Source: Aquimarina brevivitae (GTDB lineage Bacteria > Bacteroidota > Bacteroidia > Flavobacteriales > Flavobacteriaceae). From it: a DNA stretch of 64,000 nucleotides. Under the pieces are notes generated by a model, which saw only the letters and a program-made list of their open reading frames with translations, had not been told where the DNA came from and searched no databases. The DNA lies in assembly GCF_004216895.1 (NCBI RefSeq), contig NZ_SGXE01000001.1, positions 992,001 to 1,056,000 of the forward strand, in the 5' to 3' direction. Shown piece by piece: positions 1 through 64,000 of the stretch (position 1 is its first letter; the number at the start of each line of letters is the position of its first letter). The position numbers and the translations under genes were made by a program.

Positions 1-48
1 TTCCTTATCTATACCGTCAATTTTAATATCACCTGATATTGATTTCAT
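1..48 (-). CDS. 5' end of an unidentified gene (partial)
   Basis: Only the first 16 codons are inside the window, starting MKSISGDIKI and running off the left edge without a stop. An A/T-rich leader of about 120 bases separates it from the saccharopine-dehydrogenase-like gene, which is on the same strand upstream. The fragment is too short to assign to a family. It could be a chance open frame. Confidence 0.4.
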   Translation of the reverse strand, partial: MKSISGDIKIDGIDKE

Positions 49-170
49 AATTTAAATTATAATAAACTGTAAGTAAAAATACTGAGTTAATTTAAAAAAT
101 GAAATTAAATAACGATAGAAAGCTTATAACTAATACTGAAATGTGCTTTTAGATAAAAATCTAGATAATA

Positions 171-1538
171 CTAGCTCAATCGGTCTGGATTATATCCATA
201 GTAAGGCATTTCCTTCTCCTTAAAAATGATATCATAATCCTCCAATTCCTTAAGTATAGGCCCATAAATCTCTTTATGAATAGGAATGAGAACTCCAGCT
301 TTGGAAATAGTTTTATTTAATATTCTCAACGCAGCCATACCTACCGGAAGCCCAACTGTACGTGCCATAGCGGTATGCGCCTGGTTTTCTCCTATACTGA
401 CTAAGGTAGAATCAATTTGTTTTTTTTCACCATTGAGTTCGTAACCAAACTTGTGATACATGACTATCATATCTTTGTCATCGGGATCCAAAGACCATTT
501 TTCTGTAAGTATTTTTTGTAGAATTTGGGCGGGTGTAGCATTGACAAGTCCAACTTTTTTATTGGGATTAAACAGATCAAGTTCTAGTAGCTTTTCCCAC
601 ATAATATCATCCTGATCAATTTTTAAATAATGACGTAGCTTAAGCTCCACAGAATCCGTTGGAGAATAAGCCAGGAACGAATTAATAAAATCTCGGTAGC
701 TCATGTGTTCCGAGTTTTCCATCGTGTAGTCATCAGCAGTCATGCCTAACTGTACAAAAGTATTCCAAGCTCTAGAAAACCCCACTCTTCTTATCGTTCC
801 CCGATAAAGGGTAAGTACGTTGTCTAAGCCATATATACTTTGATATTTAAGCGAATCGCGATTGGCATAGCCTTCAAATTTACCATAGCCTTCAACCTCT
901 AAAAATTCCGTTCTTCTAAAGAGTTTATGATAAGGAATGTACTTATAAGTACCTTCCTGCAAAAATTTAGCAGTACCTCCTTGCCCGGCAATAACCACGT
1001 TTCTAGGGTTCCAGGTAAATTTGTAATTCCACAGATTATTGTCACTTTCTGGAGCTACGAGTCCACCAGTAAAGGATTCAAAAAGAATGACTTTTCCTCC
1101 TTTGTCTCTGATCTGGTCAATTACCTTCATTGCACTCATATGGTCAATACCGGGGTCTACTCCAATTTCGTTCATAAAGGTTAGTCCTTTTGCCTTTACC
1201 GCTTCATCTAATGCTTGCATTTCAGCACTTACATAAGACGCTGTGACCATATTTTTTTCGAATTCTAGGCAATCTTTTGCTACATTAATATGTAAGCTGG
1301 CAGGCAACATGGAGATGACTAAATCGGCATTTTGTATTGCTTCTTGGCGAGAATTTTTATCAAATATATCTAATTGAATCGCATTTGAGGCAGGATGATT
1401 TCCTACAAGCTTTTTTGCATTATCTATAGAAATGTCGCCTATAGTGATGCTTATATTTTCTTTTGTTGATTTTTCTTGTAGATATTTTATTAAGACGGCT
1501 GTTGATTTACCAGCACCAATAACAAGAATCTTCCGCAT
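171..1538 (-). CDS. saccharopine dehydrogenase family protein
   Basis: This is an NAD(P)-dependent oxidoreductase of the saccharopine dehydrogenase/reductase (Lys9-like) family, expected to act on lysine-pathway saccharopine in the cytoplasm. The N-terminus is a Rossmann fold with the dinucleotide-binding motif VIGAGKSTAVL at residues 6-16. The segment NEIGVDPGIDHM near residue 122 and the long C-terminal catalytic domain are typical of the family, and the length of 455 residues is normal. No lysine-catabolism partner (for example lysine-ketoglutarate reductase) is adjacent, so the exact substrate is inferred. It appears to be transcribed alone, away from the divergent DUF423 gene. Confidence 0.85.
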   Translation of the reverse strand: MRKILVIGAGKSTAVLIKYLQEKSTKENISITIGDISIDNAKKLVGNHPASNAIQLDIFDKNSRQEAIQNADLVISMLPASLHINVAKDCLEFEKNMVTASYVSAEMQALDEAVKAKGLTFMNEIGVDPGIDHMSAMKVIDQIRDKGGKVILFESFTGGLVAPESDNNLWNYKFTWNPRNVVIAGQGGTAKFLQEGTYKYIPYHKLFRRTEFLEVEGYGKFEGYANRDSLKYQSIYGLDNVLTLYRGTIRRVGFSRAWNTFVQLGMTADDYTMENSEHMSYRDFINSFLAYSPTDSVELKLRHYLKIDQDDIMWEKLLELDLFNPNKKVGLVNATPAQILQKILTEKWSLDPDDKDMIVMYHKFGYELNGEKKQIDSTLVSIGENQAHTAMARTVGLPVGMAALRILNKTISKAGVLIPIHKEIYGPILKELEDYDIIFKEKEMPYYGYNPDRLS

Positions 1539-1683
1539 GTCAATATTTATTTAATAACTTTGATGCGAATGTAATAAATAAGGAGGATAAAACACTTTTT
1601 GAATTAGCTGATTAATTATTTTTCTACTAAAAACATGTTTATTACACAGTCTTATTTTAGTTTTACTATCAATTTAATTAAAA

Positions 1684-2073
1684 ATGAACCAAAATAAAAC
1701 AATTTTGATTACGGGGAGTGTCGTGGCTTTGCTAAGTGTGCTATTCGGAGCTTTTGGTGCCCATGGATTGAAAGGTTTAGTGGATAGTGATGGCATTGCT
1801 TCTTTTACCACTGCTGTGAGATATCAAATGTATCACGCTTTATTCTTATTAATCTTAGGAGGTCTTTCATTTTTATCGACACAACAAAAGCGAATTATTT
1901 ACAGACTTATACTGGCAGGTATCCTACTTTTTTCAGGTTCAATTTACATTTTGGTGCTTGATGAAATTGTAGGAGTAAATTTGTCTTCTATTGGATTTAT
2001 AACTCCAATTGGTGGCCTGTTGCTGATTACAGGATGGGTTTTTACGACGTATTACATCGCTAAGATTAAATAA
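1684..2073 (+). CDS. DUF423 family small membrane protein
   Basis: This is a 129-residue integral membrane protein with about four hydrophobic helices. The segment LFGAFGAHGLKG near residues 20-31 and the phrase RYQMYHALFLL are hallmarks of the DUF423 (YgdD-like) family, whose function is unknown. The length is the family norm. It is a single gene between the divergent saccharopine-dehydrogenase-like gene and pckA. The leader is A/T-rich with no Shine-Dalgarno sequence, as is usual in Bacteroidetes. Confidence 0.85.
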   Translation: MNQNKTILITGSVVALLSVLFGAFGAHGLKGLVDSDGIASFTTAVRYQMYHALFLLILGGLSFLSTQQKRIIYRLILAGILLFSGSIYILVLDEIVGVNLSSIGFITPIGGLLLITGWVFTTYYIAKIK

Positions 2074-2104
2074 GATTTTTATCGTGTGGTTTGGATATTA
2101 TTCC

Positions 2105-2112
2105 TAATTTTG
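2105..2112 (+). promoter_or_regulatory. TAnnTTTG -7 promoter element of pckA
   Basis: TAATTTTG matches the Bacteroidetes -7 consensus and lies about 30 bases before the pckA start codon. No well-spaced TTG at -33 is evident. Confidence 0.5.
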
Positions 2113-2141
2113 TACGAACATAACAAACACAACATATTTTT

Positions 2142-3758
2142 ATGGAATCACTGTATCCAACTACGAAAACGTTTTCGTTAAAGAATTACGGGATAAAAAA
2201 TGCAACCACTCGATACCAACTATCTCCAGAGGAATTAGAGAAACAAACCGTGCAAAAAGGGCAAGGTGTAGTTACTAAGTCTGGTGCTTTGGCAATTAAC
2301 ACCGGAGAGTTTACGGGTCGATCTCCTAAAGATCGATTTATTGTTAAGGATAAAATTACTGAGGACAAAGTTTGGTGGGGTGATATCAATATTCCTTTTG
2401 AACCAGACGCGTTTGATAAATTATATGATAAGGTAACAGCGTATCTTTCTGGAAAAGAAATTTTCGTAAGGGATAGTTATGCCTGCGCAGACCCAGAATA
2501 CAGATTAAAAATTAGAGTAATCAACGAATATCCGTGGTCGAATATGTTTGCGTATAATATGTTTATTCGACCTGAACCAAAAGAACTTGATGATTTTGAA
2601 CCAGATTGGTTGGTTGTTAATGCACCTGGTTTTATGGCAGATCCTAAAGTTGATGGAACACGTCAACATAACTTTGCCATCCTTAATTTTACTAAAAAAA
2701 TAGCATTAATAGGGGGTACAGGATATACAGGAGAAATCAAAAAAGGTATATTTTCTGCCTTGAATTTTATCTTGCCGGTAGAACGTAATTGCTTGCCAAT
2801 GCACTGTTCTGCTAATGTGGGCGAAGAAGGCGATACGGCAATTTTCTTTGGACTTTCTGGTACAGGAAAAACTACTTTGTCTACAGATCCTAATCGTAAG
2901 CTTATTGGAGATGATGAACACGGTTGGACGAAAGAGGATACCATTTTTAATTTTGAAGGAGGATGCTACGCTAAGGTGATCGATCTTTCTGCAGAGAATG
3001 AGCCAGAAATCTATGGCGCAATTAAAAAAGGAGCTATCCTAGAAAATGTTATTATTGATGATAACGGTGAAGTTGACTTTTCGGATACTTCGATTACACA
3101 AAATACAAGAGTAAGCTACCCTATTTTTCATATTGAAAATATTAAGGAACCATCAATAGGTAAGAATCCAAAGAATATTTTCTTTTTAACAGCAGATGCC
3201 TTCGGAGTGTTGCCTCCTATATCTAAGCTTACACCGAGCCAGGCAGCATATCATTTTATGTCGGGTTACACGGCTAAAGTAGCAGGAACGGAAGCAGGAG
3301 TTGTAGAACCGCAACCATCGTTTTCTGCTTGTTTTGGAGCACCTTTTATGCCGCTACATCCTGCGAAATATGCAGAAATGTTGATTAAAAAAATGAAGGA
3401 TGCGGGTGTAAATGTATGGTTAGTAAATACAGGTTGGACCGGTGGACCATATGGTGTAGGTACACGAATGAAATTAAAATATACTCGTGCTATGATACAA
3501 GCCGTTCTTAATGGAGACTTAGGTTTGTACAATTATGATGATTATCATATCCATAGTGTATTTGGAGTAGCGCAGCCTAGAAAGTGCCCTGGTGTACCAA
3601 CAGAGGTGTTAAGCCCTAGAACCACCTGGAATGATGACGAGGCATATTATAAGACTGCATTTAAGCTTTCCAACGCCTTTAGAGAGAACTTTAAAAAGTT
3701 TGAAGCTTATGCTAACGAAGAAATAAGACGAGGTGGGCCTCAGCGTTATGCTTTTTAA
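2142..3758 (+). CDS. pckA: phosphoenolpyruvate carboxykinase (ATP)
   Basis: Converts oxaloacetate plus ATP to phosphoenolpyruvate, CO2 and ADP, the entry step of gluconeogenesis in the cytosol. The kinase P-loop GLSGTGKTTLS is near residue 236, followed by the IGDDEHGW metal/nucleotide motif. The upstream segment NTGEFTGRSPKDRF (about residues 53-66) is the substrate-binding signature of the ATP-type enzyme. The length of 538 residues is normal. It is monocistronic: a TAnnTTTG element precedes it and a strong terminator hairpin follows. Confidence 0.97.
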   Translation: MESLYPTTKTFSLKNYGIKNATTRYQLSPEELEKQTVQKGQGVVTKSGALAINTGEFTGRSPKDRFIVKDKITEDKVWWGDINIPFEPDAFDKLYDKVTAYLSGKEIFVRDSYACADPEYRLKIRVINEYPWSNMFAYNMFIRPEPKELDDFEPDWLVVNAPGFMADPKVDGTRQHNFAILNFTKKIALIGGTGYTGEIKKGIFSALNFILPVERNCLPMHCSANVGEEGDTAIFFGLSGTGKTTLSTDPNRKLIGDDEHGWTKEDTIFNFEGGCYAKVIDLSAENEPEIYGAIKKGAILENVIIDDNGEVDFSDTSITQNTRVSYPIFHIENIKEPSIGKNPKNIFFLTADAFGVLPPISKLTPSQAAYHFMSGYTAKVAGTEAGVVEPQPSFSACFGAPFMPLHPAKYAEMLIKKMKDAGVNVWLVNTGWTGGPYGVGTRMKLKYTRAMIQAVLNGDLGLYNYDDYHIHSVFGVAQPRKCPGVPTEVLSPRTTWNDDEAYYKTAFKLSNAFRENFKKFEAYANEEIRRGGPQRYAF

Positions 3759-3780
3759 GTAGCATTAAATATAAAACCAA

Positions 3781-3815
3781 AAAAGGCTTGTAATTTTGAT
3801 TACAAGCCTTTTTTT
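3781..3815. terminator. bidirectional rho-independent terminator
   Basis: A 13-bp perfect stem (AAAGGCTTGTAAT / ATTACAAGCCTTT) with a 4-base loop is flanked by A- and T-runs. It sits between the converging pckA and hemD genes and can serve both. Confidence 0.9.
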
Positions 3816-3859
3816 ATATCTAATTTTCAGAATTAAGAGTTATCTTCTTTCTGATAGGT

Positions 3860-4606
3860 TTATTTTTTGTTTACCTGCTTTATGTATTTCTGTAATGCCA
3901 TAGTCATGGATGGTGTTTCCGGAGTAGGAGCTTGGATATTTACTACAAGACCATGCTCTTCGGCTGCCTTTACGGTTGAATTACCAAATACCGCAATACG
4001 AGTATCTTTCTGCTTAAAATCAGGAAAGTTTTCAAATAAAGACTGAATCCCTGAAGGGCTAAAAAACACCAAAATGTCATAAAATACGTGTCGTAGGTGA
4101 GAAAGATCACTAACTACCGTACGATAAAATATGGCTTGTTTCCAATTCACTTTTAATTCATCTAGTGTTTCCGGTACATCTGGCTTCAATTTATCAGAAG
4201 AAGGGAGTAGAAATGTTTCTCCTTTGTATTTTTTAATTAAAGGAGATAGTTCCTGAAAAGTACGCTTGCCCACATAAATTTTACGTTTTCTATATACTAC
4301 GTATTTTTGTAGATAATAGGCTACCGCTTCACTTTGACAAAAATATTTCAAAGAATCTGGCACCTTGTATCGCATTTCTTCGGCTATTCTAAAAAAGTGA
4401 TCAACTGAATTACGACTGGTAAGTATGATAGCTGTATATTTCGAAAGATCGATTTTTTGCATCCTAACTTCTTTGGAATCCACCCCTTCCACATGGATAA
4501 AGGGTATAAAATCGATTTTTACTTTCTCTTTTTCTTCAAGCTCAAAATAAGGTGAATTTTCTACTTTAGGCTCTGGTTGTGAGACCAAAATTGTTTTCAC
4601 TTTCAT
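3860..4606 (-). CDS. hemD: uroporphyrinogen-III synthase
   Basis: Predicted to close hydroxymethylbilane into uroporphyrinogen III in tetrapyrrole synthesis. Two Rossmann-like halves are visible. The first contains AIILTSRNSVDHFF (about residues 59-72), which corresponds to the family TSxNxV motif. The second has ILVFFSPSGIQSLF and the conserved IAVFGNSTVKAAEEHG near the C-terminus. The length of 248 residues is normal. It is 22 bases downstream of the DUF4271 gene, a pairing I know from other flavobacteria. HemD sequences are weakly conserved, so the call rests on the S/T-rich motifs plus context. Confidence 0.85.
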   Translation of the reverse strand: MKVKTILVSQPEPKVENSPYFELEEKEKVKIDFIPFIHVEGVDSKEVRMQKIDLSKYTAIILTSRNSVDHFFRIAEEMRYKVPDSLKYFCQSEAVAYYLQKYVVYRKRKIYVGKRTFQELSPLIKKYKGETFLLPSSDKLKPDVPETLDELKVNWKQAIFYRTVVSDLSHLRHVFYDILVFFSPSGIQSLFENFPDFKQKDTRIAVFGNSTVKAAEEHGLVVNIQAPTPETPSMTMALQKYIKQVNKK

Positions 4607-4628
4607 ATGTTATTATTTTGCGATGTTT

Positions 4629-5285
4629 TTACTGCCCCAATAATTTGTATAGCACAAAATAAGGTGCAATTTCAAGTGCGCAAAGATACAAAATAAAATA
4701 CAACAAGTGATTTAAAATGACCTTTTCATTTTTTTTGAAAATAGAAATCAATACCACCGTGTTCAATAAAAGTACGGCTATGCCTACCATTAAAAGAACA
4801 ATTTTTGAGGGTTCTACAGTGTACGTAAAAATAATATTAAAAGGCAGTAAAATTATACCCAAAAAATTGCGATATGATAATTTGTAGAACACGTAATCTT
4901 CAATAAGTGTTTCGATCTCAAAAACCGTAGCGACTATTTTTTCAATTAAAATTTTACTTATTATAAATGACAAGTAAAAAAATGTAATTTCAGTAAATAA
5001 GATTAAGGCGTTTTCTGATTCAATGCCTTTAAAGGTTTTGATACAAATTAATATAAACAATGAGATCGATAGTGCCTGTGCAACAATTAAAAAACTATTG
5101 AACAAGGAGGATAGCTGATTGCCTTTTTGGCCAAAAATTACATATTTGCTAGAGTTGAATAAACTTATAAAATGTGCAAATCGTAGAGGATTGGTAAGCT
5201 TGGCAGCTAATAACGCAGTAAGTGTAAGTATAAAAACTACAGTTATCCAATTGGTACTTACTATTTCTCTACTGATTACTTCCAT
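4629..5285 (-). CDS. DUF4271 domain membrane protein
   Basis: This is a 218-residue, very hydrophobic protein with about five to six membrane helices. The motif VIFGQKGNQLSSLFN near residues 48-62 and the pattern of helices match DUF4271, a family confined to Bacteroidetes and often next to hemD, as here. No catalytic residues are recognisable and the function is unknown. It probably forms a two-gene unit with hemD. Confidence 0.75.
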   Translation of the reverse strand: MEVISREIVSTNWITVVFILTLTALLAAKLTNPLRFAHFISLFNSSKYVIFGQKGNQLSSLFNSFLIVAQALSISLFILICIKTFKGIESENALILFTEITFFYLSFIISKILIEKIVATVFEIETLIEDYVFYKLSYRNFLGIILLPFNIIFTYTVEPSKIVLLMVGIAVLLLNTVVLISIFKKNEKVILNHLLYFILYLCALEIAPYFVLYKLLGQ

Positions 5286-5406
5286 GCTTATAATAGATCT
5301 TGTAAAAGTATTGTTTATCGGTTAGATTTTAAAATCATAAAAAATTTAAATTTTAAATTCAAAAATTACAGGATACCGAACACCAAAAACCTTTTGAATA
5401 TTTAAT

Positions 5407-5414
5407 TATATTTG
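5407..5414 (+). promoter_or_regulatory. TAnnTTTG -7 promoter element
   Basis: TATATTTG lies 17 bases before the ATG of the glycosyltransferase-dihydroorotase-DUF4296 unit. It fits the Bacteroidetes -7 consensus and would give a short leader. Confidence 0.6.
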
Positions 5415-5430
5415 CCTGAAAATATCTTGC

Positions 5431-6162
5431 ATGGCTAATGCCTTAGTTATTATACCTACGTATAACGAGGTTGAAAATATCGAACGAATCACCCGAAATG
5501 TTTTTTCACTACAACGCAATTTTCATATTTTGGTTGTAGATGACAATTCCCCGGATGGAACCGCAGCATTAGTTGAAACAGTACAAGAGGATTTTGAAGG
5601 TAAACTATTCTTGCTTAGAAGACAGCAGAAAGAAGGACTGGGAACCGCTTATATCTCGGGTTTTAAATGGGCATTGGATAGAGATTATGACTATATTTTT
5701 GAAATGGATGCGGATTTTTCGCATAACCCTAACGATTTGATTCGTTTATATAATGCCAGTGCCAAAGGCACGGCTGATGTTGTTATAGGATCTCGATATG
5801 CAACAGGAGTTAATGTTGTTAATTGGCCGATGAGTAGAGTTTTATTATCTTGGTTAGCCTCAAAGTATGTCCGCTTTATAACCGGTATGGATATCCATGA
5901 TACTACAGCTGGATTTATATGTTATCGAAGAACGGTTTTAGAAAAAATAAATCTCGATAAAATAAAATTTGTGGGTTATGCTTTTCAGATTGAAATGAAA
6001 TTTAAAGCCCACCTTTTAAATTTTAATATCGAAGAGGTGCCGGTAATTTTTACAGATCGAACTAAAGGAATTTCCAAAATGAGTAAAGGAATCATTTCCG
6101 AAGCCATTTTTGGAGTGCTTACAATGAAAATAAAGAGTTTATTTAACTTATATGAAATATGA
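5431..6162 (+). CDS. polyprenol monophosphomannose synthase-like glycosyltransferase (GT2)
   Basis: Predicted to transfer mannose (or another hexose) from a nucleotide sugar to a polyprenyl phosphate at the cytoplasmic membrane face. It begins with the GT2 signature VIIPTYNEVENI, then VVDDNSPDGT, and has the metal-binding EMDADFSHNP (DxD) near residue 92. The motif DTTAGFICYRR and a short C-terminus without extra membrane domains match the DPM1-type subgroup. The length of 243 residues is normal. Its stop overlaps the start of the dihydroorotase gene by ATGA, so the two are co-translated. Confidence 0.9.
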   Translation: MANALVIIPTYNEVENIERITRNVFSLQRNFHILVVDDNSPDGTAALVETVQEDFEGKLFLLRRQQKEGLGTAYISGFKWALDRDYDYIFEMDADFSHNPNDLIRLYNASAKGTADVVIGSRYATGVNVVNWPMSRVLLSWLASKYVRFITGMDIHDTTAGFICYRRTVLEKINLDKIKFVGYAFQIEMKFKAHLLNFNIEEVPVIFTDRTKGISKMSKGIISEAIFGVLTMKIKSLFNLYEI

Positions 6163-7505
6163 CCACAGAACAAATACTAATTAAAAATGCCCAGATTGTT
6201 AACGAGGGAGAAATTATTAATGGGGACGTGTTTATAGAAAATGGTGTTTTTAAGAAAATAGCTACACAAATTAGCGCAAAGTCACCTAATACCAAAATTA
6301 TCGATGCGGAGGGCAACTATTTATTACCTGGGGTTATAGATGATCAAGTACATTTTAGAGAACCGGGCTTAACGCATAAAGCTACTATTGAAACTGAATC
6401 CAGAGCAGCAGTAGCTGGGGGGATTACGTCTTTTATTGAACAGCCTAATACTGTTCCGCAGGCGGTTACTATAGAACTGTTGGAAGACAAATATGAAATA
6501 GCTTCAAAGACGAGCTATGCAAACTATTCGTTTATGTTTGGCGGAACTAATGATAATTTAGCTGAAATTTTGAAGGTAAACCCAAAAAATGTTGCTGGAT
6601 TAAAATTGTTTCTTGGATCATCTACCGGAGATATGTTAGTCGATAATCCAAAGGTTATTGAAAAAATATTTTCTTCTACTAAATTGCTTATAGCTGTGCA
6701 TTGCGAAGATGAACAAACAATTCAGCAAAACACCAAGAAGTATGTGGCAGAGTACGGTGATGATATTCCTATTGCATTACACCCTGAAATTCGTAGCGAG
6801 TTAGCTTGCTATTTATCCTCTTCCAGAGCTGTAGCATTGGCAAGAAAAACAGGTGCAAGATTACACGTTTTTCACCTGTCTACTGCTAAGGAATTGGAGT
6901 TATTTGACAATGATATTCCTCTTGAAGAAAAAATGATTACTGCAGAGGTTTGCATTCATCATTTATGGTTTAGTCATGAAGATTATAAAGAAAAAGGAAC
7001 CTTGATTAAATGGAATCCGGCTGTTAAAAAAGCTTCAGATCGCGATGCATTATTTGAAGCCTTATTGGCGGATAAAATTGATGTTATCGCTACAGATCAC
7101 GCACCACATACCATTGAAGAAAAGCAAAACCCGTATACCAAGGCACCTTCAGGTGGTCCACTAGTGCAACACGCACTTCCGGCTATGCTAGAATTTTATC
7201 ATCAGGGAAAGATTTCTTTAGAAAAAATAGTAGAAAAAATGTGTCATAATCCGGCTAAGCTTTTTAAGGTGGAAGGTAGAGGATATATAAAGGAAGGATA
7301 TAAAGCGGATGCGGTATTGGTTGATCTTAATGCGCCTTGGACCGTTACTAAGGAGAATATTTTTTATAAATGTGGGTGGTCTCCGTTTGAAGGGAGCACC
7401 TTTAAATCCAGAATAACGCACACCTTGGTAAATGGGGCTTTAGTTTATGAGAATTTTAAGCACAATGAGATAAAAAATGGACAACGCCTAACCTTTGATC
7501 GATGA
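6159..7505 (+). CDS. pyrC: dihydroorotase
   Basis: Zinc amidohydrolase that cyclises carbamoyl-aspartate to dihydroorotate in pyrimidine synthesis. The first metal motif is seen in DDQVHFREPG (residues 62-71), which keeps the histidine and arginine of DxHxR. The carbamylated-lysine region is GLKLFLGSS, further ligands are in AVHCED and HVFHLST, and the catalytic aspartate is in ATDHAPH near residue 310. The length of 448 residues fits class I dihydroorotase. It overlaps its neighbours at both ends by four bases, in a three-gene unit. Confidence 0.93.
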   Translation: MTTEQILIKNAQIVNEGEIINGDVFIENGVFKKIATQISAKSPNTKIIDAEGNYLLPGVIDDQVHFREPGLTHKATIETESRAAVAGGITSFIEQPNTVPQAVTIELLEDKYEIASKTSYANYSFMFGGTNDNLAEILKVNPKNVAGLKLFLGSSTGDMLVDNPKVIEKIFSSTKLLIAVHCEDEQTIQQNTKKYVAEYGDDIPIALHPEIRSELACYLSSSRAVALARKTGARLHVFHLSTAKELELFDNDIPLEEKMITAEVCIHHLWFSHEDYKEKGTLIKWNPAVKKASDRDALFEALLADKIDVIATDHAPHTIEEKQNPYTKAPSGGPLVQHALPAMLEFYHQGKISLEKIVEKMCHNPAKLFKVEGRGYIKEGYKADAVLVDLNAPWTVTKENIFYKCGWSPFEGSTFKSRITHTLVNGALVYENFKHNEIKNGQRLTFDR

Positions 7506-8038
7506 AAAAATTATTGATCATTCTCGTATCTTTTGTAGTTATTTTGGCTTGCCAAAACGTAAAAAAAGCACCTAAACCCGATCGTGTAATCGAAGAAGAG
7601 CTTATGGTGAAGATCCTAACTGATATTGCCGTGGTTAAAGCTGCTAAAGGATCGCATCGAAGACTTATGGAAGAACATCACATCAATCCTGAAGCTTATA
7701 TCTTAAATAAATATGATATTGATAGTGTTGTCTTTGCACAAAATAACGCCTGGTATGCGAATCAATTAAAAGAGTACGAAAGAATTTTTGCCCGTGTAAG
7801 AGATCGTCTTTCGGCTTCCAAAGAGGAATATAAATTATTAAGTCAAAAAGAAGACTCTATACAAGCTATCAAGGATTCAATTGCGCAAGCAAAAACGAAT
7901 AAAGCGTCAGACGGACCAAAATTTTCAATAGATGAGTTAAGCAAACAAAGTGAAGAGGAATTATCAATAGAAGACGAAGAAACGGCAAGAAAAAAGCGAT
8001 TTTCTAAGAATACTCAGTTAAAAAATAAGAAGCAGTAG
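7502..8038 (+). CDS. DUF4296 lipoprotein
   Basis: This is a 178-residue predicted lipoprotein: a basic start, a hydrophobic stretch and a lipobox ending at Cys17 (VILAC). The region VIEEELMVKILTDIAVVKAA and the following YDIDSVVFAQNNAWYANQLKEY part match DUF4296, a Bacteroidetes family of unknown function. The C-terminal third is charged and probably disordered or coiled. It is the last gene of the glycosyltransferase-pyrC unit, and its 3' end overlaps the converging epimerase gene by 35 bases. Confidence 0.8.
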   Translation: MKKLLIILVSFVVILACQNVKKAPKPDRVIEEELMVKILTDIAVVKAAKGSHRRLMEEHHINPEAYILNKYDIDSVVFAQNNAWYANQLKEYERIFARVRDRLSASKEEYKLLSQKEDSIQAIKDSIAQAKTNKASDGPKFSIDELSKQSEEELSIEDEETARKKRFSKNTQLKNKKQ

Positions 8039-9017
8039 TAGTTATAGACTTCTGTATGGGTTCAAATTCGAAATTAAGATCCTTTTCAATCTTTGCACTA
8101 CTGTAATTACTTTGGGAAAATGCACTTTTTATTGAGGCTTTAAAAATAGTTCTTTTAGATCTAAAAACTAGATGTAACAACCATTCGGCATACATGGCAA
8201 AGGTCATTAGATTTTTGGATGCTTTTTTGGTAGGTGCTTTTTTGCCTAACGCGTTTGCGATGAAACTAAAGGAGTCTTTGAAACTCATATTTTCGGCAAC
8301 CAATATATATCGATTATTTTTTAGATCACTTTTCATTAGGCCATACATACTTTTCACCACATCGTGGACTCCCACATAACCCGTTATACCAGGTGTGTAA
8401 TAAGATAATCCTTTATAAATTCGTTTGAAGATGACTCCACTTCCTCCATTAAAAAAACCGGGACCGATAATGATACCTGGGTTGACGATAACCGCATCTA
8501 ATCCTTCTTGCGTACCTCGCCAAACCTCCATCTCTGCACCATACTTGGTAATAGCATAAACTGAATTGGTACTTTCGGGATTCCATTCGGCCGCTTCCGT
8601 AATAATGGAAGTATTATGATCTTCTCCCAAGGCTGCGATGGAGCTTACATGACAAAATTTCTTAACCTTGTTCACGATACATAGGTTGACAATATTGGCG
8701 GTTCCTTCAATATTTACTTTTCGTAATAATTTATATCTCGCCGGATTGAAACTAATCTTGGCAGCACAGTGATACACCTCAGTGATCCCTTGCAGTGCTT
8801 CGGTTAAATTTGGAATATTAGTGAAGTCTCCTTTAAACCACTGCACCTTATTGAGTAAGCCAATTTCTTCGTCTTTTAAAAAATCTTTGATCAATTTTAT
8901 GGCTTGATCTCGTTTTGGTTCACTTCTGTAAAGTGCTCTTATTCGGTCTTCTTTTTGGATTAAATGCAACACTAAGTGACTGCCAACTAAACCGGTAGCT
9001 CCTGTAACTAAGATCAT
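8004..9017 (-). CDS. NAD-dependent epimerase/dehydratase family protein
   Basis: This is an extended short-chain dehydrogenase. It starts with ILVTGATGLVGSHLVLHL (GxxGxxG NAD-binding loop, residues 2-19) and has the catalytic YAITK motif (YxxxK, about residue 153) preceded by the HVSSIAALGE serine segment. The length of 337 residues is normal. Substrate residues do not distinguish a sugar epimerase from a dihydroflavonol-reductase-like enzyme. It is a single gene, divergent from tyrS. Confidence 0.85.
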   Translation of the reverse strand: MILVTGATGLVGSHLVLHLIQKEDRIRALYRSEPKRDQAIKLIKDFLKDEEIGLLNKVQWFKGDFTNIPNLTEALQGITEVYHCAAKISFNPARYKLLRKVNIEGTANIVNLCIVNKVKKFCHVSSIAALGEDHNTSIITEAAEWNPESTNSVYAITKYGAEMEVWRGTQEGLDAVIVNPGIIIGPGFFNGGSGVIFKRIYKGLSYYTPGITGYVGVHDVVKSMYGLMKSDLKNNRYILVAENMSFKDSFSFIANALGKKAPTKKASKNLMTFAMYAEWLLHLVFRSKRTIFKASIKSAFSQSNYSSAKIEKDLNFEFEPIQKSITTTASYFLTEYS

Positions 9018-9094
9018 GGTGTTATGGTTTAATTACGAAAGTAAGCATTCTTAGCTTTTAAGTATAAATTGTAGGGCAATATTGTCCATATTTT

Positions 9095-9102
9095 TATCTT
9101 TG
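9095..9102 (+). promoter_or_regulatory. TAnnTTTG -7 promoter element of tyrS
   Basis: TATCTTTG lies 25 bases before the ATG at 9127. It places transcription start near 9108, downstream of an in-frame TTG at 9082. This decides in favour of the ATG as the tyrS start. Confidence 0.65.
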
Positions 9103-9126
9103 TCGCTATTAAAGAAAGCATCACCA

Positions 9127-10422
9127 ATGGTCAAGAATTTTATCGAAGAGTTACAATGGAGAGGTATGTTGCACGATAGCATGCCCGGAACCGAGGAACA
9201 CCTTATGGAAGAAATGCGATCAGCTTATGTAGGTTTTGATCCAACTGCTGATTCCTTACATATTGGTAATCTGGTTCCTATTATGTTATTAGCACATTAC
9301 CAACGTGCAGGCCATAAACCTGTAGCCTTGGTAGGAGGAGCAACTGGTATGATTGGAGATCCCTCTGGTAAGTCTGCGGAGCGAAATTTACTAGATGAAA
9401 AAACCTTGAAGCACAATCAAGATGCGATCAAAAATCAACTGTCTAGATTTCTTGATTTTGAAAGTAAAGCAGCTAATGCAGCGGTTTTAGTGAATAATTA
9501 TGATTGGATGAAGGATTTTTCATTCCTAGATTTTATCCGAGATGTCGGTAAACACATTACAGTTAATTATATGATGGCTAAGGATTCTGTTAAAAATCGA
9601 ATTTCGTCAGAATCTTCTGAAGGAATGTCGTTTACAGAATTCACCTATCAGTTGGTGCAAGGGTATGATTTCTTGCATTTATACCGAGATAACGATTGTA
9701 CACTACAAATGGGAGGTAGTGATCAATGGGGGAATATTACCACAGGTACTGAATTAATTCGACGAATTGCAGGTGGAAAAGGGTATGCACTTACTTGTCC
9801 GCTAATTACCAAATCAGATGGCTCTAAGTTTGGGAAATCTGAAGGTGGTAATGTATGGTTAGATGCTAAACGTACGTCACCTTATAAATTTTATCAATAC
9901 TGGTTGAACACCAGTGATGAAGATGCTGAGAAGTATATCAAAATCTTTACTTTTTTGGATAAGCAAGAAATCGAGGGATTGATAAAGGAGCATAATGAAA
10001 CACCGCATTTACGGATACTGCAAAAGAAGTTAGCTGAAGAAATCACGATTATAGTACATTCTGAAGAAGATCTTGCTAATGCTATCACAGCTTCTAACAT
10101 TTTGTTTGGTAAATCCACCTCTGAAGATCTAAAAAAATTGGATGAAGCAACATTTTTAGATGTCTTTGAAGGAGTTCCTCAAGCTGAGGTATCAAGAAAT
10201 GTAATAAAGGATGGAATGGATATTATTGCTGCTTTAGCTGAACAATCCGGATTTTTAAAATCTAATGGTGAGGCCAGAAGAGCGCTTAAAGAAAATTCCA
10301 TCGCGGTCAATAAAGAAAAGGTGAGAGAAGGGTATGCTATTTCCTTGGATGATCTCATCAACGACCAGTTTGTATTATTGCAAAGAGGAAAAAAGAATTA
10401 TTTTGTACTTAGAATAGTATAA
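9127..10422 (+). CDS. tyrS: tyrosyl-tRNA synthetase
   Basis: Class I synthetase charging tRNA-Tyr. The HIGH-type motif is seen as [10 protein letters not shown], the tyrosine pocket as [10 protein letters not shown], and the KMSKS-type loop as [10 protein letters not shown]-terminal S4-like RNA-binding part with [16 protein letters not shown] follows. I chose the ATG giving [13 protein letters not shown] (431 residues). A TTG 45 bases upstream is also open, but it would lie upstream of the predicted transcription start. A terminator hairpin follows within 20 bases. Confidence 0.96.
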
Positions 10423-10437
10423 TTTGATACAAAAAAT

Positions 10438-10470
10438 AAAGCCTGTAAGCACTATGCTTTACAGGCTTTA
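10438..10470. terminator. rho-independent terminator between tyrS and the YHS gene
   Basis: Inverted repeat AAAGCCTGTAA / TTTACAGGCTTT around a short loop, lying between converging genes. The T-tract is imperfect on the plus strand. Confidence 0.75.
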
Positions 10471-10528
10471 TCAATCAACCAATCAATCAATTATTGAAAA
10501 AACTTAGCGTTTAGTTATATTTTATTAA

Positions 10529-10984
10529 CTATCTTATCTTTTGGTTACTTTCTAATTTTTTCCAGTTTTTATCAGCTTTTGCTCTTAATGACTCGGCGCC
10601 TTCTTCATTCCATTTGTTTAAGGTGTTAATACCCCAGGAATTATAAAAAAGATATAACTTGCCATCCCTGATTTCAAATGTTTCTGGATCAATGCTTACT
10701 TTTTTTCCATTTTTACCTATGGCGTAAGCACAATAACCTCCGTATTGAGGCACATATTTTTTTGGATTGTTTTTAAAGGCAACTAAGTTTTTTTGAGAAG
10801 AAAACTTAAATTTTGCACCGTCATATTCAGTAGTATACGTTTCCTTTCCTTCCACTGCTTGTTGGTCAAAATAAGCAACTATGTCATAGCCTTCTGCTAC
10901 AAATCCTTTTTTGGAGTAGTACTTATCCTGCTGAGCTGAGCTGATGAGAATGCTAAATAGAAATAATAAAGTAAGATGTTTCAT
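10529..10984 (-). CDS. secreted YHS domain protein
   Basis: This is a 151-residue exported protein with an N-terminal signal peptide (hydrophobic residues 3-16, ending SSAQQ). The YHS-like core spans about residues 26-105: the phrase GYDIVAYFDQQAVEGK, then YGGYCAYAIGKNGKKV with the single cysteine. YHS domains are thought to bind metals, and in flavobacteria such stand-alone proteins are often annotated simply as YHS proteins. Nothing nearby points to a specific metal. It is a single gene converging on tyrS. Confidence 0.8.
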   Translation of the reverse strand: MKHLTLLFLFSILISSAQQDKYYSKKGFVAEGYDIVAYFDQQAVEGKETYTTEYDGAKFKFSSQKNLVAFKNNPKKYVPQYGGYCAYAIGKNGKKVSIDPETFEIRDGKLYLFYNSWGINTLNKWNEEGAESLRAKADKNWKKLESNQKIR

Positions 10985-11038
10985 TCGCTGAATTTTAACT
11001 TGCTCATTCAGTCGATAAAAAACCTAAACCTTACAGTA

Positions 11039-11557
11039 CTAATACAAAAAGTTTGTAGTATCTGGATAAGGTACTAACGCACTAATCAAAAGACTGATGC
11101 TTTCTTTGGTGATCAGCGTTATGGCTAATAAGATCGTAGTTACCAATATTGCTGTCGCCAGATTATTTTGTTGAATATCTTTAAACTCATTTACTCCTTT
11201 GGTAAATGCCGAAAATAACAGAAACACTGCAAGATTGATTAAAACCGCCATAATAAAACCAATCAACAGATACAGTCCTGAATATTGAAAAATTTCGGAG
11301 GTAGAAATATCGTTATTGGAAGAAAGTGATAAACGAATCATGTTGGTTATTGAAGGTATAATTTCGGCAATGATTAATCCGATTGACAATACTATACCCG
11401 ATGTAAAAACAGCAAAAGAAATGTGTTCTTTGTCAATTGAGATATCTTTAAAAAATAAACGTTGTAATAGCCTAAAAGAAACAAAGAATATGACCACAGA
11501 AATCGTGAGACCTAAAAAAATTTCAATAAGCGCAAGAGTTAACAGTTTAGATTGCAT
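11039..11557 (-). CDS. DUF350-like membrane protein
   Basis: This is a 172-residue protein with four to five predicted membrane helices. Its layout of an N-terminal helix, a short loop, paired central helices and a C-terminal helix ending ISLLISALVP resembles DUF350. It lies one base downstream of the transglutaminase-like gene, which in turn abuts the LuxE-like gene, so the three are very likely one operon. The molecular role is unknown and the family assignment is by overall pattern only. Confidence 0.55.
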   Translation of the reverse strand: MQSKLLTLALIEIFLGLTISVVIFFVSFRLLQRLFFKDISIDKEHISFAVFTSGIVLSIGLIIAEIIPSITNMIRLSLSSNNDISTSEIFQYSGLYLLIGFIMAVLINLAVFLLFSAFTKGVNEFKDIQQNNLATAILVTTILLAITLITKESISLLISALVPYPDTTNFLY

Positions 11558-11558
11558 A

Positions 11559-12581
11559 TTAGTTAGTTTTGGTTAATACAAAATACCAATGATTTATATT
11601 GTTTACATTTTTTGGTAAGGTACCTATGGTGTACGATTTATTAGTCGTTTCCCAAACGTAGTATCGCTTACCATGATAGGTTTTATACGTGCCACTAGCA
11701 GGAATATTTAATCCTAAAATAGAATGTTGATAGAAATCACTGTTGAGTATAGCAACATCATACCCAAAATGGGATAATATTGCATAGATAAATACCGTGC
11801 GAGTATCGCAGTCGCCCTTTAAATTGCCCATAAAGCCTGTAGGATTTTGAATGCCATAAGGGATCTCTCCTATGCAACACTCGGGACATTGTTTTAATAT
11901 TTTTTGGATGGATTCTACATACGTATCTGCGCTTTGACAAGCTTCATTAAACACAAATGAATACGGAATATCCTGTACAAAAGTTACGACCATCTCGGCA
12001 AACGCCATAGGGTTTAAGTTTTGTTCCTGGCGAATTTGATCCAAAGATGCTATAATGAGATCTAAAGAAGGTGTATCTGTTGTTATATGATATTGATATA
12101 GCTCTTGCCAGGTTTTTGGATTGATTTGTCGAGAATAGGTGGCATAGTTGTTTTTGGTCCTATTATAATCTTGTTGCCGTACAGAAAATACGCCTTGATA
12201 TGATTTGCCATAATTATCCAACCAAGAACGTTGATGTGATAAAAGCGTAATGGAATCTCCTTTTTCTAAGATTTGTTCTTTATAAACCTCTTCAGCAATA
12301 TCTTTACTATAGTCAGACGTATGGTTATTTTGCTGAAAGGCGCTATTAAACACAAATACTAAAATGGTGATAATAATGCTGTATAGTATGTACCGAGAAG
12401 ATCGTTTTTCCTGACCTGAATTTAAAAACCGTTCAATTAACCAAGATAATAGAAACAGACAAACTAAAAATGAATAGTAAAAAGAAATTCCGGTAATAGC
12501 TGAAAAAAATGTGCTACCTACTACTGCTACTAACAGTATGCTAAGATAACCGAAACAGCCTAATATTCCTTTACTTGCCAT
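11559..12581 (-). CDS. membrane-anchored transglutaminase-like protein
   Basis: This is a 340-residue protein with three N-terminal membrane helices (about residues 8-28, 30-50, 62-80), followed by an extracytoplasmic domain. The segment GDCDTRTVFIYAILSHFGYDVAIL near residue 255 carries the catalytic cysteine of the transglutaminase/protease superfamily. A histidine (QHSILGLN) and an acidic residue lie further on. VTFVQDIPYSFV before it is also typical. The substrate is unknown; family members are often proteases or peptide-bond-forming enzymes. It overlaps the LuxE-like gene by one base. Confidence 0.75.
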   Translation of the reverse strand: MASKGILGCFGYLSILLVAVVGSTFFSAITGISFYYSFLVCLFLLSWLIERFLNSGQEKRSSRYILYSIIITILVFVFNSAFQQNNHTSDYSKDIAEEVYKEQILEKGDSITLLSHQRSWLDNYGKSYQGVFSVRQQDYNRTKNNYATYSRQINPKTWQELYQYHITTDTPSLDLIIASLDQIRQEQNLNPMAFAEMVVTFVQDIPYSFVFNEACQSADTYVESIQKILKQCPECCIGEIPYGIQNPTGFMGNLKGDCDTRTVFIYAILSHFGYDVAILNSDFYQHSILGLNIPASGTYKTYHGKRYYVWETTNKSYTIGTLPKNVNNINHWYFVLTKTN

Positions 12582-13561
12582 TATAGTGTCATTAAATTAC
12601 ATCCTCTGATATCACTATGATCAAACCTTCCAAGAACTTCAAAATCGCCATTACTATTTACAATTTTTCCTAGGTCTTGTGTAGCAATAAAAGAGCAAGA
12701 ATTGATGTTTGCTAAATCGATTACATTGATCCCTCCGGATTTGTTTACATCTAATAACTGAAGCGGGTCTTCTGGATCTCGGATACAGATTTTCATCCAG
12801 GGAGGGCAAGTAAAAATTCCATTACCTTTGGAGTACGCCTGGGAGAGGAGCTCGGTCATACCATATTCGCTGTGTATGTTAGAGGTGCCAAATCCTTTTT
12901 TTAATAGGGAATGAAGCTCTGCTCTTATCATCTCTTTTCTTCTTCCTTTCATCCCACCCGTTTCCATAACAATAAAATGTTTAGGCAGCGAAAAGTCTAT
13001 TTTCTCAGCCAGATCGAGTAACGCGAAAGAGACACCTAAAAGGAGTACCTTTTTGTCTTGTTTTTTTAATGTTTTTAAAACAGCAATTAATTCTGAAACT
13101 TCATTAAGGTAAAACCCACTTTCTTTAGCACTACTGTTTTTGATCATATGATCAGCCATATATACCAAAGAAGATCCCTCTCTTTCTAGATAGGAAGGGA
13201 GTAATGCTAAAACGGTATAGTCTGAAATGTCGCCATAAAAATATTCAAATCCCTTGGTAAAGCTTGATTCGTATATGCTGAGGTCACTTACAAAATGGTT
13301 GCTTGGCGTACTACCCGTGGTACCGCTGCTAGTAAAAAGCTGTTCTATTTTTTGATGGCTAAGTACTTTTTTTAGCTTAAAAAAAGCTATGGGTAAAAAC
13401 GGAATATCAACTAAGCTTGATACTTCAGTTTTGCTGACACCCAATAAATTACAATATTGTTGATAGACACGGTTGTTGGTATATTGAAAACGAAAAATTT
13501 TTAATGCTAACTGCTCAAAGGCGTTATGGCTAGCAATGGAGAAAATTTCGTCTTTTACCAT
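12581..13561 (-). CDS. LuxE-like acyl-protein synthetase / acyl-activating enzyme
   Basis: This is a 326-residue member of the LuxE/AMP-ligase superfamily. The nucleotide-binding motif FTSSGTTGSTPS is at about residues 75-86, with HSEYGMTELLSQAY near residue 237 and VLGRFDHSDIRGCN at the C-terminus. In luminous bacteria LuxE activates fatty acids. In Bacteroidetes similar enzymes occur without luciferase, and the acid used is unknown. It heads a three-gene cluster with the transglutaminase-like and DUF350-like membrane proteins, which is a curious combination. Confidence 0.8.
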   Translation of the reverse strand: MVKDEIFSIASHNAFEQLALKIFRFQYTNNRVYQQYCNLLGVSKTEVSSLVDIPFLPIAFFKLKKVLSHQKIEQLFTSSGTTGSTPSNHFVSDLSIYESSFTKGFEYFYGDISDYTVLALLPSYLEREGSSLVYMADHMIKNSSAKESGFYLNEVSELIAVLKTLKKQDKKVLLLGVSFALLDLAEKIDFSLPKHFIVMETGGMKGRRKEMIRAELHSLLKKGFGTSNIHSEYGMTELLSQAYSKGNGIFTCPPWMKICIRDPEDPLQLLDVNKSGGINVIDLANINSCSFIATQDLGKIVNSNGDFEVLGRFDHSDIRGCNLMTL

Positions 13562-13597
13562 GGGTTACTTTGCTATAAAGGCGAAAAGTAAGCACAA

Positions 13598-13630
13598 AAA
13601 AAACACTCTCCAAATAAGAGAGTGTTTTTT
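13598..13630 (-). terminator. rho-independent terminator of the T9SS-sorted gene
   Basis: A perfect 13-bp inverted repeat (AAAAAACACTCTC / GAGAGTGTTTTTT) lies 21 bases beyond the stop codon of the large T9SS cargo gene. It insulates that gene from the LuxE-like operon. Confidence 0.85.
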
Positions 13631-13650
13631 AAAATGCTACACTATGGTAG

Positions 13651-16335
13651 TTATCTTATAATTAATTTTTCGGTAGTCACTTTTTTACCATTAACGATAA
13701 ATTGTGCTAAATATACACCTTGGTTTAGGCTGGATACATTCAGTGAAGTTCCGTTTAGTTTTTTAGACAGTACTTCTTTCCCTAAAATATTGTAAATTTT
13801 AATTTCTATGTTTTCTGTAATAGCAGTTGAGAAACGTAATTCTCCATCCGCAACAGGGTTTGGATATATTTTAAAGCTTCTTTCTTGTGTATTAAAGTCC
13901 ACAATAGATAATGTGGCGTCTGTAACCTGTGCCCAGGATGTTCCTATCTTTAATTCATCCATGATCATAAAAGGAGTTTCTGAATCACTATCCTGACGAA
14001 TTAAAAAACTAGCAATCGTAGTGGCAGGGCTAGAGTCAGTTTCCGTTAAAGTTGTTGATGGTTCAGAAGTTCCGGCCTGTGGATTTACCCAAAGACTTGC
14101 CACCCCAGTGGCTAAATCGTAACTATATACTACAAAAATGTCTGTGTTTATAGCGTACCCTTCAGTAGTGTAAACGGATGTAGAGCTACCATTACCAATT
14201 CCTACTTCAATATCGTTAGTAGTATTGCTTGGTCTTAAAAATACTCTTGGAGCAAAGGCACCGCTACTCTCTCGTAAGGCAGTGAAATATCCTGCAGTGT
14301 TGAAAGTGGTAATATCTGTGACACGCATTAAGAATGAAGCGTAAACCTTACCGGAGTTTACTTCTGCAAACTCGATAAAACTATCAGATCCAGCACCGTC
14401 AAAGCTAACAGAGTTACCTACATCCGAATCTAAGCCAGCATAGCTTAAATTACCACTAGCAATTTTGATTTCGTCAGTGCTTGTGGAGCTATTTTCCCAT
14501 AAGTCTTGATTGACCAAATCTTCACCAACAACATAGTCAAACTGCTCAATTAATGGTAATGATGGAGGTGGGCTGTCTATAGAAAAGCTAATGGTTTCCG
14601 TAACTTGTGGACTTAATGAGCCTCCGGCATCTTTCAATTCCAGGTTTACGGTATAAGATGTACCATCCGTAACATTTATTGTTATTGGGCTTGTAGTTGT
14701 AGTTTGAGCTGATCCACCGTTAATAGTATATTCTACAAAGTTTCCACCAATTAAATCGAAGTTTTCAGTGGTAAATTCTACATCAACGGTTGCAGTACCG
14801 GCAGCAAAGACATCGTCAGCAGCTGGTGCAGTTATAGTTAATACAGGATCAGAAGTTGCCGCTACAATATCATTGTTGTCTCTAGCTGTTATGAAATAGC
14901 TATTTCCACTTCTTTCAGTTATGAGTCCTGTAATGGTAACGGGTATGGTAGGTACGTTTTGTCCTATATAATCGGCACTAAAGAATGAAGTTCTGAAGTT
15001 AAAGTTATCAGTATTTTGTGTTAGTACATATTCAGTTCCGGTATTCCAAGTGGCAATAGTGTTATCAACAGTAACTTCAACGACGGTTACTAATTCCGCT
15101 TCATAGTTCTCTGGAGTTGCATTAAGCTGAGCTAAAGTAACTTCTTGTGGGGTTATGGTGTTTCCGGTTGAGGAAGCTGCACCTGCATCTTCAGTGGGTA
15201 CAAATTGTAGTTGTCCGTTAAAGTCTCCTAATTGTCCGGTGATTCCTGTGATACCATCACCTATGGCATAACTATTTGTTAGCACTCCAGCGCTATCATC
15301 AATTAAAATTGCTCCAGTACCATCTTCTATGAATTTTTGATTTCTAAAGCTTTGTTGAAAAGTAATAAAAGCTTCTCCAGTAAGTGTATAAAATCCATCA
15401 AGAGTTGCTGCTCTTAATTCAGCAATTGTAGCAACAGAAGTTACAGAAGATACAGAAAAGTTAATGGTTTCAATTACCTGTGGAGTTAGAGAGCCTCCTG
15501 CGTCTTTTAATTCTAACGTAATCGCATATGTTTGTCCATTAGCAGTTGCGATAGTAATTGGACTAGTGGTTGTAGTTTGTGGTGTTCCACCGTTAATGAT
15601 ATATTCTACAAAATTACCTCCTGTTAAGTCAAAATTTTGCGTGCTAAATACTACATCTACTGTTGTAGTACCGGGATCAAAAACCTGACTGTCTACGGGA
15701 GAAGAGATAGAAAGCGTTGGATCATTAGATATAGTTCTTACATAGGTCCCAATTGGGAAAGGGTTGGTTGCACTAGCTTGATCAGTATCGTCATCATTTT
15801 CGTTGATTCCACTGAAAGTCCAATGGGCTAATGTAAATGAAGCTCCATCAGGCCCTGTACTGTCATTTCTATATGCCCATCCATCAAGATAGTCCCAAGC
15901 TTGGCCGGTACCATCAGTGTTGATATCTCCGAAAGTATCAATGACATCTCCAGTAAAACCGCCCATGCCATCGCTTACAACATTATTAAAGAGTTCAACA
16001 GCATCATCACCATTATTATTGGCAGCACTAGAGATAAAATCTGGATCAAATCCAAAAAATGTATTAAATTGAGGTTGCTCTGAAGCAATATATAGAAAAT
16101 CTCCGGCAGAAGCAGAACCAGTTAGTTGCAGTTCAATACCATCAGTTCCACCACCATTATTGGCTGAACCCACACCATAAGTGCTCAGATCAGCTATATC
16201 ATTGATTACATAAATTTCTATGGCTTTAGGCGTACCACCAGTTAGTGGACCATCAAAAACTCCTGTTATGACAAGGTCCTGCCCAAATGAGAAAATGGTG
16301 AGTAATAAAAAAAATAAGTAAGTAATTTGTTTCAT
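13651..16335 (-). CDS. large secreted multidomain protein with T9SS sorting domain
   Basis: This is an 894-residue secreted protein with a signal peptide (residues 1-18). The N-terminal part (about 20-190) has lamin-tail-like features (GTPKAIEIYVIN, GIELQLTGS, DDAVELFN). Two closely similar Ig-like modules of about 85 residues follow, sharing FDL-GGNFVEY-INGG and LELKDAGGSL. A DUF5689-like domain starting VATIAELRAA lies between them. A concanavalin-like region and a C-terminal type A sorting domain (FKIYPNPVADGELRF to the end) complete it. It should be exported by T9SS. No catalytic motif is visible, so it may be an adhesin or a carrier of degradative partners. Confidence 0.85.
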   Translation of the reverse strand: MKQITYLFFLLLTIFSFGQDLVITGVFDGPLTGGTPKAIEIYVINDIADLSTYGVGSANNGGGTDGIELQLTGSASAGDFLYIASEQPQFNTFFGFDPDFISSAANNNGDDAVELFNNVVSDGMGGFTGDVIDTFGDINTDGTGQAWDYLDGWAYRNDSTGPDGASFTLAHWTFSGINENDDDTDQASATNPFPIGTYVRTISNDPTLSISSPVDSQVFDPGTTTVDVVFSTQNFDLTGGNFVEYIINGGTPQTTTTSPITIATANGQTYAITLELKDAGGSLTPQVIETINFSVSSVTSVATIAELRAATLDGFYTLTGEAFITFQQSFRNQKFIEDGTGAILIDDSAGVLTNSYAIGDGITGITGQLGDFNGQLQFVPTEDAGAASSTGNTITPQEVTLAQLNATPENYEAELVTVVEVTVDNTIATWNTGTEYVLTQNTDNFNFRTSFFSADYIGQNVPTIPVTITGLITERSGNSYFITARDNNDIVAATSDPVLTITAPAADDVFAAGTATVDVEFTTENFDLIGGNFVEYTINGGSAQTTTTSPITINVTDGTSYTVNLELKDAGGSLSPQVTETISFSIDSPPPSLPLIEQFDYVVGEDLVNQDLWENSSTSTDEIKIASGNLSYAGLDSDVGNSVSFDGAGSDSFIEFAEVNSGKVYASFLMRVTDITTFNTAGYFTALRESSGAFAPRVFLRPSNTTNDIEVGIGNGSSTSVYTTEGYAINTDIFVVYSYDLATGVASLWVNPQAGTSEPSTTLTETDSSPATTIASFLIRQDSDSETPFMIMDELKIGTSWAQVTDATLSIVDFNTQERSFKIYPNPVADGELRFSTAITENIEIKIYNILGKEVLSKKLNGTSLNVSSLNQGVYLAQFIVNGKKVTTEKLIIR

Positions 16336-16360
16336 AAGACGTTAGTTTAATATCAGCTCA

Positions 16361-16368
16361 CAAAAGTA
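16361..16368 (-). promoter_or_regulatory. TAnnTTTG -7 promoter element
   Basis: On the minus strand this reads TACTTTTG, a match to the Bacteroidetes -7 consensus. It lies 26 bases before the start of the 894-residue T9SS cargo gene. Confidence 0.55.
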
Positions 16369-16433
16369 GCAAGTTGACCTAAATTAAACTAGCTCATTTT
16401 TAACAAAAAATTATACTTAACGCAAAAATAATA

Positions 16434-16778
16434 TTAATTCCTGAAAAGTTTAACAGTAGCTTCAAGATCACCTTCTTTGATTTTTAAAATATACAAACCA
16501 GGACTCAATGCCGAAATGTTTAACTCTTTTCCTATCAGCACTTTAAACAATACGCGTTTGCCAAGTACGTTATAGGCTGTTACAGTTTTGGTTTTATTAG
16601 ACGTGGAAGTAATATACACCTTATCCCCGCTAACGGGATTAGGAAATACTTGAAGACCGTCTATGGCTCGGGAAATTTTCGATTTTGGTGAAATTATTTC
16701 TTGTTGCGCATTTACTTGAGCAGTAAATACCATCAAAAAAACACCAATACATGTGATTACATAGTAGATTTTCTTCAT
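16434..16778 (-). CDS. short secreted protein consisting mainly of a T9SS sorting domain
   Basis: This is a 114-residue protein with a signal peptide (residues 1-24, cleavage near VNAQQ). It is followed almost directly by a type A T9SS C-terminal domain: LQVFPNPVSGDKVYI, then NVLGKRVLFK and GLYILKIKEGD. There is essentially no cargo part of its own. It may be a remnant of a larger cargo protein or a genuine mini-protein. The adjacent T9SS cargo gene downstream is separately promoted. Confidence 0.75.
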   Translation of the reverse strand: MKKIYYVITCIGVFLMVFTAQVNAQQEIISPKSKISRAIDGLQVFPNPVSGDKVYITSTSNKTKTVTAYNVLGKRVLFKVLIGKELNISALSPGLYILKIKEGDLEATVKLFRN

Positions 16779-17162
16779 ACGTGGTTATTTTGGGACTATA
16801 AAGATAACCTTAAAATTATAAATTTTTAATTAAATCAACACTTTTTTTAAGTAAAAATTGGTCTTAACGTTTTTTTTGAGGTTTTGACAGCGTGAGCCTA
16901 CGGTTTTTTAGGAAAATGATAAAAAAAACTATTAAATATTTGAAAATGAATAAGATGAAAGAGGTCTATGCAGTGTTGACTATTTGAATTTACCCTTTAA
17001 AGTTCTTATTAATTTTATTTTTTTAATGTAATTCTAGTTCTGATGCAGCGTTTTCGCGTTAATTACATAAGTTTTTATTTTTAAATAGGTTGGGTTTATC
17101 TAGTAACACTAATTTATAATGAGGTTTTAAGATCGTTTATCCCGATAAGGTAAATTTAAAAA
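16779..17162. other. gene-free stretch
   Basis: An A/T-rich region of about 380 bases. I see no convincing coding frame (the longest is about 23 codons), no RNA gene and no clear operator. It probably contains the promoter of the short T9SS-domain gene. Confidence 0.5.
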
Positions 17163-17186
17163 AAAGACCGCCATTTGGCGGTCTTT
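17163..17186 (-). terminator. rho-independent terminator of the 639-residue lipoprotein gene
   Basis: An 11-bp stem (AAAGACCGCCA / TGGCGGTCTTT) with a 2-base loop, followed on the minus strand by a T-run. It ends the TonB receptor-lipoprotein unit. Confidence 0.9.
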
Positions 17187-17213
17187 ATACATCTTGTGTT
17201 ACACTGTTTTTAC

Positions 17214-19133
17214 TTATAGACTTGTAGCCCAAGCAAAATCAGCAGCTGTTGTTGTAGAAGTGCTATAAGAAGCAGCTTCATTAGCATCTGCACCGTCAGC
17301 TTGTAAGTTTGAAGCTGGAGCACTATCTCTAAAATCAAACTGAGTGTCAAATCCGGTTAAAGAAAGACCGTTGATTGTAGCACCAGAATTATTTTTGATT
17401 TGGATTCCAGTACCACCTGTAGTAGATACAGCGGTAAAGTTAACCAAGGTTGGGTTATTGTTTACCCCATCTGCTTCAATAGCAGTTGAAAAATCAGCGA
17501 TAGTAATATTAACGAACGTATTAGTCAATGTTCCGTTCCATCCTTCAGTCCAGTCTACTGCATCATCTTCAAGATTTTCTGCATAGAAGTTAGTCATGTT
17601 TACAGTTCCACCAAAGAATTCCACTCCATCATCAGAACCTCCGATTACGGCTACATTAGAAATCGTTGTACCGTTCCCAACTGCGTATAATGTTAATCCG
17701 TTAAATTGAGAATCAGCGTTGATCTGAGCACCAGTGTTTTTAAGTACTAAGTAGTTAATTGTACCAGAGTTGTCTGCGTCATTAGTACCACCATATACTA
17801 GTCCACCAACTTCAGCAATAGCATCAACACCTTCAGTCGTTGTAGCATCACCACAAATTAGTAAACCACCCCAAGCTTGACCGTCAACAGATTCCATTAC
17901 TACTGGACTAGCCATAGTACCCTGAATATCAATGCTAGCACCTTTTAATACTGCAATATAGTTAGCTGTACCTGATTCAGAAACAATCTTTGTTCCTGCA
18001 GGGATAGTTAAAGTAGCTCCGTTACTTACCAGTACTGGACCACTAACAGAATATTCCACCGCAGCGTTTAAGGTAAGGTCATTAGAAATGTTTGCTGGTA
18101 ATTCTGTATCAGAACCTACATCAGCGTTAGTTATCCAAGCAAAAAGGCTTGCATTGGTAGAAGAAGAACTAAATACAGCATCAGCTGTAGTATCAGCATC
18201 CGCACCATCAATTTGTAGGTTAGAAGCTGGAGCACTGTCTCTAAAGTCAAAAGAAGTATCAAAACCAGTTAATGTTAATCCGTTGATAGTAGCACCAGAA
18301 TTATTTTTGATCTGGATTGCCGTACCACCAGTAGAAGAAATAGCAGTAAAGTTTACTAAAGTTGGGTTGTTATTTACTCCGTCTGCTTCAATTGCAGTTG
18401 AAAAATCTACGATAGTGTTAGTAACATAACCGTTAGTTAAAGTACCATTCCATCCTTCAGTCCAGTCTACTGCATCATCTTCATTATTTTCTAGGTACAT
18501 ATTCGTTACAGAAACTGTTCCTCCAAAGAATTCAACACCATCATCAGTACCGTTGATGATACCTACGTTGTCGATTGTAGTACCAGAACCTACAGCATAA
18601 AGGGTAAGACCATTAAACTGAGAGTCTGCGTTGATCTGAGCACCAGCATCTCTGATGATTAGGTAATCGATATTACCTGAGCTATCAGCATCATTAGTAC
18701 CTCCATAGATCAATCCACCAACTTCAGCAATCGCATCTGTACCTTCAGTAGTTGTAGCATCTCCACAGATTACTAATCCACCCCAAGCACCTGCTTGACC
18801 GTTAGATCTCATAATTACTGGGTTAGCGGCTGTACCTTGAATATCAATATCAGCGCCTTTAAGAACTGCTAGATAATTTTCAACACCTACATTAGATACG
18901 ATTTCAGTACCTGCTGGGATCGTTAAAGTCACGCCTTGTGCAACCGTTACGGTTCCTGTAATTCTATATTCAATTGTTGGGTCTAAAGTTAAATCCTCAT
19001 CAATAATTCCATTTAATTCAGACTCATCAACTGGAGTTGGACCAGGAGCTGCATCGTCGTCATTACTACAAGCTGTAGATAACAAACCTGTAATAAATAA
19101 TAAGCTTAAAAATTTACTTAACGTTTTCATCAT
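17214..19133 (-). CDS. surface lipoprotein with duplicated beta-helix module
   Basis: This is a 639-residue predicted lipoprotein. The lipobox is LLSTACSNDDD (Cys22), and the acidic DDD after the cysteine resembles the surface-export signal of Bacteroidetes lipoproteins. The rest is two near-identical modules of about 300 residues (roughly 40-335 and 340-639). Each has LTIPAGTEIV/KIV, AVLKGA-IDIQGT, WGGLVICGDATTTEG, GGTNDAD, DDGVEFFGGTV and EDDAVDWTEGWNGT. The pattern suggests a right-handed parallel beta-helix. It is 22 bases downstream of a TonB receptor, suggesting a partner role in substrate capture; the substrate is unknown. Confidence 0.75.
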   Translation of the reverse strand: MMKTLSKFLSLLFITGLLSTACSNDDDAAPGPTPVDESELNGIIDEDLTLDPTIEYRITGTVTVAQGVTLTIPAGTEIVSNVGVENYLAVLKGADIDIQGTAANPVIMRSNGQAGAWGGLVICGDATTTEGTDAIAEVGGLIYGGTNDADSSGNIDYLIIRDAGAQINADSQFNGLTLYAVGSGTTIDNVGIINGTDDGVEFFGGTVSVTNMYLENNEDDAVDWTEGWNGTLTNGYVTNTIVDFSTAIEADGVNNNPTLVNFTAISSTGGTAIQIKNNSGATINGLTLTGFDTSFDFRDSAPASNLQIDGADADTTADAVFSSSSTNASLFAWITNADVGSDTELPANISNDLTLNAAVEYSVSGPVLVSNGATLTIPAGTKIVSESGTANYIAVLKGASIDIQGTMASPVVMESVDGQAWGGLLICGDATTTEGVDAIAEVGGLVYGGTNDADNSGTINYLVLKNTGAQINADSQFNGLTLYAVGNGTTISNVAVIGGSDDGVEFFGGTVNMTNFYAENLEDDAVDWTEGWNGTLTNTFVNITIADFSTAIEADGVNNNPTLVNFTAVSTTGGTGIQIKNNSGATINGLSLTGFDTQFDFRDSAPASNLQADGADANEAASYSTSTTTAADFAWATSL

Positions 19134-19155
19134 TGTTTATGTTTAATTAAAAGTT

Positions 19156-22011
19156 TTAAAATGTATACTTGAGACTTAAGGAGGTCTCTATCCCCGTAGA
19201 ATATGATAATATGGTACTTTCAAATTGATCCCCGCTTACTACTTCTTGTATAAACTGTCTTCGTTTAATCGTTGGGTTTAATAAGTTTTTAGCCGTAAGC
19301 CCTAAACTCCAATGGTCATTGAATTCTTTATTAGCAATAAAATCTAGGGTTACAAAACCTTGCTCTATGATTTCACCATTAAAGAATACATCGGGTTGCT
19401 GTTGGTTTCTAGGTGCTCCTAGCGCAAATATCTTGTCAGAGGCATAGTTTCCGGTCAGTGTAAATTCATAAGGAGTATCGTTACCAGAGTTATAGGTTAA
19501 AGACAAGTTGGTAATCCAGTCTGATGCCCCTTCAACACCTATTTCGGATTTACCTCCGTATTTAAAGGTTTGTTCCAACGTTCCATCTGCTCTAAATACA
19601 TCCTTTAAATCTTGTTCGTGATTTAAATAAGATACATTACCACTTAGTCTTAGGCTTTGAGAAGCCTCTTGTTTTTTTATGATATAAACTCTACCCTCTA
19701 ATTCAACTCCAAAAATACGTGCTCTATCACCAGTGTTGAAGTAAGAAAAGATATCTTCTCCACCTCTTTGTAATCCACGGTTGATAGGATCTTCGATTCT
19801 TTTGTAGAAAGCACTAAAGGAGAGTAGCTCATCATTTTGAGGAAAGAATTCTACTTTAAAATCAAGATTAAAGTTCTTTGATCTTTCTACATCCGGATTC
19901 CCTTGAAAAACCTGTCCTACCTGAGAAACATATTGGAAAGGTGCAATCTCTTTAAATTCAGGTAAGGTTTGACTAACACTACCCGAAAGACGTAAGGCTA
20001 ATTTATCGCTCAGTTCATACTTCAGGTTTACGTAGGGATAAATATTGTCATAATTTTTATTGGATGTTCCAACCCTTGCCTGACCTGTAGCTGGATTCAC
20101 ATAATTACCTACATTAAAGTCTACATCAATTTCATCTTTTTGATAGCGCACACCAACTTGTGCTGTAAATTGTTCAAACACACCGGTAAAATCGGCAAAA
20201 CCAGCATAGGAAAGTAATGTTGCGTCATAGGTGTCAACCGGTTGTACATTAAGTTGTAATAACCCATTGTCAAAATTTTCTTGTGTAAAAATCGCCCCAA
20301 TATCATCTATAGAAGGAGGGTTGATATCTGATCCGCTACCTTCTTCGATTCCAAAGAATCTAGAGGTAAAATCTCTGGTTTTGTTTCTAACATCACCTCC
20401 TACATTGGCTACAAAGATCTTATTGTCATCCTCATCACGTTTGAAAACTAATTCATCCGAGATTCGTGCATTTAGTTCCAGGTCTGTAATTTCCTGAACG
20501 GATTTTCTTTGTTGAAAACCTCCGGTAAACCCTAATTCAATGATACCGTCTTCGTTTTCGGGAGTGTTAGGGTTATCATTAAGAATGTTAACTTCATTTC
20601 TGATACGGTTTGGTTCATTAGCTACTAAGTAGTTAAACCCTGCTGCCCAGTCTAAGGAGTTATTTTTTGATATGTCATGTTTTCCTATAAGCTGAGTAAC
20701 TGAAAGTAAAGTATTTTTAATGTTTTGATCTCTGATAAATTGTGAACCTTCTTCAATATTATCAAGTTCTTCAAATATTTCAGTAGTTCTTTCTCGTCCT
20801 GCTTCTAGGGTTTCTTCAAAAGCTTTATTAATGACAAAGGTGTTGAAGGTTAGATTGTTGTTATCGTTTAGTTTGTACTGACTATGTAACATTCCGGTAG
20901 TGTTTACCGTTCTTAACCATCTTCTTAGATCATCAGGTGGCACAAAATCCCGTAAGTTACCTTGGTCATATTCTCTAAACAATCCTTCTCTATATTCGTG
21001 ATCAACAGACTGACCTCCGCTAAAATATAATTTCCAATTTCTTTCTTCACCTATTATTCCTCCTACATTAAATCCAAAGCCATAATTGATTGGCGAGGAT
21101 AACTGAGTTGGGTTCCAGGATTGTTCTGTGAGTGCGTTTACAAGATTGTCTGATTGATATGCACGGTTGTAGATACCTAAAGTGATATCATTATTAGTTG
21201 CCGTTCCTTTAAAATTACTAAAGATCTCACTATCTCCAACGTTGGAATTTATACCGCTGGAAACACTAGATCCGATATCTTTATTTTTGGTAACAATTTT
21301 TGAAACAATATCGATATTACCTGAAGCTAAATCTGCGGAATTGTTAGGAGAAAACGTTTTGCTGATGGAAACATTTCCGATGAATCGTGCAGGGAATAAC
21401 TCTAAATTAATATTCTTTTTGTCAATATTATCAGATGGTATTGGCAAACCGTTTAGTGTCGTACTCAAATAACGATCCCCTAAACCACGTACATAAATAT
21501 CGCCAGATCCTTCAGTTTTGGACACACCAGATATTTTTGTAGTAGCTGCAGAAGCATTAGAAACTCCAAGAGTTTGTAGTTGTTCTGCACCAATACTTTC
21601 TTTAACGATTACTGCGTTTTTTTGCTCTAAAAGCAAAGCTTCTTCGCGTTCTCTATTGGTTACTACTTTAATAAATACTTCTTCGAGTGCTGCTGCTGTA
21701 GCACCCATAGTTGCATTAACTACAGCTACTTTATTAGGTTCTACAACAACATTTGGTATTTCTACCGTTTGATACCCCGTAAAACTAAATTCTAAGGTAT
21801 ACGTTCCTGGTGGAACACTGTTGATTTCATATAAACCATCGAAATCTGTGGAAGATCCTTTTGAGGTTTCTTTGACAATAACATTGGCAAAGGGTAGTGG
21901 TTCATTGTTATTTTCTTTGTCTAATAATTTTCCTGCTACGCTTCCTGTAGCTTCTTGAGCATTGGTAAATCCAATCACTAACAGCGCTATTGCTGTAAAA
22001 ATTCGTATCAT
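19156..22011 (-). CDS. TonB-dependent outer-membrane receptor
   Basis: This is a 951-residue outer-membrane transporter. It has a signal peptide (residues 1-18), then a carboxypeptidase-regulatory-like domain (about 22-110: GSVAGKLLDKENN to EFSFTGYQTVEI). A plug domain follows (about 140-240, with IYVRGLGDRYLSTTLNGLPIPS), then a beta-barrel ending in the aromatic SLSLKYTF. It pairs with the beta-helix lipoprotein downstream rather than with a SusD. It closely resembles the second receptor at 24070 in length and plug sequence. Substrate is unknown; proximity to the Pho genes suggests a phosphorus compound. Confidence 0.88.
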   Translation of the reverse strand: MIRIFTAIALLVIGFTNAQEATGSVAGKLLDKENNNEPLPFANVIVKETSKGSSTDFDGLYEINSVPPGTYTLEFSFTGYQTVEIPNVVVEPNKVAVVNATMGATAAALEEVFIKVVTNREREEALLLEQKNAVIVKESIGAEQLQTLGVSNASAATTKISGVSKTEGSGDIYVRGLGDRYLSTTLNGLPIPSDNIDKKNINLELFPARFIGNVSISKTFSPNNSADLASGNIDIVSKIVTKNKDIGSSVSSGINSNVGDSEIFSNFKGTATNNDITLGIYNRAYQSDNLVNALTEQSWNPTQLSSPINYGFGFNVGGIIGEERNWKLYFSGGQSVDHEYREGLFREYDQGNLRDFVPPDDLRRWLRTVNTTGMLHSQYKLNDNNNLTFNTFVINKAFEETLEAGRERTTEIFEELDNIEEGSQFIRDQNIKNTLLSVTQLIGKHDISKNNSLDWAAGFNYLVANEPNRIRNEVNILNDNPNTPENEDGIIELGFTGGFQQRKSVQEITDLELNARISDELVFKRDEDDNKIFVANVGGDVRNKTRDFTSRFFGIEEGSGSDINPPSIDDIGAIFTQENFDNGLLQLNVQPVDTYDATLLSYAGFADFTGVFEQFTAQVGVRYQKDEIDVDFNVGNYVNPATGQARVGTSNKNYDNIYPYVNLKYELSDKLALRLSGSVSQTLPEFKEIAPFQYVSQVGQVFQGNPDVERSKNFNLDFKVEFFPQNDELLSFSAFYKRIEDPINRGLQRGGEDIFSYFNTGDRARIFGVELEGRVYIIKKQEASQSLRLSGNVSYLNHEQDLKDVFRADGTLEQTFKYGGKSEIGVEGASDWITNLSLTYNSGNDTPYEFTLTGNYASDKIFALGAPRNQQQPDVFFNGEIIEQGFVTLDFIANKEFNDHWSLGLTAKNLLNPTIKRRQFIQEVVSGDQFESTILSYSTGIETSLSLKYTF

Positions 22012-22402
22012 GTCGTATTCGTAAAAATCTGGTACAAATAAATACGGTTTTACAGTAAAACTTTTTAGCTAAATATTATCCTTGTTTTAAGGGATTGTGA
22101 TGCTGGTAAAAATTGATCAATACTACGTAACAAAAAGATAACACAGTAAAGAAATTGTATTTTAAACCTTGGTTGTCAATTAGTTGTAGTATTTAGATTT
22201 GAATTACTAAGAATTAATTTAAAAAATGAATGTTAACTTATTACTATCAAACTGTTTATTCGGCATTAATTAAGCTTTAATAACATGTTAAGTGCAAATA
22301 CGGTAACTTTTTAGTTAACATAGTAGTAAAGTGTTAAAATCTAATTTGGTGAATTCGGTTAGCCGAATTGCTAAAATAATGGAGAAATTGGTGTCGAAAA
22401 AG

Positions 22403-22457
22403 AGAAGGTATCGGGAGGTTACGTAATGTAGGAATTCGCCAACCCCCCTTACCTTCT
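22403..22457. repeat. imperfect stem-loop
   Basis: Arms at 22403-22420 and 22441-22457: AGAAGGTA..GGGAGGTT against AACCCCCC..ACCTTCT, with about 20 loop bases. This is unusually G/C-rich for the surroundings. No T-run follows, so it is not an ordinary terminator. It could be a leader RNA structure of the TonB receptor transcript. Confidence 0.45.
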
Positions 22458-22706
22458 ACGAACACGTATTTTTATAGAATTCCTAGAAGAAACGTATTGG
22501 CTAAAAACAAAAGTTGATCTTGTTTTATTTTTTCAATGTTCAAGAAAAGAGCTACTGTTCGTTGTGTGCTCTGTGGTTACAAATAAAAAGAGAATAAAGC
22601 ATTAAGCTTTTAAGCTAATCTTATAGTTGTATTATGGTAGTGTAACCTTAATGCTAAGAATGAAAATAAAAGGTTAAGACGTGATCGATAGTTTATGTAA
22701 AAAAGT

Positions 22707-22834
22707 AGGCTGTTTAAAAAGCTATAAAGGATTTACATTGATTGGGTTAAGTGGAATTCTAAGTCTTAGTTGGGCCAAGATTTTAGAGACCCAATATTAT
22801 CAATACCCTTATCAGATAGCTTTTTAAACAGCCT
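22707..22834. repeat. 128-bp element with perfect 19-bp terminal inverted repeats
   Basis: AGGCTGTTTAAAAAGCTAT at 22707-22725 is the exact reverse complement of 22816-22834. The inner flanks (TTGATTGGG against CCCAATATTATCAA) continue an imperfect pairing. It lies 30 bases beyond the stop of the 387-residue lipoprotein gene. It may be a small non-autonomous inverted-repeat element or an elaborate terminator. No clear target-site duplication is visible beyond a GT on each side. Confidence 0.6.
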
Positions 22835-22864
22835 GTACTATGGTGGCTAAATTTTCTAATTTAA

Positions 22865-24028
22865 TTAGTTACGAGTCCACCCTGCATTCCAAGAGTTGTA
22901 ATCAGCACCTACACCATTACCTACTCCAGTAATTACATCAGCTTCATCAAATGTAGCGCCAGTATCATTTTTTAAGGTTAGTGTAATATCATCAAATGTA
23001 ATATCAGTTACTGAAGTTTCACCGTTTAATACACCTGTACCTGTTTCCGTATCATCAAGATCAAATCCTTCGGCAAATCCTTGTAGATACACGTTAGTAA
23101 AAATAGCTCTTGTTCCTGCACGCAAACGGATGGCTTCGTTTTGGTTAGAGGATCCAATACCGTTAATGGTTAGGTTTGTAATTGTTGGAGCAGACCAAAA
23201 TACAGGATCTGCGTTGTTACCAATATCGGTGTTAAAGCCATCTCCTTCGATACCTTTGTCATGAGCCTGTCTGTGCTCAATATACACGTTAGTTAAGGAT
23301 CCTGTGTATCCTTCAGTCCAGTCTACAGAATCATCTTGCGCCCCTATTACAGAGATAAATGAAGCGTCAACAGTTCCTCCAAAAAATTCTACACCATCAT
23401 CAGCACCTTCAAACGCTTGAATGTATTGAATGGTAGTTCCATTACCTACGGCATAAAAAGAGAATCCATTATTTTCTGAAGCGGCGTCTGCAGCACCACC
23501 AGAGTATTCAATACGTACATATCTAAGAATACCTGAATTATCGTTTGCATCACTACCACCATAAGGAAGTCCTCCGATCTCAGAGGTAGAGGTAGCATCA
23601 CCACCTACAACAGAATTTATTGGTGCTCTACCTAATATAATAAGACCACCCCAATCCCCAGGGTTGGGTGTAGCAGTAGCTGAGGTAATTACGATTGGGT
23701 TTGACGATGTACCCTCTGCATTGATCATTCCGCCTTGCAAAACTGCAATATATACATCAGATCCGGTCGCAGCTTTAACCACTACGCCTGGCTCTACAGT
23801 AAGTGTAATTCCATCAGGCACTATTAAAGCGCTGTTTAGCGCATATTCATTTCCGGTTACAAGGGTAAGATCTTCAGTTAAGGTACCTCCAATTACCAAT
23901 TCAGAAGGATCTACCGTTTGTCCTCCATCGCCAATAGTAATATTTACATCAGCAGTATCATCATTTGCACATCCTACAAAAAGCGTAGCTATGGCAAATA
24001 CGTTCAATAATAATATGTTTGCTTTCAT
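22865..24028 (-). CDS. surface lipoprotein with single beta-helix module
   Basis: This is a 387-residue predicted lipoprotein (FVGCANDDTAD, Cys20, with acidic residues after the cysteine). It contains one copy of the beta-helix-like module found twice in the 639-residue protein: LTVEPGVVVKA, AVLQGGMINAEGT, WGGLIILGRAPIN, GGSDANDNSG, DDGVEFFGGTVDAS and QDDSVDWTEGYTGS. It is 41 bases downstream of a TonB receptor, the same arrangement as the neighbouring module. The natural inference is a cell-surface partner of that receptor. No enzyme motif is recognisable. Confidence 0.75.
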   Translation of the reverse strand: MKANILLLNVFAIATLFVGCANDDTADVNITIGDGGQTVDPSELVIGGTLTEDLTLVTGNEYALNSALIVPDGITLTVEPGVVVKAATGSDVYIAVLQGGMINAEGTSSNPIVITSATATPNPGDWGGLIILGRAPINSVVGGDATSTSEIGGLPYGGSDANDNSGILRYVRIEYSGGAADAASENNGFSFYAVGNGTTIQYIQAFEGADDGVEFFGGTVDASFISVIGAQDDSVDWTEGYTGSLTNVYIEHRQAHDKGIEGDGFNTDIGNNADPVFWSAPTITNLTINGIGSSNQNEAIRLRAGTRAIFTNVYLQGFAEGFDLDDTETGTGVLNGETSVTDITFDDITLTLKNDTGATFDEADVITGVGNGVGADYNSWNAGWTRN

Positions 24029-24069
24029 ATCTTCTAGTTATTAATAAATTCTATTTGTGTTCGTATTAA

Positions 24070-26925
24070 TTAAAAAGTGTATTTGAATTGTAATCCGAAG
24101 TTTATACCTCTCTTATAGCTAGATAGTGCAAATTCATCTATCGGATTAATTTCGTTATTTTGATTTCTGGTAAATGGAATGTTTAAGGTAGTCAGTACAT
24201 CCTCAGAGATCGTAGCATTTTCTCGAACTCTTTCAATGGTTGGGTTCAATAGGTTTTTAATGCTAAGATTGATTTCGAAGTTGTCGTGGATTTTATTTTT
24301 CCAAACAAAATCTAAAGTAGGTACTCCTTTTTCTACAATATTTCCTAATTGTCCAGCTCCTAATGCGTCAATTCTATCAGAAAAATAAGAGAATACCAGG
24401 TTAGCTACGGGCTTGTAGGTTCCAAATGTTGGTGTATAGCTTACATCCGCATTTACTAAGAATGGAGAAGCTCCCTGTAGTTCGTCAGAATCTCGGTTGA
24501 AGTTAGTATTAAACGTTCCTGAAACTGTTTTTAGATCCTGCTTAGTTGACGTATAGGTTACGTTTAAACCAGCAGATAGCAAGCTTTCATCTTCACCTTT
24601 AGATAAAAGGGATTTGCGAGCTTCTAATTCAAGTCCAAACACCTCTGCCTTATCACCAGTTCTAAAGAAACGTTGCGTTCCTGTTGCATCATTTGCAGAC
24701 ACCAAGTTTACCGGGTCATTAATTTGCTTTGCAAAAGCAGCTACAGAAAATACCTGACCACGCTCAAAGAACCACTCATATTTTAAATCTAAATTGATGA
24801 TAGAAGAGAATGCCGGATCATTCAATAAATCTGGATTTCCACCGATACGATCGGTTACGTTTTCATAAACGAAAGGCGCTACTTCTTTAAACTCTGGATT
24901 AGAAACGGTTCTACTCGCAGCAAAACGGATGTTTTGATCTTCGTTTAGTGCATATTTTACATTTAAACTAGGTAGTAAAAAAGTTTCTGAAGCTTCATTA
25001 CGGCCTGGATTGTTGAATACTAGGTTAATTACATCATATTCGATACTTTGGTTAAAAGACTCTACACGTAGTCCAGGAACAAAAGTCCACTTTTCACCAA
25101 CTTTATAAATTGCGTTACCATATAAGGCGTGCACGTTTAATTTTCCTGTATACGTATTTTCAGCTAACCCTGGTAAATTTGTATCTCCTAATCCAATGGA
25201 CGGATTAATCGGATTGATAACCACAGTATTGTAGATCAAACCTAAGTTCTCTCTATTAAAAATACTATTAAAGTTGTTAACGTTGGTAACTTCAGTATTT
25301 GGTTCAATGATGCTTAATCCAAAACGTTGGTTATCAAAAGCACGTTCTTTGATACGTCCATTATATCCAAAATTAAAAGAAAGCTTTTCTGAGTTTTTAT
25401 ATTCTAAGTTAACTCTAGCATTCCACTCTTCGTCTTCAATATTTTGAAAATAACGTTGGTTGTCAAAATCCACATTACGATAAAGTACTGGATTTGTAGT
25501 TGGGTCATTATCCTGCGATAAATCAAATTGCTCTAAGGCAATACGCTTTCTGTCTGGTTGACGCGCTAATACATTATTAAATCCAATTCCGTAGTCGAGC
25601 TCTATTTTATCATTAATTTTACTAACGCCTGATAATTGGTTAACAAAGATCATATCTTGCTCAAACTGTACATTTTGAGTGAAATAACCAAAATCATCGA
25701 TATCAGCAATGGTATTTCTATTAAATCCATTACCATCTATTCCATAACGACCTACTTCATCAGTAGCGTCATTAATAAATAAAGAAGTAAACTTTATTCT
25801 GTGATCTGGATTTATTCGGTACAGAAGGTTAGTCATCGCAGTAGTAGTGCGGCTGTATTCAAAGGCTTCAGCGACTCTAAAGATTTGATTCTCTACCGCA
25901 GTTACGTTTGCCTCTTGTCCTCTTCTATATTCAAAACTACTACCAAATGAAGCCGTAGCAAATACACTTAGCTTTGATTCTTCTCCAATGTTCCAGGATT
26001 TACCAGCGGATATAGACCCTGAAAGACCAACAGGCCCACCTGAAGAAACTGGATCCACACCGTGTGATAGGATCACTGCAAAAGGATTATTGCTATATCT
26101 ATTATAAAATCCAAATAAACCTGTTCCTTCACTCTTTAAAAATTGCTTGCCTATAGCAGCAGAGTTAATGCTATTTCCTAAATCAGCGTCAACAAACGCG
26201 CTTCCTACGTGCTCTTTTGCTGTAATATCTACATTACCTGCTGCAAAATCTCCGTAAAAATTAGCGGCATAGGTTTTACTTACACCTATGTTTTGAATAA
26301 CATCTGATGAGAAAAGACCAAGGTCAATATTCTTTTTGTCTACGTTGTTAGCAGGAAGCGAAAGACCATTAAGTGTAGTGTTAAGATATCGGTCTCCTAA
26401 TCCTCTAACGTATACATTTCCTCCGCCTTCTTGTTTGGAGATTCCTGAAATTTTTGTGACTGCAGCTGCTGCATTACTTACCGCTTTATTAGAAAGTTCC
26501 TGTGCACCAATACTCTGCTTTTGAACAACTGCCTTTTTTTGTTCTAGTAGTAAAGCCTGTACGCTTTCTTTCTTAGTACTAGTGGTTTTGATGACCACTT
26601 CATCTAAAGCAGCTGCACTTGCTCCTAAAGTTGCGTTTACCGTTATGGTTTGTCCCGCAACAATTGTAACTTCTTTGCTTATTGTTTCATAACCGATAAA
26701 ACTAAATTCTAAGGTGTAAGAACCTGCTTGGATGCCTTCTAAGGTATATAAACCATCAAAATCAGAGGTAGTACCTTTTGTAGTTCCTTTTATTAATATA
26801 TTAGCGAAGGGTAAAGGTTGTTCTCCAGACTCCTTATCTAATAATGTTCCTGTAACAGTTCCAGTGTCTTGCGCGTATGTAATTCCTACAAAACATAGCG
26901 CAAGTAAGATTGCTATTTTTTTCAT
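24070..26925 (-). CDS. TonB-dependent outer-membrane receptor (Pho-box associated)
   Basis: This is a 951-residue receptor with a signal peptide (1-18), a carboxypeptidase-regulatory-like domain (TGTVTGTLLDKESGEQ to SFIGYETISKEV), a plug (VYVRGLGDRYLNTTLNGLSLP near residue 170) and a beta-barrel ending GINFGLQFKYTF. It has the same length and plug signature as the receptor at 19156, so the two are probably duplicates. Its upstream region has three pairs of 11-bp-spaced GTTA repeats facing this gene. This suggests PhoB control and a role in uptake of a phosphorus source. The substrate itself cannot be read from the sequence. Confidence 0.88.
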   Translation of the reverse strand: MKKIAILLALCFVGITYAQDTGTVTGTLLDKESGEQPLPFANILIKGTTKGTTSDFDGLYTLEGIQAGSYTLEFSFIGYETISKEVTIVAGQTITVNATLGASAAALDEVVIKTTSTKKESVQALLLEQKKAVVQKQSIGAQELSNKAVSNAAAAVTKISGISKQEGGGNVYVRGLGDRYLNTTLNGLSLPANNVDKKNIDLGLFSSDVIQNIGVSKTYAANFYGDFAAGNVDITAKEHVGSAFVDADLGNSINSAAIGKQFLKSEGTGLFGFYNRYSNNPFAVILSHGVDPVSSGGPVGLSGSISAGKSWNIGEESKLSVFATASFGSSFEYRRGQEANVTAVENQIFRVAEAFEYSRTTTAMTNLLYRINPDHRIKFTSLFINDATDEVGRYGIDGNGFNRNTIADIDDFGYFTQNVQFEQDMIFVNQLSGVSKINDKIELDYGIGFNNVLARQPDRKRIALEQFDLSQDNDPTTNPVLYRNVDFDNQRYFQNIEDEEWNARVNLEYKNSEKLSFNFGYNGRIKERAFDNQRFGLSIIEPNTEVTNVNNFNSIFNRENLGLIYNTVVINPINPSIGLGDTNLPGLAENTYTGKLNVHALYGNAIYKVGEKWTFVPGLRVESFNQSIEYDVINLVFNNPGRNEASETFLLPSLNVKYALNEDQNIRFAASRTVSNPEFKEVAPFVYENVTDRIGGNPDLLNDPAFSSIINLDLKYEWFFERGQVFSVAAFAKQINDPVNLVSANDATGTQRFFRTGDKAEVFGLELEARKSLLSKGEDESLLSAGLNVTYTSTKQDLKTVSGTFNTNFNRDSDELQGASPFLVNADVSYTPTFGTYKPVANLVFSYFSDRIDALGAGQLGNIVEKGVPTLDFVWKNKIHDNFEINLSIKNLLNPTIERVRENATISEDVLTTLNIPFTRNQNNEINPIDEFALSSYKRGINFGLQFKYTF

Positions 26926-26966
26926 GTACGTGTTCGTAAAATTCGGGGCAAAGAACGCGACAAGTT

Positions 26967-27057
26967 GTTAAGTAGGTGTTACTCAAAAATTAAATAAGCG
27001 TAATAATAGTGTTACCTCAATGTTACCAAAAAAGTATAACGTTAAGCAGGTGTTATC
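26967..27057 (-). promoter_or_regulatory. three Pho-box-like direct-repeat pairs
   Basis: Plus-strand pairs GTTAAG/GTTACT at 26967 and 26978, GTTACC/GTTACC at 27011 and 27022, and GTTAAG/GTTATC at 27041 and 27052 are each spaced exactly 11 bases. On the minus strand they read as TAAC repeats facing the TonB receptor gene. The 11-bp period is the known spacing of PhoB half-sites. Assignment to PhoB is inference from spacing plus the nearby phoB gene. Confidence 0.65.
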
Positions 27058-27078
27058 TCAAGAAGGGATAGAAACAGA

Positions 27079-27103
27079 AAAACTCTGCACTAGGCAGAGT
27101 TTT
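27079..27103 (-). terminator. rho-independent terminator of the MORN-repeat gene
   Basis: A 10-bp stem AAAACTCTGC / GCAGAGTTTT with a 5-base loop, 29 bases beyond the MORN-repeat stop codon. It separates that gene from the Pho-box cluster of the TonB receptor. Confidence 0.85.
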
Positions 27104-27131
27104 ATATATTTTAAAATAGTATTTTTAAGAG

Positions 27132-27491
27132 TTAATTGTTCATATTTACCACAAAGTCGCTTTTGTTAGACCAAGTGGTAACAGTAGCAATAGTATTGTC
27201 CGTGTAGTTAACTTCAGATAATTTATTTTCATTCCAGAAAAACCATTTTCCAGTTTTTACACCATCTTTATATTGCCCCATAGCGATTTTATTTCCGTCA
27301 AGGTCATAAGACTTCCATTCTCCGTGTAGTTTGCCCTCAGCATTGTAAAACCCCTGTTGCCTCACTTCACCATTATCATAATAAAAGGTACCTTTAATAA
27401 AGTCTCCTTGTTTTTCAAATTTTGGTTTAACTTCCTGACCCATCATTGATGCAGAGAATAAAAATACCAGTAAGATTGCTAAATTTTTCAT
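27132..27491 (-). CDS. small secreted MORN-repeat protein
   Basis: This is a 119-residue protein with a signal peptide (residues 1-18, ending SMMGQE). It then has MORN_2-type repeats: GTFYYDNGEVRQQGFYNAEGKLHGEW, SYDLDGNKIAMGQYKDGVKTGKW and FFWNENKLSEVNY. Such proteins are often labelled YwqK-like antitoxins in databases, but nothing here suggests a toxin. It lies between two sets of Pho-box-like repeats, with a facing GTTAAC/GTTATC pair at 27629. It may therefore be induced by phosphate limitation. Function is unknown. Confidence 0.75.
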   Translation of the reverse strand: MKNLAILLVFLFSASMMGQEVKPKFEKQGDFIKGTFYYDNGEVRQQGFYNAEGKLHGEWKSYDLDGNKIAMGQYKDGVKTGKWFFWNENKLSEVNYTDNTIATVTTWSNKSDFVVNMNN

Positions 27492-27541
27492 ATCGGGACG
27501 AATTTTAAAATTGGGGTTTCTTAATATTTATATTACAAATA

Positions 27542-27591
27542 TAACATTAATTTTACTTTCAAGCAACATTTAGGTAACATTAAATTAACAT
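27542..27591 (+). promoter_or_regulatory. five-register Pho-box-like direct repeat
   Basis: TAACAT at 27542, a degenerate TTACTT at 27553, CAACAT at 27564, TAACAT at 27575 and TAACAT at 27586 all keep an 11-bp register. This is the longest in-phase run in the window. It lies between the divergent MORN-repeat and PiT genes, and the half-sites face the PiT gene. Confidence 0.65.
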
Positions 27592-27628
27592 AGAACATAT
27601 ATTTAACTGATTATCAACATTTTATTAA

Positions 27629-27645
27629 GTTAACTTTGTGTTATC
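27629..27645 (-). promoter_or_regulatory. Pho-box-like pair facing the MORN-repeat gene
   Basis: GTTAAC at 27629 and GTTATC at 27640 are 11 bases apart and oriented toward the MORN-repeat gene. It overlaps a possible plus-strand TAnnTTTG (27631-27638), which may be coincidental. Confidence 0.5.
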
Positions 27646-27842
27646 AAGTTAATATTGGAGACTGAATTGAATATAAATTGTCCAACTACCAATACATCTA
27701 AAAACTTTTTGCTATTCGTAGCTATTGATTTTATGGGGGATTTCAGCTATTGGTAACTTAGGCTAGTAGAGTAACTTAACCTCGTTTTAACCAATAAACT
27801 TATTTCAAAATAAGATGATTCCTACTTTAAACCCTAAAAAGA

Positions 27843-27881
27843 TAACATTGGAGTAACATTTGACTAGAATTTAAATAACAT
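27843..27881 (+). promoter_or_regulatory. Pho-box-like direct repeats upstream of the PiT gene
   Basis: TAACAT at 27843, 27854 and 27876, with a degenerate TAGAAT at 27865, keep a perfect 11-bp register. The last copy is immediately followed by TTTTTG, a loose -7 element. This is the layout expected for PhoB activation of the phosphate permease gene. Confidence 0.7.
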
Positions 27882-27912
27882 TTTTGTGCTCAATATCTAT
27901 GTGATTAATGCT

Positions 27913-30300
27913 ATGAATGATATTTATCTTTTAATGATCGTTGCGCTTGCTTTTTTAGCGATAGCGGATTTGATCGTTGGTGTAAGTAATGATGCTGTAA
28001 ACTTTTTAAATTCCGCTATTGGTTCCAAGGCAGTTTCTTTCAGAACAGTAATGATTGTAGCCAGTTTAGGAATTGCATTAGGTGCTATTTTTTCTAGTGG
28101 ATTGATGGAAGTAGCCAGAAAAGGGATTTTTAACCCTGGAGAGTTCTACTTTAATGAGATCATGATTATTTTCATGGCGGTAATGATAACCGACATCTTG
28201 TTGCTTGATTTCTTTAATTCCTTAGGGATGCCGACCTCGACTACAGTGTCAATTGTATTTGAACTTCTTGGGGCTGCGGTATGCGTTTCATTGTTAAAAA
28301 TCAGTGCAGACAGCGCTATAAGTTTTGAAGATCTAGGTAGTTATATCAATACCAAAAAGGCAAGTGAAATTATAGCTGGGATTTTATTGTCGGTAGTAGT
28401 AGCCTTTTCTATTGGGGCAGTAGTGCAATATTTCTCAAGGTTATTACTTTCTTTCAATTTTGAAAAGAAGGCAAAATGGCTCGGTGCTTTATTTGGAGGT
28501 TTGGCATTAACTTCCATCCTTTATTTTATATTTATTAAAGGAATTAAAGGAACCAACTATGCAGACGCTATAGTTTCTGTTTTACAAAATGATTCAGGCT
28601 TAAGTTTTTTAGAATGGGCAAACGCGCATTTCCAAACCTCTTTTGAGTCAGTTAAAGCCCTAATCGCAGCTAAAGGCGAATCTCATATTATTGACCCAGA
28701 AAAAGGAACGCTTTCCTTAACCTTAAGAGGAATGCTCGAAACCAATGTGTTAACCATTGTAGGCATTGGCTTTATTGTTCTTTCTGCTTTGTCTTATGTA
28801 TTTATGACTGCTTTCAAAGCAAACATATATCGTATTATTATAATTGTAGGAACTTTTGCGCTAGCCTTGGCATTTGCGGGTAATGATTTGGTAAACTTTA
28901 TCGGTGTACCCATCGCAGCTCTAAAAGCTTATCAAGCCTGGGAAGGATCCGGACAATTAGCTACGGAGTTTTCTATGGAGGTTTTAAGTGGAAAGGCAGA
29001 GACGCCTACCTACCTATTACTAGCATCGGGGATGATCATGGTATTAACCCTTTGGTTCTCGGCTAAGGCGAGGGATGTAGTAAAAACATCTATTGATTTA
29101 TCACGGCAAGGAGACGGTCAAGAACGATTTAAACCTAATTTTTTATCCAGAGGTATCGTAAGAGGTACTGTAGCAGTTTCAGAATTTATAAATTCAATTT
29201 CACCTGCACGTTTCCAAAAGTTTACTGAAAAACAGTTTGATCAAGCTGGTGTACCTAAAACTGCAGTTAAGCGCGAGGATCAACCAGCTTTCGACCTGGT
29301 TAGGGCAGCCGTGAATCTTATGGTAGCAGGGGTTTTAATATCTATAGCAACTTCTATGAAATTACCGTTATCAACTACCTATGTAACCTTTATGGTTGCT
29401 ATGGGAACTTCTCTAGCGGATCGCGCCTGGGGTACAGAAAGTGCGGTATATCGTGTAGCTGGAGTATTAAATGTAATCGGGGGGTGGTTCTTCACAGCAC
29501 TTAGCGCATTCGTGGCTGCTGCGGGGATTGCATTTTTGATCAATTTTGATCAACCAATTATGACCGCTGTATTACTATTGGTAGCAACTTTCTTAATTGT
29601 AAGAAACGCTATACGTTATCGCCAAAAAGCCAGAGCAGAAAGAGCGGAGGACAAATTAAAAAAATCTGAAAGTAGCTCAATCCAAGGAGTTATTGAAGAA
29701 AGTGCAGATAATATAAAGTCTTTTGTTAATCGAAGCAATAAGATTTATAGTAGTACGATTGATAGTTTGGCAAAGTACGACTTATCTAACCTAAAAAAGA
29801 ATAGAAAGGGAATAGCAAAGCTGGAAAAAGAAATTGAAGGATTACGTGATAATATCTTCTATTTTATTAAAAACTTAGATGAATCCAGTATCGGCGCCAG
29901 TAACTTTTATATATCTATTTTAGACTACTTAGAAGATATGACCCAGTCGTTGGAATATATATCTAAGGTAAGTCATAAGCACGTAAACAATAACCATAAA
30001 AAGTTGCGTTTTAATCAAATCAAAGATTTAAAAGAGATTGAAGAGCGATTAGAGAAGCTTTTCAAGCATATTAATGACATTTTTGATAAACGTACGTTCT
30101 CAGAGTTAAATGGTATCATAAATGAAAAGCAAGAGTTGTTTGGCATTGTTACGGACAAGATTAATAAACAAATCTCTAGAACACGAACAGAAGAAAGTAG
30201 CCCAAAGAATACAACTTTGTATTTTAGCCTGTTAACTGAGACAAAGGATTTAATAGAATCTACAATGGATCTGTTAACTACCTACAGGGATCACCAGTAA
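27913..30300 (+). CDS. PiT-family inorganic phosphate permease with PhoU-like C-terminus
   Basis: Inorganic phosphate:cation symporter of the inner membrane. The paired PiT signatures are near the N-terminus (IVGVSNDAVNFLNSAIGSKAVS) and in the middle (LAFAGNDLVNFIGVPIAA), with about a dozen membrane helices up to about residue 580. The last ~200 residues are charged and helical (for example KLEKEIEGLRDNIFYFIKNLDE). They resemble a PhoU/DUF47 domain, which would couple transport to Pho signalling. I chose the ATG giving MNDIYLLMIVA (795 residues), because upstream GTG starts at 27886 and 27901 lie on top of the promoter. Pho-box-like repeats precede it. Confidence 0.9.
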   Translation: MNDIYLLMIVALAFLAIADLIVGVSNDAVNFLNSAIGSKAVSFRTVMIVASLGIALGAIFSSGLMEVARKGIFNPGEFYFNEIMIIFMAVMITDILLLDFFNSLGMPTSTTVSIVFELLGAAVCVSLLKISADSAISFEDLGSYINTKKASEIIAGILLSVVVAFSIGAVVQYFSRLLLSFNFEKKAKWLGALFGGLALTSILYFIFIKGIKGTNYADAIVSVLQNDSGLSFLEWANAHFQTSFESVKALIAAKGESHIIDPEKGTLSLTLRGMLETNVLTIVGIGFIVLSALSYVFMTAFKANIYRIIIIVGTFALALAFAGNDLVNFIGVPIAALKAYQAWEGSGQLATEFSMEVLSGKAETPTYLLLASGMIMVLTLWFSAKARDVVKTSIDLSRQGDGQERFKPNFLSRGIVRGTVAVSEFINSISPARFQKFTEKQFDQAGVPKTAVKREDQPAFDLVRAAVNLMVAGVLISIATSMKLPLSTTYVTFMVAMGTSLADRAWGTESAVYRVAGVLNVIGGWFFTALSAFVAAAGIAFLINFDQPIMTAVLLLVATFLIVRNAIRYRQKARAERAEDKLKKSESSSIQGVIEESADNIKSFVNRSNKIYSSTIDSLAKYDLSNLKKNRKGIAKLEKEIEGLRDNIFYFIKNLDESSIGASNFYISILDYLEDMTQSLEYISKVSHKHVNNNHKKLRFNQIKDLKEIEERLEKLFKHINDIFDKRTFSELNGIINEKQELFGIVTDKINKQISRTRTEESSPKNTTLYFSLLTETKDLIESTMDLLTTYRDHQ

Positions 30301-30312
30301 GTTATCTGCTTC

Positions 30313-30329
30313 GTTAACTTAATGTTATG
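30313..30329. promoter_or_regulatory. Pho-box-like pair upstream of phoB
   Basis: GTTAAC at 30313 and GTTATG at 30324 are 11 bases apart, about 105 bases before phoB. The orientation is opposite to that of the gene. A single TAACAT at 30391 faces phoB. This is weaker evidence than at the PiT and TonB promoters. Confidence 0.4.
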
Positions 30330-30433
30330 TTTATGAAATTTTTAGGTTAGATTATGCTTCTGGGCTTAAAAAGATATGAATACTTTCATTTAACATAGTA
30401 TATTTACGGAATTAGATTACTAACTCAATCATA

Positions 30434-31117
30434 ATGGACACAAAAGATATAACCATTTTATTAGTCGATGATGAACCGGATATTCTAGAAATTGTAGGGT
30501 ATAATTTATCATCAGAAGGCTATACAGTGGTTACTGCCAAAAATGGTGTTGAAGCCGTTAAAAAAGCAAAGAAAAAGAAGCCGCAACTGATCATCCTTGA
30601 TGTAATGATGCCAGAAATGGATGGTATCGAAGCTTGTGAGCAAATTCGAAAAATACCAGACCTACAAAATACTATAATTACCTTCTTAACTGCCAGAGGA
30701 GAAGATTACTCTCAGGTAGCAGGATTTGATGCTGGAGCTGATGATTATATCACCAAACCCATACGGCCAAAAGTTTTGGTTAGTAAGGTAAAAGCTTTAT
30801 TAAGAAGACTTAAAGAAGAGGATACCTCCAGTAATATTGTCCGTATCGGAAATTTGGTTATTAATAGAGACGAATACAAGATCATTAAGGATAAAAACGA
30901 GATGGTATTGCCAAGAAAAGAATTTGAATTATTATCTTTATTAGCCTCTAAACCCGGAAAAGTCTTTAAACGCGAGGATATCTTAGATAAAGTCTGGGGT
31001 AATGAGGTTATCGTTGGTGGAAGAACAATTGATGTTCATATCCGTAAACTTAGAGAGAAAATCGGAGATAAAAGTTTTAAAACGATAAAAGGAGTAGGAT
31101 ATAAGTTTGTAGTGTAA
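30434..31117 (+). CDS. phoB: OmpR/PhoB-family response regulator
   Basis: This is a 227-residue transcription factor. The receiver domain has the acidic pocket DD at 12-13, the phospho-acceptor Asp56 (LIILDVMMPEMDG) and Lys in TKPI. The C-terminal winged helix (about 125-227) has NEMVLPRKEFELLSLL and GRTIDVHIRKLREKIG. It is immediately followed by its kinase gene and preceded by the PiT permease gene, and 11-bp direct repeats dot the locus. This makes PhoB the best identity. Confidence 0.9.
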   Translation: MDTKDITILLVDDEPDILEIVGYNLSSEGYTVVTAKNGVEAVKKAKKKKPQLIILDVMMPEMDGIEACEQIRKIPDLQNTIITFLTARGEDYSQVAGFDAGADDYITKPIRPKVLVSKVKALLRRLKEEDTSSNIVRIGNLVINRDEYKIIKDKNEMVLPRKEFELLSLLASKPGKVFKREDILDKVWGNEVIVGGRTIDVHIRKLREKIGDKSFKTIKGVGYKFVV

Positions 31118-32197
31118 ATGGCAGAGAACTTTAAAAAGTCGTATAGGTTTGCCTACCTTTCGTCTTTATATATCACATTATTACTAACGCTCGTATTGAG
31201 CGTTTTTTTGTATTTCCAGTCTGCATTAAATGCGATTAGCATCATGGTTTTCTTACCGGTAAGTTATGCGGTATGTTTTTTTATTATCCAGTATCGGGTA
31301 GAGAAGTTCATCTACAGGCGTGTGCGCAAAATCTATGATGACATTGAGATGCTAGAAATGGATCCCGTTGGCGATAGCCCGGTGACTACCGATATGCGGA
31401 CATTAATCAAAGAAGTTGAAAAATTTGCAAAAAACCGTAAAAAGGAAATCGAAACTTTAAAAATTCGAGAGGACTATCGAAAGGAATTTATGGGTAACGT
31501 TTCTCATGAGTTGAAAACCCCTTTATTTACAGTACAGGGCTATCTGTTGACTTTATTGGACGGCGCCATGAAGGATAAAAAAATCCTGAAAAAATACTTA
31601 GAACGGGCCAACAAGGGAGTAGAACGTTTGATTTATATCGTAAAGGACCTCGATATGATAACAAAGCTCGAAGTTGGAGATCTGAACCTCAACTATACAA
31701 ATTTTGATATCGTAGAATTGATACAAAGTGTGTTTGATTTGTATGAAATGAAGGCTGCAAAAAAGAAGATCATATTGACTTTTGACATGCATTATCAAGA
31801 GCCTATTATGGTGCACGCGGATAAAGAAAGGATACAACAAGTGCTTTCGAATCTAGTGGTTAATTCCATAAAATATGGTAAAGAAGATGGTACTACAGAA
31901 GTAAGTATTGAAGATCTGGTAAAAAGTAAAGTGATCGTTAGGGTTACCGATAATGGCGAGGGTATTGCACAGTCGCACATACCTCGCTTATTTGAACGCT
32001 TCTACAGAGTAGATAAAAGCGGCTCCAGAAAAGAAGGAGGTTCTGGCTTAGGATTGGCTATCGTAAAGCATATTATTGAAGCCCACCACGAGCGGATCTA
32101 CGTAGAAAGTGACTATAGGGTAGGAAGTGAATTTTCATTTACGCTGGAAAAAGTTAAAAAGTTCCCCGTAGTCGATCTCGGTACTGAAACTGTGTAG
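31118..32197 (+). CDS. phoR: PhoR-like sensor histidine kinase
   Basis: This is a 359-residue membrane kinase starting on the base after the phoB stop codon. Two membrane helices (about residues 12-32 and 36-55) are followed by a short linker. The HisKA box is EFMGNVSHELKTPLFTV (His near residue 130). The HATPase domain has N, G1 and G2 motifs (QVLSNLVVNSIKYG, VTDNGEGIA, GGSGLGLAIVKHI). There is no large periplasmic sensor, as in PhoR kinases that sense through PhoU and a phosphate transporter. Its 3' end overlaps the converging glycosyltransferase gene by 63 bases. Confidence 0.88.
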   Translation: MAENFKKSYRFAYLSSLYITLLLTLVLSVFLYFQSALNAISIMVFLPVSYAVCFFIIQYRVEKFIYRRVRKIYDDIEMLEMDPVGDSPVTTDMRTLIKEVEKFAKNRKKEIETLKIREDYRKEFMGNVSHELKTPLFTVQGYLLTLLDGAMKDKKILKKYLERANKGVERLIYIVKDLDMITKLEVGDLNLNYTNFDIVELIQSVFDLYEMKAAKKKIILTFDMHYQEPIMVHADKERIQQVLSNLVVNSIKYGKEDGTTEVSIEDLVKSKVIVRVTDNGEGIAQSHIPRLFERFYRVDKSGSRKEGGSGLGLAIVKHIIEAHHERIYVESDYRVGSEFSFTLEKVKKFPVVDLGTETV

Positions 32198-33190
32198 CCC
32201 TTTGTATTGTGTGATGTCTTTTAGTTTTGAGATGGTAAAATCATTCTGATTACAACTCGGTACCAGTTTAAAATTTCGCAAGCGCTCTGCGATATACTCT
32301 TGCTCAAACTGACCAGGGGTAGGTATAAAGAAGGCTTTCTTTTTCAGCTTCGCTAAGTCCATAACAGTGGTATATCCTGATCTTGATATGATAAGATTAC
32401 TAGCATTTATGGTATTTTGAAGCGCTTCTCCTGTAAGAAAATTATGAATTACGATGTTGTTTTTAAGATAGGTTTTATGTTCTTCTTCGATAATACCCCT
32501 AACTAATACAATACGTTGATCACTCTGTTCAAATTCTCTCAGTAACTTTTGCTCTAGCAACGTACGTTGTGGCTCTGGACCAGAAAGTAATACCATAATA
32601 TCAAATTCATTATCCACATATTTATATTCAAATCGACTCAAAGGACCCAAATAAGTAACAGGAATACAACTTCGTTTAGGATGACCTAAAGCACCGCTTA
32701 GATTAGGGTTATCGGCCATATCCGGTACCCAACAGACATCAAATTTCTTGATATAGCGATTATGTATTTTCGTGCTAAACAAAGTGGTTCTGCCACTTAA
32801 AACCGTAAGTTGGTGAGTGATAAATACAGAGGGAACTCTTTCATCACGTACGCCCATTCTGTTATCTGAAATTATAGCACAAAAATCTTCATTATCAATT
32901 ATCTTTTCAGTAATTCTTTTTTCCTGTGCGATAGCTCTCACGATTTTTGGACTATTGAGAAGCATTTTAAGCTTAAACGTACTTTTCTTCTTGGAATATT
33001 TAATATGGTACGAAGGCATTACTTTATAGTGCAGTTTGGGAAACTCCTTTCTTAAAAGTTCTAGTGCTTCACCATCAGTAGCTATGACGGGTATAAAGTC
33101 TTCGGATAGAAGTGCATTAATAATAGGAATGCATCGGGTGGCATGACCCAACCCCCAGTTTAAAGGCGAAACAAGTACTTTTCTGCTCAA
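32135..33190 (-). CDS. MurG-like glycosyltransferase (GT28-type C-terminal domain)
   Basis: This is a 351-residue GT-B fold protein. The N-terminus reads VLVSPLNWGLGHATRCIPII, the glycine-rich acceptor loop of MurG-like enzymes. The C-terminal half carries the donor-binding segment SNLIISRSGYTTVMDLAKLKKKAFFIPTPGQFEQEYIAERL. It most resembles the group of bacterial glycosyltransferases annotated as UDP-GlcNAc:LPS GlcNAc transferase-like. The acceptor is unknown. It converges with phoR, with 63 shared bases, and appears to be transcribed alone. Confidence 0.75.
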   Translation of the reverse strand: MSRKVLVSPLNWGLGHATRCIPIINALLSEDFIPVIATDGEALELLRKEFPKLHYKVMPSYHIKYSKKKSTFKLKMLLNSPKIVRAIAQEKRITEKIIDNEDFCAIISDNRMGVRDERVPSVFITHQLTVLSGRTTLFSTKIHNRYIKKFDVCWVPDMADNPNLSGALGHPKRSCIPVTYLGPLSRFEYKYVDNEFDIMVLLSGPEPQRTLLEQKLLREFEQSDQRIVLVRGIIEEEHKTYLKNNIVIHNFLTGEALQNTINASNLIISRSGYTTVMDLAKLKKKAFFIPTPGQFEQEYIAERLRNFKLVPSCNQNDFTISKLKDITQYKGLHSFSTEIDYGELFNFFQRK

Positions 33191-33301
33191 AATATAGTCG
33201 GTTTAGTAATGCTAATATTATTTTTTTGTCATCTCTAAAGTAGTGTTATTACCTTATGCATATATTTCCTTAATTTTACCAAAAAATTAAGAAATTGACT
33301 C

Positions 33302-33976
33302 GTGGGTAGTAAGAATAAGCTTAAAAGGTTCAAGGAAAATAAAACATTTACGAATGTAATAGAACCTACTAGAAATGAAGTAATTAATGATACGCATCAA
33401 TTATCGGGTAACTGGAATGAAAAGATATTTAAAAATGATAATCCAATCATTCTTGAGTTGGGTTGTGGAAAAGGTGAATATACCGTTGGTCTGGCCGAAC
33501 GTTATCCGGATAAAAACTTTATAGGTATAGACATAAAAGGAGCTAGATTTTGGAGAGGTGCAAAAACTGCTATAGAAGATGGTTTGTCTAATGTGTATTT
33601 TATCCGCACTCAGATAGAATTAATTACCCATCTTTTTGATCAAAACGAAGTAGCTGAAATTTGGATTACATTTCCGGATCCTCAGATCAAATATAAAAGA
33701 ACTAAACACCGACTGACCAATCAAGCTTTTTTAGAGCGATATAAAACAATTTTAAAACCAGATGGGGTAGTGCACTTAAAGACCGATAGCGAGTTTATGC
33801 ATGGGTATACCTTAGGCCTGTTGCACGGTGCCGGCCACGAAGTATTGTATGCTAACCATAACATATATCATAATGAAGGTGCGCCAGAGGTGGTTACCGC
33901 GATAAAAACGTTTTATGAAAAACAGTTTTTAGAACAAGATAAGCCAATTACTTATATTACCTTTAAAATCTCCTAA
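33302..33976 (+). CDS. trmB: tRNA (guanine-N7-)-methyltransferase
   Basis: Methylates G46 of tRNAs using S-adenosylmethionine. The SAM-binding motif is ILELGCGKGEYTVGLAERYP (about residues 50-69). The TrmB-specific motifs are FIGIDIKGARFWRGAKTA and ITFPDPQIKYKRTKHRLTN. The C-terminal part with YANHNIYHNEG is also typical. The length of 224 residues is normal. The start is GTG (MGSKNKLKRFKENKTF); no ATG lies closer. The LysE-type gene follows in the same frame 12 bases after the stop. Confidence 0.93.
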   Translation: MGSKNKLKRFKENKTFTNVIEPTRNEVINDTHQLSGNWNEKIFKNDNPIILELGCGKGEYTVGLAERYPDKNFIGIDIKGARFWRGAKTAIEDGLSNVYFIRTQIELITHLFDQNEVAEIWITFPDPQIKYKRTKHRLTNQAFLERYKTILKPDGVVHLKTDSEFMHGYTLGLLHGAGHEVLYANHNIYHNEGAPEVVTAIKTFYEKQFLEQDKPITYITFKIS

Positions 33977-33988
33977 ATTGTCTTTAGC

Positions 33989-34618
33989 TTGGAAATAACT
34001 AAACTCTTTTTAATCACTTTTTTTGCTTCTCTCGTAGGGGTTATACCACCGGGTTTGGTAAATATGACAGTAGCCCGAACCTGTTTGGAACGAGGAAAGC
34101 AAAATGGTATTTTGGTCGCAGTTGGTGCTTCCTTTGTTGTGTTTTTTCAAGCATTTGTTGCTATTTTATTAGCTAAATACATTTTTAATAATGTGTACAT
34201 AAAAAATATGCTATTGCGAACAGGAGCAGTAATTTTTCTGCTTATGGCCATCTATTTTTTTGTAAAGGCAAGACAACGTCAAACTAAGATAAGAGTCTAT
34301 CGAAAGGCGGATACGCGTAGCTTTTTTAAAGGTGCTATGATATCGCTGATCAACGTTTTGCCCATACCTTATTTTTGCGCTGTAGCAGCTGGTTTAAGTG
34401 TTAGCGGTAAATTGAATTATGATATTATAAAAATGTTGCTTTTTGCCTTTGCAGCTTCCTTAGGAACCTTTGTTACGCTTTATTTTTATGTGTTTTCATT
34501 CCTAAAAATAGAAAAAAGGACCGCTACAATTACAAAATACTCCAATTACTTTATGGGGATTTTAATGCTCATTTTAGTACTCATTACAATGGCCAGAATC
34601 ATTTATACATGGGAGTAA
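33989..34618 (+). CDS. LysE/RhtB-family exporter
   Basis: This is a 209-residue inner-membrane protein with six predicted helices. The N-terminus ITFFASLVGVIPPGLVNMTVARTCLERGKQNG matches the LysE family signature of an early glycine-proline pair followed by the charged loop. LysE proteins export amino acids or related small molecules; the cargo here is unknown. The best start is a TTG, as no ATG precedes the first helix. It overlaps the alkyltransferase-like gene by 10 bases. Confidence 0.8.
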   Translation: MEITKLFLITFFASLVGVIPPGLVNMTVARTCLERGKQNGILVAVGASFVVFFQAFVAILLAKYIFNNVYIKNMLLRTGAVIFLLMAIYFFVKARQRQTKIRVYRKADTRSFFKGAMISLINVLPIPYFCAVAAGLSVSGKLNYDIIKMLLFAFAASLGTFVTLYFYVFSFLKIEKRTATITKYSNYFMGILMLILVLITMARIIYTWE

Positions 34619-34944
34619 CGGATTCATCTAGTTTTTTTGATCGGGTATATGAAGTAGTACGCAAAATACCTCAGGGAAGAGTCACCTCTTATGGCGCTAT
34701 TGCTCGATATTTAGGTGCTACTCGAAGTGCTAGAATGGTAGGTTGGGCGATGAATGCCTCACACAATCTAGATGATGTACCTGCCCATCGCGTAGTCAAT
34801 CGACATGGTGTGCTTACCGGGAAGCATCATTTTTCGGGTACCAATGCGATGCAACAATTACTGGAAAGTGAAGGCATTAAAGTTATCGATAATCAAATTC
34901 AAAATTTTGAGGAACTTTTTTGGGACCCCTTGAAAGAGCTTTAG
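34609..34944 (+). CDS. alkyltransferase-like protein lacking the acceptor cysteine
   Basis: This is a 111-residue protein of the O6-alkylguanine-DNA alkyltransferase fold. The DNA-binding helix has QGRVTSYGAIARYLG (about 23-37), and the arginine-finger region SARMVGWAM is conserved. The active-site motif PCHR reads PAHRVVN here, so the acceptor cysteine is replaced by alanine. Proteins of this ATL type bind O6-alkylguanine and flag it for nucleotide excision repair instead of repairing it directly. It is co-transcribed with trmB and the LysE-type exporter. Confidence 0.88.
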   Translation: MGVTDSSSFFDRVYEVVRKIPQGRVTSYGAIARYLGATRSARMVGWAMNASHNLDDVPAHRVVNRHGVLTGKHHFSGTNAMQQLLESEGIKVIDNQIQNFEELFWDPLKEL

Positions 34945-35073
34945 ATGATCTTATATCATTAAGGTGTGATTACAAAACTATACATGCTGCAATCTTTATT
35001 AAAAGTAATAAAGTGTGTATTCCTAGGTTTATAAAAACAAGATGACTTCTTTTGTTAACGACACTTAGGTTTA

Positions 35074-35913
35074 TTAAAAAGTAATTCCTAAACCTGCGGT
35101 AATTAACGAAAAATCCTCATTACCTATTTTTAGGTGTTCAAACCCTCCAAAAAAAGTAAGGTTACGATAATGGTAATTTAGTAAAGGTGTAATTCTTAAA
35201 ATATCTTCATCATTAATAAAAGATTGATTTAAGGTAAGCTCTAGACTCAGCGGTCGTGCAATAAATGCTTCAGCTCCCAGACCATAAGCAAAACCACCAT
35301 GATCTACGAAACCATCTGCATAGGTGAAGCCAAGACCCCACCACAAATTGAATTTTTCAGTACGTACACGATGGTATTTACCAAGAAACGTATATAAAGC
35401 AAAACTATTTTTTTCAAAATTAACGCTTTCTTCCCATAATTGAAGGTAATTAAATTCTACACTCATTCTTGGGATAAAGTGAAAATCAAAATTGAAATGG
35501 TTACCATAAAGCTTGCCATTTTCTGCTACAAAACGAGAATTAATATGAAAATTCATTAAACTAGCATCATCCCCCCATTCATAGGTAAAATTTCCTTTTT
35601 TTGCACTGTGATAGGGATATTTGGTCAAATGTGCAGTACTGGCTGCGTGTTCTTTTTCTTCAGGCATTTCGATCAATAGGCCGTATGTTGCCCCAAAAGC
35701 TATTTTGATAATAGCCGTAACAAAAAATTCTGTTATACCGGTGTTACTATTAGAGGAGTTACTATTGCTGTTTCGAGAATACCTGGATCTGGGCGGATGA
35801 TCCTCCTTTTCTTCTTTTTGAAGACTTTTTTGGGCTCGATCTAATTTGCCCTGTGCATTGATAGTTTGTGAAATAGTTAGTAATGCTACTATGAGCAATA
35901 ATTTGTGATTCAT
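35074..35913 (-). CDS. exported protein, probable outer-membrane beta-barrel
   Basis: This is a 279-residue protein with a signal peptide (residues 1-20, ending TINAQGK). A low-complexity serine/asparagine linker (about 45-60) follows, then a region of alternating strands with many aromatic residues that ends in TAGLGITF, a terminal phenylalanine typical of barrels. I do not recognise a family. It is a single gene flanked by intergenic spacers of 129 and 213 bases with no obvious regulatory motif on its side. Confidence 0.6.
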   Translation of the reverse strand: MNHKLLLIVALLTISQTINAQGKLDRAQKSLQKEEKEDHPPRSRYSRNSNSNSSNSNTGITEFFVTAIIKIAFGATYGLLIEMPEEKEHAASTAHLTKYPYHSAKKGNFTYEWGDDASLMNFHINSRFVAENGKLYGNHFNFDFHFIPRMSVEFNYLQLWEESVNFEKNSFALYTFLGKYHRVRTEKFNLWWGLGFTYADGFVDHGGFAYGLGAEAFIARPLSLELTLNQSFINDEDILRITPLLNYHYRNLTFFGGFEHLKIGNEDFSLITAGLGITF

Positions 35914-36055
35914 GTGAGTAATTTGTGTTTTAGGTATATACTATTTATTTAAAACAGTAGCCGTCCATCATAAATTATGCCAATACCCATTGCAAAAGCC
36001 GATTAAAGTATAAATCAATTCGATTTTGGTGTTTTATTATCTTAACTTTTAGAAC

Positions 36056-36087
36056 TATCTTTGCATTTAGATTTAATCTAGATTAAA
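36056..36087 (+). promoter_or_regulatory. promoter with palindromic operator upstream of the Mrp/NifU genes
   Basis: TATCTTTG at 36056-36063 is a TAnnTTTG -7 element. Directly downstream, at the predicted transcription start, is a 13-bp palindrome TAGATTTAATCTA (36068-36080). It overlaps a perfect 16-bp palindrome TTTAATCTAGATTAAA (36072-36087). The position suggests a repressor site; an Rrf2/IscR-like iron-sulfur sensor would fit the genes but is inference. Confidence 0.55.
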
Positions 36088-36126
36088 GTAACTAGAAGAA
36101 TTATAGAAAAAGAAAATAGTCATTTG

Positions 36127-37272
36127 ATGAAGTTAGAAAAAGCCGAAATATTAAAAGCCTTAGAAACCATAACTGTAGCCGGAGAAGGTAAAAACATGGT
36201 GGAGAGCGGTGCTGTAAAAAACGTGATTACTTTTGGTGATGAGGTTATTGTTGATTTGGTATTGAATACTCCTGCTTTGCATATAAAAAAGAGAGCAGAA
36301 GTTGATGTGCTCAAGGTGATACAGGAAAAGGTTTATGAAAAGGCTAAGGTGAAGGTGAATGTGAAAGTGGATGCTCCGGCAACTGATAGTAAAACGCCTA
36401 AGAACGAAATTAAAGGGAAACCGATTCCAGGAATTAAAAATATTATTGCGGTAGCTTCTGGTAAAGGTGGGGTAGGTAAATCTACCGTCACCGCAAATTT
36501 AGCAGTCACCCTTGCTAAAATGGGATTTTCAGTTGGTTTGCTAGATGCTGATATTTATGGCCCTTCTGGTCCTATAATGTTTGATGTAGAGCGCGAGAGA
36601 CCGTTATCTGTAAAAGTAGGTAATGCATCTAAGATGAAGCCTATCGAAAATTATGGCGTTAAAATACTATCCATTGGATTCTTTACCAAACCCAATCAAG
36701 CTGTGATTTGGAGAGGTCCTATGGCTGCGAAAGCACTGAATCAAATGATCTTTGATGCCGCTTGGGGAGAATTGGACTTTTTATTGATTGATTTACCACC
36801 AGGTACAGGAGATATCCATCTTTCGATTATGCAATCCTTGCCAATAACGGGTGCTGTAGTAGTAAGTACACCGCAGAACGTAGCATTAGCGGATGCCCGA
36901 AAAGGAGTTGCAATGTTTCAGCAAGAAAGTATCAATGTTCCTGTTTTAGGGATTATTGAAAATATGGCGTATTTCACACCAGATGAATTGCCTAATAATA
37001 AATATTACATCTTTGGTAAGGAAGGTGCAAAAAATTTAGCAGAAGACCTTGAGGTTCCATTCCTTGGAGAAATCCCTTTGGTGCAAAGTATCCGAGAGGC
37101 GGGAGATATAGGTAGACCAGCTGCCCTGCAAACAGCTACACCTATAGAAAAGGCTTTTGAAGATATTACTAAAGAGGTAGTGCAAGAAGTAGTAGCGCGA
37201 AACGAAAATTTACCTCCGACTGAGGCTATTAAAATAACAACCATGGCAGGGTGTTCTGCTGTTAAAAAATAA
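36127..37272 (+). CDS. Mrp/ApbC-family iron-sulfur cluster carrier ATPase
   Basis: P-loop NTPase that carries and transfers Fe-S clusters in the cytosol. An N-terminal MIP18/DUF59-like domain (residues 1-90) precedes the Walker A deviant motif VASGKGGVGKSTVTANLAVT (about 103-122). The Mrp signature DLPPGTGDIHLS lies near residue 220. The expected CxxC pair is not evident; a lone cysteine is in the C-terminal MAGCSAVKK. The ATG at 36127 is preferred over the adjacent in-frame TTG. The NifU-domain gene follows after 4 bases, supporting a joint role. Confidence 0.93.
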   Translation: MKLEKAEILKALETITVAGEGKNMVESGAVKNVITFGDEVIVDLVLNTPALHIKKRAEVDVLKVIQEKVYEKAKVKVNVKVDAPATDSKTPKNEIKGKPIPGIKNIIAVASGKGGVGKSTVTANLAVTLAKMGFSVGLLDADIYGPSGPIMFDVERERPLSVKVGNASKMKPIENYGVKILSIGFFTKPNQAVIWRGPMAAKALNQMIFDAAWGELDFLLIDLPPGTGDIHLSIMQSLPITGAVVVSTPQNVALADARKGVAMFQQESINVPVLGIIENMAYFTPDELPNNKYYIFGKEGAKNLAEDLEVPFLGEIPLVQSIREAGDIGRPAALQTATPIEKAFEDITKEVVQEVVARNENLPPTEAIKITTMAGCSAVKK

Positions 37273-37276
37273 GACG

Positions 37277-37516
37277 ATGACATCAGAAGAGTTACGTATA
37301 AATGTAGAAAAAGCATTGGATGAAATCAGACCATTTTTGCAAAGTGATGGTGGGGATATTTCATTGATCTCTATTGAAGATGATAAAAGGGTTAAAGTCC
37401 AGTTAGAAGGCGCCTGTGTAGGTTGTAGTGTTAATCAAATGACCTTAAAATCTGGTGTAGAGATGACCATCAAAAAGCACGCTCCTCAAATTGAAGAGGT
37501 GCTTAATGTGGAGTAA
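37277..37516 (+). CDS. NifU C-terminal domain iron-sulfur scaffold
   Basis: This is a 79-residue single-domain NifU-like (Nfu) protein. The cluster-binding CxxC is in EGACVGCSVNQMTLKSGVE, and RPFLQSDGGDISLISIED at residues 16-33 is the family signature. It can hold a [4Fe-4S] cluster at a dimer interface and pass it to apo-proteins. Co-transcription with the Mrp-type ATPase four bases upstream supports a cluster-delivery pair. The length is that of minimal Nfu proteins. Confidence 0.92.
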   Translation: MTSEELRINVEKALDEIRPFLQSDGGDISLISIEDDKRVKVQLEGACVGCSVNQMTLKSGVEMTIKKHAPQIEEVLNVE

Positions 37517-37536
37517 CACTTTTATTTTTAAAAGTA

Positions 37537-38427
37537 TTATATAAAATCAGTAAGTCTTTGAGGTCCTTCTAAAGGAATTCTAATAATTTTTAATACACCA
37601 TCCTCTGTGGTAGCAATTTGCCATTTGATAAGCGAGATTGCTCCATTTTCAATTTCCATACCTGTAATAGATCTGGGATGTACACAACTACCATCGTTAA
37701 ATAGCAAAGGCTCTCCAACTTCTGGAAAACGAGGTCTATGCGTATGCCCGATCACCGTAAATTGATTATTATTCTGTAAAATCCATTTTTTAAGCCGTCT
37801 TTCTACCTTTATGGTTTCTTTAAAATTTTGAGCTGGGCTAGTAGGATCAGATATACCGATTACCTGAAGTGGTTTCCAGAGTACACGTACTAAAAATCGG
37901 TGCAATCGCCAACCCACATAATTCATAAAGTCGGCTTGATGCCCGTGAAGCAGAAATAGTTGCTGTTGTGTCTCTGTATGTTTTAATAGGATGGCTTCTT
38001 GATACTCAATACCAGGGAAAAGAGGTAACTTTTTACCGGTTTTATGATCAAAAAAATAGCTCAATGTTTTTTTTACATATTTTGGGTCTCTATACACCAT
38101 ATCGTGGTTCCCCCAGATCATATGCAGTCGGTTTTCTTGATAAAAACGCTGTAGTAGACCGTAGACATCTTTATGGGCCCTAAAAATGGTCTTGAAACTT
38201 AAATTTTCCCAAAGTTCGTCGCCATCTCCTAATTCACAATAGGTAAAACCTTCATTATAATAATGTTTTAAAGCGTGATAGTAGATATTTCTATTGTTGG
38301 CAAAATCGTCTGCAAAGCTGTTATCACCTCTATGACAATCACTAAAAAGTACAAACTTTGAATTATCATTAAAAGGAACAACTAAGGCATTTTTATAAGC
38401 TCTATCTAATCGATATTTGTGAAACAT
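37537..38427 (-). CDS. metallophosphoesterase (LpxH-like)
   Basis: This is a 296-residue calcineurin-like phosphoesterase. Metal-binding motifs in order are FSDCHRGDN (about residues 29-37), GDGDELWENL, WGNHDMVYR, LLHGHQADF and IGHTHRPRFPE. The overall arrangement resembles UDP-2,3-diacylglucosamine pyrophosphatase and related enzymes, but it is longer and ends in an extra strand-rich tail. The substrate is therefore left open. It is a single gene converging on the NifU gene with about 20 bases between them. Confidence 0.8.
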   Translation of the reverse strand: MFHKYRLDRAYKNALVVPFNDNSKFVLFSDCHRGDNSFADDFANNRNIYYHALKHYYNEGFTYCELGDGDELWENLSFKTIFRAHKDVYGLLQRFYQENRLHMIWGNHDMVYRDPKYVKKTLSYFFDHKTGKKLPLFPGIEYQEAILLKHTETQQQLFLLHGHQADFMNYVGWRLHRFLVRVLWKPLQVIGISDPTSPAQNFKETIKVERRLKKWILQNNNQFTVIGHTHRPRFPEVGEPLLFNDGSCVHPRSITGMEIENGAISLIKWQIATTEDGVLKIIRIPLEGPQRLTDFI

Positions 38428-38501
38428 AGCTAAGCTTTACTTCCCTGAGTTGAGGAAGTAAATTTAGTTAAATGTATAAAATTACAAAGTTGCATACTAG
38501 T

Positions 38502-39251
38502 TTATCGATGCATTTGATCAAGGATTTCGATAATTTCAGTTTTTTTGCGAACAGACACGGGTATATTTTCGCCATTTTTTAGCAGTAGGTATCCACCATC
38601 ACTCTTAATGAATGCACTGATGCATTGCAGATTGACGAGGTGACTTTGATGCACCCTTAAAAACTGATAGTTCTTCAACATATCTGCAAAATACTTTAAG
38701 GTCTTGGTTACAAAAACCTTTTGTCCATCCTTTAGATAAAATATGGTATTATTACTATCCGATTCACAGCGTATGATGTCATCTAGATTAACAATTATAA
38801 TTTTATCAAGCGTGTGCAATGAGATTTTATCAGGTTTTTGCTCCGGAGAGGTAAGCGTATCTTTTAAAATGCTTAAGCGTTCTCTGTTGGGCTGAATTTG
38901 TTCTTTAGCTCGGCTTATCGCCTCGGATAGCTCTTGACTAGAGTAGGGCTTTAATACATAATCTATGGCGGCAAAGCGAAAGGCTCGTATCGCAAACTCA
39001 TCACTGGCAGTAACAAATATTATTTTTGATTTGAGATCTGGGAAAATTTCAAGAATATCGAATCCTGTTCCATCACCGAGCATGATATCTAAGAAAAGTA
39101 TGTCTGGCTGTTCATTTCTCAATGTTTTGGCAGCTTCAACCACACTCTGAGCGGTATTGATTATTTTTAAGTCTGGGTGATTAGCTTCAAGATCACTTTT
39201 AAGCAATTGAAGCGCATCGGGCATATCTTCAACAATTACAGCAGTAAGCAT
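38502..39251 (-). CDS. LytTR-family response regulator
   Basis: This is a 249-residue regulator. The receiver domain has ED at 8-9, phospho-acceptor Asp55 (ILFLDIMLGDGTG) and lysine in VLKPY. A LytTR DNA-binding domain from about residue 140 has IIRCESDSNNTIFYLKDG and FLRVHQSHLVNL. It lies three bases downstream of its histidine kinase partner. Targets are unknown; LytTR sites are too degenerate to call here. Confidence 0.92.
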   Translation of the reverse strand: MLTAVIVEDMPDALQLLKSDLEANHPDLKIINTAQSVVEAAKTLRNEQPDILFLDIMLGDGTGFDILEIFPDLKSKIIFVTASDEFAIRAFRFAAIDYVLKPYSSQELSEAISRAKEQIQPNRERLSILKDTLTSPEQKPDKISLHTLDKIIIVNLDDIIRCESDSNNTIFYLKDGQKVFVTKTLKYFADMLKNYQFLRVHQSHLVNLQCISAFIKSDGGYLLLKNGENIPVSVRKKTEIIEILDQMHR

Positions 39252-39254
39252 AAT

Positions 39255-42200
39255 TTAATAGTCTGTTAGTAATGGGATTTTAAATTCAATTTGGGTTCCT
39301 TTTATAATTTGATCCTCTACGATCTCCTTCATAACCAAAGTATTTTTGCCGGCAATAGACTCTAATCGTTCTCTTGTTACTGTAAGTGCCATAGATTGAT
39401 GGTCTGTTTTTGTTTTTTCTTTCTTTTTTTGCGAAGTAAATATACCTGGTCCATTATCTTCAACGCTACAAACCAAGAAATCGTCTTCGGCACGGAATTT
39501 TATCTTTAAAAGACCTTCGCCTTCACCTTTTAAAATACCGTGGCGAACAGCATTTTCTACAAAGGGTTGAATCAACATTGGAGGTATCAAAATTTCTTCA
39601 GGATCTATGTCCAAATCTAAGGATATTTGATATTTAAAAGGTTTATTAGACATTAATTTTTCGATTTCTACGTAATGTTGAATCGTTTTCATTTCTTGAT
39701 CCAGGGTGATGTAATCTTTTCTTGAATTATATAGGGTTTCTCTAAGTAAAGTGGCAAAAGTGTTTATGGTGGTTTTCATTTTTACCGGATTACTAGTACT
39801 CATTGCCTTAATACCATTTAGAGCATTAAATATAAAATGCGGATTCATTTGTAATCGCAATGCTTTTTGTTCTAAGGAAAGTAAGTGATTTTGCATTTCT
39901 AAGCGTTTTTTCTCCTCTTGATTCTTTTTCTTAAATCTTCTTACGGATGAAAAAGTAATAAGGGCAATCAGTAACACAATACCTCCAAGCACGGACCATT
40001 GAAACCAGGTTTTTTTATAGATTGGACTATCAATAAAAAAATGAAAGGTTATAGGGTCACTTTCTTTATAGCGAAAGTTTCGGGATTGAGCAGAAAAAAC
40101 GTGCGGCCCATAGGCTAAGCCTGCAAAATTTTGTTTACTTTCTGAACTCCAGGGACTCCACTCCGAATTATTTAATTTATAGCGATACTTTATATCACCA
40201 GGATGATCCAGGTCTATGGTTTTATACGAAAATGAAAGCTCGGTTTGTTTTGGACTTAACTTTAGTACATGGTTGTCCTTTGCCCAGGCATTAACATTTA
40301 TACTATCGATACTACTGTAAGAGACTTCAATGTTTTCAAAGAAAATCTGAGGTTTAATGGCTTCTTTTGTAGAGGTAACCGGATGATATTTGGTTAGTCC
40401 ATAAATCGCACCAAACCATAAATTTCCTCGATTGTCATTGATAGATGCGTTAAGGCAGGTTTCAATTCCTAGAAAACCATCATTTCTACCAAAATGGTAA
40501 ATATCCAATATGGTATTATCTGAATCTAGTTCTATCTTGTCGACGCCTTTTTCACTACCTACCCAAAGATTACCCACATCATCAAAAACCATTTGATAAA
40601 TATTATTGGAGTAGAGTTCTTTATTTCCCTTAATTTTTTTGAAGGCTACATTTTTATTCAAATCTGAGTAATAGATTCCTCTGCCTCCTGTACCGAGATA
40701 TAGGTAGTCGTTATGAATTAGAAGCGAATTAATTGCCGTCTTTTGATTAATGATATTTCCTAAGTGGTTGACCTTGTCATTTTCGATATACCCCAAATGG
40801 CCATTCTGGGTGGCGTACCAAATTTTATTATCCGGAGCCAAAATCATATGGCTCATCTGCAAATCTTTAATACCATTCCTGGAGCCAAATTTCTTTACTT
40901 TACGTAATCGTTTTCTTTTGAGATCATATTGAAAACGAAGAATACCAGTAGAGTAGGTTGCTGCCCATACCGTGTCACCTTGTACAACTAGGGTTCGTAT
41001 CCAGTCTGAAGGTAATCCTGTATCGCTGTCGATAAGGTGATTTTTAAAAGAGGTAACCTGAACTGTATCTGTAAGAACTTCGAATTCTTGCTGCTCGGGT
41101 ACGGTCCGTATCGTGTCGATAGCAATACTATCTTTAACGATTCTTTGTTTGAAAAGAATACCTTTTCCATCGGTACCTGCCCAGATATTACCAGAGGTAT
41201 CACTAGTAATGGTTTTAATTTTTATTTCTGCTAAACGATCATCTTGCGGTATGTGAAAAATACCGGTAGAATCAATTTTTACTAAACCGGCTTCAGAATT
41301 AGAAGCCCAAATTTCATCATTTACTGCATGTACAGCGTATACTCGATCTCCTTTGAGACCATTATTTTCGTCAAAATGGATAAAGTTATTTTCAAAATAT
41401 TTATATAAACCGCCACCTGAGGTTGCTATCCATATATTTGATTGTCGATCTATGATGGTTTTTCGGATATGAGATACTTTAAGGCCATTTTTCTTGCCGA
41501 TTGTTCCGGATTGATTTAATGTATTGAGATGTATAATCACAATACCTTGACTATCCGTAGCAAGCCATAACTCATCTTTATAATGGACCGTCATATGATT
41601 GATAGAACTGGTATTGTATATCCAATCGTTACCGTAAGATTTTCCTTTAGTTTGAATGGTCAGGATACCAATATCAACCGCTGCAGTGTACAATACGTCA
41701 TTGTGGATAGAAGCGGCCGTAAAGTTAAATGCACTGTGTCTTGCTAAAATTTTGGAATCATTGGTCAATTCACTGAACTTCCATAACCCTTTATTACTTG
41801 CAATCCAATAGAGTTTACCATCATATACAATGTCATTGATAATACTAGTGTTGAGATTGGGATTGAGATTTAGTTTTTGTAAGCCTTCATTCTTGTTAAA
41901 TTGATATAAACCAATATTGGTAGCTAAGAGTATCTTATTATTGAGGCGTATGATTTTATTAATCTTGGGGCCTTCTACATTATGAAAATGTTGTTTATAT
42001 TTAATCGAAAGTCCTCTTCGGGTTCCTATAAAGAGCGAATCATTGCGCTGTGCTAAGGAGAAGATATAATTAGAGAGCAGTCCGTCTTCTTCGTTCCATA
42101 CTTTAAATTCTTCGCCATTAAATCTACTAAGGCCACCTCCTTGTGTACCAAGCCAAAGGTATCCTTTTTCATCCTGAAGCATATCAAAAACCTGAGATTG

Positions 42201-42314
42201 AGGCAGACCATCCTCTAGTGTATAGCTCTGTAATTGATTACTTTGTCCTGAAACTAGTACAGGAGCAATTACGATGGAAATAACGAAAATATACCGCGTT
42301 AAGAACTGGATCAT
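39255..42314 (-). CDS. large propeller-type sensor histidine kinase (LytS-like kinase core)
   Basis: This is a 1019-residue membrane sensor. After a signal peptide (1-23), a run of two-component-regulator propeller repeats fills about residues 25-640 (for example KGYLWLGTQGGGLSRFNGEEF and NIWIATSGGGLYKYFENNF). A Y_Y_Y domain (about 690-760) and one membrane helix (about 770-790) follow. The kinase core is of the LytS type: LRLQMNPHFIFNALNGIKAM with the phospho-histidine, then an HATPase with NAVRHGI and DNGPGI. Unlike hybrid propeller kinases it has no receiver domain; that is the separate LytTR gene downstream. Confidence 0.92.
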   Translation of the reverse strand: MIQFLTRYIFVISIVIAPVLVSGQSNQLQSYTLEDGLPQSQVFDMLQDEKGYLWLGTQGGGLSRFNGEEFKVWNEEDGLLSNYIFSLAQRNDSLFIGTRRGLSIKYKQHFHNVEGPKINKIIRLNNKILLATNIGLYQFNKNEGLQKLNLNPNLNTSIINDIVYDGKLYWIASNKGLWKFSELTNDSKILARHSAFNFTAASIHNDVLYTAAVDIGILTIQTKGKSYGNDWIYNTSSINHMTVHYKDELWLATDSQGIVIIHLNTLNQSGTIGKKNGLKVSHIRKTIIDRQSNIWIATSGGGLYKYFENNFIHFDENNGLKGDRVYAVHAVNDEIWASNSEAGLVKIDSTGIFHIPQDDRLAEIKIKTITSDTSGNIWAGTDGKGILFKQRIVKDSIAIDTIRTVPEQQEFEVLTDTVQVTSFKNHLIDSDTGLPSDWIRTLVVQGDTVWAATYSTGILRFQYDLKRKRLRKVKKFGSRNGIKDLQMSHMILAPDNKIWYATQNGHLGYIENDKVNHLGNIINQKTAINSLLIHNDYLYLGTGGRGIYYSDLNKNVAFKKIKGNKELYSNNIYQMVFDDVGNLWVGSEKGVDKIELDSDNTILDIYHFGRNDGFLGIETCLNASINDNRGNLWFGAIYGLTKYHPVTSTKEAIKPQIFFENIEVSYSSIDSINVNAWAKDNHVLKLSPKQTELSFSYKTIDLDHPGDIKYRYKLNNSEWSPWSSESKQNFAGLAYGPHVFSAQSRNFRYKESDPITFHFFIDSPIYKKTWFQWSVLGGIVLLIALITFSSVRRFKKKNQEEKKRLEMQNHLLSLEQKALRLQMNPHFIFNALNGIKAMSTSNPVKMKTTINTFATLLRETLYNSRKDYITLDQEMKTIQHYVEIEKLMSNKPFKYQISLDLDIDPEEILIPPMLIQPFVENAVRHGILKGEGEGLLKIKFRAEDDFLVCSVEDNGPGIFTSQKKKEKTKTDHQSMALTVTRERLESIAGKNTLVMKEIVEDQIIKGTQIEFKIPLLTDY

Positions 42315-42418
42315 TGAAGCAAATTCTGGTCTTTACAAATATAATCAACACAATTATAATTTACCGCGTATAACAAGAAAGATCGGTAAGGATAGTTGAG
42401 TTATCGCTATAAATGTAA

Positions 42419-42580
42419 TCAGAATGTGATCAATGATATCAACGTTTCTTTATAACTGATTAAGGTATTATTTCGACTTTGTAAAAATAGTATCCCAAGA
42501 AACAGGAGTACGCAATAAACTAAAATAATAGAATTGAAGAAGTACTCCTTTGTTTGTGGATTAATAACTTGTGATTGCAT
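42419..42580 (-). CDS. possible 53-residue single-span membrane protein
   Basis: An open frame starting MQSQVINPQTKEYF has one clear membrane helix (IILVYCVLLFLGILFL) and a polar tail. It overlaps the last 20 bases of the upstream 187-residue gene, as co-translated genes often do. No family is recognised. The frame could equally be chance, but the strongly hydrophobic helix makes it worth listing. Confidence 0.3.
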   Translation of the reverse strand: MQSQVINPQTKEYFFNSIILVYCVLLFLGILFLQSRNNTLISYKETLISLITF

Positions 42581-43124
42581 TTGTTTTTGAAAGGTCATAG
42601 GTAGATCCATTCCAGGAGTAACTTTGTTTAAGATTGACATATTTAACTTTAGCTTGTTCTGTATAAAAGGTTTGGGTTTTTAAGATATTGGCTTCAATAC
42701 CATATTCTTGACCAGGAAAAATATATTGATAATCCATGTCAGCATTCTGGCAATATACATTCTTAACTTGTGGAAGTTCTATAACCTCTCCTGAGGTATT
42801 CACCAAAAAGTAATAGGCATCTACGTACGCACAACAGGCTAGGTATTCTACCTCTACTTTAATTACTTCAGAGACCCCTTTTAAGCCGGGGTTCTCTAAA
42901 GTAGTTACAAAAATATCTTCAAAAAGTTCTGTGTCGTTGATGGTTAGTGTTGACATCACTTTTTGATCTTTTTCAGCATTCAAAATATGAAATGTGTAAA
43001 CCTGTTTTTGGTCTTGGTCAGAGATATGAGTGCTTACCAAGTACCGACTTGAATGTTGAAATTGATTCTGAGCTATTATCCACTGAAAGCAGAGCAGCAC
43101 ACAGATAAAGATATTTCTTTTCAT
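42561..43124 (-). CDS. unidentified secreted protein
   Basis: This is a 187-residue protein with a signal peptide (residues 1-18, ending WIIAQ). The rest is predicted mostly beta, with a notable EYLACCAYVDAYYFLV segment (adjacent cysteines) near residue 100. I recognise no family. It stands alone apart from a possible overlapping small membrane-protein gene at its 3' end, and lies upstream of the propeller sensor kinase gene on the same strand. Confidence 0.6.
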   Translation of the reverse strand: MKRNIFICVLLCFQWIIAQNQFQHSSRYLVSTHISDQDQKQVYTFHILNAEKDQKVMSTLTINDTELFEDIFVTTLENPGLKGVSEVIKVEVEYLACCAYVDAYYFLVNTSGEVIELPQVKNVYCQNADMDYQYIFPGQEYGIEANILKTQTFYTEQAKVKYVNLKQSYSWNGSTYDLSKTNAITSY

Positions 43125-43322
43125 AGTAATTTATTTTGAGGTTGGCTATTCACCTCTATAAAAGTAATTACTTCATCTGCTTTAATTTAGCACGTTCTAG
43201 AATTCGTAATGAGTAATCTAGAATTCGTAAAAAGGGTTGAATTCAGTTATTTATTTAATCTGTAACTGTTCGTGAAAATAGGTGCTCTATCAATTTTAAA
43301 GGCCGCAGAATTATAAATGAGA

Positions 43323-43595
43323 CTAACGTTTAATTTCAAAGCTTGTAAAGTCTTTCAGGCCATCCTCTTTCTTCTTCACATCAGCGACGAGCGCAAATTC
43401 TGGACCTTGATGACACCATTCTACTAATTTGTTTAATTGAGCTTCTGCACCTTCGGCCTCGATATATACATTACCATTATCTAAATTTTGCACATAACCA
43501 ACAAGGCCTAACTGGTCCGCAGTTTCTTTAGTGCTTTTGCGATACCAAACTCCCTGTACTTTTCCGGTAATGGTGATATTGTAATGTTTAGTCAT
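43323..43595 (-). CDS. acyP: acylphosphatase
   Basis: Small cytosolic enzyme hydrolysing carboxyl-phosphate bonds. The 90-residue length and the motif GKVQGVWYRKSTKETADQLG (with the catalytic arginine) are diagnostic. So is GLVGYVQNLDNGNVYIEAEG (with the catalytic asparagine). Ending TSFEIKR is also typical. It appears to be a single gene; no partner suggests a specific substrate. Confidence 0.95.
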   Translation of the reverse strand: MTKHYNITITGKVQGVWYRKSTKETADQLGLVGYVQNLDNGNVYIEAEGAEAQLNKLVEWCHQGPEFALVADVKKKEDGLKDFTSFEIKR

Positions 43596-43812
43596 GAGGT
43601 AATACTTGGTTAAGGCTTAAAGATACTAAGATCAGCTTGCTTATTAAAATAGGGAGCACTTATTTTTACCGATAAATCGATTTGTTTTATACTAGTCATA
43701 TCATTAAAAAATGTTAAAAATTAATGTTATTTTAACAAATTTTATAGTATCTTTTATGTGTATTTAGAATACAGCAACAACAAACCATAGACAACCTAAC
43801 ACACACAAACCA

Positions 43813-44451
43813 TTGAAAAATTCAGTTGTTATTGTAGAAGATCACGCGCTTTTTTCGCAAGCTTTGACCTCTTTGGTCAATAGTTTGGTGCAATATGAAG
43901 TGTTGTTTACTGTAAAAAATGGGGCAGCATTATTAAAATCTTTGAAAAAGCAAACGGTACTTCCAGATATTATATTAATGGACATAATTGTACCTGCATA
44001 TGATGGTTTGGAAACAATCAGTGCCTTAAAAATACAGTATCCAAGAATAAAAGTTTTGGTGCTTTCAAAATTTGAGAATAAAAAAATTATTCTCAAAACC
44101 ATACTTGCTGGTGCCAAGGGGTACTTGCCAAAGGATGCAGAAAAAGGGCTATTGAGAAAGGCATTAATTGAATTACAAGATAAAGGGTTCTTTCATACCA
44201 AAGAAGTAGCCGAATTATTGATCGGTGCCTTGCACCCTGCTACCAAAAGTGAGGTGGAATTAAAAGATCGTGAGCTAGAGTTTGTCAAACAAGCCTGCAC
44301 AGAAAAAACCTATAAAGAAATTGCCCAAGATATGTGTGTTAGCCCGAAGACCATTGAAGGATATCGGGATGCTATTTTTGAGAAACTAAACCTTAAAAAT
44401 CGCACAGGTATGGTACTCTATGCCATCAAAAATCATATTTTTAGTCCCTAG
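43813..44451 (+). CDS. NarL/LuxR-family response regulator
   Basis: This is a 212-residue regulator with an N-terminal receiver (ED at 9-10, phospho-acceptor Asp57 in DIILMDIIVP) and a C-terminal LuxR-type helix-turn-helix (about 150-208: LKDRELEFVKQACTEKTYKEIAQDMCVSPKTIEGYR). The start appears to be TTG, since no ATG lies between it and upstream stops and the first strand is otherwise lost. There is no kinase next to it, so it is an orphan within this window. It converges on the POT-like transporter gene. Confidence 0.88.
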   Translation: MKNSVVIVEDHALFSQALTSLVNSLVQYEVLFTVKNGAALLKSLKKQTVLPDIILMDIIVPAYDGLETISALKIQYPRIKVLVLSKFENKKIILKTILAGAKGYLPKDAEKGLLRKALIELQDKGFFHTKEVAELLIGALHPATKSEVELKDRELEFVKQACTEKTYKEIAQDMCVSPKTIEGYRDAIFEKLNLKNRTGMVLYAIKNHIFSP

Positions 44452-44454
44452 TTA

Positions 44455-45699
44455 TTAACCACTTGTGGGTAATTTTCTACTTTTTTGCCAATATATTAAT
44501 AAAGCTAAACTTACTATAGCAGCTACAGATATTCCAAAAATCAGTCCAATGCTTTTAGCTTCATAAAAACGCTGGTTCAAGAATTCAAAGAAGACCGAGG
44601 TTACTTTTGACGGGATAAATATCAGGCTAATCATTATTGTCAGATATTTTGGATTAGCATATTTGGTAATAACTGAATATACAATAGGGATGATATGAAT
44701 TTGAGCAATGGACAAACATAAGGCTGAGATGATATAGAATGGTAAATGGTTTGAAGTACTGCTTTCTGGTATAAAGAATAAGGTTGTTAACGCTACACCA
44801 GCAAGTACAAAACTTACTATAATTTTAATGACTTGACGATTATAAATATACAACCATACAAAAGCTGCAATTACTCCAAGGAGGATACTAAAAATTTGGG
44901 ATAAGGTTTGCCAATCAGCCTGAAAGAAGAAAATGGAATGCAATTGATCCAAGCCTAAATTTATTGAAAGTATTGGGAGGTATGCAATTTCATATACACC
45001 CCAAAAAATACCCACTAAGATCATAGCACTGATTACTTTAGCTCCATTTATAGGCTTTTTCTTCATCATAGTAGTCAGGTCAATATCTGGATCAGGATAT
45101 TTTGAGCTGATAATGACGGGTGTAATGGAAGATAAAATCAAAACGGAACAAATTAAGAAAGCAGTTTGATACCCAAAGATTTCAGTTATATACCCTATTG
45201 CCAAAACGCCTACAAAACTACCTAGGATAGTTGCTACATAAAATAAGGTAAAGCCTGCGTCCATTATTTTAGTGTTGTTAAAGTACAACTTTCCATAACT
45301 GGCAATTATATTGGGGGTATAGAGTCCACTACCCAAAACAAGTAAAAATAATCCCGGATAAAGCGTAGCTGAAAGTGATATGGCTAATAATGCTGCACCT
45401 GCAGCCTGAAAATGAACTCCAAAAAAAATACATTTTTTATTACTGAAAAAAAAGTCTCCAAGAAAACCACCAAGAATACCTGAAAACAATATGAGGATTA
45501 GCGTAGATTCATAAACCCTTATCGCTATATCACTGGTCATTTGTATAGTATCCGTAGTCATATATGCAAATAGCAGCATCAGTAAGCCGTGATGTCCTAT
45601 TTGTTCTAAAACCCTTGATTTACTAAGGGAATATGCAGATAATGGATGCTTTTGCTCACTCATCACATTTGTATGATTTGTAGGGTGTCTTTCGTTCAT
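44455..45699 (-). CDS. major facilitator transporter, POT-like
   Basis: This is a 414-residue inner-membrane protein with about twelve predicted helices. GILGGFLGDFFFSNKKCIFFG near residue 75 is the MFS loop 2-3 motif in the form used by proton-dependent oligopeptide transporters. The early EQIGHHGLLMLLFAYM resembles the POT ExxERF region but lacks the full ExxERFxYY. Substrate is therefore uncertain. It is divergent from a universal stress gene, with an FNR-type palindrome in between. Confidence 0.7.
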   Translation of the reverse strand: MNERHPTNHTNVMSEQKHPLSAYSLSKSRVLEQIGHHGLLMLLFAYMTTDTIQMTSDIAIRVYESTLILILFSGILGGFLGDFFFSNKKCIFFGVHFQAAGAALLAISLSATLYPGLFLLVLGSGLYTPNIIASYGKLYFNNTKIMDAGFTLFYVATILGSFVGVLAIGYITEIFGYQTAFLICSVLILSSITPVIISSKYPDPDIDLTTMMKKKPINGAKVISAMILVGIFWGVYEIAYLPILSINLGLDQLHSIFFFQADWQTLSQIFSILLGVIAAFVWLYIYNRQVIKIIVSFVLAGVALTTLFFIPESSTSNHLPFYIISALCLSIAQIHIIPIVYSVITKYANPKYLTIMISLIFIPSKVTSVFFEFLNQRFYEAKSIGLIFGISVAAIVSLALLIYWQKSRKLPTSG

Positions 45700-45766
45700 A
45701 TGGCTTTAATATTGGAAACGTTGAGTAGTAAAAATAAGGGTTTGAAATTTATTTGTTTTCGGTTTA

Positions 45767-45809
45767 TGATATTTATCATAGTTATTGCCCCTTATGATCT
45801 TTAGTTTTG
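45767..45809 (+). promoter_or_regulatory. FNR-type palindrome plus TAnnTTTG promoter
   Basis: TGATATTTATCA (45767-45778) is a TGA-N6-TCA palindrome of the CRP/FNR class. TAGTTTTG (45802-45809) is a -7 element. The palindrome centre is 36.5 bases from the last G, which puts it near -42, the classical activating position. It drives the universal stress gene. Confidence 0.7.
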
Positions 45810-45832
45810 AGTATCAATTTTAAAAAACAAAC

Positions 45833-46678
45833 GTGATGAATAAGATACTTGTACCTGTAGACTTTTCTAAGTATTCTACGGAAGCACTAAAAGTTGCAGC
45901 CCATATAGCAAAAAAACAGAATGCTGAAATTGTTGCCTTACATATGTTGGGTATCACAGAGGCTGTATTGATCAAGAATGAAGAGCAAGAAGTGGCAGAG
46001 GCCATGTATTATATGAAATTGGCAGAAAAGCAATTTGATTCCTTATTACAGGAGGATTTCCTTGCCGATGTAAAAATTACCGAAAGGGTGTTGAACCACA
46101 AAGTATTTAGCGAAATCAATGATTTAGCTACAGAGCTAGATATTGACTTGATTATTATGGGTTCTCATGGTACCACTAATCTAAGAGAAGATGTTTTTAT
46201 TGGTTCCAATACCGAAAAAGTTGTCCGTACCTCCAATGTACCAGTGCTGGTAATTAAGGAAAATGCTGAAGATTTTAAAATGGAATCTGCAGTATTTGCT
46301 TGCGATTTTAAGCTGCCAAGCCTGAAAGCTTATCATAATGCTATCAAATTATTTGAACGTTTTGATATGGATTTCACCCTATTGTACATCAACTTACCGG
46401 GAGAACGATTTAGGAGCAATCTAGAAATTGATGAACGTATCAAAGGCTTTTTGACCAAGGCTGATCCTGAAACGGCAGATGAAGTATTTAAAAAAGTAGT
46501 GTATTGGTGTGATTTTAGTGTAGAAAAAGGAGTTTTTCACTACAGTAACAAAATTAATGCGGATATCATTGCTATCCCAACCCACGGCAGAAGAGGTTTA
46601 GCTCATTTTTTTAGTGGAAGTATAGGAGAGGATATTGCAAATCATGCTACTAAGCCGGTGATCACCTTCAAAATGTAA
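45833..46678 (+). CDS. tandem universal stress protein
   Basis: This is a 281-residue protein of two UspA domains. The first (1-145) begins KILVPVDFSKYSTEALKVA and ends with the nucleotide-binding IIMGSHGTT and EKVVRTSNVPVLVIK. The second (150-281) is more divergent but retains IAIPTHGRRGLAHFFSGSIGEDIA. Tandem Usp proteins are linked to energy or oxygen stress in many bacteria. The FNR-type site upstream supports induction when oxygen is low. Confidence 0.92.
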   Translation: MMNKILVPVDFSKYSTEALKVAAHIAKKQNAEIVALHMLGITEAVLIKNEEQEVAEAMYYMKLAEKQFDSLLQEDFLADVKITERVLNHKVFSEINDLATELDIDLIIMGSHGTTNLREDVFIGSNTEKVVRTSNVPVLVIKENAEDFKMESAVFACDFKLPSLKAYHNAIKLFERFDMDFTLLYINLPGERFRSNLEIDERIKGFLTKADPETADEVFKKVVYWCDFSVEKGVFHYSNKINADIIAIPTHGRRGLAHFFSGSIGEDIANHATKPVITFKM

Positions 46679-46747
46679 AAAAATAAGAGTTTGTGTTTAG
46701 TATAAAGGATCAGAACCGCTTTGCTGAGGTGTGTTTTGGTCCTTTTT

Positions 46748-47446
46748 CTATAGAATACCTAATGCAATTTCAACCATAGTAGAAAAAGTAGTTTCGCGTT
46801 CTTCTGCGGTAGTTTTTTCGCCACTGACTAAGGAATCTGAAATCGTTAAAATCGAAAGTGCTTTTACATTATGCTTAGCGGCAACGGTGTATAGCCCAGC
46901 GGTTTCCATCTCCACGCACAATACGCCAAATTCTGCCCATTTTTGATAGGACAAGGGATCATCTTCATAAAATTCATCAGCAGACAATACATTGCCGGCT
47001 TTTATAGCAATATTATGTTTTTTGGTAAAAGCAATTACTTTTTCAAAAAGTTCAAAATTAGCAGTAGGCGAGTAGTCCGCATTGATAAACCTGGAATTAT
47101 TGATGCCTGAAGTTGAGGAGGCTGCCATAGCAACTACAATATCTCTTAGTTTGATATGAGGCTGATAAGATCCAGCAGAGCCAACCCGTATTAAATTCTT
47201 TGCTCCATAATCGGTAATTAATTCATTGCAGTAAATTAAAGCAGAGGGTATCCCCATACCTGTTCCTTGAACAGAAACTTTTTTTCCTTTATAATTACCC
47301 GTAAATCCAAGCATACCCCGTACTTCAGAGTAACAAACTACCTGATCCAAAAAAGTCTCTGCTATCCATTTCGCTCGTAGTGGATCTCCAGGGAGTAGAA
47401 TAGTTTCAGCGATTTCGCCTTTTTTGGCTGCGATATGAGTACTCAT
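46748..47446 (-). CDS. deoD: purine-nucleoside phosphorylase (hexameric type)
   Basis: Phosphorolysis of purine (deoxy)nucleosides to free base and (deoxy)ribose-1-phosphate. The 232-residue length and the motifs [47 protein letters not shown] and [10 protein letters not shown] are those of the DeoD type. It lies 8 bases downstream of deoC, so the pair forms a deoxynucleoside salvage unit together with the aldolase. Confidence 0.95.
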
Positions 47447-47454
47447 ACAAAGCG

Positions 47455-48096
47455 TTATTCGGATAATATTTTAATACCTGATGAGGTTCCAATTCTTTCG
47501 GCTCCGGCTCTGATAAAAGCCACCGCTGTTTCGCGATCTCTAATACCGCCAGAGGCTTTGATTTTAATACGATCGCCTACTTCTTTTTTCATTAATTCCA
47601 CATCTGCTAAGGTGGCTCCACCCGTACCAAAACCGGTAGAGGTTTTAATAAAGTCAGCTCCAGCCTTAATACTTAAATTACAGGCAATTTTTTTTTGTTC
47701 ATCAGTAAGATAGCAATTTTCAAAAATAACTTTCAAGGTACGCTCTTCGATGGCGTTTTTAACCATTCGGATTTCTTCTTCAATTAAGTCATAGTAGCCC
47801 GATTTGAGCATGCCTACATTGAGCACCATATCAATTTCATCCGCACAATCTTGCGCACATTGTTTTGCTTCAAAAGCTTTAACGGATGCTTTTTGAGCCC
47901 CAAATGGAAATCCTACAACAGCACAAACCTTGATATCTGTATTTCTTAACTGACTGTCGGCAAGTGCAGCATAATAGCTATTGACACAAACAGAATAAAA
48001 ATTGTATTGTTTTGCTTCATCACACAAATTTTTGATATCATCTACTGTCGCATTGGGTTTTAATAGGGTGTGATCTATAAATTTACCAAACTCCAT
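47455..48096 (-). CDS. deoC: deoxyribose-phosphate aldolase
   Basis: Cleaves deoxyribose-5-phosphate to glyceraldehyde-3-phosphate and acetaldehyde. [11 protein letters not shown] near the N-terminus and the Schiff-base lysine in [12 protein letters not shown] are diagnostic; [13 protein letters not shown] supplies the second lysine. The length of 213 residues is normal. Gene order trxA-deoC-deoD, with gaps of 2 and 8 bases, indicates one operon. Confidence 0.95.
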
Positions 48097-48098
48097 AA

Positions 48099-48398
48099 TT
48101 AATGGTAACTGTTAATGACTTCTACAATTTGCTGTTTTTGTAATACGCCTGATTGGCGCCACAATTGTTTGCCGTTTTTAAATAACAACATCGTGGGTAC
48201 ACCTCTTACTTGAAATTTGCCAGCGAGATCTTGATTTTTATCGACATCTACTTTTATGATCTTAATTTGATTACCAAGATCATCTTTAACTTCCTTTAGA
48301 ATCGGAGCAAGCATTTTACAGGGACCACACCAATCCGCATAAAAATCGACCAGCACCGGTTTATCTGAATTTATAATATTTGAAAAACTATCTTTCAT
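48099..48398 (-). CDS. trxA: thioredoxin
   Basis: This is a 99-residue cytosolic thioredoxin. The active site is FYADWCGPCKMLAPI, and the cis-proline loop is VRGVPTMLLFKNGK. There is no signal peptide. It is the first gene of a unit with deoC and deoD, which is an odd association that may be due only to co-transcription. Confidence 0.95.
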   Translation of the reverse strand: MKDSFSNIINSDKPVLVDFYADWCGPCKMLAPILKEVKDDLGNQIKIIKVDVDKNQDLAGKFQVRGVPTMLLFKNGKQLWRQSGVLQKQQIVEVINSYH

Positions 48399-48507
48399 AA
48401 TTTTATTTGCGGTTTGTTACTAAAGTTAGGTAACTCTAAGCAAACTTGTAAAGGTTATGAATCAAAATTAGTTGTTTTTAAGAATAAAATAACGAATAAT
48501 ACTTAGG

Positions 48508-49395
48508 TTAACTTACCACTGGCTCGTTGTTATATGCCTTTATAATGGGTAATAATTCTTTGATAGGGATGCTAACATAATAAGTTCCGGTGTAGGAAGG
48601 ACAAATGACGCAGTCATCAAAATAATAAAGAATAGCATCATCTTTAATGACAAAATTATTTTGATAGACTTCAAAATCTCCTTGCGAAATTTCCCAGCAG
48701 TTGTAATACAAATTGCCTTTTTCAATTTCAGCGGTGATAATCTCATTAATCTTATTGAAAACGACACTTTGAGAATTTGGCTTAAAGAAATCATCGAACT
48801 CGATGAATTCTCCTTTTTCTAAATCATAGTTAATACAATCAAAACTATAGGTACTGTTTTTCATACCTGCATAGTAATTTTCTTTATAAATTAACACACT
48901 AAGTAGGTCGTTTTTTGATTGATATACCTTGTAATCTATATATCGTTTATCTTTTTGGATAGCACCGTTGATAGAATCGCAAAGCATTTCTTTATCATCT
49001 AATAAATCATTTTCTGTGGCTTCTATATTTAGATATTTTTTTTGTACATAATCATTGAATGTAGCGTATTGTTTATTGTTTGCTTCATTGAGATTAGGAT
49101 ACCTATAGTCAATAATATAAAAGTCACTTTCTTTAAAAAAGCTCTTATCTACAATAATATCTTGCAGGTTAAGTTTGTCATCTTTTGCTTTAATAAGTAT
49201 TTCTTTTTTAATAGCCTTTGTTTTTTCTTGATCGTACTCCAGGCTTTCTTCTGAAAAATAATTTTCAGTTTTGTTTGAGGAATCTTGTTCTACAAGTTTT
49301 GGTTCTTCTTTATGCTCTTCTTGTTTGCTATCCGATTGTTGATTGCCACAAGAAACCAGTGTCAAAGCTAAGAGGGTTACTATATAGTATTTCAT
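48508..49395 (-). CDS. lipoprotein with DUF4163/DUF3298 (RsiV-like) region
   Basis: This is a 295-residue predicted lipoprotein (LTLVSCGNQQ, Cys16). A charged low-complexity linker (about 20-70) precedes the body. The central YKENYYAGMKNSTYSFDCINYDLEKGEFIEFDDFFKP and the C-terminal KDDAILYYFDDCVICPSYTGTYYVSIPIKEL match the DUF4163-DUF3298 pattern seen in RsiV-type anti-sigma factors and lipoproteins. There is no anti-sigma helix or sigma-factor neighbour here. A stand-alone envelope role is likely, but its nature is unknown. Confidence 0.7.
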   Translation of the reverse strand: MKYYIVTLLALTLVSCGNQQSDSKQEEHKEEPKLVEQDSSNKTENYFSEESLEYDQEKTKAIKKEILIKAKDDKLNLQDIIVDKSFFKESDFYIIDYRYPNLNEANNKQYATFNDYVQKKYLNIEATENDLLDDKEMLCDSINGAIQKDKRYIDYKVYQSKNDLLSVLIYKENYYAGMKNSTYSFDCINYDLEKGEFIEFDDFFKPNSQSVVFNKINEIITAEIEKGNLYYNCWEISQGDFEVYQNNFVIKDDAILYYFDDCVICPSYTGTYYVSIPIKELLPIIKAYNNEPVVS

Positions 49396-49476
49396 AAATT
49401 TATAGTTTTAGGTATAGTATAAAAATACTACACATTTCAGTTCTTATCTATGATTTTAATCACATTTTACACAAAA

Positions 49477-49500
49477 AAAGACGGAAATATTTCCGTCTTT
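49477..49500 (-). terminator. rho-independent terminator
   Basis: A perfect inverted repeat AAAGACGGAAAT / ATTTCCGTCTTT followed on the minus strand by a T-run, 28 bases beyond the stop codon of the 94-residue membrane protein. Confidence 0.9.
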
Positions 49501-49528
49501 CTCCTCCTAATCAAAATCGCGAATGATT

Positions 49529-49813
49529 TTAAAAAAGCATATTTCCAGAAAAAATTATCAAGTTAGTTATAACGCTCAATACTAATAAGTCAAATACAAC
49601 TTTTGGTTTTTGAACGGTTAATATGGCTGCATTATGAGCACTACATACGACAACGCTTAGAAATACCATAAACATTTGTAGTAGATTATGACCATTCATT
49701 AAGGTTGCCATAATTGCGATGGATCCCAAACAGGTAGAAACGATGATTGCTAAAGCGGAGTATCCAATGTAATTTTCGGTAAAGTCAGTGCTTAATTTTG
49801 TATACAGTGTCAT
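49529..49813 (-). CDS. unidentified 94-residue membrane protein
   Basis: This is a small hydrophobic protein with three predicted helices (about 16-36, 42-64, 70-92). I do not recognise a family. It is transcribed from its own promoter with an FNR-type palindrome upstream and has its own terminator, so it is a real single gene that probably responds to oxygen. It may belong to the oxidase/stress regulon around it. Confidence 0.6.
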   Translation of the reverse strand: MTLYTKLSTDFTENYIGYSALAIIVSTCLGSIAIMATLMNGHNLLQMFMVFLSVVVCSAHNAAILTVQKPKVVFDLLVLSVITNLIIFSGNMLF

Positions 49814-49838
49814 AATTATATCTTTTTGAATTATGATG

Positions 49839-49881
49839 TAAAACTACACTTTGGAGAGCTCTTAAAATATGATAAAAATCA
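49839..49881 (-). promoter_or_regulatory. FNR-type palindrome with near-consensus -7 element
   Basis: TGATAAAAATCA (49870-49881) is the CRP/FNR-type palindrome. On the minus strand, TAGTTTTA at 49839-49846 is one base off TAnnTTTG. The centre-to-promoter distance is again 36.5 bases. It controls the 94-residue membrane protein. Confidence 0.6.
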
Positions 49882-49895
49882 TACTTAAACGATTT

Positions 49896-50192
49896 TTAAT
49901 CTTCGTATAAACGAAGTCTGTTTTTTAAGGTAATTACTTCATTTTGTATCTCTTCTACCTGGCGCAATAATCGCATGATTACTTCTACACCTTCGAGATT
50001 TATGTCTAAATCTTGATGTAATAATACAATTTTTTCAAGTTTGGGTAATTCCTCTTGATGGAGATAGTACTCCTTTGAATTTGTGGTAATTATTTCTATC
50101 AACCCATAACGTTGCAACGTATTTATGAATTCTATTTCAACTTGATGTTGATTACAGAATTGAGTGATAGAAACCAAATATTCTTTGCTCAT
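49896..50192 (-). CDS. cbpM: chaperone modulator CbpM
   Basis: This is a 98-residue MerR-like protein that binds and inhibits the DnaJ homologue CbpA. Segments YLVSITQFCNQHQVEIEFINTLQRYGLIEI and LEKIVLLHQDLDINLEGVEVIMRLLRQVEEIQNEV show the family pattern of a winged-helix head plus helical hook. It lies 11 bases downstream of the DnaJ-like gene, the conserved cbpA-cbpM order. Confidence 0.85.
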   Translation of the reverse strand: MSKEYLVSITQFCNQHQVEIEFINTLQRYGLIEIITTNSKEYYLHQEELPKLEKIVLLHQDLDINLEGVEVIMRLLRQVEEIQNEVITLKNRLRLYED

Positions 50193-50203
50193 GGCATTAC
50201 TAT

Positions 50204-51094
50204 TTAAAGTTTAGCTAATTTTTTAAATAAGTCCCTCTGCTCTTGTGACAAGGAGGTAGGTAGGTTAACCTTATAGGTTATATAGAGGTCTCCAAACTGA
50301 CCTTCCTTTTTATACACCGGAAATCCCTTGCCCTTTAGCTTTACCTTACTGTCATTTTGAGTCCCCGGTTTTACGGCTAGCTTAACTTTACCACTAAGTG
50401 TATCAATCGTAATGTCTCCTCCTAATACAGCGGTATATAGATCAATCTCTTTTGTTAGGTATAGATTAGATTTGTCACGTTTAAATGGAGTATTGTTTGC
50501 AATGACAAAAGTCAGGTATAGATCCCCATTGGGACCACCACCCATACCTGGTCCTCCATGTCCTTTTATTTTAATAGTCTGTCCGTTTTCTACTCCAGCA
50601 GGAATCGTAATACGTATGTTTTTATTGTTTATGGTTAGGGTTCTTTTATGCGTAGTTAACACCTCCATAAGATCAAGGTGAAGCTCTGCATTATAATCTT
50701 CTCCTCTAAATTTTGCCTGTCTGCTACGATAGCTTCGCTTACCTCCGCCAAACATACTTTCAAAGAAATCCGAAAAATCACCTTCACCAAAATTACTGTG
50801 AAATTCTGATCTACCTTGCTGTCCTTGATATTGTCTACGGGATTGCTTCGCTCTTTCAAACTCTTCTGCGTGTTGCCAATCCTTTCCGTACTGATCGTAT
50901 TTTTTACGATTTTCAGGATTGGCTAATACCTCATGTGCTTCATTAATTTCTTTAAATTTCTTTTCAGCTTCTGAGTTATTTGGATTTAAATCCGGATGGT
51001 ATTTTCGAGCTAGTTTGCGATAGGCTTTTTTAATATCTGCTTCAGTAGCATCTTTGTTGATACCTAAAACTTTGTAATAATCAATGTAATCCAT
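50204..51094 (-). CDS. cbpA: DnaJ-type co-chaperone (CbpA)
   Basis: This is a 296-residue class B Hsp40. The N-terminal J domain has [33 protein letters not shown] with the HPD tripeptide. A Gly/Arg-rich linker (about 85-125) follows, then two C-terminal substrate-binding domains, with no zinc-finger cysteines. It would stimulate DnaK ATPase. With cbpM and the upstream TerB-like gene it forms a three-gene unit, upstream of which lies an FNR-type palindrome. Confidence 0.93.
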
Positions 51095-51112
51095 AAATAG
51101 AACTAAAGCTTA

Positions 51113-51520
51113 TTATTGTTGAAATAATAGGTGTAAGTTGGCTAACATGGCGAGTTCTGATTTATTCTTACCACTAAAGGAAGCAGCAATAGCATCACAG
51201 GTTTGTCTTATTTTAGTTTTAATAGCAGTACTAAAAAACTCTTGATGCGTTACATAGTAATCTTTAAAATCTTGAAAAGCTTCTTGAGCTTTTGTACCCT
51301 CGTTGTCTAGCCAATCAAAAACGGATTCAATTTGAAAAGCCGTGTCTGAACCAAATTCATCTGTATCTTGTTTAATCGGCACCCATTCTTTAGTGACTAA
51401 TTTTTTTAATGCATCTACCTCTGTTTTTCTGACTACCTTATCGGCAGCTGCCATGGCATAAAACAGTTTACCCAGGTTTTCATAGAATGTAACAGGAATA
51501 TTTTTTGCGGTTGTGTCCAT
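51113..51520 (-). CDS. TerB-like small protein
   Basis: This is a 135-residue all-helical protein. The phrase LGKLFYAMAAADKVVRKTEVDALKKLV is the usual start of a TerB-like (tellurite-resistance/DjlA-type) domain with its acidic turn. It is 18 bases upstream of cbpA. DjlA-type proteins combine TerB and J domains, so a separate TerB protein next to a J protein is a sensible functional pairing. The exact role is unknown. Confidence 0.65.
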   Translation of the reverse strand: MDTTAKNIPVTFYENLGKLFYAMAAADKVVRKTEVDALKKLVTKEWVPIKQDTDEFGSDTAFQIESVFDWLDNEGTKAQEAFQDFKDYYVTHQEFFSTAIKTKIRQTCDAIAASFSGKNKSELAMLANLHLLFQQ

Positions 51521-51650
51521 AAGTATAGTTTTATTGAGTTAAAGCTTACAGTAATTAGTAACCACTACTACTTAGTAGTAAGATACTAACTAGTGTTTTT
51601 TTGAGTGCTTAATTTTTCGTTAAAGTACATCCTTGGTTTATCTGAAACAA

Positions 51651-51662
51651 TGACGATCATCA
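51651..51662. promoter_or_regulatory. FNR-type site between TerB-cbpA-cbpM and the PAS kinase
   Basis: TGACGATCATCA is a TGA-N6-TCA palindrome in the divergent region. On the minus strand the sequence at 51620-51627 (TACTTTAA) sits at exactly the same 36.5-base offset, but matches TAnnTTTG at only 6 of 8 positions. On the plus strand the promoter match is not precise. Confidence 0.45.
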
Positions 51663-51747
51663 TATTTCGATTTCAATACTTTGCTAACTTTTTGTAGGTG
51701 TTTTAAAAAAAATCGATATTAGTGCAGTAATACGTATTACTTATAAT

Positions 51748-52974
51748 ATGCTAAAAGCCCAGGACAATACATTTAACATTCTCTCTGAGGCGATCTCCGA
51801 AGGGGTTGTGGTCGTTGACAAAAATCAGGTTATTGTGGTGGCAAATGCTTCTGTTTTAGAGATGTTTGGTTATTCAGAAAATGAATTGATAGGCAAAAAT
51901 TTAGATGTATTAATTCCTAAAAAATACAAGCCGTCTCATAGCAAAAATGTCGATAATTTTGTACGCGAGGGGCAAAAACGCCAGATGGCTCACGGTAGAA
52001 ATTTATATGGTAAGAAGAAGGATGGTGCTGTTTTTCCTGTTGAGGCGGGTTTAAACCCTTTTGTTATTGAGGGAGAGAAATATGTGATGGCATTGGTATC
52101 AGACATTACCCTGCGGAAAAAACAAGAGGAGAAAATTCAAAATCTCAATCAAGAGTTAGAAGAAAAAGTACAGCAGAGAACTAAAGCACTTCATAAAACG
52201 ATTACAGACTTAGAAGATGAGGTGGTTTTACGCAAGGAAGCTGAAGCACGTGCTCAAGAATCTTTACAAAAGGAAAGAGAACTCAATGAATTAAAGACAA
52301 AGTTTTTGTCGCTGGTCTCTCATGAATTTAAAACCCCGCTTAGTGGTATCCTTACTTCAGCTACACTAGTCGGTAAATATACCGCCGAGAAACAACAAGA
52401 AAAACGAGAAAAACATCTCAATACCATAAAGAGCAAGGTAAAGTATCTTAATACTATTTTAAATGATTTTTTATCCATAGAGCGCTTAGAAACAGGAAAA
52501 GTAACCTACAAGTACAGTACGTTTCCGTTGAGTAAGGTGGTTAATGAAGTGGTATATGATGCTAATATGTTACTTAAAGATGGTCAACGTATCAATTACC
52601 CAGACGATATTGATGAATGTATCATTGAGTTTGACGAAAAGATTTTGGAATTGATACTGTCTAATTTAATTAATAATGCCATAAAATACTCTGCCGAGCA
52701 TACATCCATAGATCTCAATGTAAGAACAGAGCAGGATAAATTATACTTTAGTGTAAAGGATCAGGGTATTGGTATACCAAAAGAAGAACAAAAATATATA
52801 TTCAATAGATATTTCAGAGCAGAGAATGCTTTGCTTAATCAAGGAACAGGAATAGGACTTAATATCGTAAAGACGCACCTCGAAAATTTAGGGGGAGCCA
52901 TATCTTTTAGTAGTAAGCAGGGAGAAGGATCTACTTTTACCATTCAAGTTCCAATCCATCAAAATCCAAAGTAA
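51748..52974 (+). CDS. PAS-domain sensor histidine kinase
   Basis: This is a 408-residue soluble kinase. A PAS domain (about 8-115: SEGVVVVDKNQVIVVANASVLEMFGYSENELIGKN) is followed by a coiled coil (about 125-185). The HisKA box has KFLSLVSHEFKTPLSGIL, and the HATPase domain has LILSNLINNAIKYS, VKDQGIGIP and GTGIGLNIVKTHL. No membrane helix is seen. The PAS type resembles FixL-like redox or gas sensors, but no haem histidine can be assigned with confidence. It is five bases upstream of the receiver-CRP fusion gene, its evident partner. Confidence 0.92.
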   Translation: MLKAQDNTFNILSEAISEGVVVVDKNQVIVVANASVLEMFGYSENELIGKNLDVLIPKKYKPSHSKNVDNFVREGQKRQMAHGRNLYGKKKDGAVFPVEAGLNPFVIEGEKYVMALVSDITLRKKQEEKIQNLNQELEEKVQQRTKALHKTITDLEDEVVLRKEAEARAQESLQKERELNELKTKFLSLVSHEFKTPLSGILTSATLVGKYTAEKQQEKREKHLNTIKSKVKYLNTILNDFLSIERLETGKVTYKYSTFPLSKVVNEVVYDANMLLKDGQRINYPDDIDECIIEFDEKILELILSNLINNAIKYSAEHTSIDLNVRTEQDKLYFSVKDQGIGIPKEEQKYIFNRYFRAENALLNQGTGIGLNIVKTHLENLGGAISFSSKQGEGSTFTIQVPIHQNPK

Positions 52975-52978
52975 CCAA

Positions 52979-54034
52979 ATGAAAACGATACTTTTAATCG
53001 AAGATGATACGGCCTTAAGAGAAAACACAGCAGAGCTTTTAGAATTATCCGAGTATGAAGTAATTACTGCACCTAATGGAAAGTTAGGGATTGAACAAGC
53101 CAAAGCACATCTACCAGATGTTATCGTCTGTGATATCATGATGCCAGAAATTGATGGATACGGAGTTTTAGAAGCATTGGCCCTCGATAAAAAAACCAGT
53201 TATATCCCATTTATTTTCTTATCCGCAAAAACGGAACATAAAGAAATACGAAAAGGAATGGATATGGGTGCAGACGATTACCTTACCAAGCCTTTTGATG
53301 AGGAAGAACTAATAAGCGCAATAGAAAGTCGATTGGCTAAATCAAAATTATTAAAAGATGTAGTACAGGGCGCTTCTAAATCTATTCAATCCGAGGATGA
53401 GGAGCATTTGCGAAGCTTACACGAGCTCAAGATTTTTTTTGATGATTATGGCACTATTACTAGCTATAAAAAAGGTGAAATGGTATATAAAGAAGGAGAC
53501 CATTCTAATAATGTCTTTTTAATTCTAAACGGGGTTATCAAGTCACATAAAATGGACGAAAATGGTAAGGAGTTAATCACAGCACTTTATAAAGCTGATG
53601 ATTTCTTAGGATTTACCTCATTTATGGATAATACGCCTTACCAAGAGTCTGCTACAGCTGTTGAACAAACAACCCTGGCAGCAGTTTCTAAAAAAGATTT
53701 AAAGGATATTTTAGAAAAGAGTAAAAATGTGTCTTTAGAATTTATGGAGCTTTTAACCGACAATTTATCGGGTGTAAAGGACCAACTACTACAAATGGCC
53801 TATAGCTCTGTACGAAAGAAAACCGCAAAAACAATACTTCAATTTGCTGAAGTGCTCAATAAAAAACCGGAGGATGGTATTAAAATCTCCAGAAGTGATT
53901 TAGCTAGTGTTGCTGGTATCGCTACAGAAAGCCTAATACGAACATTGTCAAGCTTTAAAAAGGAGCAATTAATTGATATTGAGGGCAGAAATATAAAGAT
54001 TTTAGATCTAGAAAAACTTCAGCAGTTGGAATAG
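52979..54034 (+). CDS. response regulator fused to a CRP/FNR-type DNA-binding module
   Basis: This is a 351-residue fusion. The receiver domain (1-120) has acidic pocket residues 8-10, phospho-acceptor Asp52 (VIVCDIMMPEIDG) and lysine in LTKPF. A cyclic-nucleotide-binding-like beta-roll (about 150-265: YKKGEMVYKEGDHSNNVFLILNGV) follows. The C-terminal winged helix has ISRSDLASVAGIATESLIRTLSSFKKE, in which E and R keep the spacing of the FNR/CRP bases-contacting residues. It lacks FNR-type cysteines, so phosphorylation by the adjacent PAS kinase would replace direct oxygen sensing. It is the obvious candidate reader of the TGA-N6-TCA sites nearby. Confidence 0.9.
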   Translation: MKTILLIEDDTALRENTAELLELSEYEVITAPNGKLGIEQAKAHLPDVIVCDIMMPEIDGYGVLEALALDKKTSYIPFIFLSAKTEHKEIRKGMDMGADDYLTKPFDEEELISAIESRLAKSKLLKDVVQGASKSIQSEDEEHLRSLHELKIFFDDYGTITSYKKGEMVYKEGDHSNNVFLILNGVIKSHKMDENGKELITALYKADDFLGFTSFMDNTPYQESATAVEQTTLAAVSKKDLKDILEKSKNVSLEFMELLTDNLSGVKDQLLQMAYSSVRKKTAKTILQFAEVLNKKPEDGIKISRSDLASVAGIATESLIRTLSSFKKEQLIDIEGRNIKILDLEKLQQLE

Positions 54035-54052
54035 CAGCTTAATGTGGTAAAC

Positions 54053-54095
54053 TGACTTTTGTCATTTTTTAACAATACCTACTACAATATTTTTG
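54053..54095 (+). promoter_or_regulatory. FNR-type palindrome plus TAnnTTTG promoter
   Basis: TGACTTTTGTCA (54053-54064) is a CRP/FNR-type palindrome. TATTTTTG (54088-54095) is the -7 element, with the same 36.5-base centre-to-G spacing as at the other sites. It drives the universal stress-hemN unit. Confidence 0.7.
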
Positions 54096-54119
54096 TGGTA
54101 ATTAGAGAAAGTGGTATTG

Positions 54120-54953
54120 ATGAAAAAAGTCTTAATTCCAACAGATTTTTCGCAGAACTCGTGGAATGCAATTTCTTACGGCTTGTCCTTTTTAAAGGAA
54201 AAGGAATGCACGTTTTATTTGCTTCACGTTGAAACGCATAATCCTTATGTATTTGAGGATAATGTCTATAATGCTGCGCCAACATTGGCAAAGAGTTCTT
54301 CTAAAGTAAAGGAGAATATGAAGGTGCTCCTAGACAAGATCAAAAAGCAATATCCTAATCTTAAGCATCAATTCGAAACCGTATTTGAATCTCTATTTTT
54401 TGTTGACTCCATTAGAAAACAAATTTCAGAAAAGGAAATTGATTTAATTGTTATGGGCACTAAGGGAGCATCAGGCATTAAAGAAATGACCATAGGAACC
54501 AATACCGGAGATGTAATTACAAAAGTAAAATGCCCAGTGTTGGTAGTGCCTGAAAATGCCAGGTATACACCAGTAAAAAGGATAGCCCTTCCAACAGACT
54601 ATAATATCTATTATAAATCCAAAATAGTAGAAACCGTAAAAGAATTTATCAGTTTTAATAAGGCAACGTTGAAAATACTTCACGTAGCCAAAAAAGAAAA
54701 AGAACTAACGGAATGTCAACAAAAGAATAAAAGTTATCTACACGAGAGCCTTGATGATACAGCGCACGGTTTCTATTTTTTATCTAATGAGAACATTGAA
54801 CAAGCGGTACAATCTTTTGTAGACAGCTATGACATAGACCTAATTACAATGGTGGCCAAAAATTTAAACTTCTTTCAACGAATTTTGTTTAGACCACTTG
54901 TTGAAAAAATATCCTACCATACCGAAATTCCATTTTTAATTTTACACGAATAA
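54120..54953 (+). CDS. tandem universal stress protein
   Basis: This is a 277-residue protein of two UspA-like domains. The first starts KKVLIPTDFSQNSWNAISY and carries the nucleotide motif IVMGTKGASGIKEMTIGTNTGDVI. The second (about 150-277) is divergent. Three codons upstream is an in-frame GTG; the ATG is preferred because it begins the conserved strand. hemN starts one base after its stop, so both depend on the FNR-type promoter. Confidence 0.9.
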   Translation: MKKVLIPTDFSQNSWNAISYGLSFLKEKECTFYLLHVETHNPYVFEDNVYNAAPTLAKSSSKVKENMKVLLDKIKKQYPNLKHQFETVFESLFFVDSIRKQISEKEIDLIVMGTKGASGIKEMTIGTNTGDVITKVKCPVLVVPENARYTPVKRIALPTDYNIYYKSKIVETVKEFISFNKATLKILHVAKKEKELTECQQKNKSYLHESLDDTAHGFYFLSNENIEQAVQSFVDSYDIDLITMVAKNLNFFQRILFRPLVEKISYHTEIPFLILHE

Positions 54954-54954
54954 T

Positions 54955-56319
54955 ATGTGCAGTACTTTAGTTAATAAATATAATATTCCAGGGCCTAGAT
55001 ATACCAGTTATCCCACTGTTCCGTATTGGGATAACACTACTTTTTCATTAAAAGCCTGGACAAAATCTGTAAAAACAGCATTTGACACCAGCAATGATAA
55101 AGAAGGTATTAGTCTTTACATCCATTTACCATTTTGCGAAAGTATGTGTACGTTTTGTGGGTGTAATAAACGAATTACGAAAAGACACGATGTAGAAATT
55201 CCTTATATTAAATCCGTACTCAAAGAATGGGATTTATACCAACAGATTTTTGAAGCAAAGCCAAAGCTTAAAGAATTACATCTGGGAGGAGGAACTCCGA
55301 CATTTTTTTCACCGGAGAATTTAAAACTATTACTACAAGGAATTCTAAAACATACCGATCTTGCCGAAAATTATGAATTTAGTTTTGAGGGGCACCCAAA
55401 TAATACCACAAAAGAACATTTACAGACTTTGTATGATTTAGGATTCAGAAGAGTAAGTTTTGGAGTACAGGATTATGATCATAAAGTACAGAAGGCGATT
55501 CATAGAATTCAATCTTTTGAAGCTGTTAAGTATGTTACAGAAACTGCACGAGAAATAGGATATACATCGGTAGGGCACGATATCATTTTTGGATTACCAC
55601 ATCAGACAAGCGAAGCGGTCAGAAAAACGATTTTGAAAACAAAAGAATTAACTCCGGATCGTTTGGCGTACTATAGCTATGCACACGTACCTTGGCAAAG
55701 TGGAAATGGGCAACGAGGATTTGATGAAAAAGATATACCTGCAGGAGAAGAAAAAAGAAAACAGTATGAAACAGGTAAGTCTTTATTAGAAGAAGTCGGT
55801 TACGCCGAAATTGGTATGGATCATTTCGCACAAAAAAAGGATAGTCTTTATCAAGCGATGCAGCATAATGCGTTGCATAGAAATTTTATGGGATATACTG
55901 CTTCAAAAACTAAGCTTATGATTGGTTTAGGCGTTTCAGCCATTGGTGATAGCTGGACTGGATTTGCACAAAATGTAAAAGGAGTAGAGGAGTACAATCA
56001 TTTATTAGCTGAGGGAATTCTACCAGTTTATCGAGGCCATATACTTTCTAAAAAAGATACTATTATCCGAAAGCATATTCTTGACTTGATGTGTACTTTT
56101 AAAACAAGTTTTCAAGAAGATGGTCTTTCTGAAGAAGAAAAAACTGATATCCTGGAAAGATTACACGAAATGATAGCCGATGATTTAGTTGCCCTCAAAG
56201 GAAAGGAGCTAAAGATAACTACCAAAGGAAAACCTTTTGTGCGTAATATATGTATGGCATTCGACTTACGATTACAAGATAAAAAGCCAGACACTAAATT
56301 GTTTTCAATGACGGTATAA
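54955..56319 (+). CDS. hemN: oxygen-independent coproporphyrinogen III oxidase
   Basis: Radical-SAM enzyme making protoporphyrinogen IX without oxygen. The cluster motif is LPFCESMCTFCGCNKRIT (CxxxCxxCxC, about residues 58-75). LHLGGGTPTFFSPENL and SFEGHPNNT follow, and the HemN-specific N-terminus KYNIPGPRYTSYPTVPYW is present. The length of 454 residues is normal. It shares a promoter with the stress gene just upstream, which fits haem synthesis under low oxygen for the cbb3 oxidase. Confidence 0.96.
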   Translation: MCSTLVNKYNIPGPRYTSYPTVPYWDNTTFSLKAWTKSVKTAFDTSNDKEGISLYIHLPFCESMCTFCGCNKRITKRHDVEIPYIKSVLKEWDLYQQIFEAKPKLKELHLGGGTPTFFSPENLKLLLQGILKHTDLAENYEFSFEGHPNNTTKEHLQTLYDLGFRRVSFGVQDYDHKVQKAIHRIQSFEAVKYVTETAREIGYTSVGHDIIFGLPHQTSEAVRKTILKTKELTPDRLAYYSYAHVPWQSGNGQRGFDEKDIPAGEEKRKQYETGKSLLEEVGYAEIGMDHFAQKKDSLYQAMQHNALHRNFMGYTASKTKLMIGLGVSAIGDSWTGFAQNVKGVEEYNHLLAEGILPVYRGHILSKKDTIIRKHILDLMCTFKTSFQEDGLSEEEKTDILERLHEMIADDLVALKGKELKITTKGKPFVRNICMAFDLRLQDKKPDTKLFSMTV

Positions 56320-56343
56320 ACTAATGCAAAGAAATTAAAACTT

Positions 56344-56374
56344 AAAAAATCCCAATTGAATATTGGGATTTTTT
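56344..56374. terminator. bidirectional terminator between hemN and the TauE-like gene
   Basis: AAAAAATCCCAAT / ATTGGGATTTTTT inverted repeat with A- and T-runs on both sides, between converging genes. Confidence 0.9.
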
Positions 56375-56428
56375 GTTGGGTTATTGGATCAAAAAAAGAA
56401 GTATTCAAATTATAAATATAATTTGATC

Positions 56429-57148
56429 TTATTTGGGTACAGAGCAGTTGAAATTAGCATTTACAACTGTAGTAAGATTGGGTATATCCGGTGATAGATA
56501 AGGAATCCCTAATCCAAGACCCCTGATAATAAATAACATTCCGATGAGTACCACTACAATCGGAATTAGCTTTTGCAAACGCTGTTGAGACTGGAGCTGT
56601 AATGAGGTGCCAAGATAAGCTGCCAGCGTCATTAAAGGAACTGTGCCAAGACCAAATAAAATTAGGTAAAGTCCACTGAGTCCAATATTGCCAAAGGATA
56701 ATGTACCTAAAACAGCTATATAGATCATCCCACAAGGCAGAAAGCCATTGAGAAACCCTGTAGTCAGAAAGGTGTCTGGGCTTTTTCGCTTAAATTGAGC
56801 CCCTAAGGTGTTTTTCAATCGTTGCACCCAGGTTTGTACAGGAAGCAAACGTAAACTTTTAAACCTTACAAAATAATGAGATGCCACAGATATAATCATC
56901 AAAGCTCCAATACTTATAGAAAGCGCTTGTTGCCAACCAAATAAAGATAGTCCTTTACCGATAAATCCAAAAACGACACCAATTAAACCATAAGCTAACA
57001 ATCGACCGATGTGATATAGAGTGATGTATAGTCCCTTTGTCAAAGGTGGCGTGTTACGGCCAATAGGAAGCATAAAAGCGATGGGGCCACACATTCCTAT
57101 ACAATGCAAACTGCCTATAAGTCCTAAGATAAAACCGCTGAGCAACAT
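56429..57148 (-). CDS. sulfite exporter TauE/SafE-like (DsbD_2) membrane protein of the cbb3 operon
   Basis: This is a 239-residue membrane protein with six to seven helices. It starts LLSGFILGLIGSLHCIGMCGPIAFMLPI, in which the paired GxxGSLHCxGMCGP is the marker of the heavy-metal/cytochrome-biogenesis subgroup (DsbD_2 domain). The second signature NGFLPCGMIYIAVLGTLSFG carries another cysteine. Members at the end of cco operons are thought to help copper delivery or assembly of the oxidase. It follows ccoH/fixH by 2 bases. Confidence 0.8.
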   Translation of the reverse strand: MLLSGFILGLIGSLHCIGMCGPIAFMLPIGRNTPPLTKGLYITLYHIGRLLAYGLIGVVFGFIGKGLSLFGWQQALSISIGALMIISVASHYFVRFKSLRLLPVQTWVQRLKNTLGAQFKRKSPDTFLTTGFLNGFLPCGMIYIAVLGTLSFGNIGLSGLYLILFGLGTVPLMTLAAYLGTSLQLQSQQRLQKLIPIVVVLIGMLFIIRGLGLGIPYLSPDIPNLTTVVNANFNCSVPK

Positions 57149-57150
57149 AT

Positions 57151-57597
57151 TTATAATTTTATCGATTTTTTAATTAAGAATTTTTCATCTTCGATCTGCC
57201 AACTAATAGTGATGTCCCATCGACCTGCTGCTAAATGTTTAGTTGGTATTACCATAGCTGATTCTGATAACCGAATAGGAAGCTTAAAATCTAATTTCTT
57301 GTCTGATGGTCTATAAAAGTCTACATACCCTGAAATTACATCAACATTGTTGTTGTACGGAAAAAGGATTCGTAATGCTCCTTTTTCTTCGATCAGGGTA
57401 ACATTTGTTGATAATGAATTTGCATTCTTTAGCGCATTAATTTCATCTTGAAATGCAAGCTCTTTTTTGTAGTAATCATCCGTTACTAAATCGTGGCTAT
57501 ACTTATCTTCGGTGTTCATCCGAACAACAAAAAATAGAATAAAGCTTATAAAACAAACGAAAGCGATTACAATTCCTGTACCCCAGTTTATTTTCAT
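57151..57597 (-). CDS. ccoH: FixH/CcoH-family cbb3 assembly protein
   Basis: This is a 148-residue protein with one N-terminal membrane helix (about 5-25: WGTGIVIAFVCFISFILFFV). The following RMNTEDKYSHDLVTDDYYKKELAFQDEINAL is the FixH signature. The C-terminal domain is beta-sandwich-like and periplasmic. It stabilises the oxidase during assembly. It is in operon order ccoG-ccoH-TauE, with a 51-base gap to ccoG. Confidence 0.9.
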   Translation of the reverse strand: MKINWGTGIVIAFVCFISFILFFVVRMNTEDKYSHDLVTDDYYKKELAFQDEINALKNANSLSTNVTLIEEKGALRILFPYNNNVDVISGYVDFYRPSDKKLDFKLPIRLSESAMVIPTKHLAAGRWDITISWQIEDEKFLIKKSIKL

Positions 57598-57648
57598 GGT
57601 ATATATTTTAATTGTTGTATTTCAGTAAATAATTCATTTTTATCGAAA

Positions 57649-59079
57649 CTATCGATATCGACGTGGTCCTAAAAAGGATGCTTTAGTGGTTTCAATCAGT
57701 GTATCTCCACTATAGATACCTATTTTTACTTTCACTTTATCCTCTACTAATGCATTGGATTTAATATTAATAAATAATGTGCCTTCTGATAACCCTTGTC
57801 CAGGCACACTTAGTGTTCTATCGCGCACCGTTTGGATCTCTCCGGAGTGCGAGAGCAATCTAAATTCTACTTTATTGATCGTGTCTGTGGTCTTATTAAT
57901 TAATTTAAAGGTATACACGTTGCTAATTATATTATTATCTCGGTGCTCGTATAATTGACCAGGAATTCTTAGGATATTGGCTTCCACATCATTTCGTAAA
58001 AACAGCATACTAATAAAAGTACCGATTAATAAGATCAGTACCGCCGTATAGGCCTTAAGTCTTGTAGAAAATTTGAATTTTTCTTTTTTGGCTATATTAT
58101 TTTCGCTGGCATACCGTATCAAACCTTTAGGTAAGTTTACACTTTCCATCATATGATCACAGGCATCAATACATGCAGTGCAATTAATACATTCTAGTTG
58201 AGTACCGTTTCGTATATCTATCCCGGTAGGGCACACGTGCACGCATTGAAAGCAGTCAATACAATCCCCATTGCCAGTAGTTGCTCGATCTTCATTCTTC
58301 TTAAATTTTGCTCTACCTTTTTCTTTTTCTCCTCTTTTATAATCGTAGGCAACCACCACCGATTTTGAGTCAAGTAAAACACCTTGTAGTCTTCCATAAG
58401 GACAAGCGATTACACAGACCTGTTCCCTGAACCAGGCGAATACAAAATAAAATACTGTGGTGAATATTAATAATGAAACTAGCGTTGAGGTATGTTGTAA
58501 AGGTCCCTCAATAACATATCCCAATAACTTATCACTACCAATGAGATAGGCTAAAAATACATTAGCAATTAAGAAGGAAATAAAAAAGAACAAACTCCAT
58601 TTGAGTCCTTTTTTTCGTATTTTTTCAGCATTCCAAGGTTGTTTGTCTAAGCGTATTTGTTTACCACGATCTCCTTCTATCCAATACTCTATTTTACGGA
58701 ATACCATTTCCATAAAAATAGTTTGCGGGCATACCCATCCACAAAATAATCTACCAAACGCAACGGTAAAAAGGGTGACAAAGATGACTCCTATAATCAT
58801 GGAAATGACAAAAAGGTGAAAATCTTGTGGCCAAAAAGGAGCTCCAAATATATTGAAACGCCTTTCTAGTACATTAAAAAGTAAAAATTGATTGCCATTA
58901 ATTTTAATAAACGGAGCTAGGAAAAGAAATAATAACAACCCATAGCTTACCCAAGCTCTGTAGGTATAAAATTTACCATCAGGCTTTTTTGGATAAATCC
59001 AGGCACGTTTTCCTTCTTCACTTATAGTGCTGATGGAATCTCTAAAATTTTCGTTTCCTTGTGTTTCCAAAATCCACAA
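57649..59079 (-). CDS. ccoG: cbb3 oxidase accessory ferredoxin CcoG (RdxA)
   Basis: This is a 476-residue membrane iron-sulfur protein reducing copper for cbb3 assembly. It has several helices (about 45-60, 90-115, 165-185, 200-225). The ferredoxin motifs are DCIDCFQCVHVCPTGIDIRNG and LECINCTACIDACDHMM. An extra cysteine pair (FCGWVCPQTIF) is typical of CcoG, and a periplasmic Ig-like C-terminal domain follows. It is 30 bases downstream of ccoP. Confidence 0.95.
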   Translation of the reverse strand: MWILETQGNENFRDSISTISEEGKRAWIYPKKPDGKFYTYRAWVSYGLLLFLFLAPFIKINGNQFLLFNVLERRFNIFGAPFWPQDFHLFVISMIIGVIFVTLFTVAFGRLFCGWVCPQTIFMEMVFRKIEYWIEGDRGKQIRLDKQPWNAEKIRKKGLKWSLFFFISFLIANVFLAYLIGSDKLLGYVIEGPLQHTSTLVSLLIFTTVFYFVFAWFREQVCVIACPYGRLQGVLLDSKSVVVAYDYKRGEKEKGRAKFKKNEDRATTGNGDCIDCFQCVHVCPTGIDIRNGTQLECINCTACIDACDHMMESVNLPKGLIRYASENNIAKKEKFKFSTRLKAYTAVLILLIGTFISMLFLRNDVEANILRIPGQLYEHRDNNIISNVYTFKLINKTTDTINKVEFRLLSHSGEIQTVRDRTLSVPGQGLSEGTLFINIKSNALVEDKVKVKIGIYSGDTLIETTKASFLGPRRYR

Positions 59080-59109
59080 TTATGCTTGTTAATACAGACT
59101 GCTGGTTTG

Positions 59110-60063
59110 CTATTCTTCTACGTTTTGTTGAAGTGAATCAATCACAGCCTCGTGTGTTCCTTCTTCTGGAAGAATTACATTTGGGCTATCAGGATCGATC
59201 CATATTTCTCCTTCTGCTTCTTTGGGTTCAGCAGGGGTTGAACCTCCCAAGGAAATAACGTAGCTAGCTACCTGTGCCATTTCAGAGGGTTTTAAAGTTT
59301 GTTTCCAGGCTACCATTCCTTTTCCATCACGTCCACCTTCAGAAATGGTTCTAAACACATTTTTAATTCCTCCGCCCATAATCCAATAGTCATCAGTTAG
59401 ATTAGGTCCGATGCCTCCACCACCATCAGCCTTATGGCAGGCTACACAATTAGCTGCAAAGATGGCACCACCTGCTGTTAAGTCTGAAGCTTCTGTGAGA
59501 AGCATTACAGTATTGACATCGATTAAATCCTTAGCATTCTTTTTATATTCTTCAATTTCAATTTGAGCTTCGGCTACTTCCATCAGATACTCCTCTTCTT
59601 GATCGTAATCATTAAAAACGTGGAAACGTACCAAATAAATTACTCCAAATATGATGGTAACATAGAAGCTATATACCCACCAAGGCGGTAAATTGTTATC
59701 TAACTCTTTTATGCCATCATAATTATGGTCAAGAATTATTTCCTCTTCTTCATCAACCGGGGTACTGTCAACTAGTTTTAAATATATTGATCTAAACCAC
59801 TGGGTAACCTTTTCTTTTTTAGCTTTTTCGTTTTGCAAGTATCTTTCTTGCGCATCAGGTTTAAGTGCTAAGAATAGAATGTTACTAAGCGCAGCTACAC
59901 ACAGCTCTATAGCTAATGCGAATACGAATACAATGCCTAACCAAATCCAAACCAGGGGTTGGTTAATTATGGCATAATCATCTGTCTGATCAGTCCATTC
60001 TATAATGACCCAAGCTATTAATACAATAGCTACTATTCTTAGGTAAGGTGCTATTTTCTTCAT
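59110..60063 (-). CDS. ccoP: cbb3 oxidase subunit III (CcoP), single-haem form
   Basis: This is a 317-residue cytochrome c subunit passing electrons into the oxidase. There are two N-terminal membrane helices (about 8-25 and 35-62) and another near 125-145 (PPWWVYSFYVTIIFGVIYLV, the CcoP N-terminal domain). One cytochrome c domain follows, with CVACHK near residue 207 and the axial methionine probably in GMVAWKQTL. The proteobacterial CcoP has two CxxCH motifs; only one is present here. The start overlaps ccoQ by four bases (ATGA). Confidence 0.9.
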   Translation of the reverse strand: MKKIAPYLRIVAIVLIAWVIIEWTDQTDDYAIINQPLVWIWLGIVFVFALAIELCVAALSNILFLALKPDAQERYLQNEKAKKEKVTQWFRSIYLKLVDSTPVDEEEEIILDHNYDGIKELDNNLPPWWVYSFYVTIIFGVIYLVRFHVFNDYDQEEEYLMEVAEAQIEIEEYKKNAKDLIDVNTVMLLTEASDLTAGGAIFAANCVACHKADGGGGIGPNLTDDYWIMGGGIKNVFRTISEGGRDGKGMVAWKQTLKPSEMAQVASYVISLGGSTPAEPKEAEGEIWIDPDSPNVILPEEGTHEAVIDSLQQNVEE

Positions 60064-60251
60064 TGGATGTTATCTTTTGGGTTTTCTTGGTCTAGTGGTA
60101 AATTGCTAATGAAATTGATGTGATCTTTTTTAGCCGTAGCTACCCACCAGAATAGTGCTACAAAAAAGAAAAAGAATATCAGTAGTGAAATCATAGGATA
60201 GATCTCTATCCCTTCAATGGATTCCATATGGCCTTTTACGAATTTTAGCAT
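60060..60251 (-). CDS. ccoQ: cbb3 oxidase small subunit CcoQ-like
   Basis: This is a 63-residue protein with one membrane helix (about 20-40: YPMISLLIFFFFFVALFWWVA) and a short polar tail. It matches CcoQ in size and in position between ccoNO and ccoP. It starts two bases after ccoNO and overlaps ccoP by four. Assignment is by position and topology. Confidence 0.75.
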   Translation of the reverse strand: MLKFVKGHMESIEGIEIYPMISLLIFFFFFVALFWWVATAKKDHINFISNLPLDQENPKDNIQ

Positions 60252-60253
60252 GG

Positions 60254-62452
60254 CTATTGTTTTTTAGTTTCTGCAATGTTTTCTTGTACCTTGATATCAG
60301 TACCTAATCTTTGGATATATGCGATCAACGCTATGACTTCTCGATCTTTCATTTCGATAAACTCGAGTCCATTGGCCTCGGCATATTTTTTATCTTCTTC
60401 ATAATTTTTCGCAAAATCTGGATCGCTATACAGGTTCTTTTCAATTTGCGAAGCCTGCTCGTCCATCCACTCTTCAGCTCTGGCAATTTGCTCTGGGGTG
60501 TAAGGTACTCCTAGTGTTACCATAGCTTCCATTTTTTGTTGTATTTGCGATCTATCGTGCTTATCGGTGATTAACCATTTATAACTTGGCATAATCGATC
60601 CCGATGAGGTACTCTGTGGATCATAAAAATGATTGAGGTGCCAGTTATCGGAGTATTTTCCTCCAACTCTATGCAGGTCTGGACCAGTTCGTTTGCTTCC
60701 CCATAGAAAAGGGTGGTCGTATACGTATTCCCCTGCCTTGGAATACTCTCCATAGCGCTCCACCTCACTTCTAAATGGACGGATTAATTGAGAGTGACAC
60801 GACACGCAACTTTCTCTGATATAAAGGTCTCTACCTTCTAATTCGAGTGGAGTATAAGGCTTTACACTACTTATAGTAGGTATATTAGAGTCCACCATTA
60901 TGGTAGGAATGATTTGAACGATACCTCCTATTAATATTGCTATAGTAGCAAATATGGTTAGCTTTACAGGTCTTCTTTCCAACCAGGTGTGGTACCCTTC
61001 TTTTGCTGTTCTATGCTTAGTTACTTTTGTTAGTGGCGCAGCTTCAGCAAGTTCGTCGGTTACTTTTTGACCTGATTTTGCTGTTTTTACGATGTTGTAA
61101 AGCATTATAAAAATTCCAAGAATATAAATACTTCCACCAATAGCACGCATCCAATACATCGGTATAATTTCGTTGACTGTTTCTAAGAAATTACCATATA
61201 CTAAGCTACCATCAGGATTAAACTGTTTCCACATAGAAGCTTGTACAAAACCAGCTACGTACATCGGTAAGGCGTAGATAATAATCCCTAATGTTCCTAA
61301 CCAAAAGTGGGTGTTGGCAAGTCCTGTAGACCATAATTTAGTTTTAAATAACCTCGGCATCAACCAGTATACCATACCAAAAGTTAAGAAACCATTCCAA
61401 GCCAATGCTCCAACGTGAACGTGTGCTATTACCCAGTCACTAAAATGAGCTATCGCATTTACATTTTTTAAGGAAAGCATAGGTCCTTCAAAAGTTGCCA
61501 TTCCATATCCAGTGATCGCAACCACCATAAATTTTAAAACAGGGTCTGTACGAACTTTATCCCAGGCCCCTCTAAGGGTTAAAAGACCGTTGATCATACC
61601 TCCCCACGATGGAGCGATAAGCATTATTGAAAAGGCAACCCCTAAATTTTGAGCCCAATCGGGTAAAGCGGAATATAAAAGGTGATGAGGACCTGCCCAG
61701 ATATAGATAAATATTAAGGACCAAAAGTGTACGATGGACAATCTATAGGAATAGATGGGTCGATTAGACGCTTTTGGAATAAAGTAATACATCAACCCTA
61801 AGAAGGGTGTGGTTAAAAAGAAAGCTACAGCGTTATGACCATACCACCATTGCACCAATGCATCTTGAACACCTGCATAGACAGAGTAACTTTTAAATGC
61901 ACTAATAGGTAGCTCTAAACTATTAAAAATGTGTAGTACAGCAACGGTCACTACCGTAGCGAGATAAAACCATATAGCTACATAAAGGTGACGTTGTCTC
62001 CTTCTTAAAATAGTTCCTATGAGGTTCCACCCAAAAACCACCCAAATAACAGCGATAGCAATATCAAATGGCCATTCTAATTCTGCATATTCCTTAGAGG
62101 TCGTAATTCCTAGAGGTAAGGTAATAGCAGCACCAACAATAATAAGTTGCCATCCCCAAAAGTTGATATTACTTAGGGTGTCATTAAACATTCGGGCCTT
62201 GAGTAATCGCTGGGTAGAGTAATACACGCCAGCAAAAAGCGCATTACCTACGAAAGCAAAAATTACTGCATTAGTATGTAATGGTCTTAATCTACCGAAA
62301 CTCAACCATGAGATTCCATCGGTTAGATTTGGAAAAATAAACAAAAAGGCTAATAATAAGCCCACAGACATACCTACAATTCCCCATAGCATAGTGGCAT
62401 ATAGGAACTTTTTTACGATTTTATTATCGTAATGAAACTGCTCGATTTCCAT
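60254..62452 (-). CDS. ccoNO: fused cbb3 oxidase subunits I and II (CcoN-CcoO)
   Basis: This is a 732-residue fusion of the catalytic haem-copper subunit and the cytochrome c subunit. The CcoN part (1 to about 480) has twelve helices. Visible CcoN motifs are LRPLHTNAVIFAFVGN, WYGHNAVAFFLTTPFLGLMYYFIPK and HFSDWVIAHVHVGALAWNGF, with the haem and copper histidines. The CcoO part (about 510-732) carries ESCVSCHSQLIRPFRSEVERYG, the c-type haem motif, and a methionine in IMPSYKW. The CcoNO fusion is known from Bacteroidetes. Confidence 0.96.
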   Translation of the reverse strand: MEIEQFHYDNKIVKKFLYATMLWGIVGMSVGLLLAFLFIFPNLTDGISWLSFGRLRPLHTNAVIFAFVGNALFAGVYYSTQRLLKARMFNDTLSNINFWGWQLIIVGAAITLPLGITTSKEYAELEWPFDIAIAVIWVVFGWNLIGTILRRRQRHLYVAIWFYLATVVTVAVLHIFNSLELPISAFKSYSVYAGVQDALVQWWYGHNAVAFFLTTPFLGLMYYFIPKASNRPIYSYRLSIVHFWSLIFIYIWAGPHHLLYSALPDWAQNLGVAFSIMLIAPSWGGMINGLLTLRGAWDKVRTDPVLKFMVVAITGYGMATFEGPMLSLKNVNAIAHFSDWVIAHVHVGALAWNGFLTFGMVYWLMPRLFKTKLWSTGLANTHFWLGTLGIIIYALPMYVAGFVQASMWKQFNPDGSLVYGNFLETVNEIIPMYWMRAIGGSIYILGIFIMLYNIVKTAKSGQKVTDELAEAAPLTKVTKHRTAKEGYHTWLERRPVKLTIFATIAILIGGIVQIIPTIMVDSNIPTISSVKPYTPLELEGRDLYIRESCVSCHSQLIRPFRSEVERYGEYSKAGEYVYDHPFLWGSKRTGPDLHRVGGKYSDNWHLNHFYDPQSTSSGSIMPSYKWLITDKHDRSQIQQKMEAMVTLGVPYTPEQIARAEEWMDEQASQIEKNLYSDPDFAKNYEEDKKYAEANGLEFIEMKDREVIALIAYIQRLGTDIKVQENIAETKKQ

Positions 62453-62454
62453 AT

Positions 62455-62649
62455 TTACAATTGATTGTTTTGAGAATTATTTCTTGACTTTCCAGAGGAG
62501 TGTTCCGTCAGTTCGTCTTCAAATAACATTCGGATTGAAGGGGTATAGGTATCATCATACTGGCCTTTTTTTACAGATACTAAAAAGGCTGCAAAGAAAA
62601 TGATGGCAACTACGACACTAACAGATAGCAAAACATAAATCACACTCAT
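62455..62649 (-). CDS. ccoS: cbb3 oxidase maturation protein CcoS
   Basis: This is a 64-residue single-span protein required for cofactor insertion into the oxidase. The helix (about 3-24: VIYVLLSVSVVVAIIFFAAFL) followed by VKKGQYDDTYTPSIRMLFEDEL is the CcoS signature. It opens the ccoS-NO-Q-P-G-H-TauE unit, directly behind an FNR-type promoter. In many genomes ccoI is immediately upstream; here the peptide array intervenes. Confidence 0.93.
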   Translation of the reverse strand: MSVIYVLLSVSVVVAIIFFAAFLVSVKKGQYDDTYTPSIRMLFEDELTEHSSGKSRNNSQNNQL

Positions 62650-62667
62650 AGGTTTGGTTATTTAGGC

Positions 62668-62710
62668 CAAAAGTAAAAGTGAAAGCTTTCTTAAAAAATG
62701 ACAATTGTCA
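62668..62710 (-). promoter_or_regulatory. FNR-type palindrome plus TAnnTTTG promoter of the cbb3 operon
   Basis: On the minus strand, TACTTTTG at 62668-62675 is the -7 element and TGACAATTGTCA at 62699-62710 is the FNR/CRP-type palindrome. The centre-to-G distance is 36.5 bases, placing the activator near -42. It predicts oxygen-responsive expression of ccoS-NO-Q-P-G-H. Confidence 0.75.
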
Positions 62711-62764
62711 GGTTTTTCAACCGTGTAGTGTAACAGACGCTAAAGCCCGATTTTAAAGGCTTTA

Positions 62765-62802
62765 TTTTACTGTAAAACAGTTTGTTATGTTTTGCAGTAA
62801 AA
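62765..62802. repeat. 15-bp inverted repeat upstream of the peptide array
   Basis: TTTTACTGTAAAACA (62765-62779) and TGTTTTGCAGTAAAA (62788-62802) pair with a single mismatch around an 8-base loop. It lies between the cbb3 promoter and the first peptide gene and may be an operator or RNA hairpin. A weaker AAAGCC/GGCTTT hairpin sits at 62741-62764. Confidence 0.55.
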
Positions 62803-62913
62803 TTAAAAATAGTTAATTTTTGTTAAAATAGTACCTTTTTATACATAGTACTGTAACAAATTTGATTTAACGCCGTCTTATAAGTAAATAACAGTCAATT
62901 AAAACAAATAGAT

Positions 62914-63000
62914 ATGCGAACCTTAGACAACAACCAAATCAGTAAAAGAACACAAAATAGTATAGGGTATACTTGGAATCAAAAAAGAAGATACCACTAA
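62914..63000 (+). CDS. 28-residue peptide 1 of tandem array (type A)
   Basis: Codes for 28 residues beginning MRTLDNNQIS and ending GYTWNQKRRYH. There is no signal peptide or membrane helix, and the C-terminus is basic and aromatic. It shares M1 R2 T3 L4, G18 Y19, W21 N22 and R25 R26 with peptides 2-5. The leader is A-rich (AAAACAAATAGAT) without a Shine-Dalgarno, as normal for the phylum. It is the first gene of the plus-strand array. I do not recognise the family. Confidence 0.75.
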   Translation: MRTLDNNQISKRTQNSIGYTWNQKRRYH

Positions 63001-63040
63001 TACATCAAAAACAAATCATCAATCAAAAAAACAAGCAGTC

Positions 63041-63127
63041 ATGAGAACTTTAGACAACAATCAAATCACAAAAAGACAGAACACCACCATTGGATACATT
63101 TGGAACTCCAAAAGGAGATATCACTAA
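63041..63127 (+). CDS. 28-residue peptide 2 of tandem array (type B)
   Basis: Codes for 28 residues starting MRTLDNNQITKRQ and ending GYIWNSKRRYH. It shares the array consensus with peptide 1. Nine of the codon differences from peptide 1 are synonymous, including those in the MRTL and GY-W-RRY blocks, which argues for selection on the peptide. It lies 40 bases after peptide 1. Its closest relative is peptide 4. Function unknown. Confidence 0.75.
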   Translation: MRTLDNNQITKRQNTTIGYIWNSKRRYH

Positions 63128-63172
63128 TCATTAATCAAATTCATCAATCAATCAATCAAAAAACGAACAGAT

Positions 63173-63259
63173 ATGAGAACTTTAGAAAATATTCAACTTA
63201 GTAAAAGAGTGCAAAATAGCATCGGGTATACTTGGAATCAAAAAAGACGTTACCGCTAA
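63173..63259 (+). CDS. 28-residue peptide 3 of tandem array (type A)
   Basis: Codes for 28 residues starting MRTLENIQLSKRVQ and ending GYTWNQKRRYR. It is the type A partner of peptide 1: residues 14-27 are the same, with a different last residue (R for H). The preceding spacer contains a 26-base stretch, ending CGAACAGAT, that recurs before peptide 5. This supports duplication of a two-gene unit. Function unknown. Confidence 0.75.
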   Translation: MRTLENIQLSKRVQNSIGYTWNQKRRYR

Positions 63260-63296
63260 TAAACATAATAATTCATCAATCAAAAAACAAACCATC

Positions 63297-63383
63297 ATGA
63301 GAACTTTAGACGACAATCAGATCACAAAAAGACAGAACAATACCATTGGATACATTTGGAATTCCAAGAGGAGATTTCACTAA
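63297..63383 (+). CDS. 28-residue peptide 4 of tandem array (type B)
   Basis: Codes for 28 residues starting MRTLDDNQITKRQ and ending GYIWNSKRRFH. It differs from peptide 2 at three residues (N6D, T15N, Y27F) and has three further synonymous codon changes. It is 37 bases after peptide 3. The tyrosine-to-phenylalanine exchange at position 27 keeps the aromatic character. Function unknown. Confidence 0.75.
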   Translation: MRTLDDNQITKRQNNTIGYIWNSKRRFH

Positions 63384-63427
63384 TCATCAATCATCATCAA
63401 AATCAATCAATCAAAAAACGAACAGAT

Positions 63428-63514
63428 ATGAGAACTTTAAATAGCAACGAAATTACTACAAAATTAAAAGAGACTAACGGTTACATCTGGAACTCCAGAA
63501 GAAGATACCGATAA
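63428..63514 (+). CDS. 28-residue peptide 5 of tandem array (divergent)
   Basis: Codes for 28 residues starting MRTLNSNEITTKLK and ending GYIWNSRRRYR. The middle differs most from the other copies, while the first four and last eleven residues keep the consensus at the same positions and the total length is unchanged. This pattern points to the two ends as the functional parts. It is preceded by the same leader (CGAACAGAT) as peptide 3. Function unknown. Confidence 0.75.
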   Translation: MRTLNSNEITTKLKETNGYIWNSRRRYR

Positions 63515-63547
63515 ACACCACCAATAAACCCTTTAAAACAATGTGTT

Positions 63548-63682
63548 ATGAGAACGTTTCAAAATGTAAGAAAAAGGCTGAAAAGCTTTGCACAACGACA
63601 ACATATGTTTTCGGATTTATCAGTTAATTCATACAACAACGAAAACAAACAAATTTTAGAATTTCATAGATATTCATTTTAA
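63548..63682 (+). CDS. 44-residue peptide 6, divergent end of the array
   Basis: Codes for 44 residues starting MRTFQNVRKRLKSF and ending EFHRYSF. Only the MRT(L/F) start, the basic character and the position link it to peptides 1-5; the GY-W-N motif is absent. It lies 33 bases after peptide 5 and a terminator hairpin follows within 5 bases. An out-of-frame 28-codon frame begins at 63541 but shows no family resemblance. Whether it belongs to the same system is uncertain. Confidence 0.5.
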   Translation: MRTFQNVRKRLKSFAQRQHMFSDLSVNSYNNENKQILEFHRYSF

Positions 63683-63686
63683 ATAT

Positions 63687-63712
63687 AAAACCATCTTACC
63701 CAAGGGTGGTTT
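63687..63712 (+). terminator. probable terminator of the peptide array
   Basis: AAACCA and TGGTTT arms enclose a short loop and are followed on the plus strand by seven T. The hairpin overlaps the last codons of the converging ccoI gene. The stem is short, so confidence is moderate. Confidence 0.55.
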
Positions 63713-64000
63713 TTTTGGCATTTAATATTTTGTTTGCCTTCCAATTGGTAAGTGCCGTTACATATAAGACGATTGATATCGAACTTAGGGGCATTAATAT
63801 TGCCGCTATAACAGGTTGCAACTGACCAGTGATCGCAAAATACAAGCCTATTAAATTATACACAAAGGACAAGAAAACACTGGATTTAATGATACTCAAG
63901 GCGGCTTTAGCCAAGCGTAAAAAGTTGGGAATTGAATTAATTTCACTAGCTTTTAAAATCGCATCACAAGCAGGAGAGAAGGCGTTAGTATCTTCCGAGA
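63696..64000 (-). CDS. ccoI: C-terminal end of cbb3-associated copper P-type ATPase (partial)
   Basis: The reading frame continues beyond the right edge; about 100 C-terminal residues are visible. SEDTNAFSPACDAILKASEI is the region before the last membrane pair, and SFVYNLIGLYFAITGQLQPVIAAILMPLSSISIVLYV is the highly conserved end of CcoI/FixI-type copper transporters. The protein delivers copper for the oxidase. Its 3' end faces the 3' end of the peptide array. Placement next to ccoS supports ccoI over other P1B ATPases. Confidence 0.85.
   Translation of the reverse strand, partial: SEDTNAFSPACDAILKASEINSIPNFLRLAKAALSIIKSSVFLSFVYNLIGLYFAITGQLQPVIAAILMPLSSISIVLYVTALTNWKANKILNAKKTTLG

Follow-up and report, generated by a model that had tools for sequence, protein, structure and literature searches.

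The window analysed here, a 64,000-nucleotide stretch of the Aquimarina brevivitae genome, carries a tandem array of very small genes on its plus strand at positions 62914-63682. The array may well be a dosage-amplified stress operon of cationic micro-proteins, whose predicted target is RNA or the ribosome. The regulatory part of this explanation, in which an ECF sigma factor and an RprY-like response regulator would control the array, is highly probable from shared upstream motifs. The RNA or the ribosome as the target of the peptides is a more tentative proposal, drawn from their chemistry and predicted stress regulation. The list of open reading frames and their translations places the genes as follows, together with a predicted terminator.

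62914-63000, plus strand: 28-residue peptide, copy 1 (28 codons plus stop, ATG start)
63041-63127, plus strand: 28-residue peptide, copy 2 (28 codons plus stop, ATG start)
63173-63259, plus strand: 28-residue peptide, copy 3 (28 codons plus stop, ATG start)
63297-63383, plus strand: 28-residue peptide, copy 4 (28 codons plus stop, ATG start)
63428-63514, plus strand: 28-residue peptide, copy 5 (the most divergent copy)
63548-63682, plus strand: 44-residue cationic companion peptide with an MRTF start (conserved frame after the last 28-mer; dN<dS)
63687-63713, plus strand: predicted intrinsic terminator (hairpin of 11 pairs leading into a run of T)

The first-pass annotation had described five frames of identical length, each with its own ATG, stop and leader, and a sixth frame of 44 codons that shares their start; the coordinates and translations bear this out. 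The array consists of separate frames and is not one broken gene. The five copies share M1, R2, T3, L4, G18, Y19, W21, N22, R25 and R26, with Y or F at position 27, and are separated by gaps of 40, 45, 37 and 44 nt. Tandem Repeats Finder gives a 124-nt period a score of 488 and a 256-nt period a better score of 789. As the longer period scores higher, and as copies 2 and 4 (92% identical) and copies 1 and 3 (82% identical) are the closest, the array appears to have grown partly as a two-copy unit. A candidate second array in the same genome was rejected; it is a 22-bit match with an internal stop and does not contain the WNx[KR]RR motif. Other ATGAGAACT starts begin unrelated frames at the loci examined (L005-L008).

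Homologous peptides are present in related genomes. Searched with a profile built from the five peptides, 94 of 299 sampled genomes of the same bacterial family give a match at E<=1e-5, with the own genome counted in; this is a hand count at that threshold, and the tally of 228 at E<=1 includes many chance matches. The search of named genomes confirmed 234 stretches, of which 80 were kept; the genera represented include Aquimarina, Winogradskyella, Bizionia, Aequorivita and Ulvibacter. With a 66-row profile, and scoring limited to the best candidates per genome, matches at E<=0.001 occur in 4 of 395 genomes in a phylum-wide draw and in 6 of 296 in an order-wide draw, all of them in the same family. 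At least one large genus (g128) has no match among the matches listed. The loci first yielded 290 best frames in 119 loci; leaving out L001-L014, which are repeats of the window's own array or loci without a copy, gives 245 matching frames in 110 loci. Some of these loci are the same array from two records, and the distinct sets after collapse are 96 upstream regions and 97 arrays. Exactly 87 nt (28 codons) without N are found in 230 of the 245 frames, which comprise 203 distinct sequences and 170 peptides. A few family members differ in length (24, 26, 29, 31 or 33 residues); otherwise the frames in related loci are intact, their length is nearly fixed, and they are not broken by indels.

The codons indicate that the 28-mer is under purifying selection at the protein level. 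dN is lower than dS in 88 of 88 disjoint pairs, with a summed ratio of 0.113; this comparison excludes pairs whose divergence fell outside the chosen range and pairs in which dS was zero or undefined. Third codon positions are the most variable, and R25 and R26 are written with several Arg codons across the family. W21, N22, R25 and R26 are invariant in the 203 distinct 28-codon sequences, and M1 joins them as invariant in the 66 diverse rows. The residues first proposed as shared therefore hold in part: M1, W21, N22, R25 and R26 are family-wide, but G18 and Y19 are not. The proposal that both ends are conserved stands; positions 11-20 vary in sequence while the length is almost unchanged. Because the loci were found by patterns on MRTL and the GY-x-WN region, the search somewhat favours invariance at single positions; it does not affect the codon test. 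An apparent stop-codon bias (no TGA in 245 frames) was not used, since TGA is rare in long frames of the same loci too (6%) and the copies are not independent. A phage origin was also rejected, as only one of 55 IMG/VR pattern matches was confirmed, at 43% identity to the 28-mer and without the WNx[KR]RR motif. This stretch of a viral contig (L137) is a chance match or a remote relative.

The 44-mer is, by the same kind of comparison, evidently a second conserved peptide. Of the 97 distinct loci, 81 have a frame of 35-56 codons after the last 28-mer, and 68 of the 81 frames encode 43-45 residues; the first ATG frame in this range was taken, and a few may be chance. The other 16 loci have no companion frame, and two of these have incomplete or masked sequence. 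All 18 disjoint pairs compared have a dN lower than dS. Net charge averages +6.0 over the 62 distinct 43-45-mers, with values from +2 to +10, and these peptides frequently end in R-Y/F-A-Y/H. Three database relatives of the 44-mer were found besides the window's own. In seven loci (L036, L105, L111, L119-L122), a 22-23-residue acidic frame replaces it downstream of the 28-mer; this frame is conserved and follows the pattern M-K/R-x-L-S/A-K/R-I-V..DDDL..I.

Pfam, NCBIfam, PHROGs, PDB and Rfam contain no significant match for the peptides or regions searched. The best Rfam score on 62400-64000, 23 bits where the gathering score is 55, is taken as chance. The initial view of the peptides as an unrecognised family thus holds for the libraries searched, with one weak, partial PADLOC match: the 44-mer matches part of the 434-position DndG model (E 0.005, 14 bits), which is taken as chance. 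Two profiles run against PDB ribosomal chains gave no sequence match (best E 0.6 and 2.2), and profile and PDB searches found no structural or sequence link to RNA-binding or ribosomal proteins. AlphaFold predicts one low-confidence helix each for the 44-mer and for a natural family member of 33 residues (pTM 0.34 and 0.33); because of this low confidence, no fold search was made. No report of this peptide family was found in the open-access literature. Among the kinds of peptide considered, none has all of its tested features in the array; only two predicted regulon memberships agree. Stress-induced small proteins are already known as a broad notion.

Upstream of the first frame, the array has a compact control region.

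62812-62826 (62812-62816 and 62822-62826), plus strand: GTTAA-N5-GTTAA direct repeat, predicted RprY-like response regulator site
62832-62839, plus strand: TACCTTTT, predicted P1 box (-7-like), 5 nt downstream of the second GTTAA
62832-62850, plus strand: imperfect 19-bp dyad, possible operator (consensus of 60 non-redundant upstream regions)
62852-62878, plus strand: TGTAAC-N16-CGTCT, predicted ECF sigma promoter (P2), a conserved upstream pattern

TGTAAC-N16-[CG]GTCT is found 50-100 nt before the first ATG in 77 of the 96 distinct array upstream regions, and the spacer is 16 in all 77 though 14-18 was allowed. The relaxed form TGTAAC-N16-NGTC is present in 86 of the 96 and absent in 10. The own genome has eight TGTAAC-N16-[CG]GTCT sites, against one for the reversed pattern; they precede the array, an ECF sigma gene, an ABC ATPase, a DUF4870 gene, an M61 peptidase and others. 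The ECF sigma gene is followed by a small gene and then a DUF4252 gene. Its product reaches 225 bits with NF058625, the NCBIfam GFO_1088/PG0214 equivalog, whose cut-off is 130. The ECF gene was sought in 29 hand-picked genomes, 18 with a strong array match and 11 without any match, and was found in 27. TGTAAC-N16-[CG]GTC precedes it in 23 of the 27 (and in 0 of 5400 shuffles): 17 of the 18 genomes with an array and 6 of the 9 without. Most compared ECF genes have G as the next base (CGTCG) and the arrays have T (CGTCT), so the shared core is TGTAAC-N16-CGTC. Genomes chosen because they gave no array match contain the ECF factor and RprX-like kinases as well, so the array can be no more than an optional target. 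The promoter of the array resembles the sigma gene's own promoter, and the array very likely belongs to the regulon of the GFO_1088/PG0214-family ECF factor as an optional member.

A comparable regulon has been described in Flavobacterium psychrophilum. In PMC9723704, SM6 is an ECF motif whose -10 box reads CGT; it is strongly induced at low nutrients, and among its listed members are an ABC ATPase and an ECF/anti-sigma pair. The CGT box and these two kinds of member recur at the own-genome sites, and we infer that the SM6 factor is the same ECF factor. There are also differences: the passages considered name no peptide array among the members, and the SM6 sRNA, Rfp11, is described as strongly structured, whereas the array RNA is not (z 0.45).

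The second element of the control region is shared with a two-component system. GTTAA-N5/6-GTTAA lies within 250 nt in 88 of the 96 distinct array upstream regions, against 12 of 411 ordinary ORFs; it is absent in eight of the 96. The same repeat precedes 28 of 30 RprX-like kinase operons, where about 0.1 is expected from shuffles; the 30 are the loci fetched from 40 kinase matches in the picked genomes. Both RprX-like operon copies of the own genome, which are outside the 30, carry it as well. A candidate site is thus common to the array and to the regulator's own operon. In four loci (L058, L098, L099, L117), a single 28-mer lies directly before a histidine kinase and an OmpR-type regulator. 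The best match of the L058 regulator and of its two closest own-genome relatives is RprY, below the NCBIfam cut-off. RprY binds its own promoter, according to PMC3646045; a motif description was not found in PMC6032018. A TA is found 5 nt after the second GTTAA in 80 of the 96 upstream regions; typing of these 80 gives TAnnTTGY in 33 and TAnnTTTT in 30. The former is the SM5 box of F. psychrophilum as given in PMC9723704. The window's TACCTTTT has the form TAnnTTTT, a weak fit. RprX-like operons have a further GTTAA, with TAnnTTTG beginning 5 nt after it in 18 matches across 20 loci. We read this as two predicted promoters, P1 run by the RprY-like regulator and P2 by the ECF factor.

Between P1 and P2 lies the 19-bp dyad, with the family consensus TACTwTGTnnnACAwAGTA; it is less perfect in the window. 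The alignment behind this consensus took 88 of the 96 upstream regions, or 60 after near-copies were removed. No regulator was found for the dyad. It was considered as a PadR operator and rejected, as it was not found at the own genome's PadR-like operon. The dyad block together with TGTAAC has one exact copy in the own genome and one at three mismatches. At the other end of the array, the predicted terminator hairpin folds at -10.7 kcal/mol (z -1.8; 13 of 200 shuffles are as good), and a generic terminator scan did not find it. The array appears to be a stand-alone unit, with its own control region and this predicted terminator.

Under stress, the ECF sigma factor and the RprY-like response regulator would act at P2 and the GTTAA sites and switch on the five 28-mer genes and the 44-mer gene. 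Copy number would serve dosage and the leader ATCAATCAA would aid translation; the prediction is that the cationic peptides build up in stressed cells, where they bind RNA or the ribosome. Arrays contain one to five copies, with a nucleotide identity of 86% within arrays (179 pairs) versus 71% between arrays (3003 pairs); this fits dosage selection and also plain recent duplication. The net charge of the 170 peptides is +4 to +8, about +6. Their mean GRAVY is -1.50 and the most hydrophobic 15-residue stretch reaches 0.28. By composition the peptides look cytoplasmic, without an anchoring or export segment, and a membrane role by insertion, one of the functions first suggested, finds no hydrophobic segment to rest on. 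A nucleic acid or ribosome target is suggested by the net charge, the aromatic-basic C-terminus with its nearly fixed W-N-x-K-R-R-Y/F tail, the absence of a hydrophobic segment and the predicted stress regulation.

bTHX, Sra and RMF are short, basic, aromatic-containing ribosome-associated proteins, some of which are induced by starvation. The array peptides are like them in shortness, basic charge and aromatic residues; they differ in that the two profiles have no sequence match among PDB ribosomal chains, and nothing significant links them to a known ribosomal or hibernation protein. We know of no tandem arrays of bTHX, Sra or RMF.

Several points weigh against the explanation as a whole. 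The arrays and most ECF genes have only the CGTC core in common; the ECF factor and the kinases are found in picked genomes without an array match as well; the closest regulators match RprY below the cut-off and the window's P1 box fits poorly. Eight upstream regions have no GTTAA repeat and ten no TGTAAC-N16-NGTC, the searches gave no structural or sequence link to an RNA-binding or ribosomal protein and the models are of low confidence, and the loci in kinase operons would fit a feedback role too. It is possible, if somewhat doubtful, that the array represents an unnamed effector class: tandem, dosage-tuned micro-proteins which are a joint output of ECF and RprY-like stress regulation and act directly on ribosomes or RNA. 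If true, a large part of one bacterial family uses an effector class that was overlooked as its main gene is shorter than 30 codons. The family occurs in 94 of the 299 sampled genomes with an unusually well conserved control region, and annotation seems to have missed it because its genes are 28 codons long. For the GFO_1088/PG0214 ECF factor and RprXY-like systems, two conserved kinds of Bacteroidetes regulator about which little is understood, the array provides an output that can be tested, as well as predicted binding sites. It also raises the question of what use a stressed cell makes of up to five W-N-x-K-R-R-Y micro-protein genes.

The strongest rival, because of the four kinase-operon loci, is a feedback role: by binding to the RprX-like kinase, to its regulator or to the ECF/anti-sigma pair, the 28-mers would weaken the stress signal or make it last longer. 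One 28-mer lies directly upstream of the kinase-regulator pair in each of these loci, and the GTTAA repeat is common to arrays and such operons. However, the linkage is seen in only 4 of 96 distinct upstream regions, up to five copies exceed the need of a feedback loop, and both regulators occur without the array. We consider this role unlikely.

Those same loci bear on a less probable alternative, in which the peptides are nascent-chain attenuators: each would stall the ribosome at its stop codon and control a hairpin and the downstream genes. A conserved C-terminus at the stop and a length nearly fixed at 28 residues would suit this, as would the kinase-operon class, where a strong hairpin begins 7-15 nt after the stop and lies before the kinase gene (z -3.7 to -6.7 in three loci). 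But conservation extends to the N-terminal half, a series of five attenuators is hard to make sense of, and the window and most loci have no close same-direction gene downstream. In the window no gene to be regulated lies between the array and the predicted terminator; a downstream gene of the attenuation type is seen in 4 of 96 upstream classes, namely the kinase-operon loci. Nor is the whole array RNA structured: its fold has a z of 0.45, 14 of 20 shuffles are at least as stable and there is no significant Rfam match, so a structured regulatory RNA was rejected. The hairpins at L058:4087-4165, L098:4087-4165 and L099:4087-4170 have 15-17 pairs and a long loop with CAUCAAUCAAAA, followed by the kinase gene.

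The gaps between the frames contain an element of their own. The leaders had been described as A-rich, which they are; they are not merely so, as a defined element recurs in them.

63018-63028, plus strand: leader element ATCAATCAAAA before copy 2 (found again at 63151, 63275 and 63406, ahead of copies 3, 4 and 5)

ATCAATCAA is found in 74 of 122 gaps between 28-mers versus 2 of 467 leaders of long ORFs; since the control leaders are less A-rich than the array gaps, part of this contrast is composition. It is also found in 27 of 76 gaps before the 44-mer and in 9 of 97 first-frame leaders. The element may aid translation or bind a protein. It is quite improbable that the transcript is instead an RNA sponge, whose repeated AUCAAUCAA leaders titrate an RNA-binding protein while the peptides are secondary. 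The frequency of ATCAATCAA between 28-mers and the 34 own-genome ATCAATCAAAA sites, against seven for the reversed pattern, speak for a sponge. Selection acts on the amino acids, however, the element is scarce in first leaders and in gaps before the 44-mer, and composition accounts for part of the contrast. Of the 34 sites, 30 were examined: 17 lie inside frames of at least 80 codons and 13 outside, four of the latter being the array's. Among other own-genome genes, a ATCAATCAA leader precedes a PadR-like gene and a gene of the ECF/DUF4252 operon (L245 and L246, on C2). The PadR-like gene adjoins a DUF4870-like gene; these names were assigned partly by eye. At L248 (own genome C1:771500-774000), there are three or four tandem frames of about 68-116 codons which we take to resemble NHLP-type leader peptides; one of them has a ATCAATCAA leader.

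Released antimicrobial or signalling peptides are very unlikely. Leaderless multi-peptide bacteriocins such as aureocin A70 and garvicin KS are tandem, leaderless, cationic peptides of about 30 residues; they are amphipathic or hydrophobic and are accompanied by immunity and transport genes. The array is like them in having several small cationic leaderless peptides in tandem. It differs in that its peptides are strongly hydrophilic (GRAVY -1.50, not that of an amphipathic or hydrophobic membrane-active peptide), nearly constant in sequence across genera and not diversified, and without any recurring neighbour for transport, immunity or modification among the clusters seen. RiPP precursors, another of the options first raised, are unlikely: any one neighbour cluster recurs in at most 31 of 110 loci, no adjoining maturation enzyme was seen among the cluster representatives, and no conserved leader is split from a variable core. 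The multi-copy type I toxins Ldr and Ibs are hydrophobic membrane peptides with antisense antitoxin RNAs. The array shares with them tandem or repeated very small genes that annotation misses, but its peptides have no hydrophobic segment.

The surroundings of the array change between loci. The neighbour survey took in up to four ORFs per side and judged clusters by a representative rather than annotating each member. In the window, the left neighbour is ccoS (FixS), on the opposite strand, and an oxygen link had been raised; it is unsupported because the neighbouring cbb3 oxidase is incidental, with ccoS/ccoNO-type neighbours in 12 of the 110 loci (the window included), and the control region is of the ECF and RprY-like type. 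That the peptides are accessory to the adjoining oxidase and made at low oxygen is the most improbable of the alternatives: the window's array adjoins ccoS, but such neighbours are absent at 98 of the 110 loci, the oxidase genes are on the opposite strand, the array's control region is of another type and the 28-mers have no transmembrane segment. The gene on the opposite strand at the right edge of the window presumably continues in the genome (L157) into a P-type-ATPase-like gene, judged by eye. Upstream of ccoS (minus strand), at window positions 62699-62710, there is a palindrome, TGACAATTGTCA, which we take to be like a Crp/Fnr-type site for the oxidase genes; it is separate from the control region of the array.
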